NCBI RefSeq assembly: GCF_026004075.1
Contig: NZ_BPIK01000001.1
Coordinates: 1,280,041-1,344,040, forward strand
Length of the DNA: 64,000 bases
Direction of reading: 5' to 3'
Origin: Meiothermus sp.
Lineage (GTDB): Bacteria; Deinococcota; Deinococci; Deinococcales; Thermaceae
The position numbers and the translations under genes were made by a program. Positions 1 through 64,000 of this stretch are shown here, piece after piece. Below the pieces are notes generated by a model that saw nothing but the letters and a program-made list of their open reading frames with translations, had not been told where the DNA came from and did not search any database. Numbering within the stretch: the first letter of the stretch is position 1; the number at the start of each line of letters is the position of its first letter.

Positions 1-391
1 TGTGCTGGCTAAAGGCCTGGACGCCGGCACCGCTTTCGAGATTCTCTCGGTGGACATCGCCGAAGTGGATGTGGGCAAGAACATTGGAGCTCAGCTCCGC
101 ACCGACCAGGCCGAGGCCGACAAGAAAATTGCTCAGGCCAAAGCCGAGGAGCGCCGTGCCATGGCGGTCGCAGTGGAGCAGGAGAACGCCGCCTTGGTCG
201 AGGCCATGCGGGCCAAGCTGGTAGAGGCCCAGGCCGCCGTACCCATGGCCCTGGCTGAAGCACTCCGCAGCGGTCGCATGGGGGTAATGGACTACTACCA
301 GCTCAAGAATATCGAGGCCGACACCGATATGCGCGAGTCCATCAGTAAGGCCAGTGGGGGTGGTACCCCCGATGGTGGAGCACAACGGTAG
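1..391 (+). CDS. floA: Flotillin-like protein FloA, C-terminal part
   Basis: This is the last 130 or so residues of a flotillin-like membrane scaffold protein of the FloA (UPF0365/YqfA) family; the start lies before the window. The family organises membrane microdomains. What is visible is the Ala/Glu-rich coiled-coil part, beginning [21 protein letters not shown] and passing through repeated AKAEERRA and VEAQAAVP segments, then the conserved [21 protein letters not shown] tail and a short Gly-rich end. The N-terminal membrane hairpin and most of the SPFH domain are outside the window. About 105 bp of non-coding sequence separate it from the next gene. Confidence 0.9.
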
Positions 392-496
392 GTGTAAAAA
401 TGCCACCTTTGCCGAGCCACACCAAGGCGTGGGGCTGTGGGTGTGTAGTCTTCTTTCTTCCAGGACTATGCAGCCCCGGTTCCTTCGGAGGGTTCT

Positions 497-1012
497 ATGG
501 GCTTAGATGATCTTTTGGGTCTGTTGTTTCTGTTCTTCTTTATCGTGTTGCCTGCTTTACAAGGCTTTCTAAGGCGCGGCCAGCAAATGCCCCCCGACTT
601 TGAACCCGACGAGATCCTCCTGCCGGGCGAAGAGCGCCGCGCGCCGGCCCAGCCGCCTCAGTCGGGTACACCAGCGCGCCCGGCCCCTCCACCCTCCCAG
701 CCCGCCAGCCCCCCACCTGCCCGACCCCTGGTGAGCCAGCCCAGTCAGCCTCCAGTAGCCAAATCATCCCCCCCCAGACGCCCCAAGAGCCTCGAGGAAA
801 TCGAGCGGGAACGCCTAGCCCGCTCCGGCGCACGCCCAGCCAAAGAACTTTCGCAGGTGGAACCTGGCAAAGCTAAAACAGAGGCCAAAACCGGCACGCA
901 GTGGGCCTTTTCAACCTCAACACATGCTATTCTGAATGGTGTGGTTTGGCACCAAGTGCTGGCCGAACCCAGGAGTCAATATTGGAGAAGAGCCCGCAAA
1001 CCAAAGCGATAA
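497..1012 (+). CDS. Membrane-anchored proline-rich protein of unknown function
   Basis: I do not recognise a characterised family. The 171-residue protein has one hydrophobic N-terminal segment (residues 5-24, rich in L and F), then a long Pro/Ala/Ser-rich stretch (about 45-100) that is probably disordered, a charged part around residue 100, and a short ordered-looking C-terminus containing AILNGVVWHQVLAEPRS, which may be the conserved functional piece. The start is supported by GGAGG at 488-492, 4 nt before ATG. Its end overlaps the proposed phoH start by 31 nt, so the two are probably cotranscribed. Membrane localisation is inferred from the single anchor. Confidence 0.75.
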   Translation: MGLDDLLGLLFLFFFIVLPALQGFLRRGQQMPPDFEPDEILLPGEERRAPAQPPQSGTPARPAPPPSQPASPPPARPLVSQPSQPPVAKSSPPRRPKSLEEIERERLARSGARPAKELSQVEPGKAKTEAKTGTQWAFSTSTHAILNGVVWHQVLAEPRSQYWRRARKPKR

Positions 1013-1959
1013 TTCCCCTTCGCTCGCCGCAAGAGGCCCTGTCACTGCTGGGCCACAGCGATAAGCACCTGAGAACCCTTCGAAAGCTACTGCCCGCTCA
1101 ACTTGTAGTGCGTGGGCAAGAGGTGCAGATTACGGGTGATCCAGAGGCTGTACGCCTGACCGAGCGGGTTATACGCGATCTGGTCACCCTGGTACGCCAG
1201 GGGGCTGAAATTGATGCAGGCACCCTCGAGCAGGTAATTTTGGTGGCCGAAAATGGCCAGTCGCTGCCGGTTGAGACCGCCGTGCCCAGTCTGGGCGGCG
1301 AAATTACCCTCCCGGGGCGGCTCAAGCCCAAAACCCCAGGGCAGCGGCAGTATGTAGAAGCCATCAGCAGCCACGACATTACCTTTGGCGTGGGGCCTGC
1401 TGGTACGGGTAAAACCTACCTGGCTGTAGCCATGGCGGTGGCCTTCCTCAAGGCCAAGAAGGTCAAACGCATTATCCTGACCCGCCCTGCAGTGGAGGCC
1501 GGGGAGCGTCTTGGCTTTTTGCCGGGCGATCTCCAGGCCAAAATCGACCCTTATCTACGTCCTCTTTACGACGCGCTCTTCGACATGATCGATGCTGAGC
1601 GGTTCGATCAATATATCCAATCGGGTGTGATCGAGGTGGCTCCCCTGGCCTTTATGCGGGGCCGCACCCTCAACGATGCGTTCATAATCCTTGATGAAGC
1701 CCAAAACACCACACCTGAACAGATGAAAATGTTCCTGACCCGCATGGGCTTCAACAGCCGGGTGGTGATTACCGGCGATATCACGCAAATCGATCTTCCC
1801 AAGGCTCAGAAAAGTGGCCTGGTGGAAGCCATGCGCATCTTGAAGGGTATTCAGGGCATTGCCCAGCAACGCTTCCTGGAGTCCGACGTGGTGCGTCATC
1901 CGCTGGTAGCCCGCATCATCAAGGCCTACGAGTCTCATGAGCACGAAAGCGAACGCTAG
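982..1959 (+). CDS. phoH: PhoH-like ATPase
   Basis: Cytoplasmic P-loop ATPase of the PhoH family, about 325 residues, the usual length. Visible motifs are an N-terminal KH-like region, Walker A GPAGTGKTYLAVA, and Walker B with the family signature FIILDEAQNTTPEQMKMFLTR followed by GDITQIDLP. The role is not firmly known; PhoH proteins are linked to RNA metabolism and often sit beside ybeY, as here. I prefer a TTG start at 982 because AGGAG lies at 971-975, 6 nt upstream. A longer reading from a GTG at 901 would overlap the previous gene by over 100 nt with no ribosome site. The stop codon directly abuts the ybeY start, implying translational coupling. Confidence 0.93.
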   Translation: MEKSPQTKAIIPLRSPQEALSLLGHSDKHLRTLRKLLPAQLVVRGQEVQITGDPEAVRLTERVIRDLVTLVRQGAEIDAGTLEQVILVAENGQSLPVETAVPSLGGEITLPGRLKPKTPGQRQYVEAISSHDITFGVGPAGTGKTYLAVAMAVAFLKAKKVKRIILTRPAVEAGERLGFLPGDLQAKIDPYLRPLYDALFDMIDAERFDQYIQSGVIEVAPLAFMRGRTLNDAFIILDEAQNTTPEQMKMFLTRMGFNSRVVITGDITQIDLPKAQKSGLVEAMRILKGIQGIAQQRFLESDVVRHPLVARIIKAYESHEHESER

Positions 1960-2385
1960 ATGGGTCGGGTATATCTGGTAGCGCACACCCCAGTACCTCG
2001 AGGCCTGGGCCCTGCAGTACGCAAGGCCCTTCAGAAGCTGCTAGATGAACTCGGTCATAGCGACAAGTCGTTGACGATCATTTTGACCGACGACGCCGAA
2101 ATTCGAGCCCTAAAGAGGGTGCATTGGGGCGAGGACGCCCCAACCGATGTTTTGTCATTCCCCACCTACGAACCGGGGGATCCCTTTATGCCGCCGCATC
2201 TGGGCGATATAGTAATCAGCCTCGAGACTGCCCTGCGGCAGGCCGAGCAGCTTGGGCATGGGCTACAGCTCGAGGTCAAAGTTCTGGCCGCTCACGCCCT
2301 GTGGCACCTGCTGGGCCACGACCACCATAATGAGGCCGAGTGGGTGGGGTTTCGGCAGGCGCAGGCCCGCATCCTCGAGCTTTAG
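1960..2385 (+). CDS. ybeY: Endoribonuclease YbeY (rRNA maturation factor)
   Basis: YbeY is a metal-dependent single-strand endoribonuclease involved in 16S rRNA 3' maturation and ribosome quality control. The 141-residue protein shows the family zinc motif as HALWHLLGHDHH (three His), a variant of the usual HGxLHLxGYDH, and the upstream signature ALKRVHWGEDAPTDVLSFP. It starts on the base after the phoH stop, with no room for its own promoter, and is followed by dgkA 4 nt later. The order phoH-ybeY-dgkA-CNNM protein-cdd is a common bacterial arrangement, which supports all five calls. Confidence 0.93.
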   Translation: MGRVYLVAHTPVPRGLGPAVRKALQKLLDELGHSDKSLTIILTDDAEIRALKRVHWGEDAPTDVLSFPTYEPGDPFMPPHLGDIVISLETALRQAEQLGHGLQLEVKVLAAHALWHLLGHDHHNEAEWVGFRQAQARILEL

Positions 2386-2389
2386 GTCT

Positions 2390-2794
2390 ATGCCCACCCG
2401 AACACCGCCCCCCAAGCCCGGTACCGACCCCCTGCCGCTCAGGGGCCTGCGAGCTTCGTTTGCTTATGCCTGGGCTGGCGTTCTTTTTGCCTGGAAAAGC
2501 CAGCGCAACTTTCGCCTCGAGGTGTACATCGGCGGTCTGGCCCTGGGCCTGGCCTGGTGGCTGGGGGTTAACCCAATTCCCGTACTTCAACTTATCGCAC
2601 TGGTGTTGGGCCTCGAGCTTATCAACACCGCCCTCGAGGCCGTGGTGGATCTGGTCTCCCCCAACTACCACCCACTCGCCAAAGCCGCCAAAGACATCGC
2701 CGCGGCCAGCGTACTGATAGTGAGCACAATTGCAGCCCTGATCGGCTTTTTGCTGTTTTTTCCGCCGCTTGTAAGCCGCTTGGGGCTGTGGTAA
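2390..2794 (+). CDS. dgkA: Diacylglycerol/undecaprenol kinase family protein
   Basis: Small integral membrane kinase, 134 residues, of the DgkA family. Members phosphorylate diacylglycerol or, in the Gram-positive-like branch, undecaprenol, recycling lipid carrier. Three membrane helices are visible, with the signature ELINTALEAVVDLVSP followed by AKAAKDIAAASVL, which carries the catalytic Glu and metal-binding residues. I start it at ATG 2390; an upstream in-frame extension would run through ybeY. The N-terminal 20 residues are Pro-rich and cytosolic. Which lipid is the substrate cannot be read from the sequence. Confidence 0.88.
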   Translation: MPTRTPPPKPGTDPLPLRGLRASFAYAWAGVLFAWKSQRNFRLEVYIGGLALGLAWWLGVNPIPVLQLIALVLGLELINTALEAVVDLVSPNYHPLAKAAKDIAAASVLIVSTIAALIGFLLFFPPLVSRLGLW

Positions 2795-2898
2795 ACTCTC
2801 GGCTAGTAGCGTATGGACTACCCTTCCAAATTTAATCCCGGCATAGCCCTGGAACACTCCGGGGCGAGTTAGTTTTGGTTGGGTCTAGCGCAAACCCT

Positions 2899-4275
2899 AT
2901 GGAAAGCATCTCTGGAAGTCTTGGCATCGTCGTTCTTCTCATCCTGGTTAATGCTTTTTTCGTAACCGCTGAATTCTCGCTGGTAGCGATTCGGCGCAGC
3001 CGAGTTGAGCACCTAGCCGAAAGTGGCGCCTGGCAGGGCAAGCTGCTCAAAGACGCCATGGCCCGGCTCGACGCCTACATTGCTACCACCCAGCTTGGCA
3101 TCACTGCCACCAATCTGGTTCTGGGGGCTTTTGGGGAACCATACGTCACCCGGTTGATTGTGACGGGTATCGGGGCGCTATTCGGCCAGCCCGGGGCCGC
3201 CGCCGCTGCCGAAAGCGGCCTGCTGTCGAGCCTCGGCTTCGCTTTCTCGGTTATTCTCATCACCTTCGTGACAGTACTTTTTGGTGAGCTCATCCCCAAA
3301 GGCATCGCCCTGCAGCGCACCGAGCAGGTCGCGATGTTCACTATCCTACCACTCAACATTTTCCAGCGGCTTACCGCCCCCTTGGTCTGGCTGTTCAGTC
3401 GCAGCGGCAATTTTTTTCTAAGGCTGATGGGCCTCAAAGAAGCACCCTCGCACTCCATGGTTGGTAGCGCCGAGGAACTCAAACTAATCGTAGAGGCTTC
3501 TTCCAAAGAAGGCGTTCTGGACGAAAGCGAAGGCGAGATCATCAGTCAGATCCTCGACCTCGAGGAAACCCCAGTTCGCTCGATTATGGTGCCGAGGGTC
3601 GATATGGTTACCATATCCGCAGAGGCCACGCTGCGCGAGTTTTGGGCAATGGCCCGTGAGCACCGTTATTCTCGGGTACCGGTGTATCAGGAGACCGTAG
3701 ATAACATCGTTGGAGTGGCCTACATCAAAGATTTGCTCGATTATACCGGCCCGGAACTTGACCAGATTAAGGTGAGCAGTATAAGCCACCCGGCCTATTT
3801 TGTGCCCGAAACCATGGGTGCTCGAGAGCTTTTGCGCGAGATGAGGCGACGGAAGACGCATATGGCCATTGTGGTAGACGAATTCAAGGGCACTGCGGGT
3901 TTGGTTACCCTCGAGGACATCATCGAGGAAATAATTGGTGAAATTTACGACGAGTCTGACGAAGAAGAGGTGGGCCAGGTGCAGCAGATCGCTGAGGGGG
4001 TGTATCTGCTCGATGCCTCGGTACCGCTCGAGGAGGCCTCAAAAGAGCTGGGCATTGAGCTGCCCGAGGGCGAGTACGACACCCTCTCGGGCTTCTTGAT
4101 GAACGAGTTTGGTCATATTCCCGAGGTGGGGGAAAAGCTCGAGTACAGCGGCTATGTATTTATCGTCGAAACCGCCGATCCGCGGGGTATCGAGCGGGTG
4201 CGGGCGCAGAAGAAAACCCCGGAGCCCAGCGACGATGAGACCCTTAGCGAGTCGGTCGCTTCAGAGGAGGCCTGA
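2899..4275 (+). CDS. CNNM/CorC-type membrane protein (hemolysin C family)
   Basis: Membrane protein of the CNNM/HlyC/CorC family, implicated in Mg2+ or Co2+ efflux or sensing. Order: first helix LGIVVLLILVNAFFVTAEFS, typical of the DUF21 membrane domain, with further helices to about residue 170. Then come two CBS domains (about 205-330), with SIMVPRVDMV and THMAIVVDEFKGTAGLVTLEDIIEEIIGEI, and a C-terminal CorC_HlyC domain ending near YVFIVETADPRGIERVR. Start ATG 2899 is chosen; an in-frame TTG at 2875 with a GGGGCGAG stretch upstream is an alternative adding 8 residues. The transported ion is not deducible. Confidence 0.88.
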   Translation: MESISGSLGIVVLLILVNAFFVTAEFSLVAIRRSRVEHLAESGAWQGKLLKDAMARLDAYIATTQLGITATNLVLGAFGEPYVTRLIVTGIGALFGQPGAAAAAESGLLSSLGFAFSVILITFVTVLFGELIPKGIALQRTEQVAMFTILPLNIFQRLTAPLVWLFSRSGNFFLRLMGLKEAPSHSMVGSAEELKLIVEASSKEGVLDESEGEIISQILDLEETPVRSIMVPRVDMVTISAEATLREFWAMAREHRYSRVPVYQETVDNIVGVAYIKDLLDYTGPELDQIKVSSISHPAYFVPETMGARELLREMRRRKTHMAIVVDEFKGTAGLVTLEDIIEEIIGEIYDESDEEEVGQVQQIAEGVYLLDASVPLEEASKELGIELPEGEYDTLSGFLMNEFGHIPEVGEKLEYSGYVFIVETADPRGIERVRAQKKTPEPSDDETLSESVASEEA

Positions 4276-4299
4276 TACCAGGGTTCGAAGACCATCCTT

Positions 4300-4328
4300 T
4301 TGAGTCTGGTATAGACCTACAGTATGCT
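4300..4328 (+). promoter_or_regulatory. Promoter of cdd, leaderless type
   Basis: A -35 box TTGAGT (4300-4305), a 17-nt spacer and a -10 box TATGCT (4323-4328). The GTG start of cdd follows after only 6 nt, so transcription would begin at or next to the start codon and the mRNA would have no ribosome-binding site. No Shine-Dalgarno sequence is seen. Confidence 0.7.
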
Positions 4329-4334
4329 AAAGCT

Positions 4335-4769
4335 GTGCCAAAAACGCCCAAAAAGGTTCTAGAAAAACTCCACCAGCTTTTGGATCGCTCCTACTCACCC
4401 TACTCGGGTTTTGCTGTTGCAGCAGTGATCAAGTCGGGCTCGGGCCGGCTGTATGGCGGGGTAAACGTAGAAAACGCCGCCTATCCCCTCTCGCGCTGTG
4501 CGGAGCAGTCGGCCACCTTGCAGATGGTTTCTGCCGGAGAGCGCGAGATTGTGGAGGTCTGGGTGCTCAGCCGGGGAGAAAAACCCGCAACTCCTTGTGG
4601 CGGTTGTCGGCAAATACTTAGCGAGTTTGCCCGCCCGGAGACTCCGGTACACTGCCTGAGCGCGAGCGGTTCGGAGCTGCACCTGACCCTGGGTGAGCTT
4701 CTGCCCCATGCCTTTACCAAGCAGTATCTGGATAAACCGGACAAAGCCCAGGGTTCTACAGACGCGTGA
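4335..4769 (+). CDS. cdd: Cytidine deaminase
   Basis: Cytidine/deoxycytidine deaminase of pyrimidine salvage (cytidine to uridine plus ammonia), 144 residues, homotetrameric type. Zinc ligands and catalytic Glu are seen in SRCAEQSA and in PCGGCRQ; NVENAAYPLSRC is the substrate-binding signature. The start is GTG 4335, set by the -10 box 6 nt upstream. The 3' end overlaps the convergent hydrolase gene by 14 nt. It closes the phoH-ybeY-dgkA group but seems to have its own promoter. Confidence 0.93.
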   Translation: MPKTPKKVLEKLHQLLDRSYSPYSGFAVAAVIKSGSGRLYGGVNVENAAYPLSRCAEQSATLQMVSAGEREIVEVWVLSRGEKPATPCGGCRQILSEFARPETPVHCLSASGSELHLTLGELLPHAFTKQYLDKPDKAQGSTDA

Positions 4770-5463
4770 GCTGGCGGTTGCTCACAAAGGTGGGAAGGCC
4801 ATAGTACATCGCCCGGAGTCGGGCAAAACCCTCGAGCCAGAAACGATCGGCGTAGTCCAGCGCGTAAAGCTCGAGGCCAAACCCCTGCAAGCGAAATAGG
4901 CAGCTCAGGTTGTACTCGAGTTCATAAGAAGGCAGTATGCAGTAGCCCCAGGGCGTCCAGGTTGTAGAAAACGACTCCAACACCACCCCGTCCACCAAAG
5001 TGGCCAGGTCGGGCAGGAGCGTAAAACCCCGGTTGGCAATTATCGAAATACCGCTCAACTCTTGTCGCAACTGCCGAATTAGGCTCAACATCGTGTAGCG
5101 ATCCTGGGGAAACAGGGTCACGGTATCGAGGGTATCGAGGAACAACCCACTGAAGCCCTGGTCTATTGCCTTTTTTGCTTCTTCCATGCGGCTGCTGACC
5201 CAACCAGGGTGAGCGGGATCCACATATACTGTGTTCCAGTCGAGGTTGCGGGCGTCGCGGTGCCAGGGTGATGGGATGGGCTGATCCTCGCCCAGGCTCA
5301 AATAGGCCAGAGCCTGGGTATGGCTGTTTCGCAAAAAGGCCAGCTCGGCAGAGGTGTAGGCCCAGGGCTGGAGCACCACCTTGCGGTAGCGACAGAGTTG
5401 CTTTAGCTTGCCCTGACCATAGTAGAAGGCCAGCACCCTGGATTTAGCTGACAAAGACCCCAT
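4756..5463 (-). CDS. PelA-type glycoside hydrolase domain protein (GH166/GH114-like)
   Basis: A 235-residue TIM-barrel-type protein resembling the N-terminal hydrolase domain of PelA (family GH166, related to GH114), which cleaves partially deacetylated galactosamine-rich exopolysaccharide. Matching pieces are an N-terminal strand VLAFYYGQ, LAYLSLGE, GFSGLFLDTLDT carrying the likely catalytic Asp, IIANRGFTLLP, and VDGVVLESFS with a likely catalytic Glu. In proteobacterial PelA this domain is fused to a deacetylase; here the deacetylase is a separate gene at 8634-11024. No signal peptide or lipobox is visible, so as annotated it would be cytosolic. It is the last gene of the minus-strand polysaccharide group, 8 nt after the membrane protein gene. 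GH166 versus GH114 needs a structure or profile comparison. Confidence 0.72.
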   Translation of the reverse strand: MGSLSAKSRVLAFYYGQGKLKQLCRYRKVVLQPWAYTSAELAFLRNSHTQALAYLSLGEDQPIPSPWHRDARNLDWNTVYVDPAHPGWVSSRMEEAKKAIDQGFSGLFLDTLDTVTLFPQDRYTMLSLIRQLRQELSGISIIANRGFTLLPDLATLVDGVVLESFSTTWTPWGYCILPSYELEYNLSCLFRLQGFGLELYALDYADRFWLEGFARLRAMYYGLPTFVSNRQLTRL

Positions 5464-5471
5464 AATTGTGC

Positions 5472-6902
5472 CTACTGATAGTTGCGAAGCTCACGCAAGA
5501 CCGGCAAGGCAACTAGCAGCAAATAAACCGTAAAGACCCCGCATCCCAGCAGATAGCTCAGGTGCCCATCCAGCGGGAGCAAACCCTGTAGAGACAGACC
5601 AAAAGCCACCACATACACCATCAGGGCCAGCACCATGCCCAGCAACACCCGCAAGGTGCGGTTCATGGAAGTGAGGGTAAAGGCAACAAAAAATCCCAGG
5701 CCAAGCAGAAAATTGGCTACCAGGAATACCTGGGCCTGCGAATCGCGCAGGTCAAAAAAAACCAAGGCCAGCAGGCTGAGCGCCAGCAATAGCAGCCCAT
5801 ACGAAGCCAACACCGAAAAAAAGATGCGATTGACATTGCGAGCAAATACCCCCAGATCGTCGGTGCTGGCCAACAGCAGGCTCATGCGCTCCAGGAAGAC
5901 CCGCAACTGCCACTCCAACCCCCCCATGCTCAGTACCAGGGGAACCACGGCCAGACCCGAGGCAATGGGGGTATTGGTAATCCAGTGCCAGAAGGGGTTT
6001 AGAAACACAAAAATTGCGCTCAGCAAGCCGTACAGCATGAGGGGAAGGGTATCCAGCCAGTCGGGCCGCTGCAAAATCTTCCAGGGGGAGTAGGTGGCTT
6101 TGACCTGGAGGGTGATGAGGGCTGCCGCAAAACTTAGCAACACCGAACCCATCATCACCAGGGTGGTGGGGGCCACACCCAGCAGGTCTGGAGCCAGCAA
6201 GAACACCAACCCCGCCAATACTGCCGGCGAGGTTGCCAGCAGAAGCCAGAGTTCACGCTTATACAGCAGCAAGACCCCCGAGGCCATATGGTAGGCCATC
6301 TGCAGAACCACCAACACTACCAGCTCGAGGCTTCCTCGAACAACGGGGGCAATTAGCGCTGCGAGTCCCAACCCTATGAACATCATGGTTCGCAGCAACA
6401 GACGGGCCTCAGGGGCAAAGCCCCGGCCCATCAACACATAGGCCAGGCGGATCATGCCCTGACTCCAGGCCCAGCCCAGAATCGCCGACAAAATCAGGCC
6501 GAGGGTGGCTTCCCGGGCACCCACCCAGGCAAAAATCGCCGGGAAAAACAGGCCGGGCATCCCGTAAAAAAGCCCATGCGAAAGCTCTCGCAAAGTTTCG
6601 GGTAGGCGATTGGCTTTACGTCTGGAAGCAGCCGCTCGACGCGGCGCTATCCGATAGAGCGCTTCTGCCAGCTCAAACACATTGGGGTATCCGTAGCGTT
6701 CCAGCACCATTCGGTCGTTGTAGCCGTGAGCCTCGAGCACCGCTGCCACCTGCTGGGCATCCACTGCGGTTTCAATTAGCGGCCCCAGGTGTTGCAACAG
6801 CGGCGTCAGGCGATCTGGGGCACCCACCGGGTACCCAGTGCGGGTGTAGCTGGCTAAGACCGCCACCCCCCGCTCGCTATAAAACTCTGTACGCTGGCTC
6901 AT
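5472..6902 (-). CDS. Polytopic membrane protein of a Pel-like locus, unknown family
   Basis: I do not recognise this family. The protein (476 residues from ATG 6902) has a soluble N-terminal part of about 110 residues, including VAAVLEAHGYNDRMVLERYG and a basic stretch AASRRKANR, then about 12 hydrophobic segments to the end. GAGGAG lies about 11 nt upstream of the chosen start. It sits between pelF and the PelA-type hydrolase, where PelG (the 12-helix inner-membrane transporter of Pel) is found in known loci, so it may do PelG's job or combine PelG and PelE roles. I see no clear PelG sequence signature. About 190 bp without a convincing gene separate it from pelF. Confidence 0.6.
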   Translation of the reverse strand: MSQRTEFYSERGVAVLASYTRTGYPVGAPDRLTPLLQHLGPLIETAVDAQQVAAVLEAHGYNDRMVLERYGYPNVFELAEALYRIAPRRAAASRRKANRLPETLRELSHGLFYGMPGLFFPAIFAWVGAREATLGLILSAILGWAWSQGMIRLAYVLMGRGFAPEARLLLRTMMFIGLGLAALIAPVVRGSLELVVLVVLQMAYHMASGVLLLYKRELWLLLATSPAVLAGLVFLLAPDLLGVAPTTLVMMGSVLLSFAAALITLQVKATYSPWKILQRPDWLDTLPLMLYGLLSAIFVFLNPFWHWITNTPIASGLAVVPLVLSMGGLEWQLRVFLERMSLLLASTDDLGVFARNVNRIFFSVLASYGLLLLALSLLALVFFDLRDSQAQVFLVANFLLGLGFFVAFTLTSMNRTLRVLLGMVLALMVYVVAFGLSLQGLLPLDGHLSYLLGCGVFTVYLLLVALPVLRELRNYQ

Positions 6903-7094
6903 GCCGACTGCCACTCCTCGAGGTGTCCCACCGGCCTTCCGCCAACGGCTCAAATTTGCATGTGCTCCTGCGAAGTTGTAGTAGGAGGATGCTCCCCGCC
7001 ATCCATTGCTGTGTCCACCTTCTCAATGCAGCTCCACGATACCCCACCCCACAGATATATGCATTGTAATAGACCCTGTCGGGCGTAAGGAATC

Positions 7095-8597
7095 TCATGT
7101 AACAGCCTCACCACTACCTACCAGCATTAGATCAGCCCGATCTTTCGCCTCTTCTTGGACAGGAACTCGCCCGGCTTGAGCCGCGAAAACCACATCCTGG
7201 TACATTTTTCGGTAGTCATTCAGAAAGCGCTCGAGGGTGAAATATTTGAGCACCCTTTCCCGTGCCGCTTTGCCCATCTCGGTGCGGCGTTGCGGGTCCA
7301 TGAGCAACGCTGTACAGGCCTCGCCCATGGCAACCGGATCCCGGGCCGGCACCAGAATACCCGCATCGCCCACGGCTTCGCTTACCCCGCCCACATCGGT
7401 CGAGACCGTAGCCCGTCCACAAGACATGGCCTCAATTACCGCGTAGGGGAAACTCTCCGAGATGCTGCTCAAAACAGCTACGTGCCCGGCCTGGTAGCCC
7501 CGCGCTGCCGGAGAGATGCGGCCTTCGAAGGTTGCAGCCCCTTGCAATCCGAGTTCCTCGATCAGCTTCTCGCAGCTTTCACGGTAGCGCTCATTGCCTG
7601 CCGGGGTGGGCCCAAACATCCGCAAGCGGGCGTTGGGCACGCGCTCCTTGGTGTAGGCAAAGGATTCAATCAGGGTGTGCAGGTCTTTGAGCGGGTCTAT
7701 ACGGCCAACAAAGGTTAGCGTGGGAACCTCTGGCTCCTGGGCAGGTGGTGGGAACTGCGCCGGGTCAATTCCGTTGTGAATGGGGCGAATCGAGGAGGGA
7801 AAAGCCCCGTTGCGCTCTTCCCAGCGACGGTTGTAGTCCGACACCGGCACAATCAAATCGGCCATCCGGTACGCGGTGCTCGAGAGCAAGCGAAAGAAGT
7901 TGAGAATTAGGGTCTGTACCGCCGGGCTGTAGGGGGCTTGCAAATAGCTCAGGTAGCGCTCCCGCAAATAGACCCCGTGCTCAGTCAGGACAAAAGGAGC
8001 GGCATGGTGCCATTTACCCATCATGCCCACCAGGGCGGCCGGGCCATTAGAGACTGCATGGTAGACATCGGCTTTGGGGGGAACCAGGCGCAGGGGCCTT
8101 AGCAGGTGCTCGATCAGTTCCGAGGCCAGAAGGGCATCTTGCAGGGTCAGATTTGGGAGGGGGCCATTGGCGGGGTCTTGCGGCTGGTACTCCTTCCAGG
8201 CCTTGATAAGACGCCCCAGCGAGGCTTCGCTCAGCAGGGCCGCGCCCAGGTCGGCCTGCTGGGCATAACCCGCCATGGCCCGCAGTGCCCACAGAAAGTA
8301 GGTAGTACCCCAGTTGGGCTGGGTTAGAGCGGTCACAAAGCTGTGGTGAACCTGGTCAAACCAGCGTGAAGGCCGGTTTCTGGTACGGCTGCGCCGTTCC
8401 GCATTCCACAGGGGGAAGTTGTGCACTGCTTTCAGGTTGGGTGGTGGGGGGTAGGCGCTGGTCTCCAGCCCATTGCCGGTGAGGGCTACCACCTCAAACT
8501 CAAAATCGTGCAGGCCGCGAATGAGCTGATCGCACCATACACTCACCCCGCCCACCACAAAAGGGTAGGTTCCTTCGGTAATTAGTGCAATCTTCAT
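7095..8597 (-). CDS. pelF: GT4 glycosyltransferase PelF
   Basis: Cytoplasmic glycosyltransferase of family GT4, PelF type, which polymerises the Pel exopolysaccharide from UDP-N-acetylhexosamine. The N-terminus KIALITEGTYPFVVGGVSVW is the PelF signature. The C-terminal Rossmann domain has LTFVGRIDPLKD, then SSISESFPYAVIEAMSCGR and VSTDVGGVSEAVGDAGIL, holding the nucleotide-binding Glu residues. Length about 500 fits. I start at ATG 8597, where homologs begin; an in-frame start at 8627 adds 10 residues. It follows the deacetylase gene closely, in one minus-strand transcript. Confidence 0.88.
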   Translation of the reverse strand: MKIALITEGTYPFVVGGVSVWCDQLIRGLHDFEFEVVALTGNGLETSAYPPPPNLKAVHNFPLWNAERRSRTRNRPSRWFDQVHHSFVTALTQPNWGTTYFLWALRAMAGYAQQADLGAALLSEASLGRLIKAWKEYQPQDPANGPLPNLTLQDALLASELIEHLLRPLRLVPPKADVYHAVSNGPAALVGMMGKWHHAAPFVLTEHGVYLRERYLSYLQAPYSPAVQTLILNFFRLLSSTAYRMADLIVPVSDYNRRWEERNGAFPSSIRPIHNGIDPAQFPPPAQEPEVPTLTFVGRIDPLKDLHTLIESFAYTKERVPNARLRMFGPTPAGNERYRESCEKLIEELGLQGAATFEGRISPAARGYQAGHVAVLSSISESFPYAVIEAMSCGRATVSTDVGGVSEAVGDAGILVPARDPVAMGEACTALLMDPQRRTEMGKAARERVLKYFTLERFLNDYRKMYQDVVFAAQAGRVPVQEEAKDRADLMLVGSGEAVT

Positions 8598-8633
8598 AGC
8601 AGGCCTCGAGAAAACTTTTGTAAACAAGTTCGC

Positions 8634-11024
8634 TTATTCCGGTTGAGGCGTATAGCTAAAGTGCCAAGTCTGCCCTGCAGATAAATTGATTTTTGAAATG
8701 GTGTCCCCCCCATACACCTGGCTGACCCCCTGCGCTGCCCCTGTAAAAAACAGTACACCGGAGCGATCCGCGGGCGCAGTGAATGTAACCTCATTTGTGG
8801 CGCGGTTCCAGGTGGCGGTGATACCGGCTTGCAGCAAGTTGGTGTGGTTGGTGCGTTCGGCCACATAATCCCCAATCTCGTCCCAGGAGGGGTTGAGCAC
8901 CGGGATGTTGTAGTAGCTGGTGTATTTCTGCATCAAGCGGTTCAGGTAATCGAACACCAGGCTGCGCCCTGGCTCATACTCGCGCAGGTTGGCCTGGTGG
9001 AAGTAGTGCGAGCTGGCGCTAACCTGCAGGTGGTAGAGGGCCAGGTTGGTTTCCTGCTCGAGGATTTCCTGGTAAGTGAGCGCCCTAGGCCAGTATGGGA
9101 AGCGCCCACCCGGTGCGTAAATATAGTTGTAGAACGATGTGGCCTCAGCCGGGGTGGTCACTGTGTAGGCAATGTTGGTGGGCCAGACCGGAATCATTAG
9201 CAGGCTGGGGCGCAGCGCCACCCCGCAGATGGGGCAGGGGGGTTTGTGGCTACCCACCGAGTAGTTGCCGTGGATGTAGCGAATACCCAGTTCAACCGCG
9301 CGGTCGAGGAGGGCCTGATTGGCGCAGACCAGGCCAAAATCCTTGCGCGGTTCATCCGAACCAGGGCCGATGGACCCCGAAACCGCAGGGCACTCCGAGG
9401 GTAGGGTTGGGGGAACCAGCGGAGCCGGGGCGGGGCTACGGTACCAGCCCAGGCCCGAGAGTTCACCGGTTTTGAGGGTCTTGGTGCTGTACCAAAGGCC
9501 CATCTGGTTGGCCAGGCGGGTGTTCTCGGCAATCTGGAAGCGCAGCGCAGCAGGGTCGGTGATGTTGTCCATGGAGGGGTGGTCGCGGGTGTGGTTGACC
9601 CAGCGCATCCGGCTGGCCAGGCACTTGGTTAGGCTGGACAGGGGGTCGCCGCTGGACACCCCTGGGTTGCAACTGGCCGCCACACCGAGGTTCACCCCGC
9701 GCCCGTTGAAGGCCAGGTTCAGCATGAAGCCGTTGCTGAGCGGGTAGCTGGCATTGAGCTGGCGCTGCTGCTGGTACACCGACCACGCATCCTGTGCCGA
9801 AAGCCTGAAGGGCTGGGGCCGGTAGCGCAGGGGATCGCCGGGCTGGAGGGCATCGTCCCACCAGTCGGACTCGAGGCCCCAGTCGTCCACGTCAACGGCC
9901 AGAATATGCCGCCGCTCCCCGATGAACAGGCCCCGCGTAGCCCAGCGAACGAGGCCGTAGCCCAGCAGTTGGGTGTGCAGCAGGTAGGGGTTGCTGGCAA
10001 AGGTCAGGGCGATGCGCTCACGTCCATCGGAAGACCTGCTAAACACCCCCAGCACATTTCCGCTCGAGTCCTGCAAAAGCGGCTGCACCAAACAGCCAGG
10101 TGACTCCTCGGGCTCGGCCAAACGAGCCGGGTAAAGATAGGCGTTCCGAATGGGGATCTCTGCGTTTGGGTTGAGGTAGCTAAACACACCCCGCCCCTCA
10201 GGGGTAAGGGTCATCTGAACAGGGGGGAATTCAGGTGGGTCGCCCGGCGGATTGGTGGCCGGGTTATCGGTGCGCACTCCTTCATCGCCCGCTGGCCGAA
10301 CCGACCGAATGCAATAATCCTCGGGATCAGCGGCGCGCGTATTGGGGGTGCCAGGCCCCGGAAAGGTATACAGCGAGACCGAGCGCACCGCATAGCGCCG
10401 TTGGTAGTCCCACAACCGAAGCCACTCATCCCCGCTAAATGCGCTTTCAAAAAACCCCGGCAAGGCTTCGTAAGCCAGGTTGTTGCTGGCCAGTAAGATG
10501 GCCTGGAAGCGCCCACCCGAGCTATCTTCCAGCATCGTTGGGGTTAGATCTTGCGTAGCAGCAATCAAGACCTCGTAGTTGGCCCCTAGTTGGTCGAGCA
10601 AGGCCCGCCAGGCTTGCAGGCCGGGGTCTTCGGGGGTTGGGCCAATCACCAGGATGCGCAGCGCCACCTGGTTTTGGGGAAGCGCCTGTGTTTGCACCCC
10701 TTCGCGCTGGGGCTGTAGCGAGCCCGGAATACGCACCTCGGGCAAGGGGCGGTTGGCATCGGCTTTCTGGAGCGGCAGGGCCACCGGAGCGCCCTCGAAG
10801 CGGGGCATCGAGGGGGTCTGAGGGGATGCTTCGGGGGCCTGGGCAGCATCGTTGCCCCTTTGCAGGTTGCACCCAGACAACAATAGAAGGACAACCATGG
10901 CTGTTGCCACGATTACCCGGGACAGCAGCTTGGGTTGTGGGGGGCGTACTGCCCTACACACCGTACCAGGTAGATGCAAAAGCTGCGATAGGATGAGGGT
11001 GATGGTTTGGATGATGTTTTTCAT
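8634..11024 (-). CDS. Lipoprotein polysaccharide deacetylase (CE18/PelA-C-like)
   Basis: A 796-residue exported lipoprotein. A basic and hydrophobic N-terminus leads to VVLLLLSGC, a lipobox with the acylated Cys near residue 52; the start may therefore be later than ATG 11024, since about 30 residues precede a normal-looking signal peptide. The mature part has a Pro-rich linker, a Rossmann-like region (about 110-200), and a deacetylase core with HILAVDVDDWGLES (metal-binding and catalytic Asp pair) and NHTRDHPSMD (the HxxxH metal pair). This pattern fits CE18, the family of fungal Agd3 and the PelA deacetylase domain. A beta-sandwich-like C-terminus closes it. Likely role: deacetylating the polysaccharide outside the membrane. 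GAGGGG lies about 11 nt upstream of ATG 11024. Confidence 0.8.
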   Translation of the reverse strand: MKNIIQTITLILSQLLHLPGTVCRAVRPPQPKLLSRVIVATAMVVLLLLSGCNLQRGNDAAQAPEASPQTPSMPRFEGAPVALPLQKADANRPLPEVRIPGSLQPQREGVQTQALPQNQVALRILVIGPTPEDPGLQAWRALLDQLGANYEVLIAATQDLTPTMLEDSSGGRFQAILLASNNLAYEALPGFFESAFSGDEWLRLWDYQRRYAVRSVSLYTFPGPGTPNTRAADPEDYCIRSVRPAGDEGVRTDNPATNPPGDPPEFPPVQMTLTPEGRGVFSYLNPNAEIPIRNAYLYPARLAEPEESPGCLVQPLLQDSSGNVLGVFSRSSDGRERIALTFASNPYLLHTQLLGYGLVRWATRGLFIGERRHILAVDVDDWGLESDWWDDALQPGDPLRYRPQPFRLSAQDAWSVYQQQRQLNASYPLSNGFMLNLAFNGRGVNLGVAASCNPGVSSGDPLSSLTKCLASRMRWVNHTRDHPSMDNITDPAALRFQIAENTRLANQMGLWYSTKTLKTGELSGLGWYRSPAPAPLVPPTLPSECPAVSGSIGPGSDEPRKDFGLVCANQALLDRAVELGIRYIHGNYSVGSHKPPCPICGVALRPSLLMIPVWPTNIAYTVTTPAEATSFYNYIYAPGGRFPYWPRALTYQEILEQETNLALYHLQVSASSHYFHQANLREYEPGRSLVFDYLNRLMQKYTSYYNIPVLNPSWDEIGDYVAERTNHTNLLQAGITATWNRATNEVTFTAPADRSGVLFFTGAAQGVSQVYGGDTISKINLSAGQTWHFSYTPQPE

Positions 11025-11147
11025 TCTTTTTTGGCCCCTCTTGTTGACTACGGCAGAAAAGCAATGGTTCCCTGAACCTTAGGGTAGAGGAAGATTTCAA
11101 AACACATTGAGATAACCAGCTTGTTACCTTTCGTTACATTAACCGCG

Positions 11148-11177
11148 TATAGAGCACAGACATATCCCCTTTTTCAA
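11148..11177 (-). promoter_or_regulatory. Possible promoter of the deacetylase-pelF transcript
   Basis: Read on the minus strand: TTGAAA (11172-11177), an 18-nt spacer and TCTATA (11148-11153). This would leave a leader of roughly 120 nt before the deacetylase start at 11024. The boxes are imperfect and the call is tentative. Confidence 0.35.
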
Positions 11178-11179
11178 GG

Positions 11180-11331
11180 TTGACGGGTTCAAAATTACCC
11201 TCGCTTATAGCTTCACAAAAAACCGCAGAGCTGTCCAGGGGCACACTTCACCGCAGTTATGCCCCGCCTTTGCTCAGTGGCTAAGGTATGTGCAAATCCC
11301 ACTCGAGCCCCCAGGGCTCGGTGGGATTTTT
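11180..11331 (+). other. Intergenic region with possible small structured RNA
   Basis: The 343-bp gap 11025-11367 holds no convincing gene. On the plus strand, TTGACG at 11180-11185 and CTTATA/TTATAG near 11204-11210 could form a promoter. The following 115 nt contain a GGGGCA...TGCCCC pair around 11238-11265 and a TTTGC...GCAAA pair, and end at the strong terminator at 11295-11331. This would be a small RNA antisense to the 5' leader of the deacetylase transcript. The same inverted repeats also fold on the minus strand, so it could instead be leader structure for that transcript. I do not match it to a known riboswitch class. Confidence 0.3.
11295..11331. terminator. Strong intrinsic terminator, bidirectional
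   Basis: Arms AATCCCAC-T-CGAGCCC and GGGCTCG-GTGGGATT around a CCA loop give about 15 paired bases with one bulge. On the plus strand the stem runs into TTTTT. On the minus strand it ends in TTT, and it lies 37 bp after the stop of the GH114 gene, so it may separate that gene from the downstream deacetylase transcript. Confidence 0.75.
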
Positions 11332-11367
11332 GCGTCTAGAGCGTTTTATTTCGACTTAACGGGGGAG

Positions 11368-12222
11368 TTACCTGCACTCTTCTACCCAAGCATCCAGCTC
11401 TCGCCGCTTGAGGATGGAAAAAATACCCAGGCTGGTGCTGTTGGAGCAGAACTGCGAGGCGCTTTTAATGCGGGTATCGGTGTATTCGATGTTGAGCACC
11501 GGCTTACCGGCTTGCACCATGGGCCGGGTCTGGTTGCACCAGCCCTGGTCAAAGCACTCCTCGGTAACGAGAAAATCGAAGTCGTTGATGAGCTTTGGGA
11601 GCAGTTCGGTGGTGTTTTTGAGACCGATAGCCAGGCCGCGCTGGTGGGCTTCGGCTGCCAGCCAGCGGTTGAAGCGAACCTGATCCTGGGCCGTGAGGGG
11701 AAAGCCGGTGTTGTTCTGGTAGCCATTCACGTTGTCGGGGTCTACCCCCACAAAACCTTTTTGCTTGCAGAGGTCGAGCCGGGCCCGCAGGATGGGGGCC
11801 AGCTTATCAATCTGGCGGATATCCAGCCAGCGCTCCCCCGGCCAGCCGTCGTAGTTGCGGCCCAGTACCTCGGGGGGAAACTGGTTTTTGTCGGGCCGCC
11901 AGTTTTCCCAGGAGCCTGCGCTCAGGTAGCAAACTGCCTTGACCCCCCTGGCTGCCAGCTCCTGCACCACGCTGGCTGGGGTATCGAATAAATCCACGTT
12001 ATAGACAGCAACCTGGCGGGTTTTGTCCAGGGTGCCGGCGTACTGGATATGCCAGGTGGCGTTGGCCGCGGGCTTCCACCAACTGCCTGGGGCTGGGGCC
12101 GGAGGCGCGGGGTTAGCCGGAGGGGAAGGGGTAGGGCTCGGGGTACTCACGTCTGGGATACTTCCACAGGCCGTAACAGCGATGGCCAACATCCACAGGT
12201 AGCGCAACATATGCAGCATCAT
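11368..12222 (-). CDS. Endo-alpha-1,4-polygalactosaminidase (GH114) lipoprotein
   Basis: Secreted lipoprotein hydrolase of family GH114 (TM1410 type), 284 residues, expected to cut alpha-1,4-galactosamine-containing polysaccharide. A short signal peptide ends in the lipobox VTAC (Cys near residue 19), followed by a Pro-rich linker to about residue 47. Barrel motifs include WHIQYAG, VAVYNVDLFDT, VCYLSAGSWENWRP, FVGVDPDNVNGY (catalytic Asp) and FLVTEECFDQGWC (catalytic Glu). GGAG lies 5 nt before ATG 12222. It sits upstream of, and in the same orientation as, the Pel-like genes. Likely roles are trimming the product or releasing cells from biofilm. It has its own promoter and a terminator. Confidence 0.88.
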   Translation of the reverse strand: MMLHMLRYLWMLAIAVTACGSIPDVSTPSPTPSPPANPAPPAPAPGSWWKPAANATWHIQYAGTLDKTRQVAVYNVDLFDTPASVVQELAARGVKAVCYLSAGSWENWRPDKNQFPPEVLGRNYDGWPGERWLDIRQIDKLAPILRARLDLCKQKGFVGVDPDNVNGYQNNTGFPLTAQDQVRFNRWLAAEAHQRGLAIGLKNTTELLPKLINDFDFLVTEECFDQGWCNQTRPMVQAGKPVLNIEYTDTRIKSASQFCSNSTSLGIFSILKRRELDAWVEECR

Positions 12223-12285
12223 TTGACTCCGGATGGATCAGGGTATTGTGGAGATGGGATGTAGGCCCCTTGAGCAACTTCTCAT

Positions 12286-12314
12286 ATAGTACCCTCCCAG
12301 GGTAGGTCACTCAA
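12286..12314 (-). promoter_or_regulatory. Promoter of the GH114 gene with a spacer palindrome
   Basis: Minus strand: TTGAGT (12309-12314), a 17-nt spacer and TACTAT (12286-12291). The palindrome TACCCT-CCC-AGGGTA (12290-12304) lies in the spacer and touches the -10 box, which is where a repressor operator would sit. The promoter of the divergent lipoprotein gene begins 16 bp away, so one regulator could act on both. The regulator is unknown. Confidence 0.6.
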
Positions 12315-12329
12315 GTAACGCTACCTGGC

Positions 12330-12357
12330 TTGACATCGTTTGGGTGGGTGCTATCGT
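12330..12357 (+). promoter_or_regulatory. Leaderless promoter of the large lipoprotein gene
   Basis: A consensus -35 box TTGACA (12330-12335), a 16-nt spacer and TATCGT (12352-12357), followed after 6 nt by GTG 12364. The geometry equals that of cdd, so a leaderless transcript is expected. Confidence 0.65.
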
Positions 12358-12363
12358 CAAAGC

Positions 12364-14748
12364 GTGAGGATGAGTGCATTCAAGAACTGTTTATGGGTAA
12401 TGTTAGCCACGCTGCTGTTGCTGGCAGGCTGTACGCGGCCCAACCCCCAACCCAGCGTGCAAATAACCTTCGCGCCCACCAGCCTAACCCTCAAGCAGGG
12501 TGAAACCAGGGATGTCGCCATTACCCTCGTGCGAACCAACCTAACTGGATATGTTGTGCTCGAGCTAACAAACCCTCCACCCGCTGGAGTGAAAGCCATC
12601 TTTGAACCCAACAGCATTCTCGGCAATACCACCACCCTGCGGGTACAGGCTTCGGGCAGTGCCACCCCCGGCAACTTCACCCTGCAAGTACGTGTATCGC
12701 AGGGCGGCTTTTCTCAGACCGCCGACCTGCCCCTCCAGGTGGAACCAGCCAGCGCGCCCGATTTGCAACTGAGCCTCGATAACCTCACCCCCAGCATCCG
12801 CCAGGGGCAGAGCGCAGACCTGCTGTTGAATGTGGTACGCGTCAATGTGGCGGGTACTTTGGAGCTGTACCTCGAGCAGCAAAACGGCGCCCCCTTGCCC
12901 GACGGCCTTAGTGCGACTTTTAGTCCTACCCTGCCCAACAGCACCCTTTCCATCCTGCGGATTTCGGTGGCCCCCACGGCGAGCATTACCCCATACCCCC
13001 TGCGTATCCGGGCCAAATTGGGTAGCCTCGAGCGCACCCTGGACTTCACCCTCACAGTCCTGGAGGCCTTGCCAGAACCCGACTTCCAGCTAAACCTGGC
13101 CCAGAATATCAGCCTTCAGCGGGGAGAGACCAGCAGCGGGACCATAGCAATTACTCGTATTAATTTATCCGGCCCCATCGCCCTGAGCCTCGAGCGCTCC
13201 GACGGCACTCCGCTACCCACAGGCATCCGCGCAACCTTTGCACCGGCCGAAACAGACAGCACTAGTTCCACCCTTACCATTTCCGCCGCCTCAGACCTGC
13301 CCCTGGGAGACTATATGCTACGGGTACGGGGTGTGCAGGGCACGCTCGAGCGCACCGCTCTGGTACTGCTAAATGTGTTTGATCAGGCCGAGCTTACCGC
13401 TAACGGAGCCATCTGGGTTGCCGCCCAGGGCGATAGCGGAGCCTGGCAGGTAGTACAACCCACCGCTGGCAGCTACCGCCTTCGCATTGGCAACACTGCG
13501 GAACGCTATGGCTGGGCGGTGGTGTGCAGCAGAACCGAGGCCGGCCTCACCACCCATCAGGTGAGCGTCTACCAGCTCACGCTGGGCGAGGCGCGTGGCC
13601 TGGTCTTGCAGTGTCCCCCGGCAGCCACCAGTGGTTTCTTCTCGAACCTGAACGGGCAGTTGAACGGTCTGGCAGGCAGCTACGGCCAGGTAGCCTACGG
13701 CACCGCCAGCGACTTTGTAGACCCGGCCCGAACGGGCGACTTCCCCCCCACCCCGGCCTACTCTGGCTACCTGCTGCAAGGCGTGCGCCAGGGCACCGCC
13801 GACCTGATGGCCCTGCGCTACTTACCCCCCAGCGCACCTGGCACCATATTCCAGGCAGATCGGGCCGTATTCGAGCGAAACTATTCCGTGGGAGGCAACC
13901 AAACGTTTAATCTTGACACCAACGGGCCCAACTCGTTTGCCCTCGAGGGCTCCTACACCGCCACCTTAACCAACCCCAACCCCGCGGCCCAGGGCCTGAG
14001 CTACCTGGCCTACCTGACCCCCACCACCCAGACCCTTTACCTGGCGGACAGCCAGCAAAAGGCGGCCAATCTAACCTACAGCGCCATCCCCGCCGGTCAG
14101 CGGATGCCCAACGAGTTCTATGTTTTCAATGCCCGCGAGACCACCTTCAGCAACCTGAGCCTGCGTTCCCGGCAGGCGCTGCGGGGCTTTGCCAACCCCC
14201 AGAACCTGAGCACCAGCTTCCTGAGCCTGCCGGAAGCCCATCTGAACCTGCAAAACAACCGCTTCCAGACCACCTGGAGCCCGTATTCGTGGTCAGGCAG
14301 CGGCAGCCAACTGTTCAGCCTGCAGCTCGAGCAGTTGGCGGTGGCCCCCAACACCAACCTCGAGTGGCACCTGCACCTCTCGCAGGGCTGGCTGGGCAGC
14401 ACCAACAGCTACACCGTCCCCGACCTCGCTCAGACCTGTGCGGCCACCCAGACCCCCTGCGCCCCCTCCCCTGCCAACGCCCCCGCCAACGGCTGGCAAG
14501 CCGCCTGGGGTTTGCGAAGCAACCTCGAGCTTGACTGGTCGTTTAGCGCGGTGCAGGTGAGCCTTCCCCTGACCGACTGGCTGCCCCTGGCCCAGAGCCC
14601 CCTCCCGCCCACCGGCCTCAACCTGGATGGCTTCAGCTTTGATGCCGCCAGCGCTGGGGGCATTTACAACGCCAGCAGGCTCTCGGCGCAGCACCAGGTA
14701 AAAGCCAAGGAACCGCGCTTACTGCCGTTCTGGCTTGCACCCCGCTGA
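12364..14748 (+). CDS. Large lipoprotein with three Ig-like repeats, unknown function
   Basis: A 794-residue lipoprotein with signal peptide and lipobox LLLAGC. The first 330 residues hold three repeats of about 105 residues with a shared pattern: F/LAPTSLTLKQGET, LTPSIRQGQSADL and NISLQRGETSSG, each followed by V/I-R-x-N-L/V-x-G and an acidic-polar strand. They look like beta-sandwich (Ig-like) domains. The remaining 450 residues are an Asn/Gln/Ser-rich, probably all-beta region with no motif I know. The start GTG 12364 is set by the promoter. It diverges from the polysaccharide genes, and I infer a surface or polymer-binding role. Codon use resembles its neighbours. Confidence 0.7.
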   Translation: MRMSAFKNCLWVMLATLLLLAGCTRPNPQPSVQITFAPTSLTLKQGETRDVAITLVRTNLTGYVVLELTNPPPAGVKAIFEPNSILGNTTTLRVQASGSATPGNFTLQVRVSQGGFSQTADLPLQVEPASAPDLQLSLDNLTPSIRQGQSADLLLNVVRVNVAGTLELYLEQQNGAPLPDGLSATFSPTLPNSTLSILRISVAPTASITPYPLRIRAKLGSLERTLDFTLTVLEALPEPDFQLNLAQNISLQRGETSSGTIAITRINLSGPIALSLERSDGTPLPTGIRATFAPAETDSTSSTLTISAASDLPLGDYMLRVRGVQGTLERTALVLLNVFDQAELTANGAIWVAAQGDSGAWQVVQPTAGSYRLRIGNTAERYGWAVVCSRTEAGLTTHQVSVYQLTLGEARGLVLQCPPAATSGFFSNLNGQLNGLAGSYGQVAYGTASDFVDPARTGDFPPTPAYSGYLLQGVRQGTADLMALRYLPPSAPGTIFQADRAVFERNYSVGGNQTFNLDTNGPNSFALEGSYTATLTNPNPAAQGLSYLAYLTPTTQTLYLADSQQKAANLTYSAIPAGQRMPNEFYVFNARETTFSNLSLRSRQALRGFANPQNLSTSFLSLPEAHLNLQNNRFQTTWSPYSWSGSGSQLFSLQLEQLAVAPNTNLEWHLHLSQGWLGSTNSYTVPDLAQTCAATQTPCAPSPANAPANGWQAAWGLRSNLELDWSFSAVQVSLPLTDWLPLAQSPLPPTGLNLDGFSFDAASAGGIYNASRLSAQHQVKAKEPRLLPFWLAPR

Positions 14749-14750
14749 GG

Positions 14751-16340
14751 TCAAAACGGTAGCTCGGCCCGCACGGTGGTACCCTGGTTTTCTACCGATA
14801 CCACCTCAAAACGCCCCCCTCGCGCCTCCACCCGTTCGCGCATCTGGGTCAGGCCAAACCCGCCCAGACCGTTCGCTGAGGTGCCAGCTTTAAACCCCCG
14901 CCCGTTGTCGCTGATCTCCAGCACGCCACCCCGTTCGCCCAGCGGGGTGAGCCTGACCTGCACCAAACCGGGCCGGGCGTGCTTGGCCGCGTTGGTAAGG
15001 GCTTCCTGTAGCACCCGGAAAAAGACCAGCTCGGAGGCCTGGGAGAGTTCGATTTTTTCGGGCAGGCTGAGGCGCACCCGGAAACCCGCCTGCTCGGCAA
15101 AGGCGGTAGCGTAGCGCCGCACCGATTCCAGGAAGCCGTAGCGCTCGAGGTCGATGGGCCGCAGGGCAAAAATGCTACGGCGCACCTCGCGAATCTGGGC
15201 GCGCAAGGTCTCTTTGACCTGGTGCAACTCTTCCAGGGCCCGTTCAGGATCGGTTTGTAGCAGGCGCTCGGACAGGTCGAGCTTGAGGGCCATGAAGGCC
15301 AGGGCCTGGGCGATACCGTCGTGGATTTCGCGGGCGATGCGGTTACGCTCCTCGGTAAGGGCCAGCTCCTCGGCCCGCAGATACGCCTGGGCGTTGCGCA
15401 CCGCCAGGGTAACCTGCGCGGCCAGGAAGCGTAAGAAGGGCAGGCGTTGGCGCAGGTTTTCGGCCTCGCCCTGCACCAGCAACAACCCGATGGCGGACTG
15501 CTCGCGCAGGGGTACGGCCAGCAGGTTCTCACTCACAAACACCGGCGATTCCAGGGCTTCCTTCCAGCGCTGATCGGGCATAAAAGCATGAGGGGGCAGC
15601 TCGAGGTTGCGCAACACCTGGGGTTGTAAAAAGTTTTCCTCGTCCAGCAAAAGCACCCCGCCCCCGGTGGCCCCTGCCCAGGCCAGGATGCGATCCATCA
15701 GGCGCTCGAGCAACCGGCCCAGGTTGGCCTCGGCCCGCAGGGCCTGATCTACCTCGTAGAGCGTGAGCAGATCGCGGCTGCGGGCTCGCACCGATTCCAG
15801 CGCCCCAGCCACCTCAGCCACCAACACCTCCAGAAAAGCCCGCTCCTCGTTGGAGAGCGGGCGGGACAGGGTCACCTCGAGCTTCCCATCCAAGCCCGGT
15901 AGCTTTACTTCATACAAAGGCCCCGAACCTGCCCTAAAGCCGGGCGAGGTAGCCCGTACCCCCTCAAGGGTCAGGGCGGCCTCCATACCCAGTGCCTGGG
16001 CTACCTCCTGCACCACCGAGGCCAGGGCCTGCTCGAGGTTGTCGGCCGCCGAGGCCCGCTTGAGGATGTTGCCCACGGCCTCCAGCCGTCGGTTGGCTAC
16101 CTCCAGCGCCCGCTGGGCCCGCTCGCGGTCTTGTACCTGCTGGGCAATCCACTCCAGGGTCATCCAGGTGACCAGGGGCCCCACCAGACCATAAAAGCCC
16201 ATCCGCAGCCAGAAGGCCACCGGCTGCCCCTGATAGGGCTCGAGGGAAAGCTCAAAGAGCACCACCACCAGCACAATCGCTAGCGGCAAAATCAGCCGGT
16301 ATAGCTTGATCAGGCGATACAGGCTCGGGGCAGGCTCCAT
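14751..16340 (-). CDS. Sensor histidine kinase, NarL/DegS type with GAF domains
   Basis: Membrane-bound sensor kinase of the HisKA_3 type, 529 residues. Two or three membrane helices occupy residues 10-65, a coiled-coil linker follows, and two GAF-like domains lie at about 85-185 and 190-320. The dimerisation and phosphoacceptor segment is EERNRIAREIHDGIAQALAFM, with the phosphorylated His. The HATPase domain is shown by ALTNAAKHA (N box) and ISDNGRGF and GGFGLTQMRERV (G boxes). No response regulator gene is in the window, so its partner is unknown. The stop is 3 nt from that of the convergent lipoprotein gene. It could respond to membrane or small-molecule signals; the ligand is not readable. 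Confidence 0.9.
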   Translation of the reverse strand: MEPAPSLYRLIKLYRLILPLAIVLVVVLFELSLEPYQGQPVAFWLRMGFYGLVGPLVTWMTLEWIAQQVQDRERAQRALEVANRRLEAVGNILKRASAADNLEQALASVVQEVAQALGMEAALTLEGVRATSPGFRAGSGPLYEVKLPGLDGKLEVTLSRPLSNEERAFLEVLVAEVAGALESVRARSRDLLTLYEVDQALRAEANLGRLLERLMDRILAWAGATGGGVLLLDEENFLQPQVLRNLELPPHAFMPDQRWKEALESPVFVSENLLAVPLREQSAIGLLLVQGEAENLRQRLPFLRFLAAQVTLAVRNAQAYLRAEELALTEERNRIAREIHDGIAQALAFMALKLDLSERLLQTDPERALEELHQVKETLRAQIREVRRSIFALRPIDLERYGFLESVRRYATAFAEQAGFRVRLSLPEKIELSQASELVFFRVLQEALTNAAKHARPGLVQVRLTPLGERGGVLEISDNGRGFKAGTSANGLGGFGLTQMRERVEARGGRFEVVSVENQGTTVRAELPF

Positions 16341-16348
16341 GCGAAACG

Positions 16349-16354
16349 ATTATA
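16349..16354 (-). promoter_or_regulatory. -10 box of the sensor kinase gene
   Basis: Minus-strand TATAAT, a perfect consensus, lies 8 nt before the ATG at 16340, fitting a leaderless or nearly leaderless transcript. No good -35 box is visible 17 nt upstream. Confidence 0.5.
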
Positions 16355-16404
16355 GGGGCGGCTTAGGGAAATCGCACGGTTTATCGGAAACCACAGGCTT
16401 TACA

Positions 16405-16428
16405 GGCGGCTTCGTGCAGGAAGCCGCC
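16405..16428. repeat. Perfect inverted repeat
   Basis: GGCGGCTTC, a 6-nt loop, then GAAGCCGCC, between the kinase start and the end of trmJ. It could fold as a terminator-like hairpin for trmJ, but no T-run follows on either strand. An operator is also possible. Confidence 0.45.
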
Positions 16429-16440
16429 ATGCAAACAGCT

Positions 16441-17214
16441 TTACCCTTCCAGGTCGGTTTTGCGTCTTCCATACTGGGCATACCAGCGGCTTTGGTGCAG
16501 AAAGCCCCGCAGGAACTGCAGCTCACCAGGGGTCAGCTGTGCCTTGTACAAGAGTCGTCTGAATCGCCTAATCGCGTAGGGCAGCCGTTTTTCATCGGTG
16601 AAGCCGATGCGCAAAATGTACTCGCGCAGGTCATCGAATAGCTGTTGCAGGGCTTCCTGGCTGGCGAGCTGGGCAGGCTCGGGCTTGGGTGGGGCCATGG
16701 CAACCCCAAAAATTTCGTAGCACAGCAGCAACACCGCCTGGGCCAGGTTCAGACTGGGTTGCTTGGGCGAGGTGGGAATGCGTACGATCAGCTGGGACAG
16801 GTCAATTTCATCGGTGGTCAGTCCCGAGGTCTCGCGCCCGAACACTACTGCCACCTTACCCTGTGGCGCTACCTGGGCAACCCGCTCGGCCATCGGCCGG
16901 GGCCCAACCACCGGCCCGGTATAAATCTCCCTTTCGCGCACCGTAGTGCCTACCACCATCCGCGCATCGGCCACGGCCTCGGGCAGGGTTTCCACCACCC
17001 TCATCCTGTCCAGGATATCCTCGGCGTGCACCGCTAAACGGTAGGCCATCGAACCCCCGGGGTGCCGTGCCAGATCCTCCCGCACCCGAGGCTCAGGCGC
17101 AACGAGCCACAAGTCCTGTATGCCAAAGTTCTGCATGGCACGGGCTGCGGCCCCAATGTTCATAGGTTCCTGGCTGCCTACCAGCACGATGCGGATGTTC
17201 TCGAGCCAATCCAT
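16441..17214 (-). CDS. trmJ: tRNA (cytidine/uridine-2'-O-)-methyltransferase TrmJ
   Basis: SPOUT-family RNA methyltransferase that 2'-O-methylates position 32 of tRNAs using S-adenosylmethionine. The 257-residue protein begins with IRIVLVGSQEPMNIGAAARAM (motif 1, with the conserved Asn and Arg), has VAVVFGRETSGLTTDEI (motif 2) and RIPTSPKQPSLNLAQAVLL (motif 3), which form the trefoil knot. A helical C-terminal extension of about 80 residues is typical of TrmJ. It is a single gene, with nothing else in the same direction closely upstream. Confidence 0.88.
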   Translation of the reverse strand: MDWLENIRIVLVGSQEPMNIGAAARAMQNFGIQDLWLVAPEPRVREDLARHPGGSMAYRLAVHAEDILDRMRVVETLPEAVADARMVVGTTVREREIYTGPVVGPRPMAERVAQVAPQGKVAVVFGRETSGLTTDEIDLSQLIVRIPTSPKQPSLNLAQAVLLLCYEIFGVAMAPPKPEPAQLASQEALQQLFDDLREYILRIGFTDEKRLPYAIRRFRRLLYKAQLTPGELQFLRGFLHQSRWYAQYGRRKTDLEG

Positions 17215-17266
17215 CGGCTATAGCCTAAGGGCTTGGGCCGGATGCGTCGAGGCTTTGGTTGTCGGT

Positions 17267-17950
17267 TCAGTTTTGGTCTCGCAAGCGCTCGAGCCCGTCC
17301 AGCACGATCTCGAGGCCGATATCGAATTCCTTGCTATAGTCGTAACCCGCTTTTAAAACATGCTCGGAGGCCATCTCGACGAGGTAGGGATAGTTTCCTT
17401 CGGCGACCTCCGCCATGATGCTGTCGGCAGCAGGGCTTGACTCCTCAAAGCGGTTGAAAGGTAGATTGAGTTCCTGCAAAACGAAGCCGTAGATGTAGCT
17501 ATCCAGCAGCGAATAGGCATGGGCGGCTGCCGCAACCGTAAAACCATTTGTGCGGAGGCATTCGAGTACGGCATTGTGGTGGTGCAGGGTGGCCGGGCCG
17601 GGCGAGGTACGCGACTCCATTAGCCCCAATGCCCAGCGGTGGCGCACAAGGACCGCTCGAGCAGAGGCGGCTCGAGCCCGAAGCCGACTTTTCCAGGTAC
17701 CCCTGGAGGGCAGTTCGATCTCGGCGAATACCAGGTCAATCATCGCGTCCAAGAGCTGATCCTTGTTGGCGAAGTGGTAATAAAGCGACATAGCCTCCAC
17801 GCCCAGCTCCTGAGCCAGGCGGCGCATGGTAAGGGCGTGGAAGCCCTTTTGGTCGGCGATCTCGAGGGCTTTCTGCAGCACCCTTTCACGGCTCAGCCTG
17901 GCCCTGGGCTGGGGTTTTGCGCTAGATCTTTTAGGGTTGTTTTGGGGCAT
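17267..17950 (-). CDS. TetR family repressor
   Basis: A 227-residue TetR-type regulator. The N-terminal helix-turn-helix is ALTMRRLAQELGVEAMSLYYHFANKDQLLDAMI, followed by an all-helical ligand-binding domain resembling the TetR_C class (SYIYGFVLQELNLPF). AGAGGA lies 8 nt before the ATG. It is transcribed divergently from the quinone-oxidoreductase gene. The 85-bp gap carries two matching palindromes (17974-17986 and 18006-18018), so it probably represses that gene and itself. The inducer is unknown. Confidence 0.9.
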   Translation of the reverse strand: MPQNNPKRSSAKPQPRARLSRERVLQKALEIADQKGFHALTMRRLAQELGVEAMSLYYHFANKDQLLDAMIDLVFAEIELPSRGTWKSRLRARAASARAVLVRHRWALGLMESRTSPGPATLHHHNAVLECLRTNGFTVAAAAHAYSLLDSYIYGFVLQELNLPFNRFEESSPAADSIMAEVAEGNYPYLVEMASEHVLKAGYDYSKEFDIGLEIVLDGLERLRDQN

Positions 17951-17965
17951 TGGACAGTTCCTCTA

Positions 17966-18018
17966 TTGACAATCTTACGACGTAAGGCTACAGTTGTTCC
18001 ATTATCTTACAGCGTAAG
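17966..18018 (+). promoter_or_regulatory. Promoter with twin TetR operators
   Basis: Promoter for the oxidoreductase gene: TTGACA (17966-17971), a 17-nt spacer and TACAGT (17989-17994). Palindrome 1, CTTACGACGTAAG (17974-17986), fills the spacer. Palindrome 2, CTTACAGCGTAAG (18006-18018), lies just after the expected transcription start. Both share CTTAC/GTAAG arms and their centres are 32 bp apart, about three helical turns. A repressor bound here would block RNA polymerase, and the divergent TetR gene is the obvious candidate. Confidence 0.8.
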
Positions 18019-18035
18019 GTAAAGGAGTGCTAAAA

Positions 18036-19073
18036 ATGAAAGCAACCGCCCAGCCGACCCCTATCAGAGCAGATCGCTCGGTTCAGTCAAACACCATGAA
18101 GGCTGTCCTGCGCGAAATATACGGCCCGCCCGAGATTCTAAAACTTGCCGAACTGCCCAAGCCGACCCCGAGGGATCATGAGGTACGGGTCAAGATCTAT
18201 GCCACCACCGTCACTTCTGGAGACTGCAGGGTGCGCGGCCTCAATGTGCCTGCGGGCTTTGGGCTGATAATCCGTCTGGCTATGGGGGTGGTGCGCCCGA
18301 GGCAGACCGTGCTAGGCAGCGAGTTTGCAGGCGAGGTCGAGGCAGTGGGCAAAAACGTCACCCGCTTCAAGGTAGGCGACCGGGTCTTCGGCATGGATGG
18401 TCTCCGGATGGGTGCTCATGCCCAGTACAAGTGTCTGCCAGAGAGCGGGGCGCTGGCTCCAATTCCATCCGGCCTGAGCTACGCGGATGCCGCCGCTCTC
18501 CCTTTCGGTGGCAGCACCATGCTGGACTTCTACCAGCGAGCCAGGCTAAAGGCCGGGGACAAGGTACTGGTCAACGGGGCCTCGGGGGCGGTGGGGGTGG
18601 CTGCCGTGCAGCTTGCCCGACACTTCGGGGCCGAGGTGACCGCTGTGTGCAGCGGCGCAAACGCCGAGCTGGTGCGCTCGTTGGGCGCTCAGCAGGTAAT
18701 TGACTACACCAAAGAGGACTTCAGCGCCAGCGGCCAAACCTACGACGTGATCGTAGACACCGTGGGCACAGCCCCCTTCGCCCGCAGCAAGAACTCGCTG
18801 CGCAAGGGTGGACGACTGCTACTGGTGCTGGCTACGTTGTGGCAGATGCTTTCGGCCCCCTGGGAGTCGGCGACGAGCAGCAAGAGTGTGATCGCCGGGC
18901 CAACCAGCGAACGAGCCGAATACGTGCAGACGTTAGCAAGGCTCGCCCAAGAAGGCAGTCTCCAGCCGGTGATAGACCGCCGCTATGCCCTGGAGCAGAT
19001 TGCCGAGGCCCACCGCTACGTGGAGACCGGGCGCAAGCGAGGGAGCGTGGTGGTCGAGGTGAGCCACAGCTAA
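18036..19073 (+). CDS. NAD(P)-dependent alcohol dehydrogenase / quinone oxidoreductase (MDR family)
   Basis: Medium-chain dehydrogenase/reductase of about 345 residues, close to zinc-less quinone or enone reductases. The GroES-like half (about 20-150) has KIYATTVTSGDCRVRG and VLGSEFAGEVEAVGKNVTRFKVGDRVFG. The Rossmann half has VLVNGASGAVGVAAVQLARHFGAEVTAVCS, the nucleotide-binding Gly motif. No structural zinc Cys cluster is seen. Start ATG 18036 is preferred because AAGGAG lies 8 nt upstream; a GTG at 18027 overlaps that ribosome site. Expression is probably controlled by the neighbouring TetR, suggesting a detoxification role for an electrophile that also induces it. Confidence 0.85.
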   Translation: MKATAQPTPIRADRSVQSNTMKAVLREIYGPPEILKLAELPKPTPRDHEVRVKIYATTVTSGDCRVRGLNVPAGFGLIIRLAMGVVRPRQTVLGSEFAGEVEAVGKNVTRFKVGDRVFGMDGLRMGAHAQYKCLPESGALAPIPSGLSYADAAALPFGGSTMLDFYQRARLKAGDKVLVNGASGAVGVAAVQLARHFGAEVTAVCSGANAELVRSLGAQQVIDYTKEDFSASGQTYDVIVDTVGTAPFARSKNSLRKGGRLLLVLATLWQMLSAPWESATSSKSVIAGPTSERAEYVQTLARLAQEGSLQPVIDRRYALEQIAEAHRYVETGRKRGSVVVEVSHS

Positions 19074-19098
19074 GGGTAGGGCCGCCTTCGCTACCCTT
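19072..19098 (+). terminator. Probable intrinsic terminator
   Basis: AAGGGTAG and CTACCCTT pair across an 11-nt loop immediately after the oxidoreductase stop codon, followed by a pyrimidine-rich tract (TCCCTTTCC) rather than a clean T-run. Confidence 0.5.
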
Positions 19099-19486
19099 TC
19101 CCTTTCCAAGTCTGGCGCCAGGCTTTTATGCGCGGTCTGGCTGGGAGATGTGGTGAGGAGGGCTCTAGCGGCGCACAAATTTGGACTGCAGACGGAATGG
19201 TGATTTTATCGCCTACCGCAGACGCCCGCTACGCTCGAGGTAACTGCCGAGCTAGAGACCGATTGGTGCGAGGGCAATACGAGGCCTCGAGCCTATGCTT
19301 TATCGCTCAGCTCATCTTCGAACTCGAGGCCGTGCCAATAGTCATTGCTTGCCTCCTGGAAGGCGCTTCTGCAATCTAACAGCCATTTTTGGCGGCCCTT
19401 TATACTACGCGCCCCTTGGCTATTGATGGCGATGTGCTCGAGCCAGCCCTCGAACTTTACGCAGGTCTCTTTTGTTCTCGCCCATC
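19099..19486. other. Gap with no convincing gene
   Basis: About 390 bp between the oxidoreductase and the end of ilvD. A minus-strand frame at 19293-19490 could encode 65 residues (containing KFEGWLEHIAINSQGARS), but it has no ribosome site and overlaps the end of ilvD. It might be the remnant of a longer gene. Nothing else is recognised. Confidence 0.4.
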
Positions 19487-21151
19487 TCACTCGGGCTTCA
19501 ACAAAACTGCCCCCTCCCGCGCACTGCTCACCAGCGCCGCGTAGCGCGCAAACAGCCCGCTTTTGTAGTGGGGCTTGGGGGGCTTCCAGGCTTTGGCCCG
19601 CCGGGCCAGCTCCTTTTCCGAGACCTCCAGGTTGAGCACCCCCCGGTCGCAGTCAATCGAGATGATGTCGCCCTCCTCAACCAGCGCGATGGGCCCGCCC
19701 ACCTGGGCCTCGGGGGCCACGTGCCCGATCATCAGGCCCTTGGTGCCGCCGCTGAAGCGCCCGTCAGTCACCAGGGCCACATACGGCCCCAGCCCCTCGC
19801 CCACCAGGGCCGAGGTCACCGAGAGCATCTCGGGCATCCCAGGGGCCCCCTTGGGGCCTTCATAGCGGATCACCACCACGTCGCCGGGCTTGATCTGCTT
19901 TTTCAGCACGGCCTTCATGGCGCTTTGTTCACCGTCGAAAACCCGGGCCGGCCCCCGGTGCACCTTGGTCTCGGTGCCGGCCAGTTTGAGCACCGCGCCG
20001 TCCGGGGCCAGCGAACCCTTGAGCACCCGCAGGCCCCCTTCGGGTTTGAAGGGTTTTTTGGCGCTGGCGACCACCTTCTGGCCTTTGGTTTCCTTGGCGT
20101 TTTTGACCTCCTGCCAGAGGGTTTTCCCGCTCACGGTCATCTGGTCGCCGTCAATCAGGCCGCCTTCAATCAAGCGGCGAATCACCAGCGGAATACCTCC
20201 GGCTTCCCAAAGCTCCCAGGCGGTGTACTGGCCCCAGGGGCGCATATCGGCAATCACCGGGGTTTTGCGCGAGATTTTGTCGAACTCCTCGAGCGTGAGC
20301 TTGATGCCGGCCTCTTTAGCGATAGCCAGCAGGTGCAGCACCGCGTTGGTGGAGCCGCCGGTGGCTGCTACCGCGGCAATCGCATTGGTGAAGCTCTTTT
20401 TGGTCAGGAAGCTCTTGGGGGTGCGGCCCGCCTGGATGGCCTCGGCCAGAATCTGCATGGCCCGCCGCCCGGCCTCTTTTTTCTCGGGGGCGATGGCCGG
20501 AATGGCGTTGTAGCCGATGGGCGAAAACCCCATCACCTCCAGCACCATGGCCATGGTGTTGGCGGTGTACTGCCCACCGCAAGCACCAGGGCCGGGGATG
20601 GCGGTGCGCTCGACCTCGGCCAGCTCCTCCTCGGTGATCTGGCCGGCGGCGTACTGCCCCACCGCCTCGAAGACAGAGACCACGGTCTGCTTTTTGCCGC
20701 GCAGGAGGCCGGGGGCAATGGAGCCGCCATACAGCACCAGGCTGGGCACGTTGGCCCGGATCACCCCCATCATGGCCCCGGGGTTGGTCTTGTCGCAGGC
20801 CACCAGGGCCACCATGCCGTCGTAGAGGTAGCCCTGGGCGATGAGCTCGATGCTATCGGCGATCACCTCGCGGCTCACCAGCGAGGCCCGCATACCCACC
20901 GTTCCCATGCTGATGCCGTCGGAGATGGCCGGGGCCCCAAACTCGAAGGTCTGGAAGCCGGCCTCCTTGGCCCCAATCTTCAGGTCGGCGGCCAGGTCGC
21001 GCAGGTGGAAGTTGCAGGGCATCCCCTCGGTCCAGGTGTTCACGATGCCCACCCAGGGAATCTTGAATTCTTCGTCGCCGATGCCCACCGCGCGCAGCAT
21101 GGCCCGGGCGGGGGCTTGTTGAGGGCCTTTTTTGATGATGTCCGAACGCAT
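19487..21151 (-). CDS. ilvD: Dihydroxy-acid dehydratase
   Basis: Iron-sulfur dehydratase of branched-chain amino acid synthesis, converting 2,3-dihydroxy-isovalerate and -methylvalerate to the 2-keto acids. At 554 residues it has normal length. Cluster Cys residues are seen in [26 protein letters not shown] and [16 protein letters not shown]; substrate and metal residues are in [12 protein letters not shown]-like [17 protein letters not shown] lies 6 nt before ATG 21151. It follows an SDR gene by 42 bp and lies downstream of leuCDB in the same direction, so leucine and isoleucine/valine steps are grouped here. Confidence 0.95.
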
Positions 21152-21193
21152 AGAAAAACCTCGCCAAAAGCCGAAGGTGAAAGGGTTTATTTG

Positions 21194-21943
21194 TTATGAG
21201 CCGTCTGTAACCGTTGCAATTTTACCGTGAAAGCGCCGGGGGTCGCCCTCGAGGATCCGCACCAGGGCCCTGGCCGACTGCTCGGGGGTGAGTACCCGCC
21301 CCTGGCTCTGGTAGCCCCGGAACAGGGGCCGCAGGGTCTCGCTGGCGCTCCCCTGGGCCTCCCGAAGCTGCCGCTGCATCTCGGTCTCCACGATGCCCGG
21401 TCGGAAGGTAAAGCAAGTAACTTCGGGCGCTTCCAGTGCCAGTTGCCGGGCCAGGTGTTCCTCGGCGGCCTTGGCGATGGCATAGATGCCCATGCCGGGT
21501 ATGTTGTGCTCGGCCACCCCCGAGCCCAGAAACACCGCCACGCTGCCGGGCTGGCGGATTAGATGGGGATAGGCAAAGCGGGCCAGATGGTAGCCGCCCT
21601 TGACGTTGGAGTCCATGATCTCGTCGTACTGGGCCTCGATGAGTTCGTAGGCCAGCGGGCCGGCATTGAGCACACCGGCGTTGTGGATAAACCCCACAAA
21701 GTTTCCGATCTCGAGCGCGGCCTTAACCATCGCCTCGGCCACCGCAGCGCTGGCTGCGCTTCCGGCCACCGCCTCACAGCGCACCCCCAGGCCCCGCACC
21801 TCCTCGCACGCGAACTCGAGGGCCTTCTGGTTGCGGGCCCCAATGACCAGGTGGGCCCCGGCTCGAGCCAGCTCCAGGGCCAGGGCTTCGCCGATGCCCC
21901 GGCTGGCCCCGGTGATGATGAAGGTCTGTCCTTTCAGTTTCAT
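21194..21943 (-). CDS. Short-chain dehydrogenase/reductase
   Basis: Classical SDR oxidoreductase of 249 residues. The nucleotide-binding motif is ITGASRGIGEALALELARAG near the N-terminus, followed by FIHNAGVLNAG (the NAG motif). The catalytic region is FLGSGV...IYAIAKAAEEHLARQLA, with the expected Tyr and Lys, and TFRPGIVETEMQRQ follows. The substrate cannot be assigned. On the minus strand TATACA lies 6 nt before its ATG, so it may be transcribed from its own leaderless promoter as well as from the leu promoter; ilvD follows it. Confidence 0.87.
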   Translation of the reverse strand: MKLKGQTFIITGASRGIGEALALELARAGAHLVIGARNQKALEFACEEVRGLGVRCEAVAGSAASAAVAEAMVKAALEIGNFVGFIHNAGVLNAGPLAYELIEAQYDEIMDSNVKGGYHLARFAYPHLIRQPGSVAVFLGSGVAEHNIPGMGIYAIAKAAEEHLARQLALEAPEVTCFTFRPGIVETEMQRQLREAQGSASETLRPLFRGYQSQGRVLTPEQSARALVRILEGDPRRFHGKIATVTDGS

Positions 21944-22043
21944 GCTCTTTGTATACGACCTATTGCTGCAAAAGGCCAGGGGGTATCCGGCTGGCTATAC
22001 CCGCCATCTCGAGGTTGCGTAGAGGGGTTGCTTAAGATTGCGG

Positions 22044-23715
<1,672 letters not shown>

Positions 23716-23928
23716 TTACTTACCCTCCTTGTCTCTGAAAAACCCCATAATGCTCCAGACCCCCACAATGGCCGCCGCGGAACAAAGGGCAAAGCCCACC
23801 CCGAACACCACCCAACTTAAGAGCGGGTTGGTCTCCAGGTTGCCCAGCCATAGTCCCAGGGTCGCCAGCGAAAGCAGCACCGAGGCCGCCACCAGCGTCA
23901 CCCCGCGAATCAGATTCTTCGTGGACAA
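23716..23928 (-). CDS. Small two-helix membrane protein inside the leu operon
   Basis: Function unknown. A 70-residue protein with two hydrophobic segments (TLVAASVLLSLATLGLWLG and SWVVFGVGFALCSAAAIVGV) and short charged ends. I choose TTG 23928 because GTGAGG lies about 5 nt upstream; a longer reading would overlap the end of leuC. It sits tightly between leuC and leuD (37-bp gap before, TAAATG junction after), so it is expressed with the leucine enzymes. A link to transport or membrane association is only a guess. Confidence 0.65.
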   Translation of the reverse strand: MSTKNLIRGVTLVAASVLLSLATLGLWLGNLETNPLLSWVVFGVGFALCSAAAIVGVWSIMGFFRDKEGK

Positions 23929-23965
23929 ACGAACCTCACCATCAAGCGTATCTGGGTTTACCGAC

Positions 23966-25390
23966 TTATGCCCCCACCAGCGCCTCGACCCCAAACACCT
24001 CCCGCGCATCGCTTATCTGGCCGGTTACCGCCGCTGCTATCACCATCACCGGCGACATCAGCACGGTGCGGCCCGTGGCGCTGCCCTGGCGGCCCTTGAA
24101 GTTGCGGTTGGAGCTGCTGGCGCACAGCTCATCCCCCACCAGCTTGTCGGGGTTCATAGCCAGGCACATCGAGCAGCCCGCCCCGCGCCACTCGAACCCG
24201 GCCTGGCGGAAGATCTCGGCGATGCCCTCCTCCTCGCACTGCTTAGCCACCTGCTGCGAGCCCGGTACTGCAATGGCCCGCACCCCCGGGGCCACCTTGC
24301 GGCCCTTGAGGTACTTGGCGGCCTCGCGGAAGTCGGAGATGCGCCCGTTGGTGCAGCTTCCCAAAAAGGCCACATCCACCTTAACGCCTTTGATGGGCTG
24401 GCCGGGCTTCAGTTTCATGTGCTTGAGGGCCTCTTCCAGCCCGGGTCGCTCGGCCTCGGGGTAGAGGGCCGGGTCGGGCACCCGGTCGGTGATGGCACAA
24501 CCCTGGCCGGGGTTGATGCCCCAGGTCACCGTCGGGGCGATGTCCTCGGCTCGGATGTTCACCACGTCGTCGTAGTGGGCGTCGGGGTCGGAGGCTAGGG
24601 CCTTCCAGCGGGCCACGGCTTTTTCCCACTCCTCGCCCTTGGGGGCGTAGGGGCGGCCCTTCAGGTAGTCGAAGGTGGTCTGGTCGGGGTTGACGTAGCC
24701 GATGCGAGCCCCGCCCTCGATGCTCATGTTGCAGACGGTCATGCGCTCTTCCATGCTGAAGTTATCGAAGACGCTGCCGCCGTACTCGTAGGCGTAGCCG
24801 ATGCCGCCATTGACCCCCAGCACCTTGATGATGTGCAGGATCACGTCCTTGGCGTAGACCCCTGGACGAAGCTGGCCCTCAACGTTGATGCGCCGCACCT
24901 TGAGCTTGCTGACGGCCATGGTCTGGGTGGCCAGCACATCGCGCACCTGGGTGGTGCCAATCCCGAAGGCGATGGCCCCAAACGCCCCGTGGGTCGAGGT
25001 GTGGGAGTCGCCGCAGGCGATGGTCATGCCGGGCTGGGTGATGCCGTTCTCGGGGCCAATCACGTGCACGATACCCTGAAGCCCCGAGGTCACGTCGAAA
25101 AAGGTAATCCCGAAGTCCTGCACGTTCTTGCGCAGTTGCCGAATCATCTCGTCGGCCTGGGGGTCTTCGAAGGGCTCGAGCAGGGAGTGGGTGGGCACGA
25201 TGTGGTCTACCGTGGCAAAGGTGCGTTCAGGAAAGCGCACCTTGAGGCCCAGGTCGCGCAACATACCAAAGGCCTGGGGGCTGGTGACCTCGTGGATCAG
25301 GTGGGTATCGATGAACAGCTGGGTCTGCCCGTTGGGCAGGGTTCGGATGGCGTGGCTCTCCCAGACTTTCTCGTACAAACTTTTGCCCAT
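23966..25390 (-). CDS. leuC: 3-isopropylmalate dehydratase large subunit
   Basis: Aconitase-family large subunit carrying the [4Fe-4S] cluster, about 474 residues. Motifs: [40 protein letters not shown] (first cluster Cys) and [12 protein letters not shown] (the other two Cys). AAAGGAGAGG lies about 9 nt before ATG 25390, just downstream of an attenuator terminator. It is the first structural gene of the leucine operon. Confidence 0.96.
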
Positions 25391-25415
25391 AGATGTCCTC
25401 TCCTTTGAGCGCCTC

Positions 25416-25444
25416 AAAAACCCCAGCGGCGTAGGGCCCTGGGG
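25416..25444 (-). terminator. Leucine operon attenuator
   Basis: On the minus strand, CCCCAG-GGC...GCC-CTGGGG forms a 9-10 bp stem followed by TTTTT, ending 25 nt before leuC. The 5' arm overlaps a GACCCC segment (25441-25446) that can instead pair with GGGGTC (25464-25469) at the end of the leader peptide gene, giving a competing antiterminator. Confidence 0.8.
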
Positions 25445-25460
25445 TCGTGCAGTACAGCAG

Positions 25461-25511
25461 CTAGACCCCTCGAGCGGGGCTTAGTAGGAGCTGCTTTACT
25501 CGAGCCGGCAT
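25461..25511 (-). CDS. leuL: Leucine operon leader peptide
   Basis: A 16-residue peptide, [16 protein letters not shown], with three consecutive Leu codons (CTC CTA CTA at 25490-25482). Its ATG lies 7 nt after the -10 box, so it is at or next to the transcript 5' end. Stalling at the Leu codons would leave GGGGTC (25464-25469) free to form the antiterminator; reading on to the stop at 25461 would cover it and allow the terminator. This is the classic logic of Leu-controlled attenuation. Confidence 0.8.
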
Positions 25512-25518
25512 CGCCAAA

Positions 25519-25548
25519 AGTATAGGCTTTGGTATACCAAAACGTCAA
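25519..25548 (-). promoter_or_regulatory. Leucine operon promoter with palindrome
   Basis: Minus strand: TTGACG (25543-25548), an 18-nt spacer and TATACT (25519-25524). The spacer contains the perfect 14-bp palindrome TTTGGTATACCAAA (25528-25541). The same 12-mer occurs in the asd and aroF promoter regions, so it is probably an operator. Confidence 0.8.
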
Positions 25549-25629
25549 GGCCCGGTTTGAAGCAGCAAGAAACGCGTATGTGGCCGATTCGCAGGAGCCA
25601 TGACCGCAAAGTGGGTATGCTGTGGATGT

Positions 25630-26433
25630 ATGTCGCTCGTACGGCTGGGACAGGGGCGCGAGGCCGAGGTGTTTGCCTGGGCCGACGGTTACGTGCTCAA
25701 GCTGTTCTGGCCGGAGTTTTCCCAGGCCGATGCCCAGCTCGAGGCTCAGCTCACCCAGCAGGTCTGGCTGCTGGGGGTGCCCTCGCCCAGGGTGGAGGAT
25801 GTGCTGGAGTTCGAGGGGCGCTGGGGGCTGGTGCTCGAGTGGATTCGGGGTGTGCCGCTTACCGACTACATCCAGTCCAACCCCGACCGCTTGCGCTTTG
25901 CCGCGCAGATGCTGGGGGCTTTGCACCGCCAGCTGCACAGTAAAACCGCAGGACACCTACCTTCGCAGCGGCACTACCTCATCCAGCGCATCCAGGCCTG
26001 CCGGCTTTCAGAGGCCGAGCGAGCGGCGTTGTTGCAACACCTCGAGCGCCTAACCGATGGAACCGCCCTTTGCCACGGCGATTTTCATCCCGAGAATGTG
26101 CTGGTAGGCAAGGAGGGCGTGTTCGTGGTGGACTGGCCCAGCGCCATGCGGGGTAACCCCCTGGCCGATATCGCCCGAACCACCTTGCTCATCCTGCACA
26201 GCGAGCTTCCCCCCGACCTGCCCGCCCGTGAGGAAATTTTGCGTCAGCGTGAGGTTTTTTACCAAACCTACCTCGAGGACTATCAAAGCTTTTCCGGCCT
26301 CAATCTGACCGAGTTACAGGCCTGGATGCCCATCGTAGCTGCAGCCCGCCTGCGGGAGAATATCCCCGGCGAGGAACCCAGGTTGATGCAACTCATCCAG
26401 GAAGGTTTGCGGGAATACGGTGCCTTGGTCTGA
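25630..26433 (+). CDS. Aminoglycoside phosphotransferase-family kinase
   Basis: APH/choline-kinase-fold protein of about 267 residues. Visible are LGQGREAEVFAW (degenerate Gly loop), VLEWIRGVPLTDYI (hinge), ALCHGDFHPENVLV (the catalytic loop with HxDxxxxN) and VFVVDWPSAMRGNPLADIAR (the metal-binding Asp; the usual Gly/Glu after D-W is Pro-Ser here). The substrate could be a sugar, amino alcohol or antibiotic and cannot be assigned. Start ATG 25630 has TATGCT (25616-25621) 8 nt before it. Confidence 0.8.
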   Translation: MSLVRLGQGREAEVFAWADGYVLKLFWPEFSQADAQLEAQLTQQVWLLGVPSPRVEDVLEFEGRWGLVLEWIRGVPLTDYIQSNPDRLRFAAQMLGALHRQLHSKTAGHLPSQRHYLIQRIQACRLSEAERAALLQHLERLTDGTALCHGDFHPENVLVGKEGVFVVDWPSAMRGNPLADIARTTLLILHSELPPDLPAREEILRQREVFYQTYLEDYQSFSGLNLTELQAWMPIVAAARLRENIPGEEPRLMQLIQEGLREYGALV

Positions 26434-26538
26434 ACACGACCACAACTGCCAACCGGATATCTCGTAGACAGCCCCCCATTTTGCTACACTTAGAATCCGC
26501 GCGGCCCCGGAATCCCTCCGGTAGGCCCAGAGGTTTAC

Positions 26539-27861
26539 ATGAAAACAAACATCATCACCTATGGCTGCCAGATGAACGAGTACGACACCCACCTCGTGCG
26601 AAGCGAGCTGGTGTCGTTTGGCGCGGAGTTTGTAGACACCTGGCGGGAAGCCGACTTCGTGCTGGTCAACACCTGCGCGGTGCGGGGCAAGCCTGTGGAG
26701 AAGGTGCGCTCGCTTTTGGGTGAGCTGCGCAAGGAAAAAGAGAAGCGCCCCCTATTGGTGGGCATGATGGGCTGCCTGGCCCAGCTCGAGGAGGGCCAGC
26801 AGATGGCCCGCAAGTTCGAGGTGGATGTGCTCCTGGGGCCGGGAGCGCTTACCGAGATTGGCAAGGCCCTCGAGGCCAAAAGCCGCTTCTGGGACTTGAG
26901 CTTCCGCGAAGAGCTCACCCACCACCTGCCCCCTGCGCCCCAGGGGGCCCTATCGGCCTTTGTGAGCATCATCCGGGGCTGCAACCACCACTGCACCTAC
27001 TGCATCGTGCCCACCACCCGTGGCCCCGAGGTAAGCCGCCACCCCGACCTGATTCTGCGCGAGGTGGAGCAGCTCAAGGCCGCGGGGGTGCTCGAGGTCA
27101 CCCTGTTAGGCCAGAACGTCAACTCCTACGGCAAAGACCAGCCGGGCTTCCCCAGCTTCGCCGAGCTGTTGCGCCTGGTTGCCCAGGTGGGGATTCCCCG
27201 CATCAAATTCACCACCAGCCACCCGGTCAACTTCACCGACGACGTAATTGCCGCCATGGCCGAGACCCCCCAGGTCTGCCGCTACATCCACCTGCCGGTA
27301 CAGTCCGGCTCCAACCGGGTGCTGCGCCGCATGGGGCGGGAGTACCGGCGGGAATGGTACCTGGATCGTATCCGGGCCATCCGCGAGGCCATGCCGGACG
27401 TGGTGCTCTCCACCGACATCATCGTGGGCTTCCCCGGCGAGACCGAGGAAGACTTCCAGGCCACCCTCTCGCTCTACGACGAGGTACGCTACGACAGCGC
27501 CTACATGTTCATCTACTCCCCGCGCCCCGGCACCCCCAGCTACAAGCACTTCCAGGATTTGCCGCGCGAGGTCAAGGTCGAGCGGCTCCAGCGCCTGATT
27601 GAGAAGCAAAAAGAGTGGAGCTACCGGCAGAACCAGCGCTGGGTGGGCCAGACCGTAGAGGTCTTGGTGCGCGGCGCCGCCAAAGACGACAGCTTCGTGG
27701 AGGGCCACACCCGCGGCAACCACCCCACCCTGCTGCCCGCGGCCCAGGCCCCCCGCCCCGGCCTGTACCAGGCGGTCATCCAGCAGGCCACCCCCCACAT
27801 GCTTCTGGGTGAGGTGGTGGGGGCGCAGGAGCCGGCCACGATTCCGCTGATGATGGCGTGA
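26539..27861 (+). CDS. miaB: tRNA-2-methylthio-N6-dimethylallyladenosine synthase MiaB
   Basis: Radical-SAM methylthiotransferase that adds the 2-methylthio group to i6A37 of tRNA, 440 residues. The N-terminal UPF0004 domain holds the auxiliary-cluster Cys residues in [22 protein letters not shown] and MGCLAQ. The radical-SAM motif is [17 protein letters not shown] (CxxxCxxC). A C-terminal TRAM domain spans about residues 370-435. AGAGGT lies 5 nt before the ATG. The next gene overlaps its stop by 4 nt (GTGA). Confidence 0.95.
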
Positions 27862-28757
27862 AAACCCAGGCTGAAATCGTGGTACTCGGGGCCGGCATCG
27901 CCGGGTTGTGTGCGGCCCGGGTGCTGCACGAGGCTGGCAGGGAGGTGCTGGTGGTGGCCCGCCAACTCGGCGAGGCCAGCCGGGTGCCCGATGCCCTGCT
28001 GAACCCGGTGCGGGGCAAGCGGGGGATGGTGGCACCCGAGGCCGAGGAGGCCTTAGAAGCCCTGTGGGACTTTTATCCCCGGTTCGGGACAGTACGACAG
28101 GGCATCCTGCGGCCTGTGCCCCAAAGCGATAGGCCGGTCTGGCAGCAAAAGCTACAGGGCCGCCGGATTCCGCACCTGTGGCTCGAGGAGGGTTTGTACC
28201 TGGAAAACGCGGGGTGGCTGGAGACCACCCCCCTGCTGCACCGCCTGGCCGAGGGCCTGAACATCCTGTACGCCAGCGTGGAACGACTCGAATCGGGCGT
28301 AGCGTGGCTCGAGGACGGAGGCAGGATATCGGGCAAGGTGCTGGTCTACGCCGGCGGTGCGAGCGGCGCGCACCTGGTAGGGCTGGGCGGGCGCTTCACC
28401 CCTGGCTCGGTGCTGCAAACCCAGCAGCACTTCAAGCAGGCGCGCTCGTATGGGGTGTATGTGGCCGGGCACAGCCTGGGCGGGAGCTATCTGCCCCACC
28501 AGGACAGGTATGCACCCCACCAGACCCAGCCGCACGAGGTGGAGTGGCTGCTGGCCGAGGCGCAAAAGCTGCTGGGCTACCAGCCCGTATTTAGTGCGTC
28601 CTGGGCCGGGGTGCGCTACCGGCTCGACCGCAACTACCTCAAGGAGATTCCGGGCGGCTTCGCCCTCACCGGTTTTGGCTCGGCGGCGTATTTTTACGCG
28701 CCTCTGTATGCCTGGCGCCTTCTCAAACGTCTCAGAGACTGTCTTAATACTTTCTAG
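27858..28757 (+). CDS. FAD-dependent oxidoreductase, C-terminus altered by an insertion sequence
   Basis: DAO-family flavoprotein of 299 residues. The FAD-binding motif [20 protein letters not shown] is at the N-terminus, and a typical C-terminal FAD contact region [15 protein letters not shown] is near the end. It resembles the oxidase half of MnmC or ThiO-type enzymes, but the substrate is not assignable. Start GTG 27858 overlaps miaB. The last seven codons (RDCLNTF) come from the left end of an IS5-type element beginning at 28735, so the native C-terminus has been replaced. The core looks intact and it may still work. Confidence 0.8.
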
Positions 28758-29212
28758 GAGGCCAATCTTCTGACCATAAGCCGGATCATCGCTGTGTGGA
28801 TGAAGGTCTCTGAGCTCTCAGGTAGAAGCTCATAGTCCCGGTTCAGCCTCCGATTGAAGCTCAGCCAGGCAAACGTCCGCTCCACCACCCATCTGCGGGG
28901 AATCACCACAAACCCCCGATGCCCCCGCGTCCTCTTCCGCACTTCCTCCTCCAAGTCCTCCGGAAGAGGCTGGTCTTTAGGCCACCAAATACCCCGGAAG
29001 TTGGCATCCGGCCTGCGCACCACCTCCACCGTCCAGCCCAAGGTGCGCCGAACCCATTCCTCAAACCTGCGCTTGTACCCCCCATCCACAAACAGATGCG
29101 ACAACCGCTTCGACAGCCCCCTGGCCCCCTCCAGCACCTCTCGCCCGCCCTCCGCATCCGTGAGGTGGGCGGGCAGCACCTTGACTCCCAACACCAGCCC
29201 TTGTGTATCCAC
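28754..29212 (-). CDS. IS5-type transposase, C-terminal frame
   Basis: Second half of the IS5/IS1031 DDE transposase. The reading frame extends upstream of the listed start, with KKVKGRKRHLLVDTQG encoded in phase. LFVDGGYKRRFEEW carries the second catalytic Asp, and RRWVVERTFAWLSFNRRLNR carries the catalytic Glu. It needs a -1 frameshift from the upstream frame to make a full protein. The likely shift region is the G-rich stretch just before the first frame's stop. Confidence 0.85.
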   Translation of the reverse strand: MDTQGLVLGVKVLPAHLTDAEGGREVLEGARGLSKRLSHLFVDGGYKRRFEEWVRRTLGWTVEVVRRPDANFRGIWWPKDQPLPEDLEEEVRKRTRGHRGFVVIPRRWVVERTFAWLSFNRRLNRDYELLPESSETFIHTAMIRLMVRRLAS

Positions 29213-29235
29213 CAGCAGATGCCGTTTGCGCCCCT

Positions 29236-29625
29236 TTACCTTCTTGCCCGCGTCATACCCCCTGACCCCCCTTTTCCCGAGGTCTTCACGCTCTGGCTAT
29301 CCAGAATCCCCGCGCTGGGTTCGGGCAGGCGTCCTGCTTTACGGCGGGTTTTCTCGCGCAGGGTGGTATGTATCTGTTCCAGAAAACCCGATTTGCGCCA
29401 CAAACGGAAGTAGTGATAGACGGTTTTCCAGTGGGGCAGGTCATAGGGCATCATGCGCCAGGCGCAGCCGGCGCGGGTGATGTAGAAGATGCCGTTCAGG
29501 ATTTCCCGCCAGGGATTCTCCCGGGGGCGATGGGGGGCGGCGGAGGGCTGGGGCATCAGGGGTGCCAGTATGGCCCATTCCTGGTCGGTCAGATCGCTGG
29601 GGTAGCGGCTTTGTCTGAGTTCCAT
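29236..29625 (-). CDS. IS5-type transposase, N-terminal frame
   Basis: First half of the same transposase, 129 residues: a helical N-terminal domain (LTDQEWAILAPLMPQP, GIFYITRAGCAWRMMPYDLPHWKTVYHYF) and the first catalytic Asp in AGILDSQSVKTSG. It then leaves the family alignment at KGGSGG and stops. The family continues in the -1 frame, so the split is either programmed frameshifting at runs of G or an inactivating change. Confidence 0.85.
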   Translation of the reverse strand: MELRQSRYPSDLTDQEWAILAPLMPQPSAAPHRPRENPWREILNGIFYITRAGCAWRMMPYDLPHWKTVYHYFRLWRKSGFLEQIHTTLREKTRRKAGRLPEPSAGILDSQSVKTSGKGGSGGMTRARR

Positions 29626-29705
29626 GCGTGACTATAGCATGAGGGAGGCTATTAAGACAGTCTCTCATAAGAAATCTTCAAGACTCTTTCCACTAAAATG
29701 GAGCC

Positions 29706-30218
29706 ATGCAACTGGCCCAACATCAGCGCCGCCCCCGGTTGGAACTCCAACTGCGACACCATCCGGATAACCTCCACGCCCTCTACCGGGAGTCCCAAGA
29801 CCACACCGAACGCGCCCGCTGGCACGCTCTCTGGCTGCTGGCCAGGGGTCAGAGCATCCCCGAGGTAGCCAGGAATCTGGGCTATACCGATCGCTGGGTG
29901 CGTCAGGTAATCCACCGCTACAATCAGGGCCTGCCCATGAAGAATCTGCGGCACGAGAACAAAGGCCGGGCCCCCCTCGTACCGCCCGAACTCCAGGAGG
30001 GCTTCCGCCAGGCCCTCCTCCAGCCCCATCCCAGGGACGGGCTTTGGAGCATACGCAACGCTGCGGAGTGGCTGGCTGAAAGGCTGGGACGTCCGGTGGA
30101 TGGGCGGCGGGCCTGGTACTGGATGCGTCGCCTGGGCCTGGCCCCGCTGCGCCCCCGGCCGCGCCACCGGGAGGCGGATGCGAAGCGGCAGGAGGCTTTC
30201 AAAAAAAGCTCTTTCTGA
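29706..30218 (+). CDS. IS630-type transposase, N-terminal frame
   Basis: 170 residues: a helix-turn-helix of the IS630 type (HALWLLARGQSIPEVARNLGY, DRWVRQVIHRYNQG) and a second winged region (GLWSIRNAAEWLAERLGRPV, RAWYWMRRLGLAPLRPRPRH). It ends QEAFKKSSF just after the A7 run at 30201-30207. A -1 slip there joins it to the catalytic frame. Confidence 0.85.
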   Translation: MQLAQHQRRPRLELQLRHHPDNLHALYRESQDHTERARWHALWLLARGQSIPEVARNLGYTDRWVRQVIHRYNQGLPMKNLRHENKGRAPLVPPELQEGFRQALLQPHPRDGLWSIRNAAEWLAERLGRPVDGRRAWYWMRRLGLAPLRPRPRHREADAKRQEAFKKSSF

Positions 30219-30778
30219 TGGTTTTCCTGTTCAGGTTGCTCTTTCCTGAACTGGAGTTGGAGGTGTGGGGCTTTGATGAGCGCCGAATAGGGCTGAAGCC
30301 CATCCGCCGACGGGTATGGGCCTTGCGAGGGAGGACGCCGCTAGCGCAGGAGCGGCCCCGCTATCGCTGGCTGTATGTGTACGCCTTCATAAGACCGGGT
30401 ACGGGGGAAAGCGAGTACTGGCTGCTGCCCTCGGTCTCGGTGGAGGGGTTCCAGTTGGTGTTGGAGGCCTTTGCCCGGCTACGGGGGGCGGGGGCGGGCA
30501 AGCTGGTACTGGTGGTGCTGGATCAGGCTGGCTGGCACACCTCGGGGCGGGTGGAGCCAGCCAAGGGCCTGGGGCTGTGTTATCTGCCACCCTACTCGCC
30601 CGAGTTGCAGCCGGTAGAACGAGTCTGGGGGCTCATTGACGCGGTCGTGGCCAATGGGCAGGTGCAGGATGAAGAGGAGCTGTGGGCCAAGGTGGAAGCC
30701 CGGTGCGCTTACCTACAAACCCAGCCCGCGCTTATCCAGAGCTACACCCTATTTCACTGGTGGCCGGGGGGATGTTAG
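30218..30778 (+). CDS. IS630-type transposase, catalytic frame
   Basis: DDE domain of the IS630 transposase: [11 protein letters not shown] (first Asp), [13 protein letters not shown] (second Asp) and [18 protein letters not shown] (the IS630 signature with Glu). All three residues are present, so the enzyme could be active if the -1 shift at 30201-30207 occurs. The independent ATG at 30218 is probably not the real start. Confidence 0.85.
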
Positions 30779-30797
30779 GGGAATGAATCAAAAGGAT

Positions 30798-30826
30798 TTC
30801 ATATCACCGGCCCATCCTGATAGACT
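30798..30826 (+). promoter_or_regulatory. thyA promoter, partly made by the IS630 end
   Basis: TTCATA (30798-30803), a 17-nt spacer and TAGACT (30821-30826), with the thyA ATG 7 nt later. The -35 box lies in the right terminal repeat of the IS630 element, so the insertion has supplied or replaced that part of the promoter. Confidence 0.5.
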
Positions 30827-30833
30827 ATGCGCC

Positions 30834-31628
30834 ATGCAGCAGTACCACGACCTGATGCGCCATGTGCTCGAGCACGGGGTAGATAAGTCCGACCGCACCG
30901 GCGTGGGCACCCGCTCGGTGTTCGGCTACCAGATGCGCTTTGACCTGCGCCAGAGTTTTCCCCTGGTAACCACCAAGAAAGTGCATTGGAAAAGCGTGGT
31001 CTACGAGCTTTTGTGGTTCTTGCGGGGCGATACCAATATCGGCTTCCTGCGCGAAAACGGGGTCACCATCTGGGACGAGTGGGCCGACGAGGCGGGCGAG
31101 CTGGGGCCGGTGTACGGCAAGCAGTGGCGGAGCTGGGCCGGCCCGGACGGCCAGACCATCGATCAACTGGCCTGGGTGGTGGAAGAGATTCGGCGCAACC
31201 CCGACTCCCGCCGCCTGGTGGTGAGCGCCTGGAACGTGGCCGACCTGCCCCGCATGGCCCTGGCCCCCTGCCACATCCTGTTTCAGTTCTACGTGGCAGA
31301 AGGGCGGCTTTCCTGCCAGCTTTATCAGCGCAGCGCCGACATCTTTCTGGGGGTTCCCTTTAACATCGCTTCCTACGCGCTGCTGACGCTCATGGTGGCC
31401 CATGTCACGGGTCTGAAGCCCGGCGAGTTCATTCACACCCTGGGCGATGCTCACCTCTATCGCAATCACTTTGAGCAGGCCCGCTTGCAGCTTTCCCGCG
31501 AGCCCCGGCCCCTGCCCACGGTACGGCTCAACCCCGCTGTGCGAGACTTGTTCGCCTTCACTTACGACGACATCGAGCTGCTGGACTACCACCCCTACCC
31601 CCGCATCCCCGCCCCGGTAGCGGTTTAG
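30834..31628 (+). CDS. thyA: Thymidylate synthase
   Basis: ThyA methylates dUMP to dTMP using methylene-tetrahydrofolate, 264 residues. Motifs: [31 protein letters not shown], the catalytic Cys in [12 protein letters not shown], and the dUMP site [24 protein letters not shown]. The start ATG 30834 is set by the -10 box; reading further upstream runs into the insertion sequence. folA starts 1 nt after its stop, so dihydrofolate produced here is recycled by the coupled gene. Confidence 0.96.
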
Positions 31629-31629
31629 T

Positions 31630-32127
31630 ATGGCCCGGAAGATTGCTTTTGTGGTGGCAATGGACCAGAACCGCGCCATTGGCCGGGCTGGGGCGCTACC
31701 CTGGCACCTGCCCGACGACCTCAGGCGGTTCCGTGCGCTGACCCTGGGCAAGACCGTGCTGATGGGCCGCAAGACCTTTGAAAGCATCGGGCGGCCCCTC
31801 CCCAAACGCCGCAATGTGGTGCTCACCCGCGACCCGGCCTTTGCCGCCGAGGGCGTAGAGGTGGTGCACGCCCTCGAGGACGCCCTGAAGCTGGACGACG
31901 AGCTGATGGTGATTGGGGGGGGCGAAATCTACAGCCTGTTCCTGCCCCTAGCCACCCACCTGCACCTGACCCTGGTCGAGACGCTTATCCCCGATGCCGA
32001 CACCTTTTTTCCCCCGTGGAACCAGGCCGGGTGGCGCGAGACCTACCGGGAGCACCACCCCGCCGACGAACGCCATCAATTTGCCTTTACCTATGTAGAT
32101 CTTGAGCGCGACGAGTTTCCCACCTAG
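31630..32127 (+). CDS. folA: Dihydrofolate reductase
   Basis: NADPH-dependent reduction of dihydrofolate to tetrahydrofolate, 165 residues. Motifs: FVVAMDQNRAIGRAGALPWHLPDDLRRF (Met20-loop region and catalytic Asp), KTVLMGRKTFESIGRPLP and VIGGGEIYSLFLPLA. It is translationally coupled to thyA. Confidence 0.96.
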   Translation: MARKIAFVVAMDQNRAIGRAGALPWHLPDDLRRFRALTLGKTVLMGRKTFESIGRPLPKRRNVVLTRDPAFAAEGVEVVHALEDALKLDDELMVIGGGEIYSLFLPLATHLHLTLVETLIPDADTFFPPWNQAGWRETYREHHPADERHQFAFTYVDLERDEFPT

Positions 32128-32177
32128 TTCACTACAAACCCGCGTCCTTCGGGCTTCGAGCAGCAGAAGCGATCCAC

Positions 32178-32203
32178 AAAAAACCTCCCCGCAGGCGGGG
32201 AGG
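32178..32203 (-). terminator. Intrinsic terminator after clpC
   Basis: CCTCCCCGC and GCGGGGAGG pair around a tight loop. Read on the minus strand the stem is followed by TTTTTT, 20 bp after the clpC stop. It may also stop folA transcription from the other side. Confidence 0.85.
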
Positions 32204-32222
32204 CCCTGTGTCGCAGTGCTGC

Positions 32223-34433
<2,211 letters not shown>

Positions 34434-34463
34434 GCGCGAACCTCCTGGTATGTCGTACAAGTA

Positions 34464-34492
34464 TTCATAGCGCCGCTTTCTTCCTACCTCAA
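34464..34492 (-). promoter_or_regulatory. clpC promoter
   Basis: Minus strand TTGAGG (34487-34492), a 17-nt spacer and TATGAA (34464-34469), giving a leader of about 25 nt that contains the ribosome site. No CIRCE-like inverted repeat is seen. Confidence 0.6.
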
Positions 34493-34612
34493 TATTACAG
34501 TATGACCGACCTGTTTTAGGTGTTTGCGCCACACGTTACGAAGCGTTTAACAAAGGTGGCGTACAGCAACCGGGTTGCCCAACTCTGTGGGCACCTAGCT
34601 TCGTCCGCCGAG

Positions 34613-35185
34613 TTATGTGCTTGGGCTGAATTCCGAGCAGTCCACCCGCAGCTCGGGTACGGGCAGAGGTTTTTGCAGGAGTGCACAGTGATACTTACCC
34701 TGCTGGCTTTGCAAATACCGGCATAGCAGACACATGCGTACCACGGTGATAACCGAGTCCTCCACCAGCCGGGCCAGTAAAGTTAGCAGCAGGTCATACA
34801 GCACTTCTTTATGCGTGGTTTCTAGTGTTTTTAGCGCTTCCTGCAAGGGCCGATCCCAGTCTTTGAGCTTCTCCACATGCTCGAGGCCCGCAGGGGTCAG
34901 CTCGAGGGTATGGGTTCGGCGGTCGCGGCCAGGGTGGCGTGTCAGCAGCCCTTTGCCTACCAAAGCCCGAACCGCATCACTGATTGTAGCGGGGGTCAGG
35001 TCGAAGTACTGAGCCAGCACCCCTACCCTGCGTGTGGTGGGTTCGCGGAGATTAAGGTGAAGCAAAATCAGGGCTTGAATAGGACTGAGGCCCAGGGGCT
35101 CGGCTTTTTGCCATAGCAAGACCCGCTGGGCCTGAGCAAGACGCTCGAGAGCCGATGCAAGTTTTTTTTCCAAAGGCGCTTCCAT
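34613..35185 (-). CDS. MarR family regulator with a C-terminal Cys cluster
   Basis: A 190-residue winged-helix regulator: LGLSPIQALILLHL, VGVLAQYFDLTPATISDAVRALVGKGLLTRHPGRDRRTHTLELT. The unusual C-terminus has four Cys residues, in MCLLCRY, HCALL and VDCSEF, which could bind zinc or an iron-sulfur cluster and make it a metal or redox sensor. I start at ATG 35185. The gene follows the cytochrome P460 gene by 37 bp on the same strand, and a 25-bp palindrome overlaps the promoter of that pair, so autoregulation is likely. Confidence 0.87.
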   Translation of the reverse strand: MEAPLEKKLASALERLAQAQRVLLWQKAEPLGLSPIQALILLHLNLREPTTRRVGVLAQYFDLTPATISDAVRALVGKGLLTRHPGRDRRTHTLELTPAGLEHVEKLKDWDRPLQEALKTLETTHKEVLYDLLLTLLARLVEDSVITVVRMCLLCRYLQSQQGKYHCALLQKPLPVPELRVDCSEFSPST

Positions 35186-35222
35186 GGCGCGGTGCGGATC
35201 ACCACACCGCCGGTATTGTACT

Positions 35223-35711
35223 TTAGGGACGGAAACTGCTGAAAACAAAGTCGGTGTTTGCCGCGCCCTTGTGGCATTCGTAACAGCTATTCACGTTTAT
35301 TTCAACAGCCCTGCGACCATCACCTTCAAACACTGCGTACCCCCAGTTGCCAGTTGCAGCAAAACGGCGGGAGTCTCTTTCCATCACAATCACAGCCTTG
35401 CGTTTCCCCTCGACCACCGCGTTGTTACCCACCACAGGTTCAAGCAAATCAAACACGATTACCGCCCCTTCGGGGAAGACCCGAGGGTTGGCCTGACAAC
35501 CTTGCATGGCCCTGCTGTTGGCGTAGATGTGGTGCAGGCCGCCCACCAGCTCAAACAGAGGATGGCCCTTTTCCACAATCATGCTTTTGACGTGCGTCCA
35601 GGCACGGTAGCCTTCAGGATAGGCCACGCCACCAACGGATTGTCCAAGTATGCCAGCCGTCAGGCCAAAGCATCCCATCAGCAAAAGCAGGCCGAGCTTG
35701 GGCGTTTTCAT
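35223..35711 (-). CDS. Cytochrome P460-family c-type haem protein
   Basis: Exported protein of 162 residues. A signal peptide (KLGLLLLMGCFGLTAGILG) precedes a cytochrome P460 domain (YPEGYRAWTHVKSMIV, HHIYANSRAMQGC, FPEGAVIVFDLLE) and ends with one haem-binding motif CYECH. The Cys at residue 14 of the signal region could alternatively be a lipobox. Family members include hydroxylamine or NO-oxidising enzymes, but many are of unknown role, so no reaction is assigned. It is first in a unit with the MarR gene. Confidence 0.85.
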   Translation of the reverse strand: MKTPKLGLLLLMGCFGLTAGILGQSVGGVAYPEGYRAWTHVKSMIVEKGHPLFELVGGLHHIYANSRAMQGCQANPRVFPEGAVIVFDLLEPVVGNNAVVEGKRKAVIVMERDSRRFAATGNWGYAVFEGDGRRAVEINVNSCYECHKGAANTDFVFSSFRP

Positions 35712-35723
35712 GGCAGAATCTCC

Positions 35724-35771
35724 ATATATTTAGGACTCCTAAATATATCATTCAGCAGCCCAATCTGTCAA
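35724..35771 (-). promoter_or_regulatory. Promoter and 25-bp operator of the P460-MarR unit
   Basis: Minus strand TTGACA (35766-35771), an 18-nt spacer and TATATT (35742-35747). A perfect palindrome with 12-bp arms ATATATTTAGGA and one central base spans 35724-35748 and covers the -10 box and start region. MarR proteins bind such palindromes, so the neighbouring MarR gene is the likely ligand. Confidence 0.8.
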
Positions 35772-35802
35772 GCCAGGTCTCAGCTGGCCAGCGTTTACAC
35801 AT

Positions 35803-35850
35803 TTGACCAAGTAAAGTTTTTTGGATATTATTTGCATACGGAGTATGCAA
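35803..35850 (+). promoter_or_regulatory. Promoter of the permease gene with palindrome at the start codon
   Basis: TTGACC (35803-35808), a 17-nt spacer and TATTAT (35826-35831). The palindrome TTGCATAC-GGA-GTATGCAA (35832-35850) covers the expected transcription start and the ATG at 35845. It could be an operator or an RNA hairpin hiding the start codon. Confidence 0.65.
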
Positions 35851-36369
35851 GTTTTCCCCATTTTTATTGCCATTGGAACAGGGATCTTGATAGCGGTTCT
35901 GGGACCAATTAATAGCTTACTGCAGGCCAAAGCCGGTATTTTGGGACTTTCCAGCCTGGTACACGTCATAGGTCTTGGCGTGTCTTTGCTAGGCTTGGCA
36001 TTGTTTCAGCAAACCCCATTGTTTGGGGCATACTTAAGCACCTCGCAGCGCCTAGCCCTAGCTTTTTTTGCTGTTTGCCTTCTCCTAGCTTACGCCGGTT
36101 TAGTTGGGATAGGTATCCGGCAAGGCTTACCATGGTACAGTTTTTTGGGTGGAATCATTGGAATTCTTGTGGTGCTCGGAACGGTGTTTTCAGTAAGGGA
36201 GTTGGGTATTGCCAACGCCATTGCGCTGCTACTTGCAAGCCAGGTTCTGGCTGCTGCCTTGTTACAACAATTTGGGCTACTAGGCCTGGAAGCCAGTCCC
36301 CTTTCAGAAGCTAAGCTAATTGGCTTAGGCGTACTACTTTTGGGCGCTGTAATTGCTATCAGAAGCTGA
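35845..36369 (+). CDS. DMT-superfamily permease, DUF606/YdcZ type
   Basis: A 174-residue membrane protein with five hydrophobic segments; the N-terminus FPIFIAIGTGILIAVLGPINSLLQAK fits the DUF606 family. The substrate is unknown. ATG 35845 is chosen because it follows the promoter; an upstream in-frame start at 35821 lies inside it. The next gene begins 2 nt after its stop. Base composition is visibly richer in A and T than the surroundings, and TTA and CTA codons are common, suggesting recent acquisition. Confidence 0.7.
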   Translation: MQVFPIFIAIGTGILIAVLGPINSLLQAKAGILGLSSLVHVIGLGVSLLGLALFQQTPLFGAYLSTSQRLALAFFAVCLLLAYAGLVGIGIRQGLPWYSFLGGIIGILVVLGTVFSVRELGIANAIALLLASQVLAAALLQQFGLLGLEASPLSEAKLIGLGVLLLGAVIAIRS

Positions 36370-36371
36370 AT

Positions 36372-37439
36372 ATGTCAGAAAGGCTACAGAGGCTCATCAA
36401 CGGCAAGGGGCCAGTATATGTAGCCACCTATTTATTCGAGCACACCGGCCGCTACTTTGGTGCGCGCCTCGAGCGCGCCTGCCGGACAGGGCTGCTGGAA
36501 GGCCTGAAGCAACTGGGTTTTAGCCCAAAAGAGCCAATAACTTTTCTACCTTACCGGGACTCGAACGGTGCAATAGAGCTCTCGCTTGGAGAATCGTTCA
36601 CGAAGGAAATTTTTCGCAAAGATATCGAGCGGCTGGAAAATGCCTTTGCTCTGATTGCACCGCTTTATCACACGCAGTTCGATGCGGGCATTTGCTTTGA
36701 AATTGGGTTCGCTGCAGGCCGAGGCCTGCCTACCATCGTATTGCTGACCAACAACTACCAGTATCGCTATTTCGAAAGACTCTATCGGCTACCTCCTCTG
36801 CTGGAACTCATGGCCAATCAAGTACTGGAGGAGGGCGAGTTCCCCTTCACAGAGCTGGCGAGCCAACCTGCGGTGTATCTTGACCTAATCGAAACGGCCT
36901 TGCAGCGCATAGAAAAAAGCCTTGGGAATACCATTGGTAAGCGCATACTGCACCCATCGGAAAAACCCTGGCTTTCCACTACGCCAGCCACTAGCCCGAA
37001 CCGTCGCGTATTCCTCGAGTTTGGTGGGGGCGAGTTTGAGTTTCAGCAGATCTTGGCTGCAGAAGTACGCAAACTTCTGGAAAAAGACGGCTGGCAGGTA
37101 CTCCTTGCGAAGCGTTACGAGTTGCTTCCCGAAGTAGACCTGCTCGAGGGTGCAAAGAAAGACTTGCAAGACGCCATTTCGTCGGATGTTGTGGTAGTAC
37201 TGGGCGACGGATCCGATGTTAACCCAGAGAGCGCAGCTTTGCAGGGCTACCTGTATGCTCTAGGGCGCAAAATTGTGCTTTATTACTCTGGCAAAGGCTA
37301 TATGCATGGTAGCGATGAATATAATATGCCACGCAATTTAATGCTTCAGCACTCAGCTTCTCGAATCGTAGCTACCAGTGCAGATATCGCCTCCGTCATT
37401 GGCGAGGTTATCTGCAATGGTCATAACTCATCCACATAA
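36372..37439 (+). CDS. Two-domain nucleoside 2-deoxyribosyltransferase-like protein
   Basis: 355 residues in two related halves. The N-terminal half (1-190) looks like nucleoside 2-deoxyribosyltransferase: VYVATYLFEHTGRYFG, then FDAGICFEIGFAAGRGLPTIVL, with the likely nucleophilic Glu. The C-terminal half (205-350) has the same fold pattern (VFLEFGGGEFEF, VVVVLGDGSDVNPESAALQGYLYALGRKIVLYY), but the Glu position aligns with Leu, so that half is probably inactive or regulatory. Possible roles are nucleoside salvage or cleavage of a modified nucleoside. It is coupled to the permease upstream, hinting that the permease carries its substrate or product. Confidence 0.65.
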   Translation: MSERLQRLINGKGPVYVATYLFEHTGRYFGARLERACRTGLLEGLKQLGFSPKEPITFLPYRDSNGAIELSLGESFTKEIFRKDIERLENAFALIAPLYHTQFDAGICFEIGFAAGRGLPTIVLLTNNYQYRYFERLYRLPPLLELMANQVLEEGEFPFTELASQPAVYLDLIETALQRIEKSLGNTIGKRILHPSEKPWLSTTPATSPNRRVFLEFGGGEFEFQQILAAEVRKLLEKDGWQVLLAKRYELLPEVDLLEGAKKDLQDAISSDVVVVLGDGSDVNPESAALQGYLYALGRKIVLYYSGKGYMHGSDEYNMPRNLMLQHSASRIVATSADIASVIGEVICNGHNSST

Positions 37440-37463
37440 CAAACGCTTGTTAGAATAGTGGGT

Positions 37464-39524
37464 ATGAAACTAAGCAGTTACGCGGTCGGAGCCTGGCACC
37501 AGGGCGCGGACGACGGCACCCTGGTTACCGATGCGGTGTATGGCGAACCGGTGGCTTTGGTAAGCAGCCAGGGCCTGGATTTTGGGGCGATGGTGCGCTA
37601 CGCCCGCGAGGTGGGTGGCCCCAACCTGCGCAAGTACACCTTCCACGAGCGGGCCGCCATGCTGCGGGCCCTGGCCCAGTACCTGCAGGCCCGCAAGGAA
37701 CAGTTCTACACGCTCTCCTACAAAACCGGGGCCACCCAGTACGATAGCTGGTTCGACATTGATGGGGGCCTTGGCACCTTTTTTAGCTACTCCTCGCTGG
37801 CCCGGCGCGAGCTGCCCAACGAGCGCTTCCTGGTCGAGGACGACCCTCTGACGATCTCCAAGCAGGGCACCTTTCTGGGGCGGCACATCCTGGTGCCCAG
37901 GGAGGGCGTGGCGGTGCACATCAACGCCTTCAATTTCCCGGTCTGGGGGATGCTGGAAAAGCTGGCCCCGGGCCTTATTGCCGGGGTTCCGGCCATCGTC
38001 AAGCCGGCCACCCAGACGGCCTACCTGACCGAGGCGGTCTTCCGGGCCATGATCGAGTCGGGGATTCTGCCGGAGGGGGCCATCCAGCTCATCTGCGGCG
38101 GCATCGGCGACCTGTTCGAGCACCTGAACGAGCAGGATAGCGTCACCTTTACCGGGTCGGCCTCCACCGGGCGCAAGCTGAAGGTACACCCCAGCCTGGT
38201 AGCCAACGCCGTACCCTTCAACATGGAGGCCGACAGCCTGAACTGCGCCATCCTGGGCCAGAGCGTGGAGCCGGGCGACCTCGAGTTCAAACTTTTCGTG
38301 AAGGAAGTGGCGCGGGAGATGACCGTCAAGGCCGGGCAGAAGTGCACCGCCATCCGCCGGGTGATCGTCCCCAAGGACAAACTGGAGGCCGTGCTGGAGG
38401 CCCTCAAGCAGGCGCTTTCCCAGGTGACCCTGGGTGACCCCAGCCGTCCCGAGGTGGGGATGGGCCCGCTGGTGGGGGCGGCGCAGCGCCGGGACGTGCA
38501 GGGTGTGCTCGAGCAGCTCAAGGCCCAGGGCTGCGAGGTGGCTTTCCAGGGTTCGCCCGAGCTTCTGGGCGGCGACTGGGAAAAAGGCGGCTTCATGGCC
38601 CCCACCCTGCTCTACAGCCCCAACCCCTGGGAGAGCGGGGCGCACGACCTCGAGCCCTTCGGCCCGGTAGCCACCCTGATGCCCTACGGGAGCCTGGACG
38701 AGGCCATCGCCCTGGCCCGGCGCGGCAAAGGCAGCCTGGTGGGGAGCATCGTGAGCTACAACCGGCAGGAGGCCCGCACCCTCTTCTTCGGCTGTGCCAC
38801 CCACCACGGGCGCATGCTCATCCTCAACCGCGAAAACGCCCAGGAGTCCACCGGCCACGGCTCTCCCCTGCCGCTGCTGGTGCACGGTGGGCCGGGCCGG
38901 GCTGGGGCCGGCGAGGAGCTGGGCGGGGTGCGCGGCATCAAGCACTACCTCCAGCGCTGCGCGGTGCAGGCCGACCCCACCACCCTGATGGCCCTGAGCA
39001 ACGAGTACGTGCGCGGGGCCGCGGTGCGCGAGGATGTGGTGCACCCCTTCCGCAAGTACTTTGAAGACCTGGAGATTGGCGAAAGCCTCCTGACCCACCG
39101 CCGCACCGTGACCGAGGCCGATATCGTGAACTTCGCCAACCTCACCGGCGACTACTTCTATGCCCACGTGGACGAGATTGGGGCCAAAGACTCCATCTTC
39201 GGGAAGCGGGTGGCCCACGGCTACTTCCTGATCTCTGCGGCGGCGGGCTTGTTTGTGAGCCCGGCGCCGGGGCCGGTGCTGGCTAACTACGGCCTCGAGC
39301 ACCTGCGGTTTATCGAGCCGGTGGGCATCGGCGATACCATCCAGGCCCGCCTCACGGTCAAGTCGAAAAGCGCCAAAGAACCCAGGCCCGGCGAGCGGCC
39401 CACCGGGGTGGTGACCTGGGCGGTGGAGATTACCAACCAGGAGGGCAAGACCGTGGCCCTCTACGACATCCTGACCCTGGTGGAGCGCAAGCCCACGCTT
39501 CAGAATTCCACAGCCTCGGCCTGA
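37464..39524 (+). CDS. paaZ: Bifunctional aldehyde dehydrogenase/enoyl-CoA hydratase PaaZ
   Basis: A 687-residue fusion matching PaaZ of aerobic phenylacetate breakdown, which opens the oxepin-CoA ring and oxidises the aldehyde. The aldehyde dehydrogenase part (about 1-520) has [32 protein letters not shown] and the catalytic Cys in [13 protein letters not shown]. The MaoC hydratase part (about 545-680) has [11 protein letters not shown] and [23 protein letters not shown] (37451-37456) lies 7 nt before ATG 37464. No other paa genes are in the window. Its end overlaps the convergent MBL gene by 25 nt. Confidence 0.92.
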
Positions 39525-40354
39525 TAGCCCTTCTCGCCCCGTACCAGCCGGCCCATAGGCGGCCCCGGCTCGTGGGTGAAGCAGAGCAGGTAGTCACCCT
39601 CGAGCCAGCGTGCGTAGAGCTTTTTGCGGGTCTCGAGGGTGGTCATGGGGTAGAGGTCGAAGGCCGGGATGTAGAGGAGCGGCGTCTGCACCCGCAGGGC
39701 CACCAGGTCACCGGTGTAGGCCAGCCGCTGCCCTTCCGAGGCCAGCTCCACCACCTGCATCCCCAGGGTGTGGCCGGGCGCCGGCAGCACCCGCAGGCCG
39801 GGCAGCAGCTCGGCCTCCCCTTCCACCGCCTCAAAACGCCCCTGCTCGGCCAGCGGCTCCACGTTTTCTATGCGGTAGCTGGCCTGGCTGCGCTCGTGCG
39901 GGTGCAAAGCGTCCTCCAGCTCCTGCTTCTGCACAATGTGGCGGGCCCTGGGGAAGGTGGGCAGGAGCCGCCCCTCCACCAGCCGGGTGTTGAGCCCGGC
40001 GTGGTCGAAGTGCAGGTGGGTGTGCACCACCAGCGAGATGTCCTGCGGCCCTACCCCCAGCAGCGCCAGCTGATCCAGCAGGGGGTTGGTCTCGCTCAGG
40101 CCGTAGAGGCGGCGGAACTTCTCGTCGGGTTTGCGGTCAATGCCGGTCTCGATGAGCACCAGATGCCCGCCCACGCGCACCAGCAAAGGGTTCAGGCCCA
40201 GGCGGATGCGGTTCTGTTCGTCCGGGGTCACCAGCCTCGACCAGAGGCTCCTGGGCACGATGCCAAACATCGAGCCGCCATCTAGCCACAGCTCGCCGTC
40301 GTTCAGAATCCAGAGCTCGAGGTTACCGAGCTTGTGGTACAGGATGGGGCGCAT
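39500..40354 (-). CDS. Metallo-beta-lactamase-fold hydrolase
   Basis: A 284-residue MBL-fold enzyme with the metal motif [14 protein letters not shown] (HxHxDH), further ligands in [10 protein letters not shown] (His) and [10 protein letters not shown] (Asp), and a final His in [11 protein letters not shown]. It resembles lactonase-like or quinolone-type MBL hydrolases, but the substrate is unknown. The start overlaps the end of the DNA methyltransferase gene by 32 nt, so they are cotranscribed. Confidence 0.85.
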
Positions 40355-41183
40355 TGGGGATGATTATCTCAGGTTCGAAGGCCGCCAGTCTACGCCGCAT
40401 AACCGCGACTGCGTCCGGGCTCTGATCTACCAGCAAAAACCCCCGCCCATGGCGGGCCGCCGCCTCGCCAGTGGTGCCGGAGCCGGCGAAAAAGTCCAGC
40501 ACCACCTCGCCGGGGTTGGAGTGCACCCGCACGATGCGCTCCAGGAGCCGCAGGGGTTTTTGGGTGGGGTAGCCGGTTTTCTCCTTGGAGGAGGTGGGCA
40601 CGATGGTCATCCACCAGACATCGGTGGGGGTTTTGCCCCTCGAGGCCTTCTCCGGCCCGGCCATCTTGGGGGCCAGGTAGGGAATGCGGTCAATGGCCTC
40701 GTAGTTGAAGGTGTACTTTTGCGGGTGCTTGGCGTACCAGAGGAGGGTGTCGTGCTTGGCCGGCCAGCGCTTTTTGGAGCGACCGCCGTAGTCGTAGGCC
40801 CAGATGATCTCGTTGATGAAGCTCTTGCGGCCAAAGATCTGATCCAGGAGCACCTTCACGTAGTGCACCTCGCGGTAGTCCAGGTGCACGAAGAGCGAGC
40901 CGCTCGAGCTAAGCAGGCGGTAAGCTTGCTCGAGCCGGGGGCGCAGAAACTCTACAAAGTCGTCGTAGCGGTCGGGGTAGACGGGGGCCTCGAGGGCCTC
41001 GGTGCGGTAGCGCTTACCCCCAAAGCCACGGCGCGAGCCCTGTTCGTCGGCCACTGCGCGTATACGGCGCCGCTGCTGGGTTTTACGGGTGTTGAAGGGC
41101 GGGTCGAGGTAGATGAGCGGAAAGGAAGCATCGGGTAAGGTGCGGATGTAATCCAGACACTCCGCCTGCACAATGCGCCGCAT
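40323..41183 (-). CDS. Orphan site-specific DNA methyltransferase (beta class)
   Basis: A 286-residue amino-methyltransferase (N6-adenine or N4-cytosine). The catalytic motif comes first, PLIYLDPPFNTRK (DPPF), and the SAM-binding motif follows near the end, VVLDFFAGSGTTGEAAARHGR; this order marks the beta class. YPTQKPLRLLERIV is the conserved helix between. No restriction endonuclease gene is near, so it is an orphan, possibly epigenetic. On the minus strand TAGAAT, sharing the trpA stop codon, lies 7 nt before ATG 41183, a leaderless arrangement. The recognition sequence is unknown. Confidence 0.87.
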   Translation of the reverse strand: MRRIVQAECLDYIRTLPDASFPLIYLDPPFNTRKTQQRRRIRAVADEQGSRRGFGGKRYRTEALEAPVYPDRYDDFVEFLRPRLEQAYRLLSSSGSLFVHLDYREVHYVKVLLDQIFGRKSFINEIIWAYDYGGRSKKRWPAKHDTLLWYAKHPQKYTFNYEAIDRIPYLAPKMAGPEKASRGKTPTDVWWMTIVPTSSKEKTGYPTQKPLRLLERIVRVHSNPGEVVLDFFAGSGTTGEAAARHGRGFLLVDQSPDAVAVMRRRLAAFEPEIIIPNAPHPVPQAR

Positions 41184-41193
41184 CGGCCCGATT

Positions 41194-43202
<2,009 letters not shown>

Positions 43203-43246
43203 AGGTTCCTCGCAAAAAACTTGGGCTGGGTCGGATGGGGATAAAC

Positions 43247-43271
43247 AAAAACTCGAGGTCGTGACCTCGAG
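43247..43271 (-). terminator. trp operon attenuator
   Basis: On the minus strand CTCGAGGT-loop-ACCTCGAG makes an 8-bp stem with a 4-nt loop followed by TTTTTG, 35 bp after the leader peptide and 45 bp before trpB. Confidence 0.8.
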
Positions 43272-43305
43272 GAAAGCCCAAACGCGTGGGAAAGGCCCGC
43301 CGCGC

Positions 43306-43371
43306 TCAGGCCGGGCGACGCCACCAGCGCTGGTGGTGCCACTTGTAGCTGCGGGGGGTGCGGGGTCGCAT
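43306..43371 (-). CDS. trpL: Tryptophan leader peptide
   Basis: A 21-residue peptide starting [11 protein letters not shown] and ending [10 protein letters not shown], with three Trp codons (43341-43339, 43326-43324, 43323-43321). Its ATG lies 8 nt after the -10 box with no ribosome site, so it is read from a leaderless transcript. The two adjacent Trp codons sit in the perfect palindrome CCACCAGCGCTGGTGG (43321-43336). The attenuator follows. The layout fits Trp-dependent attenuation. Confidence 0.8.
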
Positions 43372-43379
43372 CTGCCCAA

Positions 43380-43408
43380 AGGGTAGCAAGCCCAGGGGCT
43401 TCCGTCAA
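43380..43408 (-). promoter_or_regulatory. trp operon promoter
   Basis: Minus strand TTGACG (43403-43408), a 17-nt spacer and TACCCT (43380-43385), 8 nt before the leader peptide ATG. Confidence 0.7.
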
Positions 43409-43461
43409 GGTTGCAAAGAGCGCTTTCTGCAAGCAGGTCTGGGTGTTAGAGTAGGTGCGCA

Positions 43462-44691
43462 ATGGAACCTTACGAACACTATCTCGACTCACTCGCCAAA
43501 GTGGCCGTGCACGTGGGGCTGGGCCTCCAGGAAGGTCAGGAGCTACTGATTACCGCCCCCATCGAGGCCGTACCGCTGGTGCGGAAAATCACCGAGTACG
43601 CCTACAAGGCCGGGAGCCCCCTGGTCAGCGTGCTCTACGACGACGAGGCCGCCCACCTGCTGCGCTTCCAGCACGCCCCCGAGGCCTCCTTCGACAAAGC
43701 GCCCCAGTGGCTCTACAACGGCATGGCCGAGGCCTTTCAGGCTGGAGCAGCCCGCCTGCACATCGCCGGCAGCGACCCCAACCTGCTGGGGGGCCAGCCT
43801 CCCGAGAAGGTGGCCCGGGCCAACCGGGCCCGCTCCCTGGCCTACCGGCGGGTGCTCGAGCTCATCACCACCCACCACATCAACTGGAGCATTGTGGCCT
43901 ACCCACAGCCGGCCTGGGCCCGCGCGGTGTTTCCCGGGCTACCCGAGCAAGAGGCCGTTCGAAAGTTATGGGAGGCCATTTTCAAGGCCTCGAGGCTCGA
44001 TACCCCCGACCCCGTCGCCACCTGGAAAGCCCACAACCAGCGCCTGGCCGAGCGCGTGGCCTACCTGAACCAGAAGCGCTACCACGCCCTGCACTTCAAA
44101 GGCCCCGGCACCGACCTGCTGGTAGGCCTGGCCGACGATCACCTCTGGGCCGGTGGGGCCGTTCAGGCCAAAAACGGCGTGGTCTGCAATCCCAACATCC
44201 CCACCGAGGAAGTGTTCACCGCGCCCCACAAAGACCGCATCGAGGGCGTGGTGCGCAGCACCAAGCCGCTTTCGTATCTGGGGAGCCTGCTCGAGGACAT
44301 CGAGGTGCGCTTTGAAAAGGGCCGCGTGGTGGAGGCCACCGCCAAAAGCGGGGCCGACGTGCTGAACCGGGTGCTGCAAACCGACGAAGGGGCCAAAAGC
44401 CTGGGCGAGGTGGCCCTGGTGCCGCACTCCTCCCCCATCGCGCAAAGCGGCCTGCTGTTTTACAACACCCTCTTCGACGAGAACGCGGCCAGCCACATCG
44501 CCCTGGGCCAGGCCTACAGCGAGTGCATCCAGGGCGGCAGCCAGCTCAGCCCGGAAGAGCTCGAGGCCAAAGGGGCCAACCGCAGCCTCATTCACATCGA
44601 CTGGATGATCGGCTCGGGCGAGGTCGATGTGGACGGCATCACCGCCTCGGGGCAGGCCGAGCCGCTGATGCGCAAGGGCGAGTGGGTTTAG
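43462..44691 (+). CDS. Aminopeptidase T (M29 family)
   Basis: Metallo-aminopeptidase of family M29, 409 residues, the same length as the Thermus enzyme. Metal and active-site regions include VVCNPNIPTEEVFTAPHKDRIEGVV (first metal Glu), VALVPHSSPIAQSGLLFYNTLFDENAASHIALG (metal Glu, His and Tyr) and NRSLIHIDWMIGSGEVDVDG (His, Asp). It releases N-terminal residues from peptides in the cytosol. TAGAGT lies 9 nt before the ATG. The end overlaps convergent recX by 4 nt. Confidence 0.93.
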   Translation: MEPYEHYLDSLAKVAVHVGLGLQEGQELLITAPIEAVPLVRKITEYAYKAGSPLVSVLYDDEAAHLLRFQHAPEASFDKAPQWLYNGMAEAFQAGAARLHIAGSDPNLLGGQPPEKVARANRARSLAYRRVLELITTHHINWSIVAYPQPAWARAVFPGLPEQEAVRKLWEAIFKASRLDTPDPVATWKAHNQRLAERVAYLNQKRYHALHFKGPGTDLLVGLADDHLWAGGAVQAKNGVVCNPNIPTEEVFTAPHKDRIEGVVRSTKPLSYLGSLLEDIEVRFEKGRVVEATAKSGADVLNRVLQTDEGAKSLGEVALVPHSSPIAQSGLLFYNTLFDENAASHIALGQAYSECIQGGSQLSPEELEAKGANRSLIHIDWMIGSGEVDVDGITASGQAEPLMRKGEWV

Positions 44692-45143
44692 GGGCTGGCT
44701 TGCTCGAGGTAGCGCGCCCAGGCTGCCAAAGCGTGGGCTAGGGCATAACCCCGATTAGCCAAAAAACGAATGGCACGGGGCTTTTCACCCCTGTGGCGGC
44801 TTGGGTAGCGTTCCAGCAAGGCAAGGGCTTCTGCTACTGGGTCTTGCTGGGCCATCTGTGTAGCCAGCACCTCTTCTACAATCTCCCTCGAGACACCCTT
44901 AGCCCAGAGGGCCCGGCGCAGCTTGGCCGCGCCCCACTTGCCTGAATACAAACGAACATAACCTTCGGCGTAGCTATGGTCGTCGAGGTAGCCCTGTTGC
45001 TTGAGGCGGCCAAGGGTTGCCTCCACCACTTCGAGCGGGGCTCTACGGGATAGCTTTTGGCGCAGGGCCGTCTCTGAGTAAGCCCTGGCCCCCAGCAGCC
45101 GTAGCGCATACACAAACAGCTCATCGGGGTTTTCTTGCTTCAT
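44688..45143 (-). CDS. recX: Regulatory protein RecX
   Basis: RecX modulates RecA filaments. The 151-residue, all-helical protein shows the repeated three-helix pattern: YALRLLGARAYSETALRQKLSRR, LKQQGYLDDHSYAEGYVRLYSGKWGAAKLRRALWAKGVS and AIRFLANRGYALAHA. recA is not in the window. Confidence 0.87.
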   Translation of the reverse strand: MKQENPDELFVYALRLLGARAYSETALRQKLSRRAPLEVVEATLGRLKQQGYLDDHSYAEGYVRLYSGKWGAAKLRRALWAKGVSREIVEEVLATQMAQQDPVAEALALLERYPSRHRGEKPRAIRFLANRGYALAHALAAWARYLEQASP

Positions 45144-45255
45144 CTATTCGATTATGCCCCACGCAGAATGAGAGTCTTGAGCAGTATTCATACTTGACGC
45201 TCGGGCGCGAACCCTAGACACTAGACTGAGCCATTTATGGCTACCCAGGCACCTT

Positions 45256-45981
45256 ATGCGCGTCTTTGCCATCGCCGATATTCATCTGTCCAAAGCCTTC
45301 CCCAAGCCGATGAGCATCTTCGGGCCGGAATGGAGCGGGCATCCTGAGGCTGTTTTCGAAGAGTGGCGCAAGGTTGTCGGCGAGGATGACCTGGTTATTG
45401 TAGCCGGGGACATCTCCTGGGCCATGAAGCTCCCCGAAGCCATGCTCGACCTGGCCGATCTAGCCCAGCTTCCAGGCATCAAAGTGCTGTTGCGGGGTAA
45501 TCACGATTACTGGTGGCCCTCCATTAGCCGCTTGCGGCAGGTGTTACCCCCGCGCATGCATGCCCTGCAGCACGACTCGCTGATCATCGGGAATTTAGCT
45601 ATTGCCGGAAGCCGCGGCTGGGATACCCCCGGAAGCTACAACTTCACCCCAGAAGACGAAAAAATCTACAAGCGTGAGGTAGAGCGCCTGGCCCTCTCGC
45701 TTAAAACCATCCGGGGCCACGAGTACGAGTATCTGGTTCTGGCTATGCACTATCCCCCCTATGGCCCCACTGGCGGCCCCACTGGCTTTACCGAGTTGAT
45801 TGAGCAGTATCGGCCTACTTGCGTGGTGTATGGACACCTGCATGGCGCTGACCCCGAAAAGCTGCCCAAGCACTGGAAAGGCATCCCGCTACACTTTGTT
45901 TCTGCCGATGTGGTACGGTTCAGGCCCCAGCTCATCCTGGAGACCCCACATCAAACCCACACCTACCAGCCCACGTCCTGA
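45256..45981 (+). CDS. Calcineurin-like metallophosphoesterase
   Basis: A 241-residue phosphoesterase with the family motifs in order: FAIADIHLS (DxH), VIVAGDISWA (GDxx), LLRGNHDYWW (GNHD), LAMHYPP and CVVYGHLHGA (GHxH). The substrate is unknown; similar proteins form a bacterial family of predicted phosphohydrolases. A TTGACG lies at 45194, but no well-placed -10 box is evident. Confidence 0.87.
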   Translation: MRVFAIADIHLSKAFPKPMSIFGPEWSGHPEAVFEEWRKVVGEDDLVIVAGDISWAMKLPEAMLDLADLAQLPGIKVLLRGNHDYWWPSISRLRQVLPPRMHALQHDSLIIGNLAIAGSRGWDTPGSYNFTPEDEKIYKREVERLALSLKTIRGHEYEYLVLAMHYPPYGPTGGPTGFTELIEQYRPTCVVYGHLHGADPEKLPKHWKGIPLHFVSADVVRFRPQLILETPHQTHTYQPTS

Positions 45982-46021
45982 CCGCCAAGCCGGACGCTGG
46001 TATCTGGAGTATCATCCAGGC

Positions 46022-46306
46022 ATGATTACCGCGTTTGTCCTGATCCAGACCAGCCGCGAATCCACCGCCGAAACCGCCGAGGCCGTAGCCGAGATTCCTG
46101 GGGTGGCCGAGGTGTACTCGGTGACGGGTGAGTGGGATCTGGTGGCGATTTTACGCTTCAAAGACTTCGAGCAGCTCGACGATATCGTAACCCTGGGGCT
46201 GCGGAAGCTAAAGGGCATCGAGCGCACCCAGACCCTGCTGGCTTTCCGGGCTTATTCGCGCAAGCTGCTCGAGCAGGGCTTCAACATTGGCAGCGAAGGT
46301 TTGTAG
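46022..46306 (+). CDS. Stand-alone Lrp/AsnC ligand-binding domain protein
   Basis: A 94-residue protein consisting only of the RAM domain (AFVLIQTSRESTAETAEAVAEIPGVAEVYSVTGEWDLVAILR), without the helix-turn-helix of Lrp regulators. Such proteins may bind amino acids and modulate partner regulators; an Lrp protein is encoded at 59540. TATCAT (46010-46015) lies 6 nt before ATG 46022, a leaderless layout. Confidence 0.85.
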   Translation: MITAFVLIQTSRESTAETAEAVAEIPGVAEVYSVTGEWDLVAILRFKDFEQLDDIVTLGLRKLKGIERTQTLLAFRAYSRKLLEQGFNIGSEGL

Positions 46307-46313
46307 CTATTTT

Positions 46314-46874
46314 ATGTTTCGCTTCTTCATGCTCTTGCAGCTTGGGCTGGTGCTGGTAGGCCTGGTCTGGATGGAGCTAGCTGGCTATACTGCCATCAAA
46401 AGCCCTGATCCCCTGCGCGATAGCCTGGCCTTTCTGCTGCTGTTCTTTGGGTTAATGGGGCTCGAGCGCCTGTTCTCTCTGCTGTTCCCCAAGAGTTTTC
46501 AGGCTGCCGAAGCCCTGCACGGCCAGCTTGGCACACTGATGCGCGCCCAGGGCATTAGCCATCATCAGGCCTTGCTGCTGGCATTGGTCTCTGGCGTGGG
46601 GGAAGAGGTGTTTTTCCGCGGGGCCTTGCAAAACGCCTTGCTGGGCGGCTGGCCGGGAGTACTGCTGCAAGCAGTGGTATTTACTGCTCTTCACCCGGTA
46701 CCCGACCAGCGGGCCTGGAGCTACCCACTGTTTATCTTTTTGGGTGGCTTGATGTTTGGTTCGGCCTACTTACTCACCGGAAGCCTGCTGCCCGGCATGC
46801 TAGCCCATTATCTCCACAACGCCAGGGGCTTTTATGAGCTGCTGGATCGTGGTGAAAACGAGCATCATGCGTAA
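46314..46874 (+). CDS. CPBP-family intramembrane metalloprotease
   Basis: About 186 residues with five to six hydrophobic segments and the CAAX-protease/bacteriocin-processing motifs: SGVGEEVFFRGALQNALL (EExxxR), VFTALHPV (FxxxH) and LAHYLHNARGF (HxxxN). Targets are unknown. I choose ATG 46314 after the preceding stop at 46304-46306; an upstream TTG at 46287 would overlap that gene. Confidence 0.8.
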   Translation: MFRFFMLLQLGLVLVGLVWMELAGYTAIKSPDPLRDSLAFLLLFFGLMGLERLFSLLFPKSFQAAEALHGQLGTLMRAQGISHHQALLLALVSGVGEEVFFRGALQNALLGGWPGVLLQAVVFTALHPVPDQRAWSYPLFIFLGGLMFGSAYLLTGSLLPGMLAHYLHNARGFYELLDRGENEHHA

Positions 46875-47020
46875 CCCGGGCTCAGTAGGCCAGGTTTGGG
46901 ATCCGATTGGAGGCCCCGCAGTCAGCTCGAGCCCCAACACATTCTGGAAGTCGCGCCGACCTCGCCAGCAATGCTGTTTAGCTCGAGGCTGATTAGAAAG
47001 TCGAATCCGAGGGCACCTCC

Positions 47021-47503
47021 TTAGGCCGTGGAGACCGAAAGCTCATGGTGGCCGTGCATTTTTTCCAGGTGATCTTTGAACTGCTCAAAGGTCACCTTGA
47101 GCAGCTTGTTGGGTTCGCCGAATACCGAGGCGTACCAGTCGGCGGCCTTGTCCAGCAAGGGGCTGTCGTAGTGGGGGTGGCCTTCGACCAGGAGCTCCAT
47201 GTGGGTACCCCCATCCTCGGTTTCGCTCAGGCGCAGCCAGCCCGAGAGCTCGAGGTTGTGCGCCACCCCCGGCACACTCTGAAACTTTAGAAACTCGGGT
47301 GCTTGGCGTTCGGTGGCCTCGGCCACCCAGACCAGATCTACCGGCGGCTGCCCTCTAGCCCGAAAGCGCCAGGCCGTGCCCACCCGGCTCACCTCCTTGA
47401 TGGCCTTGGCCCAGCTCGGCCAGCTCGAGAAGTCCTGGAACGCTGCCCAGACTGCTTCCCGTGGGGCCCGGATGTTGAGAATCAGTTCCTCCCTAAACCG
47501 CAT
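47021..47503 (-). CDS. SRPBCC/START-like domain protein
   Basis: A 160-residue single-domain protein of the polyketide cyclase/Bet v1-like superfamily: FREELILNIRAPREAVWAAFQDFSSWPSWAKAIKEVSRV, then antiparallel strands and a long C-terminal helix (DKAADWYASVFGEPNKLLKVTFEQFKDHLEKM). It binds a hydrophobic ligand in related proteins; the ligand here is unknown. GGGAGGT lies about 5 nt before ATG 47503. Confidence 0.82.
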   Translation of the reverse strand: MRFREELILNIRAPREAVWAAFQDFSSWPSWAKAIKEVSRVGTAWRFRARGQPPVDLVWVAEATERQAPEFLKFQSVPGVAHNLELSGWLRLSETEDGGTHMELLVEGHPHYDSPLLDKAADWYASVFGEPNKLLKVTFEQFKDHLEKMHGHHELSVSTA

Positions 47504-47620
47504 AGCTACCTCCCTTTGCAAAACGAGCGCACGGCGGAAAAAGAACGAATACAGGTTGGTGTAAGTGCATATTGCCATACAACCATGTACGGGCGATGAA
47601 GCCTGGATTACACTACAGGG

Positions 47621-48952
47621 ATGAGTAAGGTGCATGTTATTGGGGCTGGTCTGTCGGGTGCCGAGGCGGCTTTTACCGCGGCCCGCCTGGGCGCACAGGT
47701 TCGGCTGTACGAAATGCGACCCCGGCGCATGACCCCCGCCCATCAGACCGGCCATTTTGCCGAGCTGGTCTGCTCCAATAGCCTGGGGGGCGAAGGCGAG
47801 ACCAACGCCAAAGGTCTGCTGCAAGCCGAGCTGCGGGCTGCCGGCTCCCTGATCATGCAGACTGCCGACCGGAACCGGGTTCCGGCGGGCGGGGCGCTGG
47901 CGGTGGAGCGGGAAGGGTTTTCACAGGAGATTACCCGGCGGCTCGAGGCCCATCCGAACATTGAGGTGGTGCGGGAAGAACTGACGAGGGTTCCTCCGGA
48001 CGGCATTACCGTGCTGGCGACCGGCCCGCTCACCTCCGATGCTCTCTCGGAGCACCTGCGCGCGCTGCTGGGCGATGAATTCCTGGGGTTCTACGATGCC
48101 GCCGCGCCGGTGGTGCTGGGCGAGAGCATCAACATGGAGGTGGTCTACCGGGCCGGGCGGTACGGCCAGAGCGCCGACTATTTGAACTGCCCCCTCAACG
48201 AGGAAGAGTACCGCCGGTTTTACGAGGTGCTGAGCCAGGCCCGCAAGCACACCCCCCACGAATGGGAGAAGCTCGAGTTCTTCGAGGGTTGCATGCCTAT
48301 CGAGGAAATTGCCCGCCGCGGCTTCGACACCCCGCGCTTTGGCCCCATGAAGCCGGTGGGCCTGCCCGACCCCCGAACCGGCCAGGAGCCCTACGCGGTG
48401 GTCCAGCTGCGGGCCGAGGATCGGCGCGGCCAGATGTGGAGCCTGGTGGGCTTCCAGACCGGATTGAAGTGGGGCGACCAGAAGCTGGTGGTGCAGAGCA
48501 TACCGGGCCTGGAGAACGCCGAGATCGTGCGCTACGGAGTGATGCACCGCAACACCTACCTGTGCGCCCCCCGGCTGATTGAACCGACCCTGCAGTTCCG
48601 GGCGTACCCGAATCTGCTGGTAAGTGGGGTGTTGTGTGGGGTGGAGGGTTACCTCGAGTCCGCAGCCACCGGCTTTCTGGCCGGCCTCAACGCGGCTCGG
48701 CTGGCCCAGGGTCAGGAAGCCCTGGTTCCACCCGAAGCGACGATGCTGGGGGGCCTGGTGCGGTACCTGGCCAGCGCCAACCCCGACAACTTCCAGCCCA
48801 TGAACGCCAACTGGGGGCTGGTGCCCACCGAAGGCGGCAAGGGCAAAAAGTCCGAGAAACGGGCCCGGATGTTCCACCGGGGTCTGGCCGAGTTTCGGGC
48901 CTGGCTGGCCCGGTCGGTGGGCCTGGTTAGCGAGGAAATACTGGCAGGTTGA
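47621..48952 (+). CDS. trmFO: Methylenetetrahydrofolate-tRNA-(uracil-5-)-methyltransferase TrmFO
   Basis: FAD- and folate-dependent enzyme forming ribothymidine at tRNA position 54, 443 residues. Motifs: VHVIGAGLSGAEAAFTAARLG (FAD), VCSNSLGGEG, FFEGCMPIEEIARRG (catalytic-Cys region) and LVSGVLCGVEGYLESAATGFLAGLNAA. TACACT (47609-47614) lies 6 nt before the ATG. It overlaps the next convergent gene by 26 nt. Confidence 0.95.
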   Translation: MSKVHVIGAGLSGAEAAFTAARLGAQVRLYEMRPRRMTPAHQTGHFAELVCSNSLGGEGETNAKGLLQAELRAAGSLIMQTADRNRVPAGGALAVEREGFSQEITRRLEAHPNIEVVREELTRVPPDGITVLATGPLTSDALSEHLRALLGDEFLGFYDAAAPVVLGESINMEVVYRAGRYGQSADYLNCPLNEEEYRRFYEVLSQARKHTPHEWEKLEFFEGCMPIEEIARRGFDTPRFGPMKPVGLPDPRTGQEPYAVVQLRAEDRRGQMWSLVGFQTGLKWGDQKLVVQSIPGLENAEIVRYGVMHRNTYLCAPRLIEPTLQFRAYPNLLVSGVLCGVEGYLESAATGFLAGLNAARLAQGQEALVPPEATMLGGLVRYLASANPDNFQPMNANWGLVPTEGGKGKKSEKRARMFHRGLAEFRAWLARSVGLVSEEILAG

Positions 48953-49403
48953 GGGCGGCCAGGCTGGCGTAGACCACCTGCCAGCCCTGCTCGCCAAACA
49001 CCAGCTGGGCCTCGCCGCTGCGCCGCACCGGACTGCCGTCCAGCACGACCAGCAGGCTGAAGCGCAGGGTGGCCTGGTTGCCCGCCAGCCGGGTTTGCAG
49101 GTTCTCGAGGCTAAACCCATCCAGCCGAACCCCGCTACGGCCAAATGCCACCGAAGGGTTCTGCAGGAAGCGCTGGCTCCAGACCGGATCGTTGCACTTC
49201 AGGCCCTCGAACACCTGGCGCAGGGCGTTCTCGGCCAGCAGGGCCGAAGGCTGGGGGCGCAGGTTGGGGTCGGGGCGGGCAATGGCCTCGAGGGCGGCCC
49301 TGGCCCAGTGGCAGGGCGACACATCCACAAAGGGTGAGGAGCCCACCTGGGTTTGTGCTAGCGAAAGGCTCCCCAGGAGCCCCAGAACAACAAGCTTTTT
49401 CAT
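48927..49403 (-). CDS. Small secreted protein with an SLH-like start
   Basis: A 158-residue protein with a signal peptide (KKLVVLGLLGSLSLAQ) and then FVDVSPCHWARAALEAIA, which resembles the first helix of S-layer homology domains. It then diverges into a region with a possible beta domain (FSLLVVLDGSPVRRSGEAQLVFGEQGWQVVYA). Only one SLH-like unit is present, so S-layer anchoring is uncertain. The 3' end overlaps convergent trmFO by 26 nt. Confidence 0.65.
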   Translation of the reverse strand: MKKLVVLGLLGSLSLAQTQVGSSPFVDVSPCHWARAALEAIARPDPNLRPQPSALLAENALRQVFEGLKCNDPVWSQRFLQNPSVAFGRSGVRLDGFSLENLQTRLAGNQATLRFSLLVVLDGSPVRRSGEAQLVFGEQGWQVVYASLAALNLPVFPR

Positions 49404-49480
49404 AGCCCCCACGCTGACAGATGGAGCGCCCTTCGACAAGGGAACCGGATACCTTTCGGAGTAGGTATAAACTGTGCAAG

Positions 49481-50791
49481 ATGGAGCGTAGATACTTTGG
49501 AACCGACGGGGTGCGGGGCGTGGCCGGCGAGCCACCCCTGACGCCACAATTCGTGCTCAAGCTGGGGCAGGCGGCGGGGGCTTACTTCAAAAGCGCACAA
49601 AAAAAGCCAGTGGTGTTGCTGGGCAAGGACACCCGCCAGTCCTGCGACATGCTCGAGGCCGCCCTAGCCGCGGGCCTGATGTCCCAGGGCGTGCGGGTCG
49701 AGCACCTGGGGGTGCTGCCCACCCCTGGGGTGGCCTACCTGACCAAGGCCCTGGGGGCCACCGCCGGCATAATGATTTCCGCCAGCCACAACCCCTACCA
49801 GGACAACGGCATCAAGTTTTTTAGCGCCGCGGGCGACAAGCTGCCCGACGAGGCAGAAAGCGAGATTGAGGGCCTGCTGGAGCGCGAGTTCAAAACCGAT
49901 GGCATCGGCACGGTCTCCGACTTCCGCGAGGCTGAGCGGATGTACCTGGACTTTCTATCGTCCAAAGGGGGCAGTCTGGAAGGGCTCAAGGTGGCCCTCG
50001 ATACCGCCAACGGCGCCACTTTCCGCCTGGCTCACCGGCTTTTTCAGCGGCTGGGGGCCGAGGTGTTCGTAATGTTCAACACCCCCGATGGGCGCAACAT
50101 CAACAAAGGGTGCGGTTCGACCCACCCCGAGTTTTTGCGCCAGCAGGTGGTGGAGATGGGCTTTGACGTGGGAGTGGCCTTCGACGGCGACGGCGACCGG
50201 GCCATCCTGGTAGACCGGCAGGGGCGCGAGTTCCACGGCGACCACGTGCTCTACCTGAACGCCCTGGTACGGCGCGAGCCGGGGGTGGTGGGCACTCTGA
50301 TGAGCAACATGGGCCTCGAGGTCAAACTGCGCGAGGCCGGCATCAACTTCTACCGCACCGCGGTGGGCGACCGCTACGTCTACGAGAAACTCAAGGCCTC
50401 GGCCCTGACCCTGGGCGGGGAGCAGAGCGGCCACGTGCTCTTCCTCGACCATGCGCCCACCGGCGACGGCATGCTCACGGCCATCCTGACCCTGAAGGCC
50501 ATGCGCGAGTCCGGGCGCGACCTTTCCGAGTGGTACGAGGCCCTGCCCATGTACCCGCAGATTCTGAAGAATGTGCGGGTCTCCGATAAGCAAAAGGTCA
50601 TGCAGCAGCCCGAGCTGCACCAGGCCATCCAGGAGGCCGAGCAAAAGCTATCGGGCCTGGGGCGGGTTAATGTGCGTCCCTCCGGCACCGAGCCGCTGGT
50701 GCGGGTAATGGTGGAAGGCCCCGCCGAACTGATCGAGCCGGTTTCTGCGGAACTGGTAGCGCTGGTAGAGCGCCTGGGAAGCGCCAGCTAG
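49481..50791 (+). CDS. glmM: Phosphoglucosamine mutase
   Basis: GlmM converts glucosamine-6-P to glucosamine-1-P for peptidoglycan precursors; glmU, the next enzyme, is at the right edge of the window. The 436-residue protein has RYFGTDGVRGVAGE, the phospho-Ser loop IMISASHNPYQDNGIKFF, the Mg loop VAFDGDGDRAILVD and the sugar loop LGGEQSGHVLF. The C-terminal phosphate site is NVRPSGTEPLVRVMVE. I start at ATG 49481, where homologs begin; TAAACT lies 7 nt upstream. Confidence 0.95.
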   Translation: MERRYFGTDGVRGVAGEPPLTPQFVLKLGQAAGAYFKSAQKKPVVLLGKDTRQSCDMLEAALAAGLMSQGVRVEHLGVLPTPGVAYLTKALGATAGIMISASHNPYQDNGIKFFSAAGDKLPDEAESEIEGLLEREFKTDGIGTVSDFREAERMYLDFLSSKGGSLEGLKVALDTANGATFRLAHRLFQRLGAEVFVMFNTPDGRNINKGCGSTHPEFLRQQVVEMGFDVGVAFDGDGDRAILVDRQGREFHGDHVLYLNALVRREPGVVGTLMSNMGLEVKLREAGINFYRTAVGDRYVYEKLKASALTLGGEQSGHVLFLDHAPTGDGMLTAILTLKAMRESGRDLSEWYEALPMYPQILKNVRVSDKQKVMQQPELHQAIQEAEQKLSGLGRVNVRPSGTEPLVRVMVEGPAELIEPVSAELVALVERLGSAS

Positions 50792-50792
50792 T

Positions 50793-51200
50793 ATGAGGGT
50801 ACGCCTGCCCATTACCGTCCGCTACGCCGAGACCGACGCCATGGGGGTGGTGCACCACAGCAGCTACGTGGTCTGGCTCGAGGCCGCGCGGGTGGAGTGG
50901 CTCAACCAGATTGGGCTTCCCTACACCCAGATTGAAGCCCAGGGCCTGGCTTTTGCGGTGGTGGAAATTGGCCTAGTTTACCGCAGCCCGGCCCGGTTCG
51001 GCGACGTGGTCGAGATCGAAACCTGGCTCAGCGAGGCCACCTCGCGCACGCTACAGTACCGCTACCGGGTCTGGAAGGGCCAAACCCTGCTGGCCGAAGG
51101 CTTCACCCGCCACCTTTGCCAGGACACCAGGGGCAAGGCGGTGCGAATCCCTGCTTCTGTCGCAGAGCCTTTACATAAGCACCTGCTTCCGCTGGACTGA
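50793..51200 (+). CDS. YbgC/FadM-type acyl-CoA thioesterase
   Basis: A 135-residue hotdog-fold thioesterase. The motif YAETDAMGVVHHSSYVVWLEAARVEWL carries the catalytic Asp of the 4-hydroxybenzoyl-CoA thioesterase/YbgC family. Chain-length preference is unknown. It starts 1 nt after glmM, so it is cotranscribed. Confidence 0.87.
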   Translation: MRVRLPITVRYAETDAMGVVHHSSYVVWLEAARVEWLNQIGLPYTQIEAQGLAFAVVEIGLVYRSPARFGDVVEIETWLSEATSRTLQYRYRVWKGQTLLAEGFTRHLCQDTRGKAVRIPASVAEPLHKHLLPLD

Positions 51201-51235
51201 ACAAGAGCTGACCCAATCGGCCTTAACATGGGGTC

Positions 51236-51556
51236 ATGGGCGAAGCACGGCTAGAGAAAATCAGCGAGCGGGCCTTGCGTCTGACAGCGGCCGTCTACAC
51301 CCTGCTGGGCGCCGCCGACTACCTGAAGGTACACGGGCGTTTACCCGAGCGGATTGGCGGCCCCTGGAACTACCTACCGGCAAACTACATCATCGAGCAA
51401 CGGGGCCTCGAGTTTGAGCTCACCGAGGACGAGCAGCTTGTCTACGAGGCCATCCGGCGCGAGCGCCGGCTACCCGGAGGCTCGGTGGTGCTGCTGGACG
51501 AGGAAGAAAAATCATCCAAGCCCACCAAGAAGCCCAGAGGCAAAAAACACGCCTGA
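51236..51556 (+). CDS. Conserved hypothetical protein
   Basis: A 106-residue soluble protein I do not recognise: a helical N-terminus (ISERALRLTAAVYTLLGAADYLKVHGRLPE), a middle part IGGPWNYLPANYIIEQRG, and a Lys-rich tail (KSSKPTKKPRGKKHA) that could contact nucleic acid. TAACAT (51224-51229) lies 6 nt before the ATG, which supports a leaderless real gene. Confidence 0.6.
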   Translation: MGEARLEKISERALRLTAAVYTLLGAADYLKVHGRLPERIGGPWNYLPANYIIEQRGLEFELTEDEQLVYEAIRRERRLPGGSVVLLDEEEKSSKPTKKPRGKKHA

Positions 51557-51634
51557 AGGTTTAGCGAGGTTGGTGTTGTATCGCTACACAGCAAGCAAGC
51601 AGCGCCCAGCGGCGTGATAAACTTAGGGCCGACC

Positions 51635-52870
51635 ATGACCCTTTTCGAACAGTTTGAGCGTCACATCAACCCCGGTCTGGCCGGGCTGCTGCGCTTCACC
51701 GGACTGGACAAGGTGGAGTCCCACGCCGAAGGCGTGTACGTCTGGGACACCGAAGGTAAGCGCTACCTGGACTTTTTGGGCCTGTATGGAACCCTATCCC
51801 TGGGCCACCGGCACCCCAAGGTGGTGGCTGCGGTCAAGGCCCAGCTCGACAAAATGCCCATGTCGGTGCGGGTGATGGTTTCCGAGCCCACCACCAGGCT
51901 GGCCGCCCGCCTGGCCGAGATTACCCCCGGCGAGCTTTCGATGGTCTATTTTGGCAACTCGGGCACCGAAGGGGTGGAGGCAGCCCTCAAATTTGCCCGC
52001 TTCTACACGGGCAAGCCTGGCTTTATCACCACCCAGGGGGGCTACCACGGAAAAACCCTGGGAGCCCTGTCGGTTACACCGCGCGAGCACTACCAGCTTC
52101 CCGCACGGCCCCTGGTGCCGGGGGTGACGGTGGTGCCCTATGGCGATGCCCAGGCCATTGAAGCGGCCATTGGCCCCGACACCGCCGCGGTGATCGTGGA
52201 GCCCATCCAGGGCGAGGGGGGCATCCGGGTGCCGCCCGAGGGGTATCTGCGGGAGGTGCGGCGCATCACCCGCGAGAAGGGCGTGCTGATGATCGCCGAC
52301 GAGGTGCAGACCGGCCTGGGCCGCACTGGCAGGCTCTGGGCGGTGGACTGGGAAGAGGTAGACCCCGATATCCTGGTGAGCGCCAAGGCCTTAGGGGGTG
52401 GGGTGATGCCCATCTCGGCCACCATCTGCCGTCCGGAAATCCTGAGCATCTACAAAACCGAGCCCCTGATTCACTCCACCACCTTTGGGGGCAACCCACT
52501 GGCCGCAGCGGCGGCGCTGGCGGCCATCGAAGTCACGCTGGAAGAGGATATGCCCGCCCGGGCCCTCGAGATGGGCCAGTACTTGATGGGGCAACTGGCC
52601 GGGCTGCAACAAGCCTACCCCGAGTTCATCCAGGAGGTGCGGGGCCGGGGTCTGCTGGTGGGCCTCGAGTTCACGGACGCCGACATCGGGGCGGTGGTGG
52701 TGGCCGAGCTGGCGACGCGCGGTGTGCTGACCGCCTTTGGCCTCAACAACCCCAAGGTGGTGCGCCTGGAGCCCCCCCTGATTGTGGAGAAGACACACAT
52801 TGACGAGTGCCTCGAGGCCCTGGACGGGGCTTTAAAAGCTACCCAGCTGGCCTTCGAGGGTGTGCTGTAG
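51635..52870 (+). CDS. Class III aminotransferase
   Basis: PLP-dependent class III (fold type I) aminotransferase of about 411 residues, close to putrescine, ornithine or acetylornithine aminotransferases. Motifs: MVYFGNSGTEGVEAALKFAR (PLP phosphate), GGYHGKTLGALSVT, VIVEPIQGEGGIRVPP, LMIADEVQTGLGRTG (PLP Asp), SAKALGGGVMPI (Schiff-base Lys) and HSTTFGGNPLAAAAALAAI. The donor is not certain. ATG 51635 is preferred; a GTG at 51614 is in frame. TAAACT (51618-51623) lies upstream. Confidence 0.87.
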   Translation: MTLFEQFERHINPGLAGLLRFTGLDKVESHAEGVYVWDTEGKRYLDFLGLYGTLSLGHRHPKVVAAVKAQLDKMPMSVRVMVSEPTTRLAARLAEITPGELSMVYFGNSGTEGVEAALKFARFYTGKPGFITTQGGYHGKTLGALSVTPREHYQLPARPLVPGVTVVPYGDAQAIEAAIGPDTAAVIVEPIQGEGGIRVPPEGYLREVRRITREKGVLMIADEVQTGLGRTGRLWAVDWEEVDPDILVSAKALGGGVMPISATICRPEILSIYKTEPLIHSTTFGGNPLAAAAALAAIEVTLEEDMPARALEMGQYLMGQLAGLQQAYPEFIQEVRGRGLLVGLEFTDADIGAVVVAELATRGVLTAFGLNNPKVVRLEPPLIVEKTHIDECLEALDGALKATQLAFEGVL

Positions 52871-52909
52871 CCTGGGTGAGCATACCAAGCTGGTTGGGCT
52901 TCGGAAGAA

Positions 52910-52971
52910 ACCGGCGTCGGTTGGTTTGTAGTTGATTGGTGGCGAGCCAGCCTATCTGGCATGACGCCGGT
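52910..52971. repeat. Nested inverted repeat in the aminotransferase-hisF gap
   Basis: Outer arms ACCGGCGTC (52910-52918) and GACGCCGGT (52963-52971) enclose an inner hairpin GCCAG-CCTAT-CTGGC (52946-52960). It may act as a terminator for the aminotransferase transcript or be a structured RNA. No T-run follows. Confidence 0.5.
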
Positions 52972-53024
52972 CTATTTGAATCAAATGCACCTTGCCCTAT
53001 GAAGCTCGGTTTGGCCCTGTGCCC

Positions 53025-53053
53025 TTGCGCTTTGAGCGGTCATCTCTGACAAT
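53025..53053 (+). promoter_or_regulatory. hisF promoter, leaderless type
   Basis: TTGCGC (53025-53030), a 17-nt spacer and GACAAT (53048-53053), then 6 nt to GTG 53060. The spacing is the same as in the cdd and glpX promoters. Confidence 0.55.
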
Positions 53054-53059
53054 CGTACT

Positions 53060-53842
53060 GTGTTGGCCAAACGCATAATTCCTTGCCTCGATGTCCACAA
53101 CGGGCGGGTGGTCAAGGGTATTAACTTTGTGAATCTACGCGACGCTGGCGATCCAGTAGAGGCCGCTAAAGCGTACAACCTGGCCGGGGCCGATGAGCTG
53201 GTGTTTCTGGACATCACAGCTACCCACGAAGAGCGCAGTATTATGCTTGAAATTGCTACTCAGGTAGCCGAGCAGGTATTTATTCCCTTCACGGTGGGCG
53301 GGGGTGTGCGAAGCCTCGAGGACGCTCGAGCCCTGCTGCTGGCCGGAGCCGACAAGGTCTCGGTCAACTCGGCGGCCGTCAAACGTCCTGAGCTAATCCG
53401 GGAACTCTCCGATCACTTTGGCAATCAGGCTGTGGTACTGGCCATTGACGCCAGGTGGAACGGGGCCTCCTGGGAGGTGTATGTAGCTGGAGGCCGCATC
53501 CCCACAGGGCTGGATGTGCTCCGCTGGGCCGAGGAGGGCGCAAGGCTGGGCGCTGGAGAAATTCTCCTCACCAGCATGGACGCCGACGGAACCAAAGCCG
53601 GCTTCGATGTGACACTTTACAGAGCCGTGTCGCAGGTGGTGGGAATTCCCGTGATTGCCTCCGGGGGTGCTGGAAGCAAAGAGCACTTTTCCGAAGTGCT
53701 GGGCGCAGGCGTTGCCGATGCGGCCCTGGCCGCCAGCGTCTTTCATTTCGGCGAAATTGCCATCCCAGAACTCAAAGCCTATCTAGCCACTAAGGGTATT
53801 CCTGTGCGTATTGAGCCCCCCATGGCTATGGTAAACGTTTAG
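53060..53842 (+). CDS. hisF: Imidazole glycerol phosphate synthase subunit HisF
   Basis: Cyclase subunit that uses ammonia from HisH to make imidazole glycerol phosphate and AICAR. The 260-residue TIM barrel starts [19 protein letters not shown] (catalytic Asp) and has [58 protein letters not shown] (second catalytic Asp) and [13 protein letters not shown]. Other his genes except hisIE are outside the window. Confidence 0.96.
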
Positions 53843-53930
53843 AGAATCGAACCTAAGCTAAGCCTGCGCACCGCGCCTGGTCTTGTTGCAATAAGGAGTA
53901 CGACTGTCCAGAATAGGCCGTGGGTAACAT

Positions 53931-54548
53931 ATGGATCTCACCAGAGTACGATTTGATGCCAATGGCCTGGTTCCGGTTATCGTGCAGGACGCACGCACGG
54001 GGAAGGTGCTCACGCTTGCCTACGCCAACCTCGAGGCCCTCGAGCAAACCCTGCAAACCCGCCAAAGCACCTTCTGGAGCCGCAGTCGGAACGAGCTATG
54101 GGTCAAAGGTCTTACCTCAGGGCATACCCAGCAGGTGGTAGAGGTCGTGCTCGACTGCGATCAGGATGCAGTTTTGTACAAGGTTATCCCGCGGGGCCCG
54201 GCTTGCCACACCGGGGCCGAGAGCTGCTTTCATCATGCCCTAACCTCTGCTCACACCCCCCCCTTGGGCGAGGTGCTGGAGAGGGTGTATCAAACCATCC
54301 AACAACGAATAGATAACCTCCCCGAAGGCTCTTACGTAGCCAAAATGCACCAGGCTGGCCTGGATCGCATACTCAAGAAGATTGGTGAGGAAGCCGGCGA
54401 GGTGATTATCTCTGCCAAAAACCAGAGCTCAGATGAGCTGGCCTGGGAAGCCTCAGACCTCCTTTTCCACTTGCTGTTCGTGCTGGCCGAGCAGGGGGTT
54501 ACACCCGCCGACCTGGCCCGTACCCTCTGGGAACGACACAGATCCTAA
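53931..54548 (+). CDS. hisIE: Bifunctional phosphoribosyl-AMP cyclohydrolase/phosphoribosyl-ATP pyrophosphatase
   Basis: Fusion of HisI and HisE, 205 residues. The HisI part (1-110) has [34 protein letters not shown] and the zinc/metal region [12 protein letters not shown] followed by [12 protein letters not shown]. The HisE part (about 112-205) has [30 protein letters not shown] and the metal-binding [10 protein letters not shown]. It lies 88 bp after hisF. Confidence 0.95.
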
Positions 54549-54577
54549 AGGCAAAAAATTTGGAAATGCTACCAAGG

Positions 54578-54605
54578 TTCGCATTCAAGCCACACTTGGT
54601 ATGCT
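54578..54605 (+). promoter_or_regulatory. glpX promoter, leaderless type
   Basis: TTCGCA (54578-54583), a 16-nt spacer and TATGCT (54600-54605), then exactly 6 nt to the ATG at 54612. Confidence 0.6.
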
Positions 54606-54611
54606 TTAGGC

Positions 54612-55598
54612 ATGCAATTCGACAGCGATATGGACATAGAGCGGCTGCTGGTGCTCGAGGTTGCCCGCGTCACCGAACAAGCAGCGCTGGCAGCCAGCCG
54701 CCTGGCCGGTATGGGCAAAAAAGACGAAGTGGACGAAGCCGGAACCGAGGCCATGCGAAGGGTGCTATCGGAGCTACCCATCGTGGGTCGGGTGGTCATT
54801 GGCGAAGGCGAGATGGACGAGGCTCCCATGCTCTACATTGGAGAGATTCTTGGCCGGGGGGGGCCCGAGGTGGATATCGCGGTTGATCCGGTGGAAGGCA
54901 CCAACATTACAGCCAAAGGCCTCCCCAATGCCATTACGGTTATCGCAATTAGCGAAAAAGGGGGCTTGGTGGGCGCGCCCGATATGTACATGCAAAAACT
55001 GGTAGTTGGCCCCCCAGCCGCCGGCAAGGTGAGCCTGGATTTTCCGGTAGAGGCCAACCTCCGCATCGTCGCCGACTCGCTCCAGCGCAAGGTAGAAGAC
55101 CTGGTAGTGGTAATCCTGGATCGACCCCGGCACGAACAGCTCATCCGTGAAGTGCGGGAGGCTGGGGCCAGGGTCAAGCTGATTACCGATGGCGACGTGG
55201 TGGCTGCGGTCTCGGTAGCCGTCCGTGGAACAGGCGTGCACGTCATGATGGGCAGTGGAGGAGCACCCGAGGGTGTATTGGCCGCCGCTGCTTTAAAGTG
55301 CATGGGGGGTGAGATTCAAGGGCGCTTCTTGCCCAGCAACGAAGCTGAGCTCGAGCGGCTCAGGTCAATGGGGGTAGACGAAAAGAAAATTTATCGCACC
55401 AACGACCTCGCGCCCGGAAGACAGATAGTATTTTCCGCTACCGGCATTACCCACGGCGAATTGCTCGAGGGCGTGCGCTACTTTGGTGGTGGGGCCCGCA
55501 CGCACTCCATTGTTATGGGTTATCAGACCAAAGTCGTGCGCTTTATCGACACCATCCACCTATTTGAAAGCGGTGCACGGGTCAATATCCGGGTATAG
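54612..55598 (+). CDS. glpX: Class II fructose-1,6-bisphosphatase
   Basis: GlpX-type gluconeogenic phosphatase, 328 residues. Motifs: [32 protein letters not shown] and [21 protein letters not shown] (metal Asp/Glu), [12 protein letters not shown] and [23 protein letters not shown]. It is probably leaderless. The product connects to hexose and polysaccharide precursors. Confidence 0.95.
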
Positions 55599-55623
55599 GA
55601 TTTTCGGTCGGGCCGGTGGCCTG

Positions 55624-56073
55624 CTAGAAGCCGATGTTGACGCCTATTGCACCACCCAGACCAAAAGTGCTCGAGCCACTAAAAAACAGCATAGGATGCA
55701 CTTCTACAAAAATACCAACGAGTGGCAGGCCTACGTTTAGATAGGTTCCAATGACGCCCCTAGCCCCCAGGCCTCCGCTAGTAGAGCCTTGTGAAATCAG
55801 CGAAACAGTAGTCCCGGACGCGTAAAACAGCCCAGCCCCTGCATACAGATCGGTTAGGGGTACCGATACCAGCACATCCGCTCCACCCCCCAGCGAGGCC
55901 GGGCCGCCAGTAAAAAAGTTAGCCCCGCCATACACCCGTCCATCCAGCAGTAAGGGAACTAGTGGAAAGCGCACACCAGCGTTAACCCCAAATGGGCTTC
56001 CCGCTGTCACCTGCACACTCTGGGCTACAGCCGAGCCTAGCAACAAAGTCAACAAGACGAGCCACTTGCGCAT
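55624..56073 (-). CDS. Small exported beta-barrel-like protein
   Basis: A 149-residue protein with a signal peptide (RKWLVLLTLLLGSAVAQ) and a Gly/Val/Leu-rich mature part of alternating hydrophobic strands ending in GGAIGVNIGF, with the terminal Phe typical of outer-membrane barrels. No family is recognised; an outer-membrane location is inferred. GGAGGT lies 6 nt before ATG 56073. Confidence 0.7.
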   Translation of the reverse strand: MRKWLVLLTLLLGSAVAQSVQVTAGSPFGVNAGVRFPLVPLLLDGRVYGGANFFTGGPASLGGGADVLVSVPLTDLYAGAGLFYASGTTVSLISQGSTSGGLGARGVIGTYLNVGLPLVGIFVEVHPMLFFSGSSTFGLGGAIGVNIGF

Positions 56074-56139
56074 ATGAACCTCCGCACCAAGTATAAGGGC
56101 CATTACGGCCCGCTTGCGGTTATAAACGGCTGGGCTACC

Positions 56140-57138
56140 CTAGATAGCTACCGGATTTTGCAGCAACTCCGCAATCTGTACAGCATTTAAGGCGGCCCCT
56201 TTGAGGAGTTGGTCGCCTGCAACAAAGAAATCCAGCCCGTTATCGAACACCAGGCTTTTACGAATACGGCCCACTTCTACATTAAATTTGCCGGTCGCGG
56301 TAAGAGGCATGGGATAGCGTCTGGTAGTTGGGTCGTCTACCAGATCCACCCCAGGGGCCGTATTTAGCACTTCTCGAGCAGCATCCGGACTTACCGGTTG
56401 TTCAAACTCAACCGTTACCGCCTCGGAGTGAACCCGCAACGTAGGAACCCGCACTGCCGTGCAGGAAACCCTAATTTGCGAATCCTCCATGATTTTTTGA
56501 GTCTCCCACAGTACTTTCATTTCCTCTTTGGTGTAACCGTTTTCCTGGAAAACATCGATATGGGGGATTACGTTGAAGGGAAGCGGGTGAGCAAAAGTTT
56601 TGTGTTCTATGGCGTGTCCAGCCAAAAATTCTTTCGTGCCCTTCAGCAACTCCTCCATTCCGTTTGCGCCAGCTCCCGAAGCGCTTTGATAGGTGCTCAC
56701 GATCACTCTTTTAGCCCTGAATGCTTTATGTAGGGGGAACAGGGCCATCAGCAAAATAGCCGTGGTGCAGTTGGGGTTGGCGATGATATTTTTGTGGCCC
56801 CGAATGGCGTGTGCGTTGATTTCCGGAACAATCAGCGGCACATCCGGCTCGTAGCGGAAGGCCGAGGAATTATCAATCACCACCGACTGCGTAGCCCAGA
56901 TAGGTGCATACTGCTTGGAGATACTGCCACCCGCGCTTGCCAGCACCACGTCCACCGGCAAAGGGGTTTCGGGCAGGGCCTCTACAGTCAATTCCTGCCC
57001 TCGGAAGAACATGCTTCGTCCTGCAGAGCGCGGCGAGGCGTATAGTCGCAGCTCCGAAACTGGAAAATTGCGCTTTTCGAGTACGTTCAACAGCTCTTTA
57101 CCAACCGCTCCGGTGGCTCCTACGATCCCGACTCTCAT
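56140..57138 (-). CDS. asd: Aspartate-semialdehyde dehydrogenase
   Basis: Makes aspartate semialdehyde from aspartyl phosphate with NADPH, the branch point to threonine, methionine and lysine/diaminopimelate. The 332-residue protein has [18 protein letters not shown] (NADP), [15 protein letters not shown]-like [16 protein letters not shown], the catalytic Cys in [16 protein letters not shown], and [23 protein letters not shown] precedes the ATG. Upstream lie a terminator and a Thr-rich leader peptide. Confidence 0.95.
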
Positions 57139-57154
57139 AGCTTCACCTTTCTAC

Positions 57155-57180
57155 AAAAAAAACCTGCCAGAGCTGGCAGG
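57155..57180 (-). terminator. asd attenuator
   Basis: On the minus strand CCTGCC(AG)-(CT)GGCAGG forms a stem of at least 6 bp followed by eight T residues, 16 nt before the asd ATG, between the leader peptide and the gene. Confidence 0.85.
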
Positions 57181-57206
57181 TAGCGGCAACTCATGCGAGC
57201 CGCCGC

Positions 57207-57236
57207 TTAACTAGTGGTGGTGGTATACCAAACCAT
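57207..57236 (-). CDS. Threonine-rich leader peptide of asd
   Basis: A nine-residue peptide, MVWYTTTTS, with four consecutive Thr codons (ACC ACC ACC ACT at 57224-57213). The ATG is 8 nt after the -10 box, again without a ribosome site. Downstream of the stop an AGCGGC...GCCGCT pair precedes the terminator. The composition fits attenuation by charged tRNA-Thr, since asd feeds threonine synthesis. It also contains the shared TTTGGTATACCA motif (57221-57232). Confidence 0.75.
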   Translation of the reverse strand: MVWYTTTTS

Positions 57237-57244
57237 CTGCTAAC

Positions 57245-57273
57245 AAAATATAGACAACTCGAGCAAAAGTCAA
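57245..57273 (-). promoter_or_regulatory. asd promoter
   Basis: Minus strand TTGACT (57268-57273), a 17-nt spacer and TATTTT (57245-57250), just after the serS stop. A TATATT two bases away is an alternative -10 with a short spacer. Confidence 0.65.
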
Positions 57274-57293
57274 ATCAGAGACAGCGCAGACCC

Positions 57294-58601
<1,308 letters not shown>

Positions 58602-58639
58602 TCAAGCACAGGGTGTTTTGTCGGTGACCAAGGTTTTGG

Positions 58640-58927
58640 CTACTCGATCACGCGGGGCACCTTGAACTGACCTTCTTGCTGCTCTATAGCTACCGATAAG
58701 GCTTCTTGCTGCCCCAGGGAAGGGCGCACCTGATCGTCCCGCAAGCGGTTGATAATTTCGACCGGCCGGGCCATCTCGGGCAAGCCCTCGGTATCAAGCT
58801 CACCAAGCTTTTCAAAAAAGCCTACGATTGAGCGCAGCTCGCCCTCGAGCCTGGCCTCTTCCTCCGGCGTTAGCGCAAGCCGCGAAAGCCTGCCCAGATT
58901 TTTCACCAGCTCAGGCGTAATCTCCAT
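58640..58927 (-). CDS. gatC: Aspartyl/glutamyl-tRNA amidotransferase subunit C
   Basis: Small subunit of GatCAB, which converts mischarged Glu-tRNA-Gln or Asp-tRNA-Asn. The 95-residue protein shows VKNLGRLSRLALTPEEEARLEGELRSIVGFFEKLGELDTEG and RDDQVRPSL. I start at ATG 58927 (MEITPEL): TAGAAT lies 7 nt before it, so it is probably leaderless. gatA and gatB are not in the window. Confidence 0.92.
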   Translation of the reverse strand: MEITPELVKNLGRLSRLALTPEEEARLEGELRSIVGFFEKLGELDTEGLPEMARPVEIINRLRDDQVRPSLGQQEALSVAIEQQEGQFKVPRVIE

Positions 58928-59059
58928 AGGCGCTATTCTAACGCCCAGGTGCGCGTTAAAGGGAAGCATGGGGCAAGGCGGGAGTAGAATCGTCTGTCAG
59001 AGGCGCAAATAGCAGATTTTCTTTCCGACGCCTTGCCGTTCCCCCCTTTTCAGTTCTTG

Positions 59060-59410
59060 CTATCCCACACAACTCAACATTCGGTGCAAAAGGCGTGGGT
59101 TTTGTGTATGGGCCTGTAGCTCAGCAGCCAGCAGCTTAAGGTACTCAGCAAAGAAGGGCTCCAGCTCGGGTTTCCAGGTCTGCAGGGTTGTTTCGGGCAG
59201 ACCCAGGTGTTCAGCCCATAGCTCTACCAGCTCCGCTGACTTAATCGGCAGGTGGGCCTGTAAACGGTAAAGCAGTGTTGGGGTTAGGTGCTCCACCACA
59301 AAATGTTGGTCAAACAGCCAGTCTTGGCGGCCGCCTTTTTTGTGTGTAAACAGGGTGAGGGCAGTAATGGCGCTTTGTTCCAGGGTTTTGGCGTTGAGGG
59401 CATGTCTCAT
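59060..59410 (-). CDS. Hypothetical protein
   Basis: A 116-residue, mostly helical soluble protein that I do not recognise (RHALNAKTLEQSAITALTLFTHKKGG, FFAEYLKLLAAELQAHTQNPRLLHRML). It diverges from an Lrp regulator gene. The 129-bp gap between them is AT-rich and has the inverted repeat CATCGGC/GCCGATG (59426-59432 and 59442-59448). An earlier start at 59428 is possible. Confidence 0.55.
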   Translation of the reverse strand: MRHALNAKTLEQSAITALTLFTHKKGGRQDWLFDQHFVVEHLTPTLLYRLQAHLPIKSAELVELWAEHLGLPETTLQTWKPELEPFFAEYLKLLAAELQAHTQNPRLLHRMLSCVG

Positions 59411-59539
59411 ATATGGTTCTCCCTGCATCGGCCCTCTAATAGCCGATGATTTTATGTTAGTGGGCACACTTGCGATTGAGAAGAACATATCGAAAATAAA
59501 ACGGTATCTTTTTGTATGAAATTAAAGTAAATTACGCTT

Positions 59540-60031
59540 ATGTCAGTCGAATCAAAATTGCTGGATGATGTTTCCTGGAAAATCCTCGAGCTACTCCAGC
59601 AAAACGCTCGCTTACCCTATAGCGAGATAGGTCGGCAGGTCGGTCTATCGGCCCCTGCCGTAGCCGAACGGGTGCGCCGGATGGAAGAGGCTGGAGTTAT
59701 CCGTGGTTATCGGGCCGATATCGATCCAGGCCAGCTTGGCTATACCCTCGAGGTCTTCATCCGTGCCGAAATCACTCATAGCAACCACGAAGTGGCCATA
59801 CGCTACATATCTCAGCTCCCCAACGTGCTCGAGTTCTGGAATCTAACCGGCAGGGACGGGTATCTGATTCGGGCCGTTTTTCGCTCCGTTCAGGAGCTTG
59901 AGCAAATGCTTAACCAAAAACTTGGAGTGTACGGTACGACCACTACCGCTCTGGTACTATCTAAGCCGGTTGCTTTTCGTGTTCTCAACAAAGAACAAGG
60001 TGGTTTCGGCGAGGAAAGCAAAAGGCTCTAA
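59540..60031 (+). CDS. Lrp/AsnC family regulator
   Basis: A 163-residue feast/famine regulator: helix-turn-helix LLQQNARLPYSEIGRQVGLSAPAVAERVRRMEEAGVIRGYRAD, then the RAM ligand-binding domain (LEVFIRAEITHSN, FWNLTGRDGYLIRAVFRSVQELEQML). TAAATT (59528-59533) lies 6 nt before the ATG. Targets are unknown; the nearby amino-acid genes are candidates. Its end overlaps the convergent ferredoxin gene by 4 nt. Confidence 0.9.
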   Translation: MSVESKLLDDVSWKILELLQQNARLPYSEIGRQVGLSAPAVAERVRRMEEAGVIRGYRADIDPGQLGYTLEVFIRAEITHSNHEVAIRYISQLPNVLEFWNLTGRDGYLIRAVFRSVQELEQMLNQKLGVYGTTTTALVLSKPVAFRVLNKEQGGFGEESKRL

Positions 60032-60996
60032 AAATCGTACCAGGGCGGGATTCCTCGAAAAAGTTCGATGGGCTGGTTCAGAAGCTCGTCACGGCTGGCT
60101 TCTACCAGCGATATAACCTGTGGTGGGCAGCTCTCCACGCATGCCCCGCACCCTGTGCAGGCCGACACATTGAGCTTTAGCACGTACTCGTCACCCCCGG
60201 TGGCATCGCGCTCGCGCTCAACAGCTTTAGTGGGGCAAACATTAGTACAAACCGGACACAGCGTGCAGCCTTCTTTCACAGCAATGCGTGGCCATAGAAC
60301 AGCCTGGGCTCGATAAGCAGCAAGCCTGCGCAGTCGTAGCTCGGCTGGCAGTTCCCCGCGCTTGTCTTCATAGGGTTCCGACGGCGGTAGAGGAAGGTTG
60401 GGCACCAACTCAGCCGCCGACCGCTTGGCCCCGCCAAACATAGCCCCGAAGAATTCCCGACGGCCCACCTCGGCTCCCCGCAACGCCTCCTGCTGCAGAT
60501 GAACCTTTAGTTCGGGGAAATACCGCTTGGCTTCCTCTGCTGCCCATCGCACGCGCTCGGGAACCGTAGGGCCTCCAATCTTACAACTCTCGCATGCGCC
60601 ATGGGCCAAGGTGAGTGTGCCATAAAGCGAGGCTGCCTCAGCCAAAACCCCTGGGGTTAACTGCCCCAAGCAGTGAACCTCATCGCCTGCGCCCGGGGCT
60701 TTAGAGCATCGAATCTGACCACGGCCCCGGTGCAATTTCTCTTGAATGGGGCCGAGGGGAAACTCGAGGGCTACACCTGGGCAAACGGCAGTACAAAGGC
60801 CGCAGCTTGTGCACTTCACCTCGTCAACCTCGACAGCAAAGCTCTGAAGGTTGATGGCCTCATGGGGGCAGACCTGCTGGCACTTATCGCACCCCCCCAC
60901 GCTGTTGCGCTCGAGTAGACACCGAGGCCCCGTATACTCCGGCGTGGGGTCGGTTAATTTTAGGAAAGCTCCTATCAGGTTATCGAGTAGTCCCAC
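60028..60996 (-). CDS. Multi-cluster 4Fe-4S ferredoxin-like protein
   Basis: 322 residues with two ferredoxin domains. The N-terminal pair has CDKCQQVCPHEA and CTSCGLCTAVCPG; the C-terminal pair has CTLCPVCTNVCP and CTGCGACVESCP. That suggests up to four [4Fe-4S] clusters, with additional Cys residues between them (HCLGQ, HGACESCKIG) that could bind another. It resembles NapF/polyferredoxin electron carriers. No signal peptide is seen, and partner enzymes are not in the window. Confidence 0.82.
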   Translation of the reverse strand: MGLLDNLIGAFLKLTDPTPEYTGPRCLLERNSVGGCDKCQQVCPHEAINLQSFAVEVDEVKCTSCGLCTAVCPGVALEFPLGPIQEKLHRGRGQIRCSKAPGAGDEVHCLGQLTPGVLAEAASLYGTLTLAHGACESCKIGGPTVPERVRWAAEEAKRYFPELKVHLQQEALRGAEVGRREFFGAMFGGAKRSAAELVPNLPLPPSEPYEDKRGELPAELRLRRLAAYRAQAVLWPRIAVKEGCTLCPVCTNVCPTKAVERERDATGGDEYVLKLNVSACTGCGACVESCPPQVISLVEASRDELLNQPIELFRGIPPWYDF

Positions 60997-61044
60997 AATT
61001 AACAGCCTACAGCGAACGGGGCAAGCCTAGAACTCGAGGCTTCC

Positions 61045-62142
<1,098 letters not shown>

Positions 62143-62151
62143 GAACTCAAT

Positions 62152-62180
62152 GGTATACCAAAATCGGCCCGCTCTAGCAA
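62152..62180 (-). promoter_or_regulatory. aroF promoter overlapping the shared palindrome
   Basis: Minus strand TTGCTA (62175-62180), a 17-nt spacer and TATACC (62152-62157), 9 nt before the ATG. The -10 box is the centre of TTTGGTATACCA (62151-62162), so a protein bound there would block transcription. Confidence 0.6.
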
Positions 62181-62192
62181 GTCTGCCCGGCG

Positions 62193-62960
62193 TCAGACCG
62201 GGCTGGCTTCAGCTTCTTTAGGACGGCCTCGCTCGGCCCACTTGACCAGCAGAATCGAGAAGCCATAGAGCACCATCAAGGGGATGGATACCAGGCTGAG
62301 GTTAACGACATCAACTGTCGGGGTTATCAGGGCCGCCAGGGTTATCAGTAAGACCACAGCGATACGCCAGTTATTAATTAAGAAGCGGCTCGAAAGCATA
62401 CCCAGTTTGGCCAAAAGGTAGCTCACCACCGGCATCTCGAAAAGGATGCCCATCAAGGCCAGGAAGGTAACTACCTGCCCCATGTACATACCGATGGAAA
62501 TTTGAGGGGTAACCACATCGCCTAAAAAACCCAGCAAAAATGGCACAGCAAAAGGCAGAAGCACAAAATAGGCAAACACCGCCCCCAGGGCAAAGCTAAA
62601 GCCCGCGCCCAGTATAAATGGAATTGCCAGCCTGCGCTCGTGGGGATACAAGCCGGGCGCAATAAAGGCCCAAATCTGGTAGACGATAAAGGGCAAGGCC
62701 AGGGCCAACCCCCCAAAGGCCGCAACCTTGAATGCAGTCAGGAAAGGTTCAGTAATGTTGAGAACAATCAGCTCGGCTTTGAGCGAGGCCGTAGTGTTGT
62801 AGGCGTCCAGAGGTCGCCTCAAGGCCTCGAGGATCTGCACTCGAAAGGTAAAGGCCACCGCGGTCATCACCGCCCAGGACACGATAGCCCAGATTAGGCG
62901 GTTACGCAGTTCCTCCAGGTGTTCCATCAAAGGGGCTTCACGCATGCTCACCCCCATCAA
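62193..62960 (-). CDS. tatC: Sec-independent protein translocase TatC
   Basis: Six-helix core of the twin-arginine translocase, 255 residues, which binds folded-protein signal peptides. Motifs: APLMEHLEELRNRLIWAI at the N-terminus, PFLTAFKVAAFGGLALALPFIVYQIWAFIAPGLYPHERR, and FEMPVVSYLLAKLGM. The ATG overlaps the tatA stop (ATGA). Confidence 0.95.
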   Translation of the reverse strand: MMGVSMREAPLMEHLEELRNRLIWAIVSWAVMTAVAFTFRVQILEALRRPLDAYNTTASLKAELIVLNITEPFLTAFKVAAFGGLALALPFIVYQIWAFIAPGLYPHERRLAIPFILGAGFSFALGAVFAYFVLLPFAVPFLLGFLGDVVTPQISIGMYMGQVVTFLALMGILFEMPVVSYLLAKLGMLSSRFLINNWRIAVVLLITLAALITPTVDVVNLSLVSIPLMVLYGFSILLVKWAERGRPKEAEASPV

Positions 62961-63211
62961 GACTTGGGCTCTTCCTTGGCCTCGAGGGGCTTCTTCAGCT
63001 CCTCAATAGGTTTAGAAATCTCCTCTTTAATTTCTTTGAATTCCTGCACATCGGCAGCTTTTTCAAACTCTTCACGTATGCTTTTTGCGCCACGTTGAAA
63101 CTCACGGATGCTCTGGCCCAGGCTGCGCCCAAGCTCGGGAAGCTTGCGGGGGCCAAACAGCAGCAAGGCGATCAAAAGGATAATCAGAATTTCCGTCATT
63201 CCCAGGTTCAT
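62957..63211 (-). CDS. tatA: Twin-arginine translocase subunit TatA
   Basis: An 84-residue pore-forming subunit: one membrane helix (EILIILLIALLLFGPRKLPELGRSLGQSI), an amphipathic helix and a charged tail rich in Lys and Glu. GGAG lies about 7 nt before the ATG. It forms a two-gene unit with tatC. Confidence 0.93.
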   Translation of the reverse strand: MNLGMTEILIILLIALLLFGPRKLPELGRSLGQSIREFQRGAKSIREEFEKAADVQEFKEIKEEISKPIEELKKPLEAKEEPKS

Positions 63212-63309
63212 GACATTCTCCTAAAACACATTTTACTTGGTTGGCTTGGGCAGTCTGAGAGATAGACCACCCAGCTTACTTATGCCTTCAAACCGCAAAA
63301 GGGCTGCCC

Positions 63310-64000
63310 TTATTGATGTTGACCGCGCTTACGCTTCACATAGCCTTCGATATTGCGTTGGCGTTCGCGAGCAATGGCGAGTGCACCCTCGGGCACATCC
63401 TGGTTTATACCGCTTCCACCGGCGACAAAAGCGTCGTCCGCCAGGGTCACTGGCGCAATCAGCACACTGTTGGAGCCCACGAACACCCGCTTACCAATGG
63501 TGGTCTTGTGCTTGCGCTGCCCATCGTAATTGGCCGTGATCACACCGGCCCCTATATTGGATTCTTCCCCTACTTCGGCATCGCCCAGGTAGGCCAGATG
63601 GCCGGCCTTAGCCCGCTTCCCGAGACGGGCATTTTTGAGTTCGACAAAATTCCCGACGTGTGCGCCTTCCTCGAGGTGGGCTTTGGGCCGCAAACGCGCG
63701 AACGGCCCGGCGTCGGCCCCGCTCGAGACATAGGCCTCTTCACAAACCGTGTGGGACTTGATCTTCCCCCCCGCCTCGACCACGGTGTCGGTTAGCACAG
63801 CATAGGCGCCTATCTCCACCCCTTCACCCAGGCGGGTGCTACCCCGCAAGATCACCCCCGGCCACAAGGTGACGTCCGGGGCTAGTTCTACGCTGGGCTC
63901 GATGTAGATGGTCTCGGGTTGAATCATCCGTACCCCCTGGGCCATCCAGTGAGACCTTAAGCGCTCGAGCAAAACCTGCTCCACCTGGGCCAGTTGAGCG
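63310..64000 (-). CDS. glmU: GlmU, C-terminal acetyltransferase part (runs off the window)
   Basis: The left-handed beta-helix half of bifunctional GlmU, which acetylates glucosamine-1-P and then uridylylates it to UDP-GlcNAc. Visible: [89 protein letters not shown] and [13 protein letters not shown]. The frame stays open to the window edge ([14 protein letters not shown]), so the uridylyltransferase domain lies beyond position 64000. The product feeds peptidoglycan and probably the Pel-like polymer. Confidence 0.93.

Follow-up and report, generated by a model that had tools for sequence, protein, structure and literature searches.

The asd gene of this Meiothermus strain is very probably controlled by threonine-responsive attenuation, judging from a conserved leader in which a promoter, a short ORF with a run of Thr codons, a hairpin (B), and an intrinsic terminator (T) follow one another directly upstream of the gene. 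The whole statement, i.e., a ribosome-mediated threonine attenuator with antitermination by adjacency of the two hairpins, seems reasonably likely to us.

Architecture and conservation of the asd leader

Within the window (the whole stretch of DNA that was analyzed, 64,000 nt), the interval between serS and asd is laid out as follows:

57268..57273, minus strand: -35 element TTGACT (TTGAC in 23 of 24 leaders, TTGATC in the remaining one), 17 nt from the -10 element here and 17-18 nt from a TAnnnT box in every leader
57245..57250, minus strand: -10 element TATTTT (TAnnnT in relatives), with the start codon 8 nt downstream
57207..57236, minus strand: leader ORF ATG GTT TGG TAT ACC ACC ACC ACT AGT TAA, encoding MVWYTTTTS and a stop, predicted to be leaderless
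57213..57224, minus strand: control codons for Thr, four here and 3-5 in every relative but one
57182..57207, minus strand: hairpin B, 11 bp with a 4-nt loop, the proposed antiterminator
57155..57181, minus strand: intrinsic terminator T, ACCTGCCA-GCTC-TGGCAGGT plus a U8 tract, abutting hairpin B
57144..57150, minus strand: likely asd ribosome binding site AAAGGTG, by inspection
56140..57138, minus strand: asd, aspartate-semialdehyde dehydrogenase, 332 aa, the putatively regulated gene

The first-pass annotation of this DNA had named the promoter, the MVWYTTTTS codons, a terminator with eight Ts, and a distance of 16 nt to asd, and every one of these elements lies where it had been placed: T comprises a stem-loop (57181-57162) and eight T (57162-57155, minus strand), and the asd ATG (57138) follows 16 nt past the end of the U tract. 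Hairpin B (57207-57182) was not part of that description and extends to T from the last base of the stop codon, which forms the outer pair with U57182. From start codon to U-tract end, the leader measures ca. 80 nt and is predicted to have no 5' UTR. The asd protein, which is 88-90% identical to the product of the same gene in other Meiothermus, was assigned to Asd of the aspartate pathway from its sequence and the first-pass call.

A short ORF with a run of end-product codons thus stands upstream of a biosynthetic gene, as expected of an attenuator, and an intrinsic terminator lies between ORF and gene with a promoter upstream of both, as supported by prediction and conservation. Single promoter or terminator elements prove nothing in this regard because chance alone yields promoters of this quality, and likewise terminator-like sites, about as often as they are observed in 3 kb. 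The Thr run is different: it had been called hard to explain by chance, and four Thr in seven codons indeed have a probability of only ~1e-5 to 6e-5 when computed at realistic Thr frequencies. Lack of conservation of the run had been named beforehand as a result that would refute the proposal, and 3-5 consecutive Thr codons are found in 23 of 24 distinct leaders, this one included; we therefore judge the leader to be real and not a product of chance.

By all signs available from sequence, the leader ORF is translated. The Thr run sits immediately before the stop codon (TAA, TAG, or TGA) or one codon earlier, and the residue after it is free to vary (S, A, P, G, R, I, K, or absent). Later Thr codons of the run are ACC (38), ACT (22), ACG (4), or ACA (3), i.e., the first two bases are kept. 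Besides MVWYTTT to MVWYTTTTT, the leader peptides include MSLARTTTT, MNVWYTTTTTI, MQFWNTTTTTK, and MSQRFNNTTTI, and Calidithermus retains TTTT after five initial codons that are entirely different (MSLAR). The leader of the distant relative G003 (L120, G003:C402) encodes MKLASHICNIMITP and a stop, with Ile, Met, and Thr in place of the Thr run; all three are products downstream of Asd, and the sequence suggests that the sensed amino acid may have changed in this leader.

The block ATGGTTTGGTATACCAC (window 57236-57220, minus strand) is identical in 18 species, including the synonymous positions of Val GTT, Tyr TAT, and the first Thr codon ACC, and the palindrome TGGTATACCA lies within it. A DNA-binding repressor at this conserved palindrome, with the Thr run being incidental, would explain why even the third bases of the Val and Tyr codons are kept, yet we consider it extremely unlikely given that the block is single-copy in the genome (no exact second copy of it was found), recurs in G006 at a position shifted one codon away from the start, and is absent in Calidithermus where Thr run and hairpins remain.

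The end of the -10 box and the start codon are separated by 6-9 nt in all 24 leaders, which predicts an RNA 5' end that coincides with the start codon or lies no more than about 2-3 nt from it, so that the leader peptide is expected to be leaderless. At the other end, only 14-26 nt lie between T and asd in most species, which leaves no room for another promoter. Hairpin B has a stem of 10-14 bp in the 24 leaders (11 bp in 15 of them) and starts within the stop codon or immediately behind it, with an outer pair that is often A-U where the stop is TAA and often G-C where it is TAG. Four of its pairs have changed on both sides, and 99% of cells in the alignment are paired. The gap between B and T amounts to 0, 1, 2, or 3 nt in all 24 leaders, and B shares no bases with T. 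Among the other terminators predicted in this material (46 in total), a single one is preceded by a flush hairpin, and that one is doubtful.

Distribution of the leader and metabolic context

Relatives were gathered by protein search, and their asd upstream regions were then read. The module is present before asd in 18/18 genomes of the genus Meiothermus that were searched, in two further genera of the family (g2 and g3, the latter being Calidithermus; loci L011, L013), and, outside the family, in five genomes from families f2 and f3; it is absent upstream of Thermus asd (loci L015 and L103-L110 read) and from the asd upstream regions read in f4 and f5. A covariance model trained on 15 leaders was searched against 111 genomes of the phylum (the class-level and phylum-level sets are identical) and found the module before asd in 27 of them at E<=0.001, with E values for asd leaders from 1e-27 to 4e-5. 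The left-out leaders L095/G037, L097/G034, L102/G028, L119/G008, L120/G003, L121/G006, and L122/G005 were all recovered. The only further match at this threshold across the 111 genomes is an ilvA leader, and weaker matches in Thermus and others (E 0.002-1) look like coding sequence or chance hits where inspected, again except for the ilvA leader. No such leaders were found before hom or thrC. A separate scan for leaders with consecutive B and T hairpins was negative for ilvA and leuA of the present genome, but these are soft negatives given that the scanner missed several known asd leaders, partly because of uncovered opposite-strand loci or other stem limits. In searches against Rfam, the asd leader stayed below the gathering threshold for every family including Thr_leader, and no covariance-model match to the T-box riboswitch was found in it.

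Directly upstream of the leader, serS was found in this genome only, with hisF, an apparent glyS, or other sequence in relatives; the leader therefore travels with asd. This bears on a trivial reading of the region in which T would be a plain constitutive terminator of serS next to an unrelated short ORF, with asd driven in some other way. Such a reading gains some appeal from the fact that serS ends at 57294, 20 nt upstream of the leader promoter, and that T is the only terminator between serS and asd in this genome. It is nevertheless very unlikely, as a promoter lies upstream of T with little room for another one downstream, leader and T stay with asd in the other genomes, in which serS was not found upstream, and the Thr run is conserved. 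Control of asd by threonine attenuation through a leaderless peptide, as the first-pass annotation had proposed, is thus supported by comparative sequence data, with Thr run, terminator, and promoter spacing all being kept and the module always standing before asd.

Threonine sensing at asd makes sense metabolically. DapB had no match in 10/13 genomes tested, and the matches in the remaining ones (this genome and two others) are weak (30-39 bits) and fall in frames of 354-396 aa that are longer than DapB. The aminoadipate route to lysine is established for Thermus and is presumably also how lysine is made in these genomes. With most tested genomes lacking DapB, Asd therefore feeds Thr, Met, and Ile.

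Predicted folding and the proposed role of hairpin B

For a classical attenuator like E. coli thr or trp, upstream sequence should pair with the 5' arm of T (T5) when the ribosome stalls. We therefore truncated the RNA at the loop of T, masked the ribosome footprint, and scored the upstream hold on T5, using standard folding parameters at 37-65 °C (three temperatures and three footprints for the asd leaders). For the 24 distinct asd leaders, mean T5 sequestration was 0.02-0.16 with a stalled ribosome and 0.11-0.30 with the ribosome at the stop codon. The trp leaders of the same clade (this genome with MVRTAQVKGWWWPG, G040, G023, G025, G028, G005, G006, and Thermus G051) reached 0.90 stalled versus 0.30 at the stop, four leu leaders 0.93 (ribosome at the first Leu codon) versus 0.10, and the positive control, E. 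coli thrL, 0.64-0.75 versus 0.04. Predicted T formation mirrors these values: it is 0.96 stalled and 0.94 at the stop for asd leaders, whereas trp leaders give 0.51/0.95 and leu leaders 0.35/0.95. An alternative helix using the 5' arm of T is thus seen in the trp, leu, and thrL controls and was not found in the asd leaders. While the overall plan is the same and both the clade trp/leu leaders and thrL are classical by prediction, we consider a classical mechanism at asd quite unlikely, because T5 is barely sequestered upon stalling and the B of each species is built from two arms of its own; by these models, asd would thus have an attenuator without the feature that defines the classical mechanism.

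Two other pairings were considered and dropped. In many species, a pairing of the 5' block GGUUUGGU with T5 can be drawn by eye, but it is weak (mean 0.26 in free RNA), and a ribosome anywhere on the leader would mask it. The 3' arm of B could by eye be paired with the T loop (GAGUUG:CAGCUC) in the nearest relatives only.

With no bases contested between B and T, no switch is expected from simple thermodynamics. What changes in the folds with a ribosome footprint is B itself, which is removed by a ribosome at the stop codon and left largely or wholly intact by one at a Thr codon; the mean energy of structure upstream of T is -0.2 kcal/mol with the ribosome at the stop and -5.4 kcal/mol with the ribosome at the last Thr codon. 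Because starvation requires read-through, B should oppose T, and the opposite logic with B aiding T was rejected on physiological grounds. From this geometry, it is nearly an even call whether B blocks T by adjacency. The ribosome would start at the 5' end of the leaderless RNA and read MVWYTTTTS. With plentiful threonyl-tRNA, it would proceed to the stop codon and open B, whereupon T would form and transcription would end before asd. When threonyl-tRNA is scarce, the ribosome would halt at a Thr codon shortly before it reaches B, and B would stay folded at 0-3 nt from T and may prevent closure of the T base within the RNA exit channel, either alone or wedged against the stalled ribosome, so that transcription would continue into asd. 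Closure of the T base at ca. 8 nt from the growing end would have to pull B into the channel or open its G+C-rich base, and a stalled ribosome on the other side of B would hinder this closure further. If B alone blocked T, read-through from serS would express asd in this genome regardless of threonine; such transcription through the same T favors the version in which B can act only together with the stalled ribosome. In the literature that we searched, we found no precedent for antitermination by hairpin adjacency. We put forward only tentatively that these leaders represent a second attenuator design, in which an 11-bp hairpin that starts from the stop codon and touches the terminator, with no bases in common between the two, would hinder terminator closure by adjacency and would be removed by a ribosome at the stop.

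A different role for B is suggested by its unusually constant length and by its lower stem (GCGRC/GYCGC), which is kept in families with a diverged upper stem. The put RNAs of phage HK022 bind RNA polymerase or a factor, and B might similarly be a recognition or pausing element, with T being controlled via binding of polymerase or a factor or via a pause that lets the ribosome catch up; a polymerase paused by B would be positioned inside T. We view this as unlikely, since the B hairpin of the ilvA leader in G002 has another lower stem (GGCAAC/GUUGCC), no factor is known, and pausing alone leaves read-through with a stalled ribosome unexplained.

Relation to known attenuators

Among known systems, the asd leader resembles the E. 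coli thr attenuator (thrL; Rfam Thr_leader, RF00506) in that a threonine-synthesis gene is preceded by an intrinsic terminator and a leader peptide that carries regulatory Thr codons, and ribosome-mediated attenuation at threonine genes is textbook knowledge from this example. However, the 21 codons of thrL include both Thr and Ile, and its antiterminator overlaps T, while the asd leaders mostly have 8-11 codons with Thr only, are predicted to be leaderless, and show neither an overlap nor an Rfam match.

Closer at hand, the trp and leu leaders of the clade share a short, leaderless-looking ORF with control codons, an arm that starts from the stop codon, and a terminator, but their antiterminator is of the classical overlapping kind; in the trp leaders, its arm begins at the stop codon, at the same position as B in the asd leaders. 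A trp leader is reportedly already described for Thermus since the 1980s. In this genome, a trpE leader outside the window (L198, G000:C1:103000-104000) encodes MVRTAQVKGWWWPG and a stop and has a classical antiterminator plus terminator; similar Trp leaders occur in Calidithermus, g2, f3, and Thermus (MSPFPALWWPG and a stop). Leu leaders with CTA codons lie upstream of leuA-type genes in f2 and f3 (L215-L218; e.g., MKSVVSLFLALNPSRVAA and a stop), also with classical antiterminators. The ilvA leader of G002 (L227/L169, G002:C193, ~3505-3600) encodes MKIQSSTPQIIIF and a stop with three consecutive Ile codons. It resembles the asd leaders in its succession of B and T from the stop codon and in its leaderless spacing but differs in using Ile codons for sensing and was found in one genome only.

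Leaderless leader peptides have been described in Streptomyces lividans for trpL1, leuL, ilvL, and a Thr leader before thrS, the last of which has two Thr and no clear terminator (PMC8079986). For mycobacteria, polycysteine leaderless ORFs (Canestrari et al. 2020, cited in PMC9031893) are described as regulating the translation of genes downstream. These actinobacterial leaders share translation from the RNA 5' end and control codons with the asd leader but belong to other genes and another phylum. According to a 2010 survey, which added Firmicutes, leader-peptide attenuators had until then been demonstrated only for Proteobacteria and Actinobacteria (PMC2965389). We found no description of this asd leader in the literature searched and would file it as a new variant among ribosome-mediated attenuators, with leaderless leader peptides as such already being known from Actinobacteria.

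The asd leader would thereby add a threonine attenuator, and a very compact one, to the Deinococcota as a phylum for which few such systems have been described. If antitermination by adjacency is true, attenuators can work without mutually exclusive pairing, and screens based on competing hairpins would overlook a whole class.
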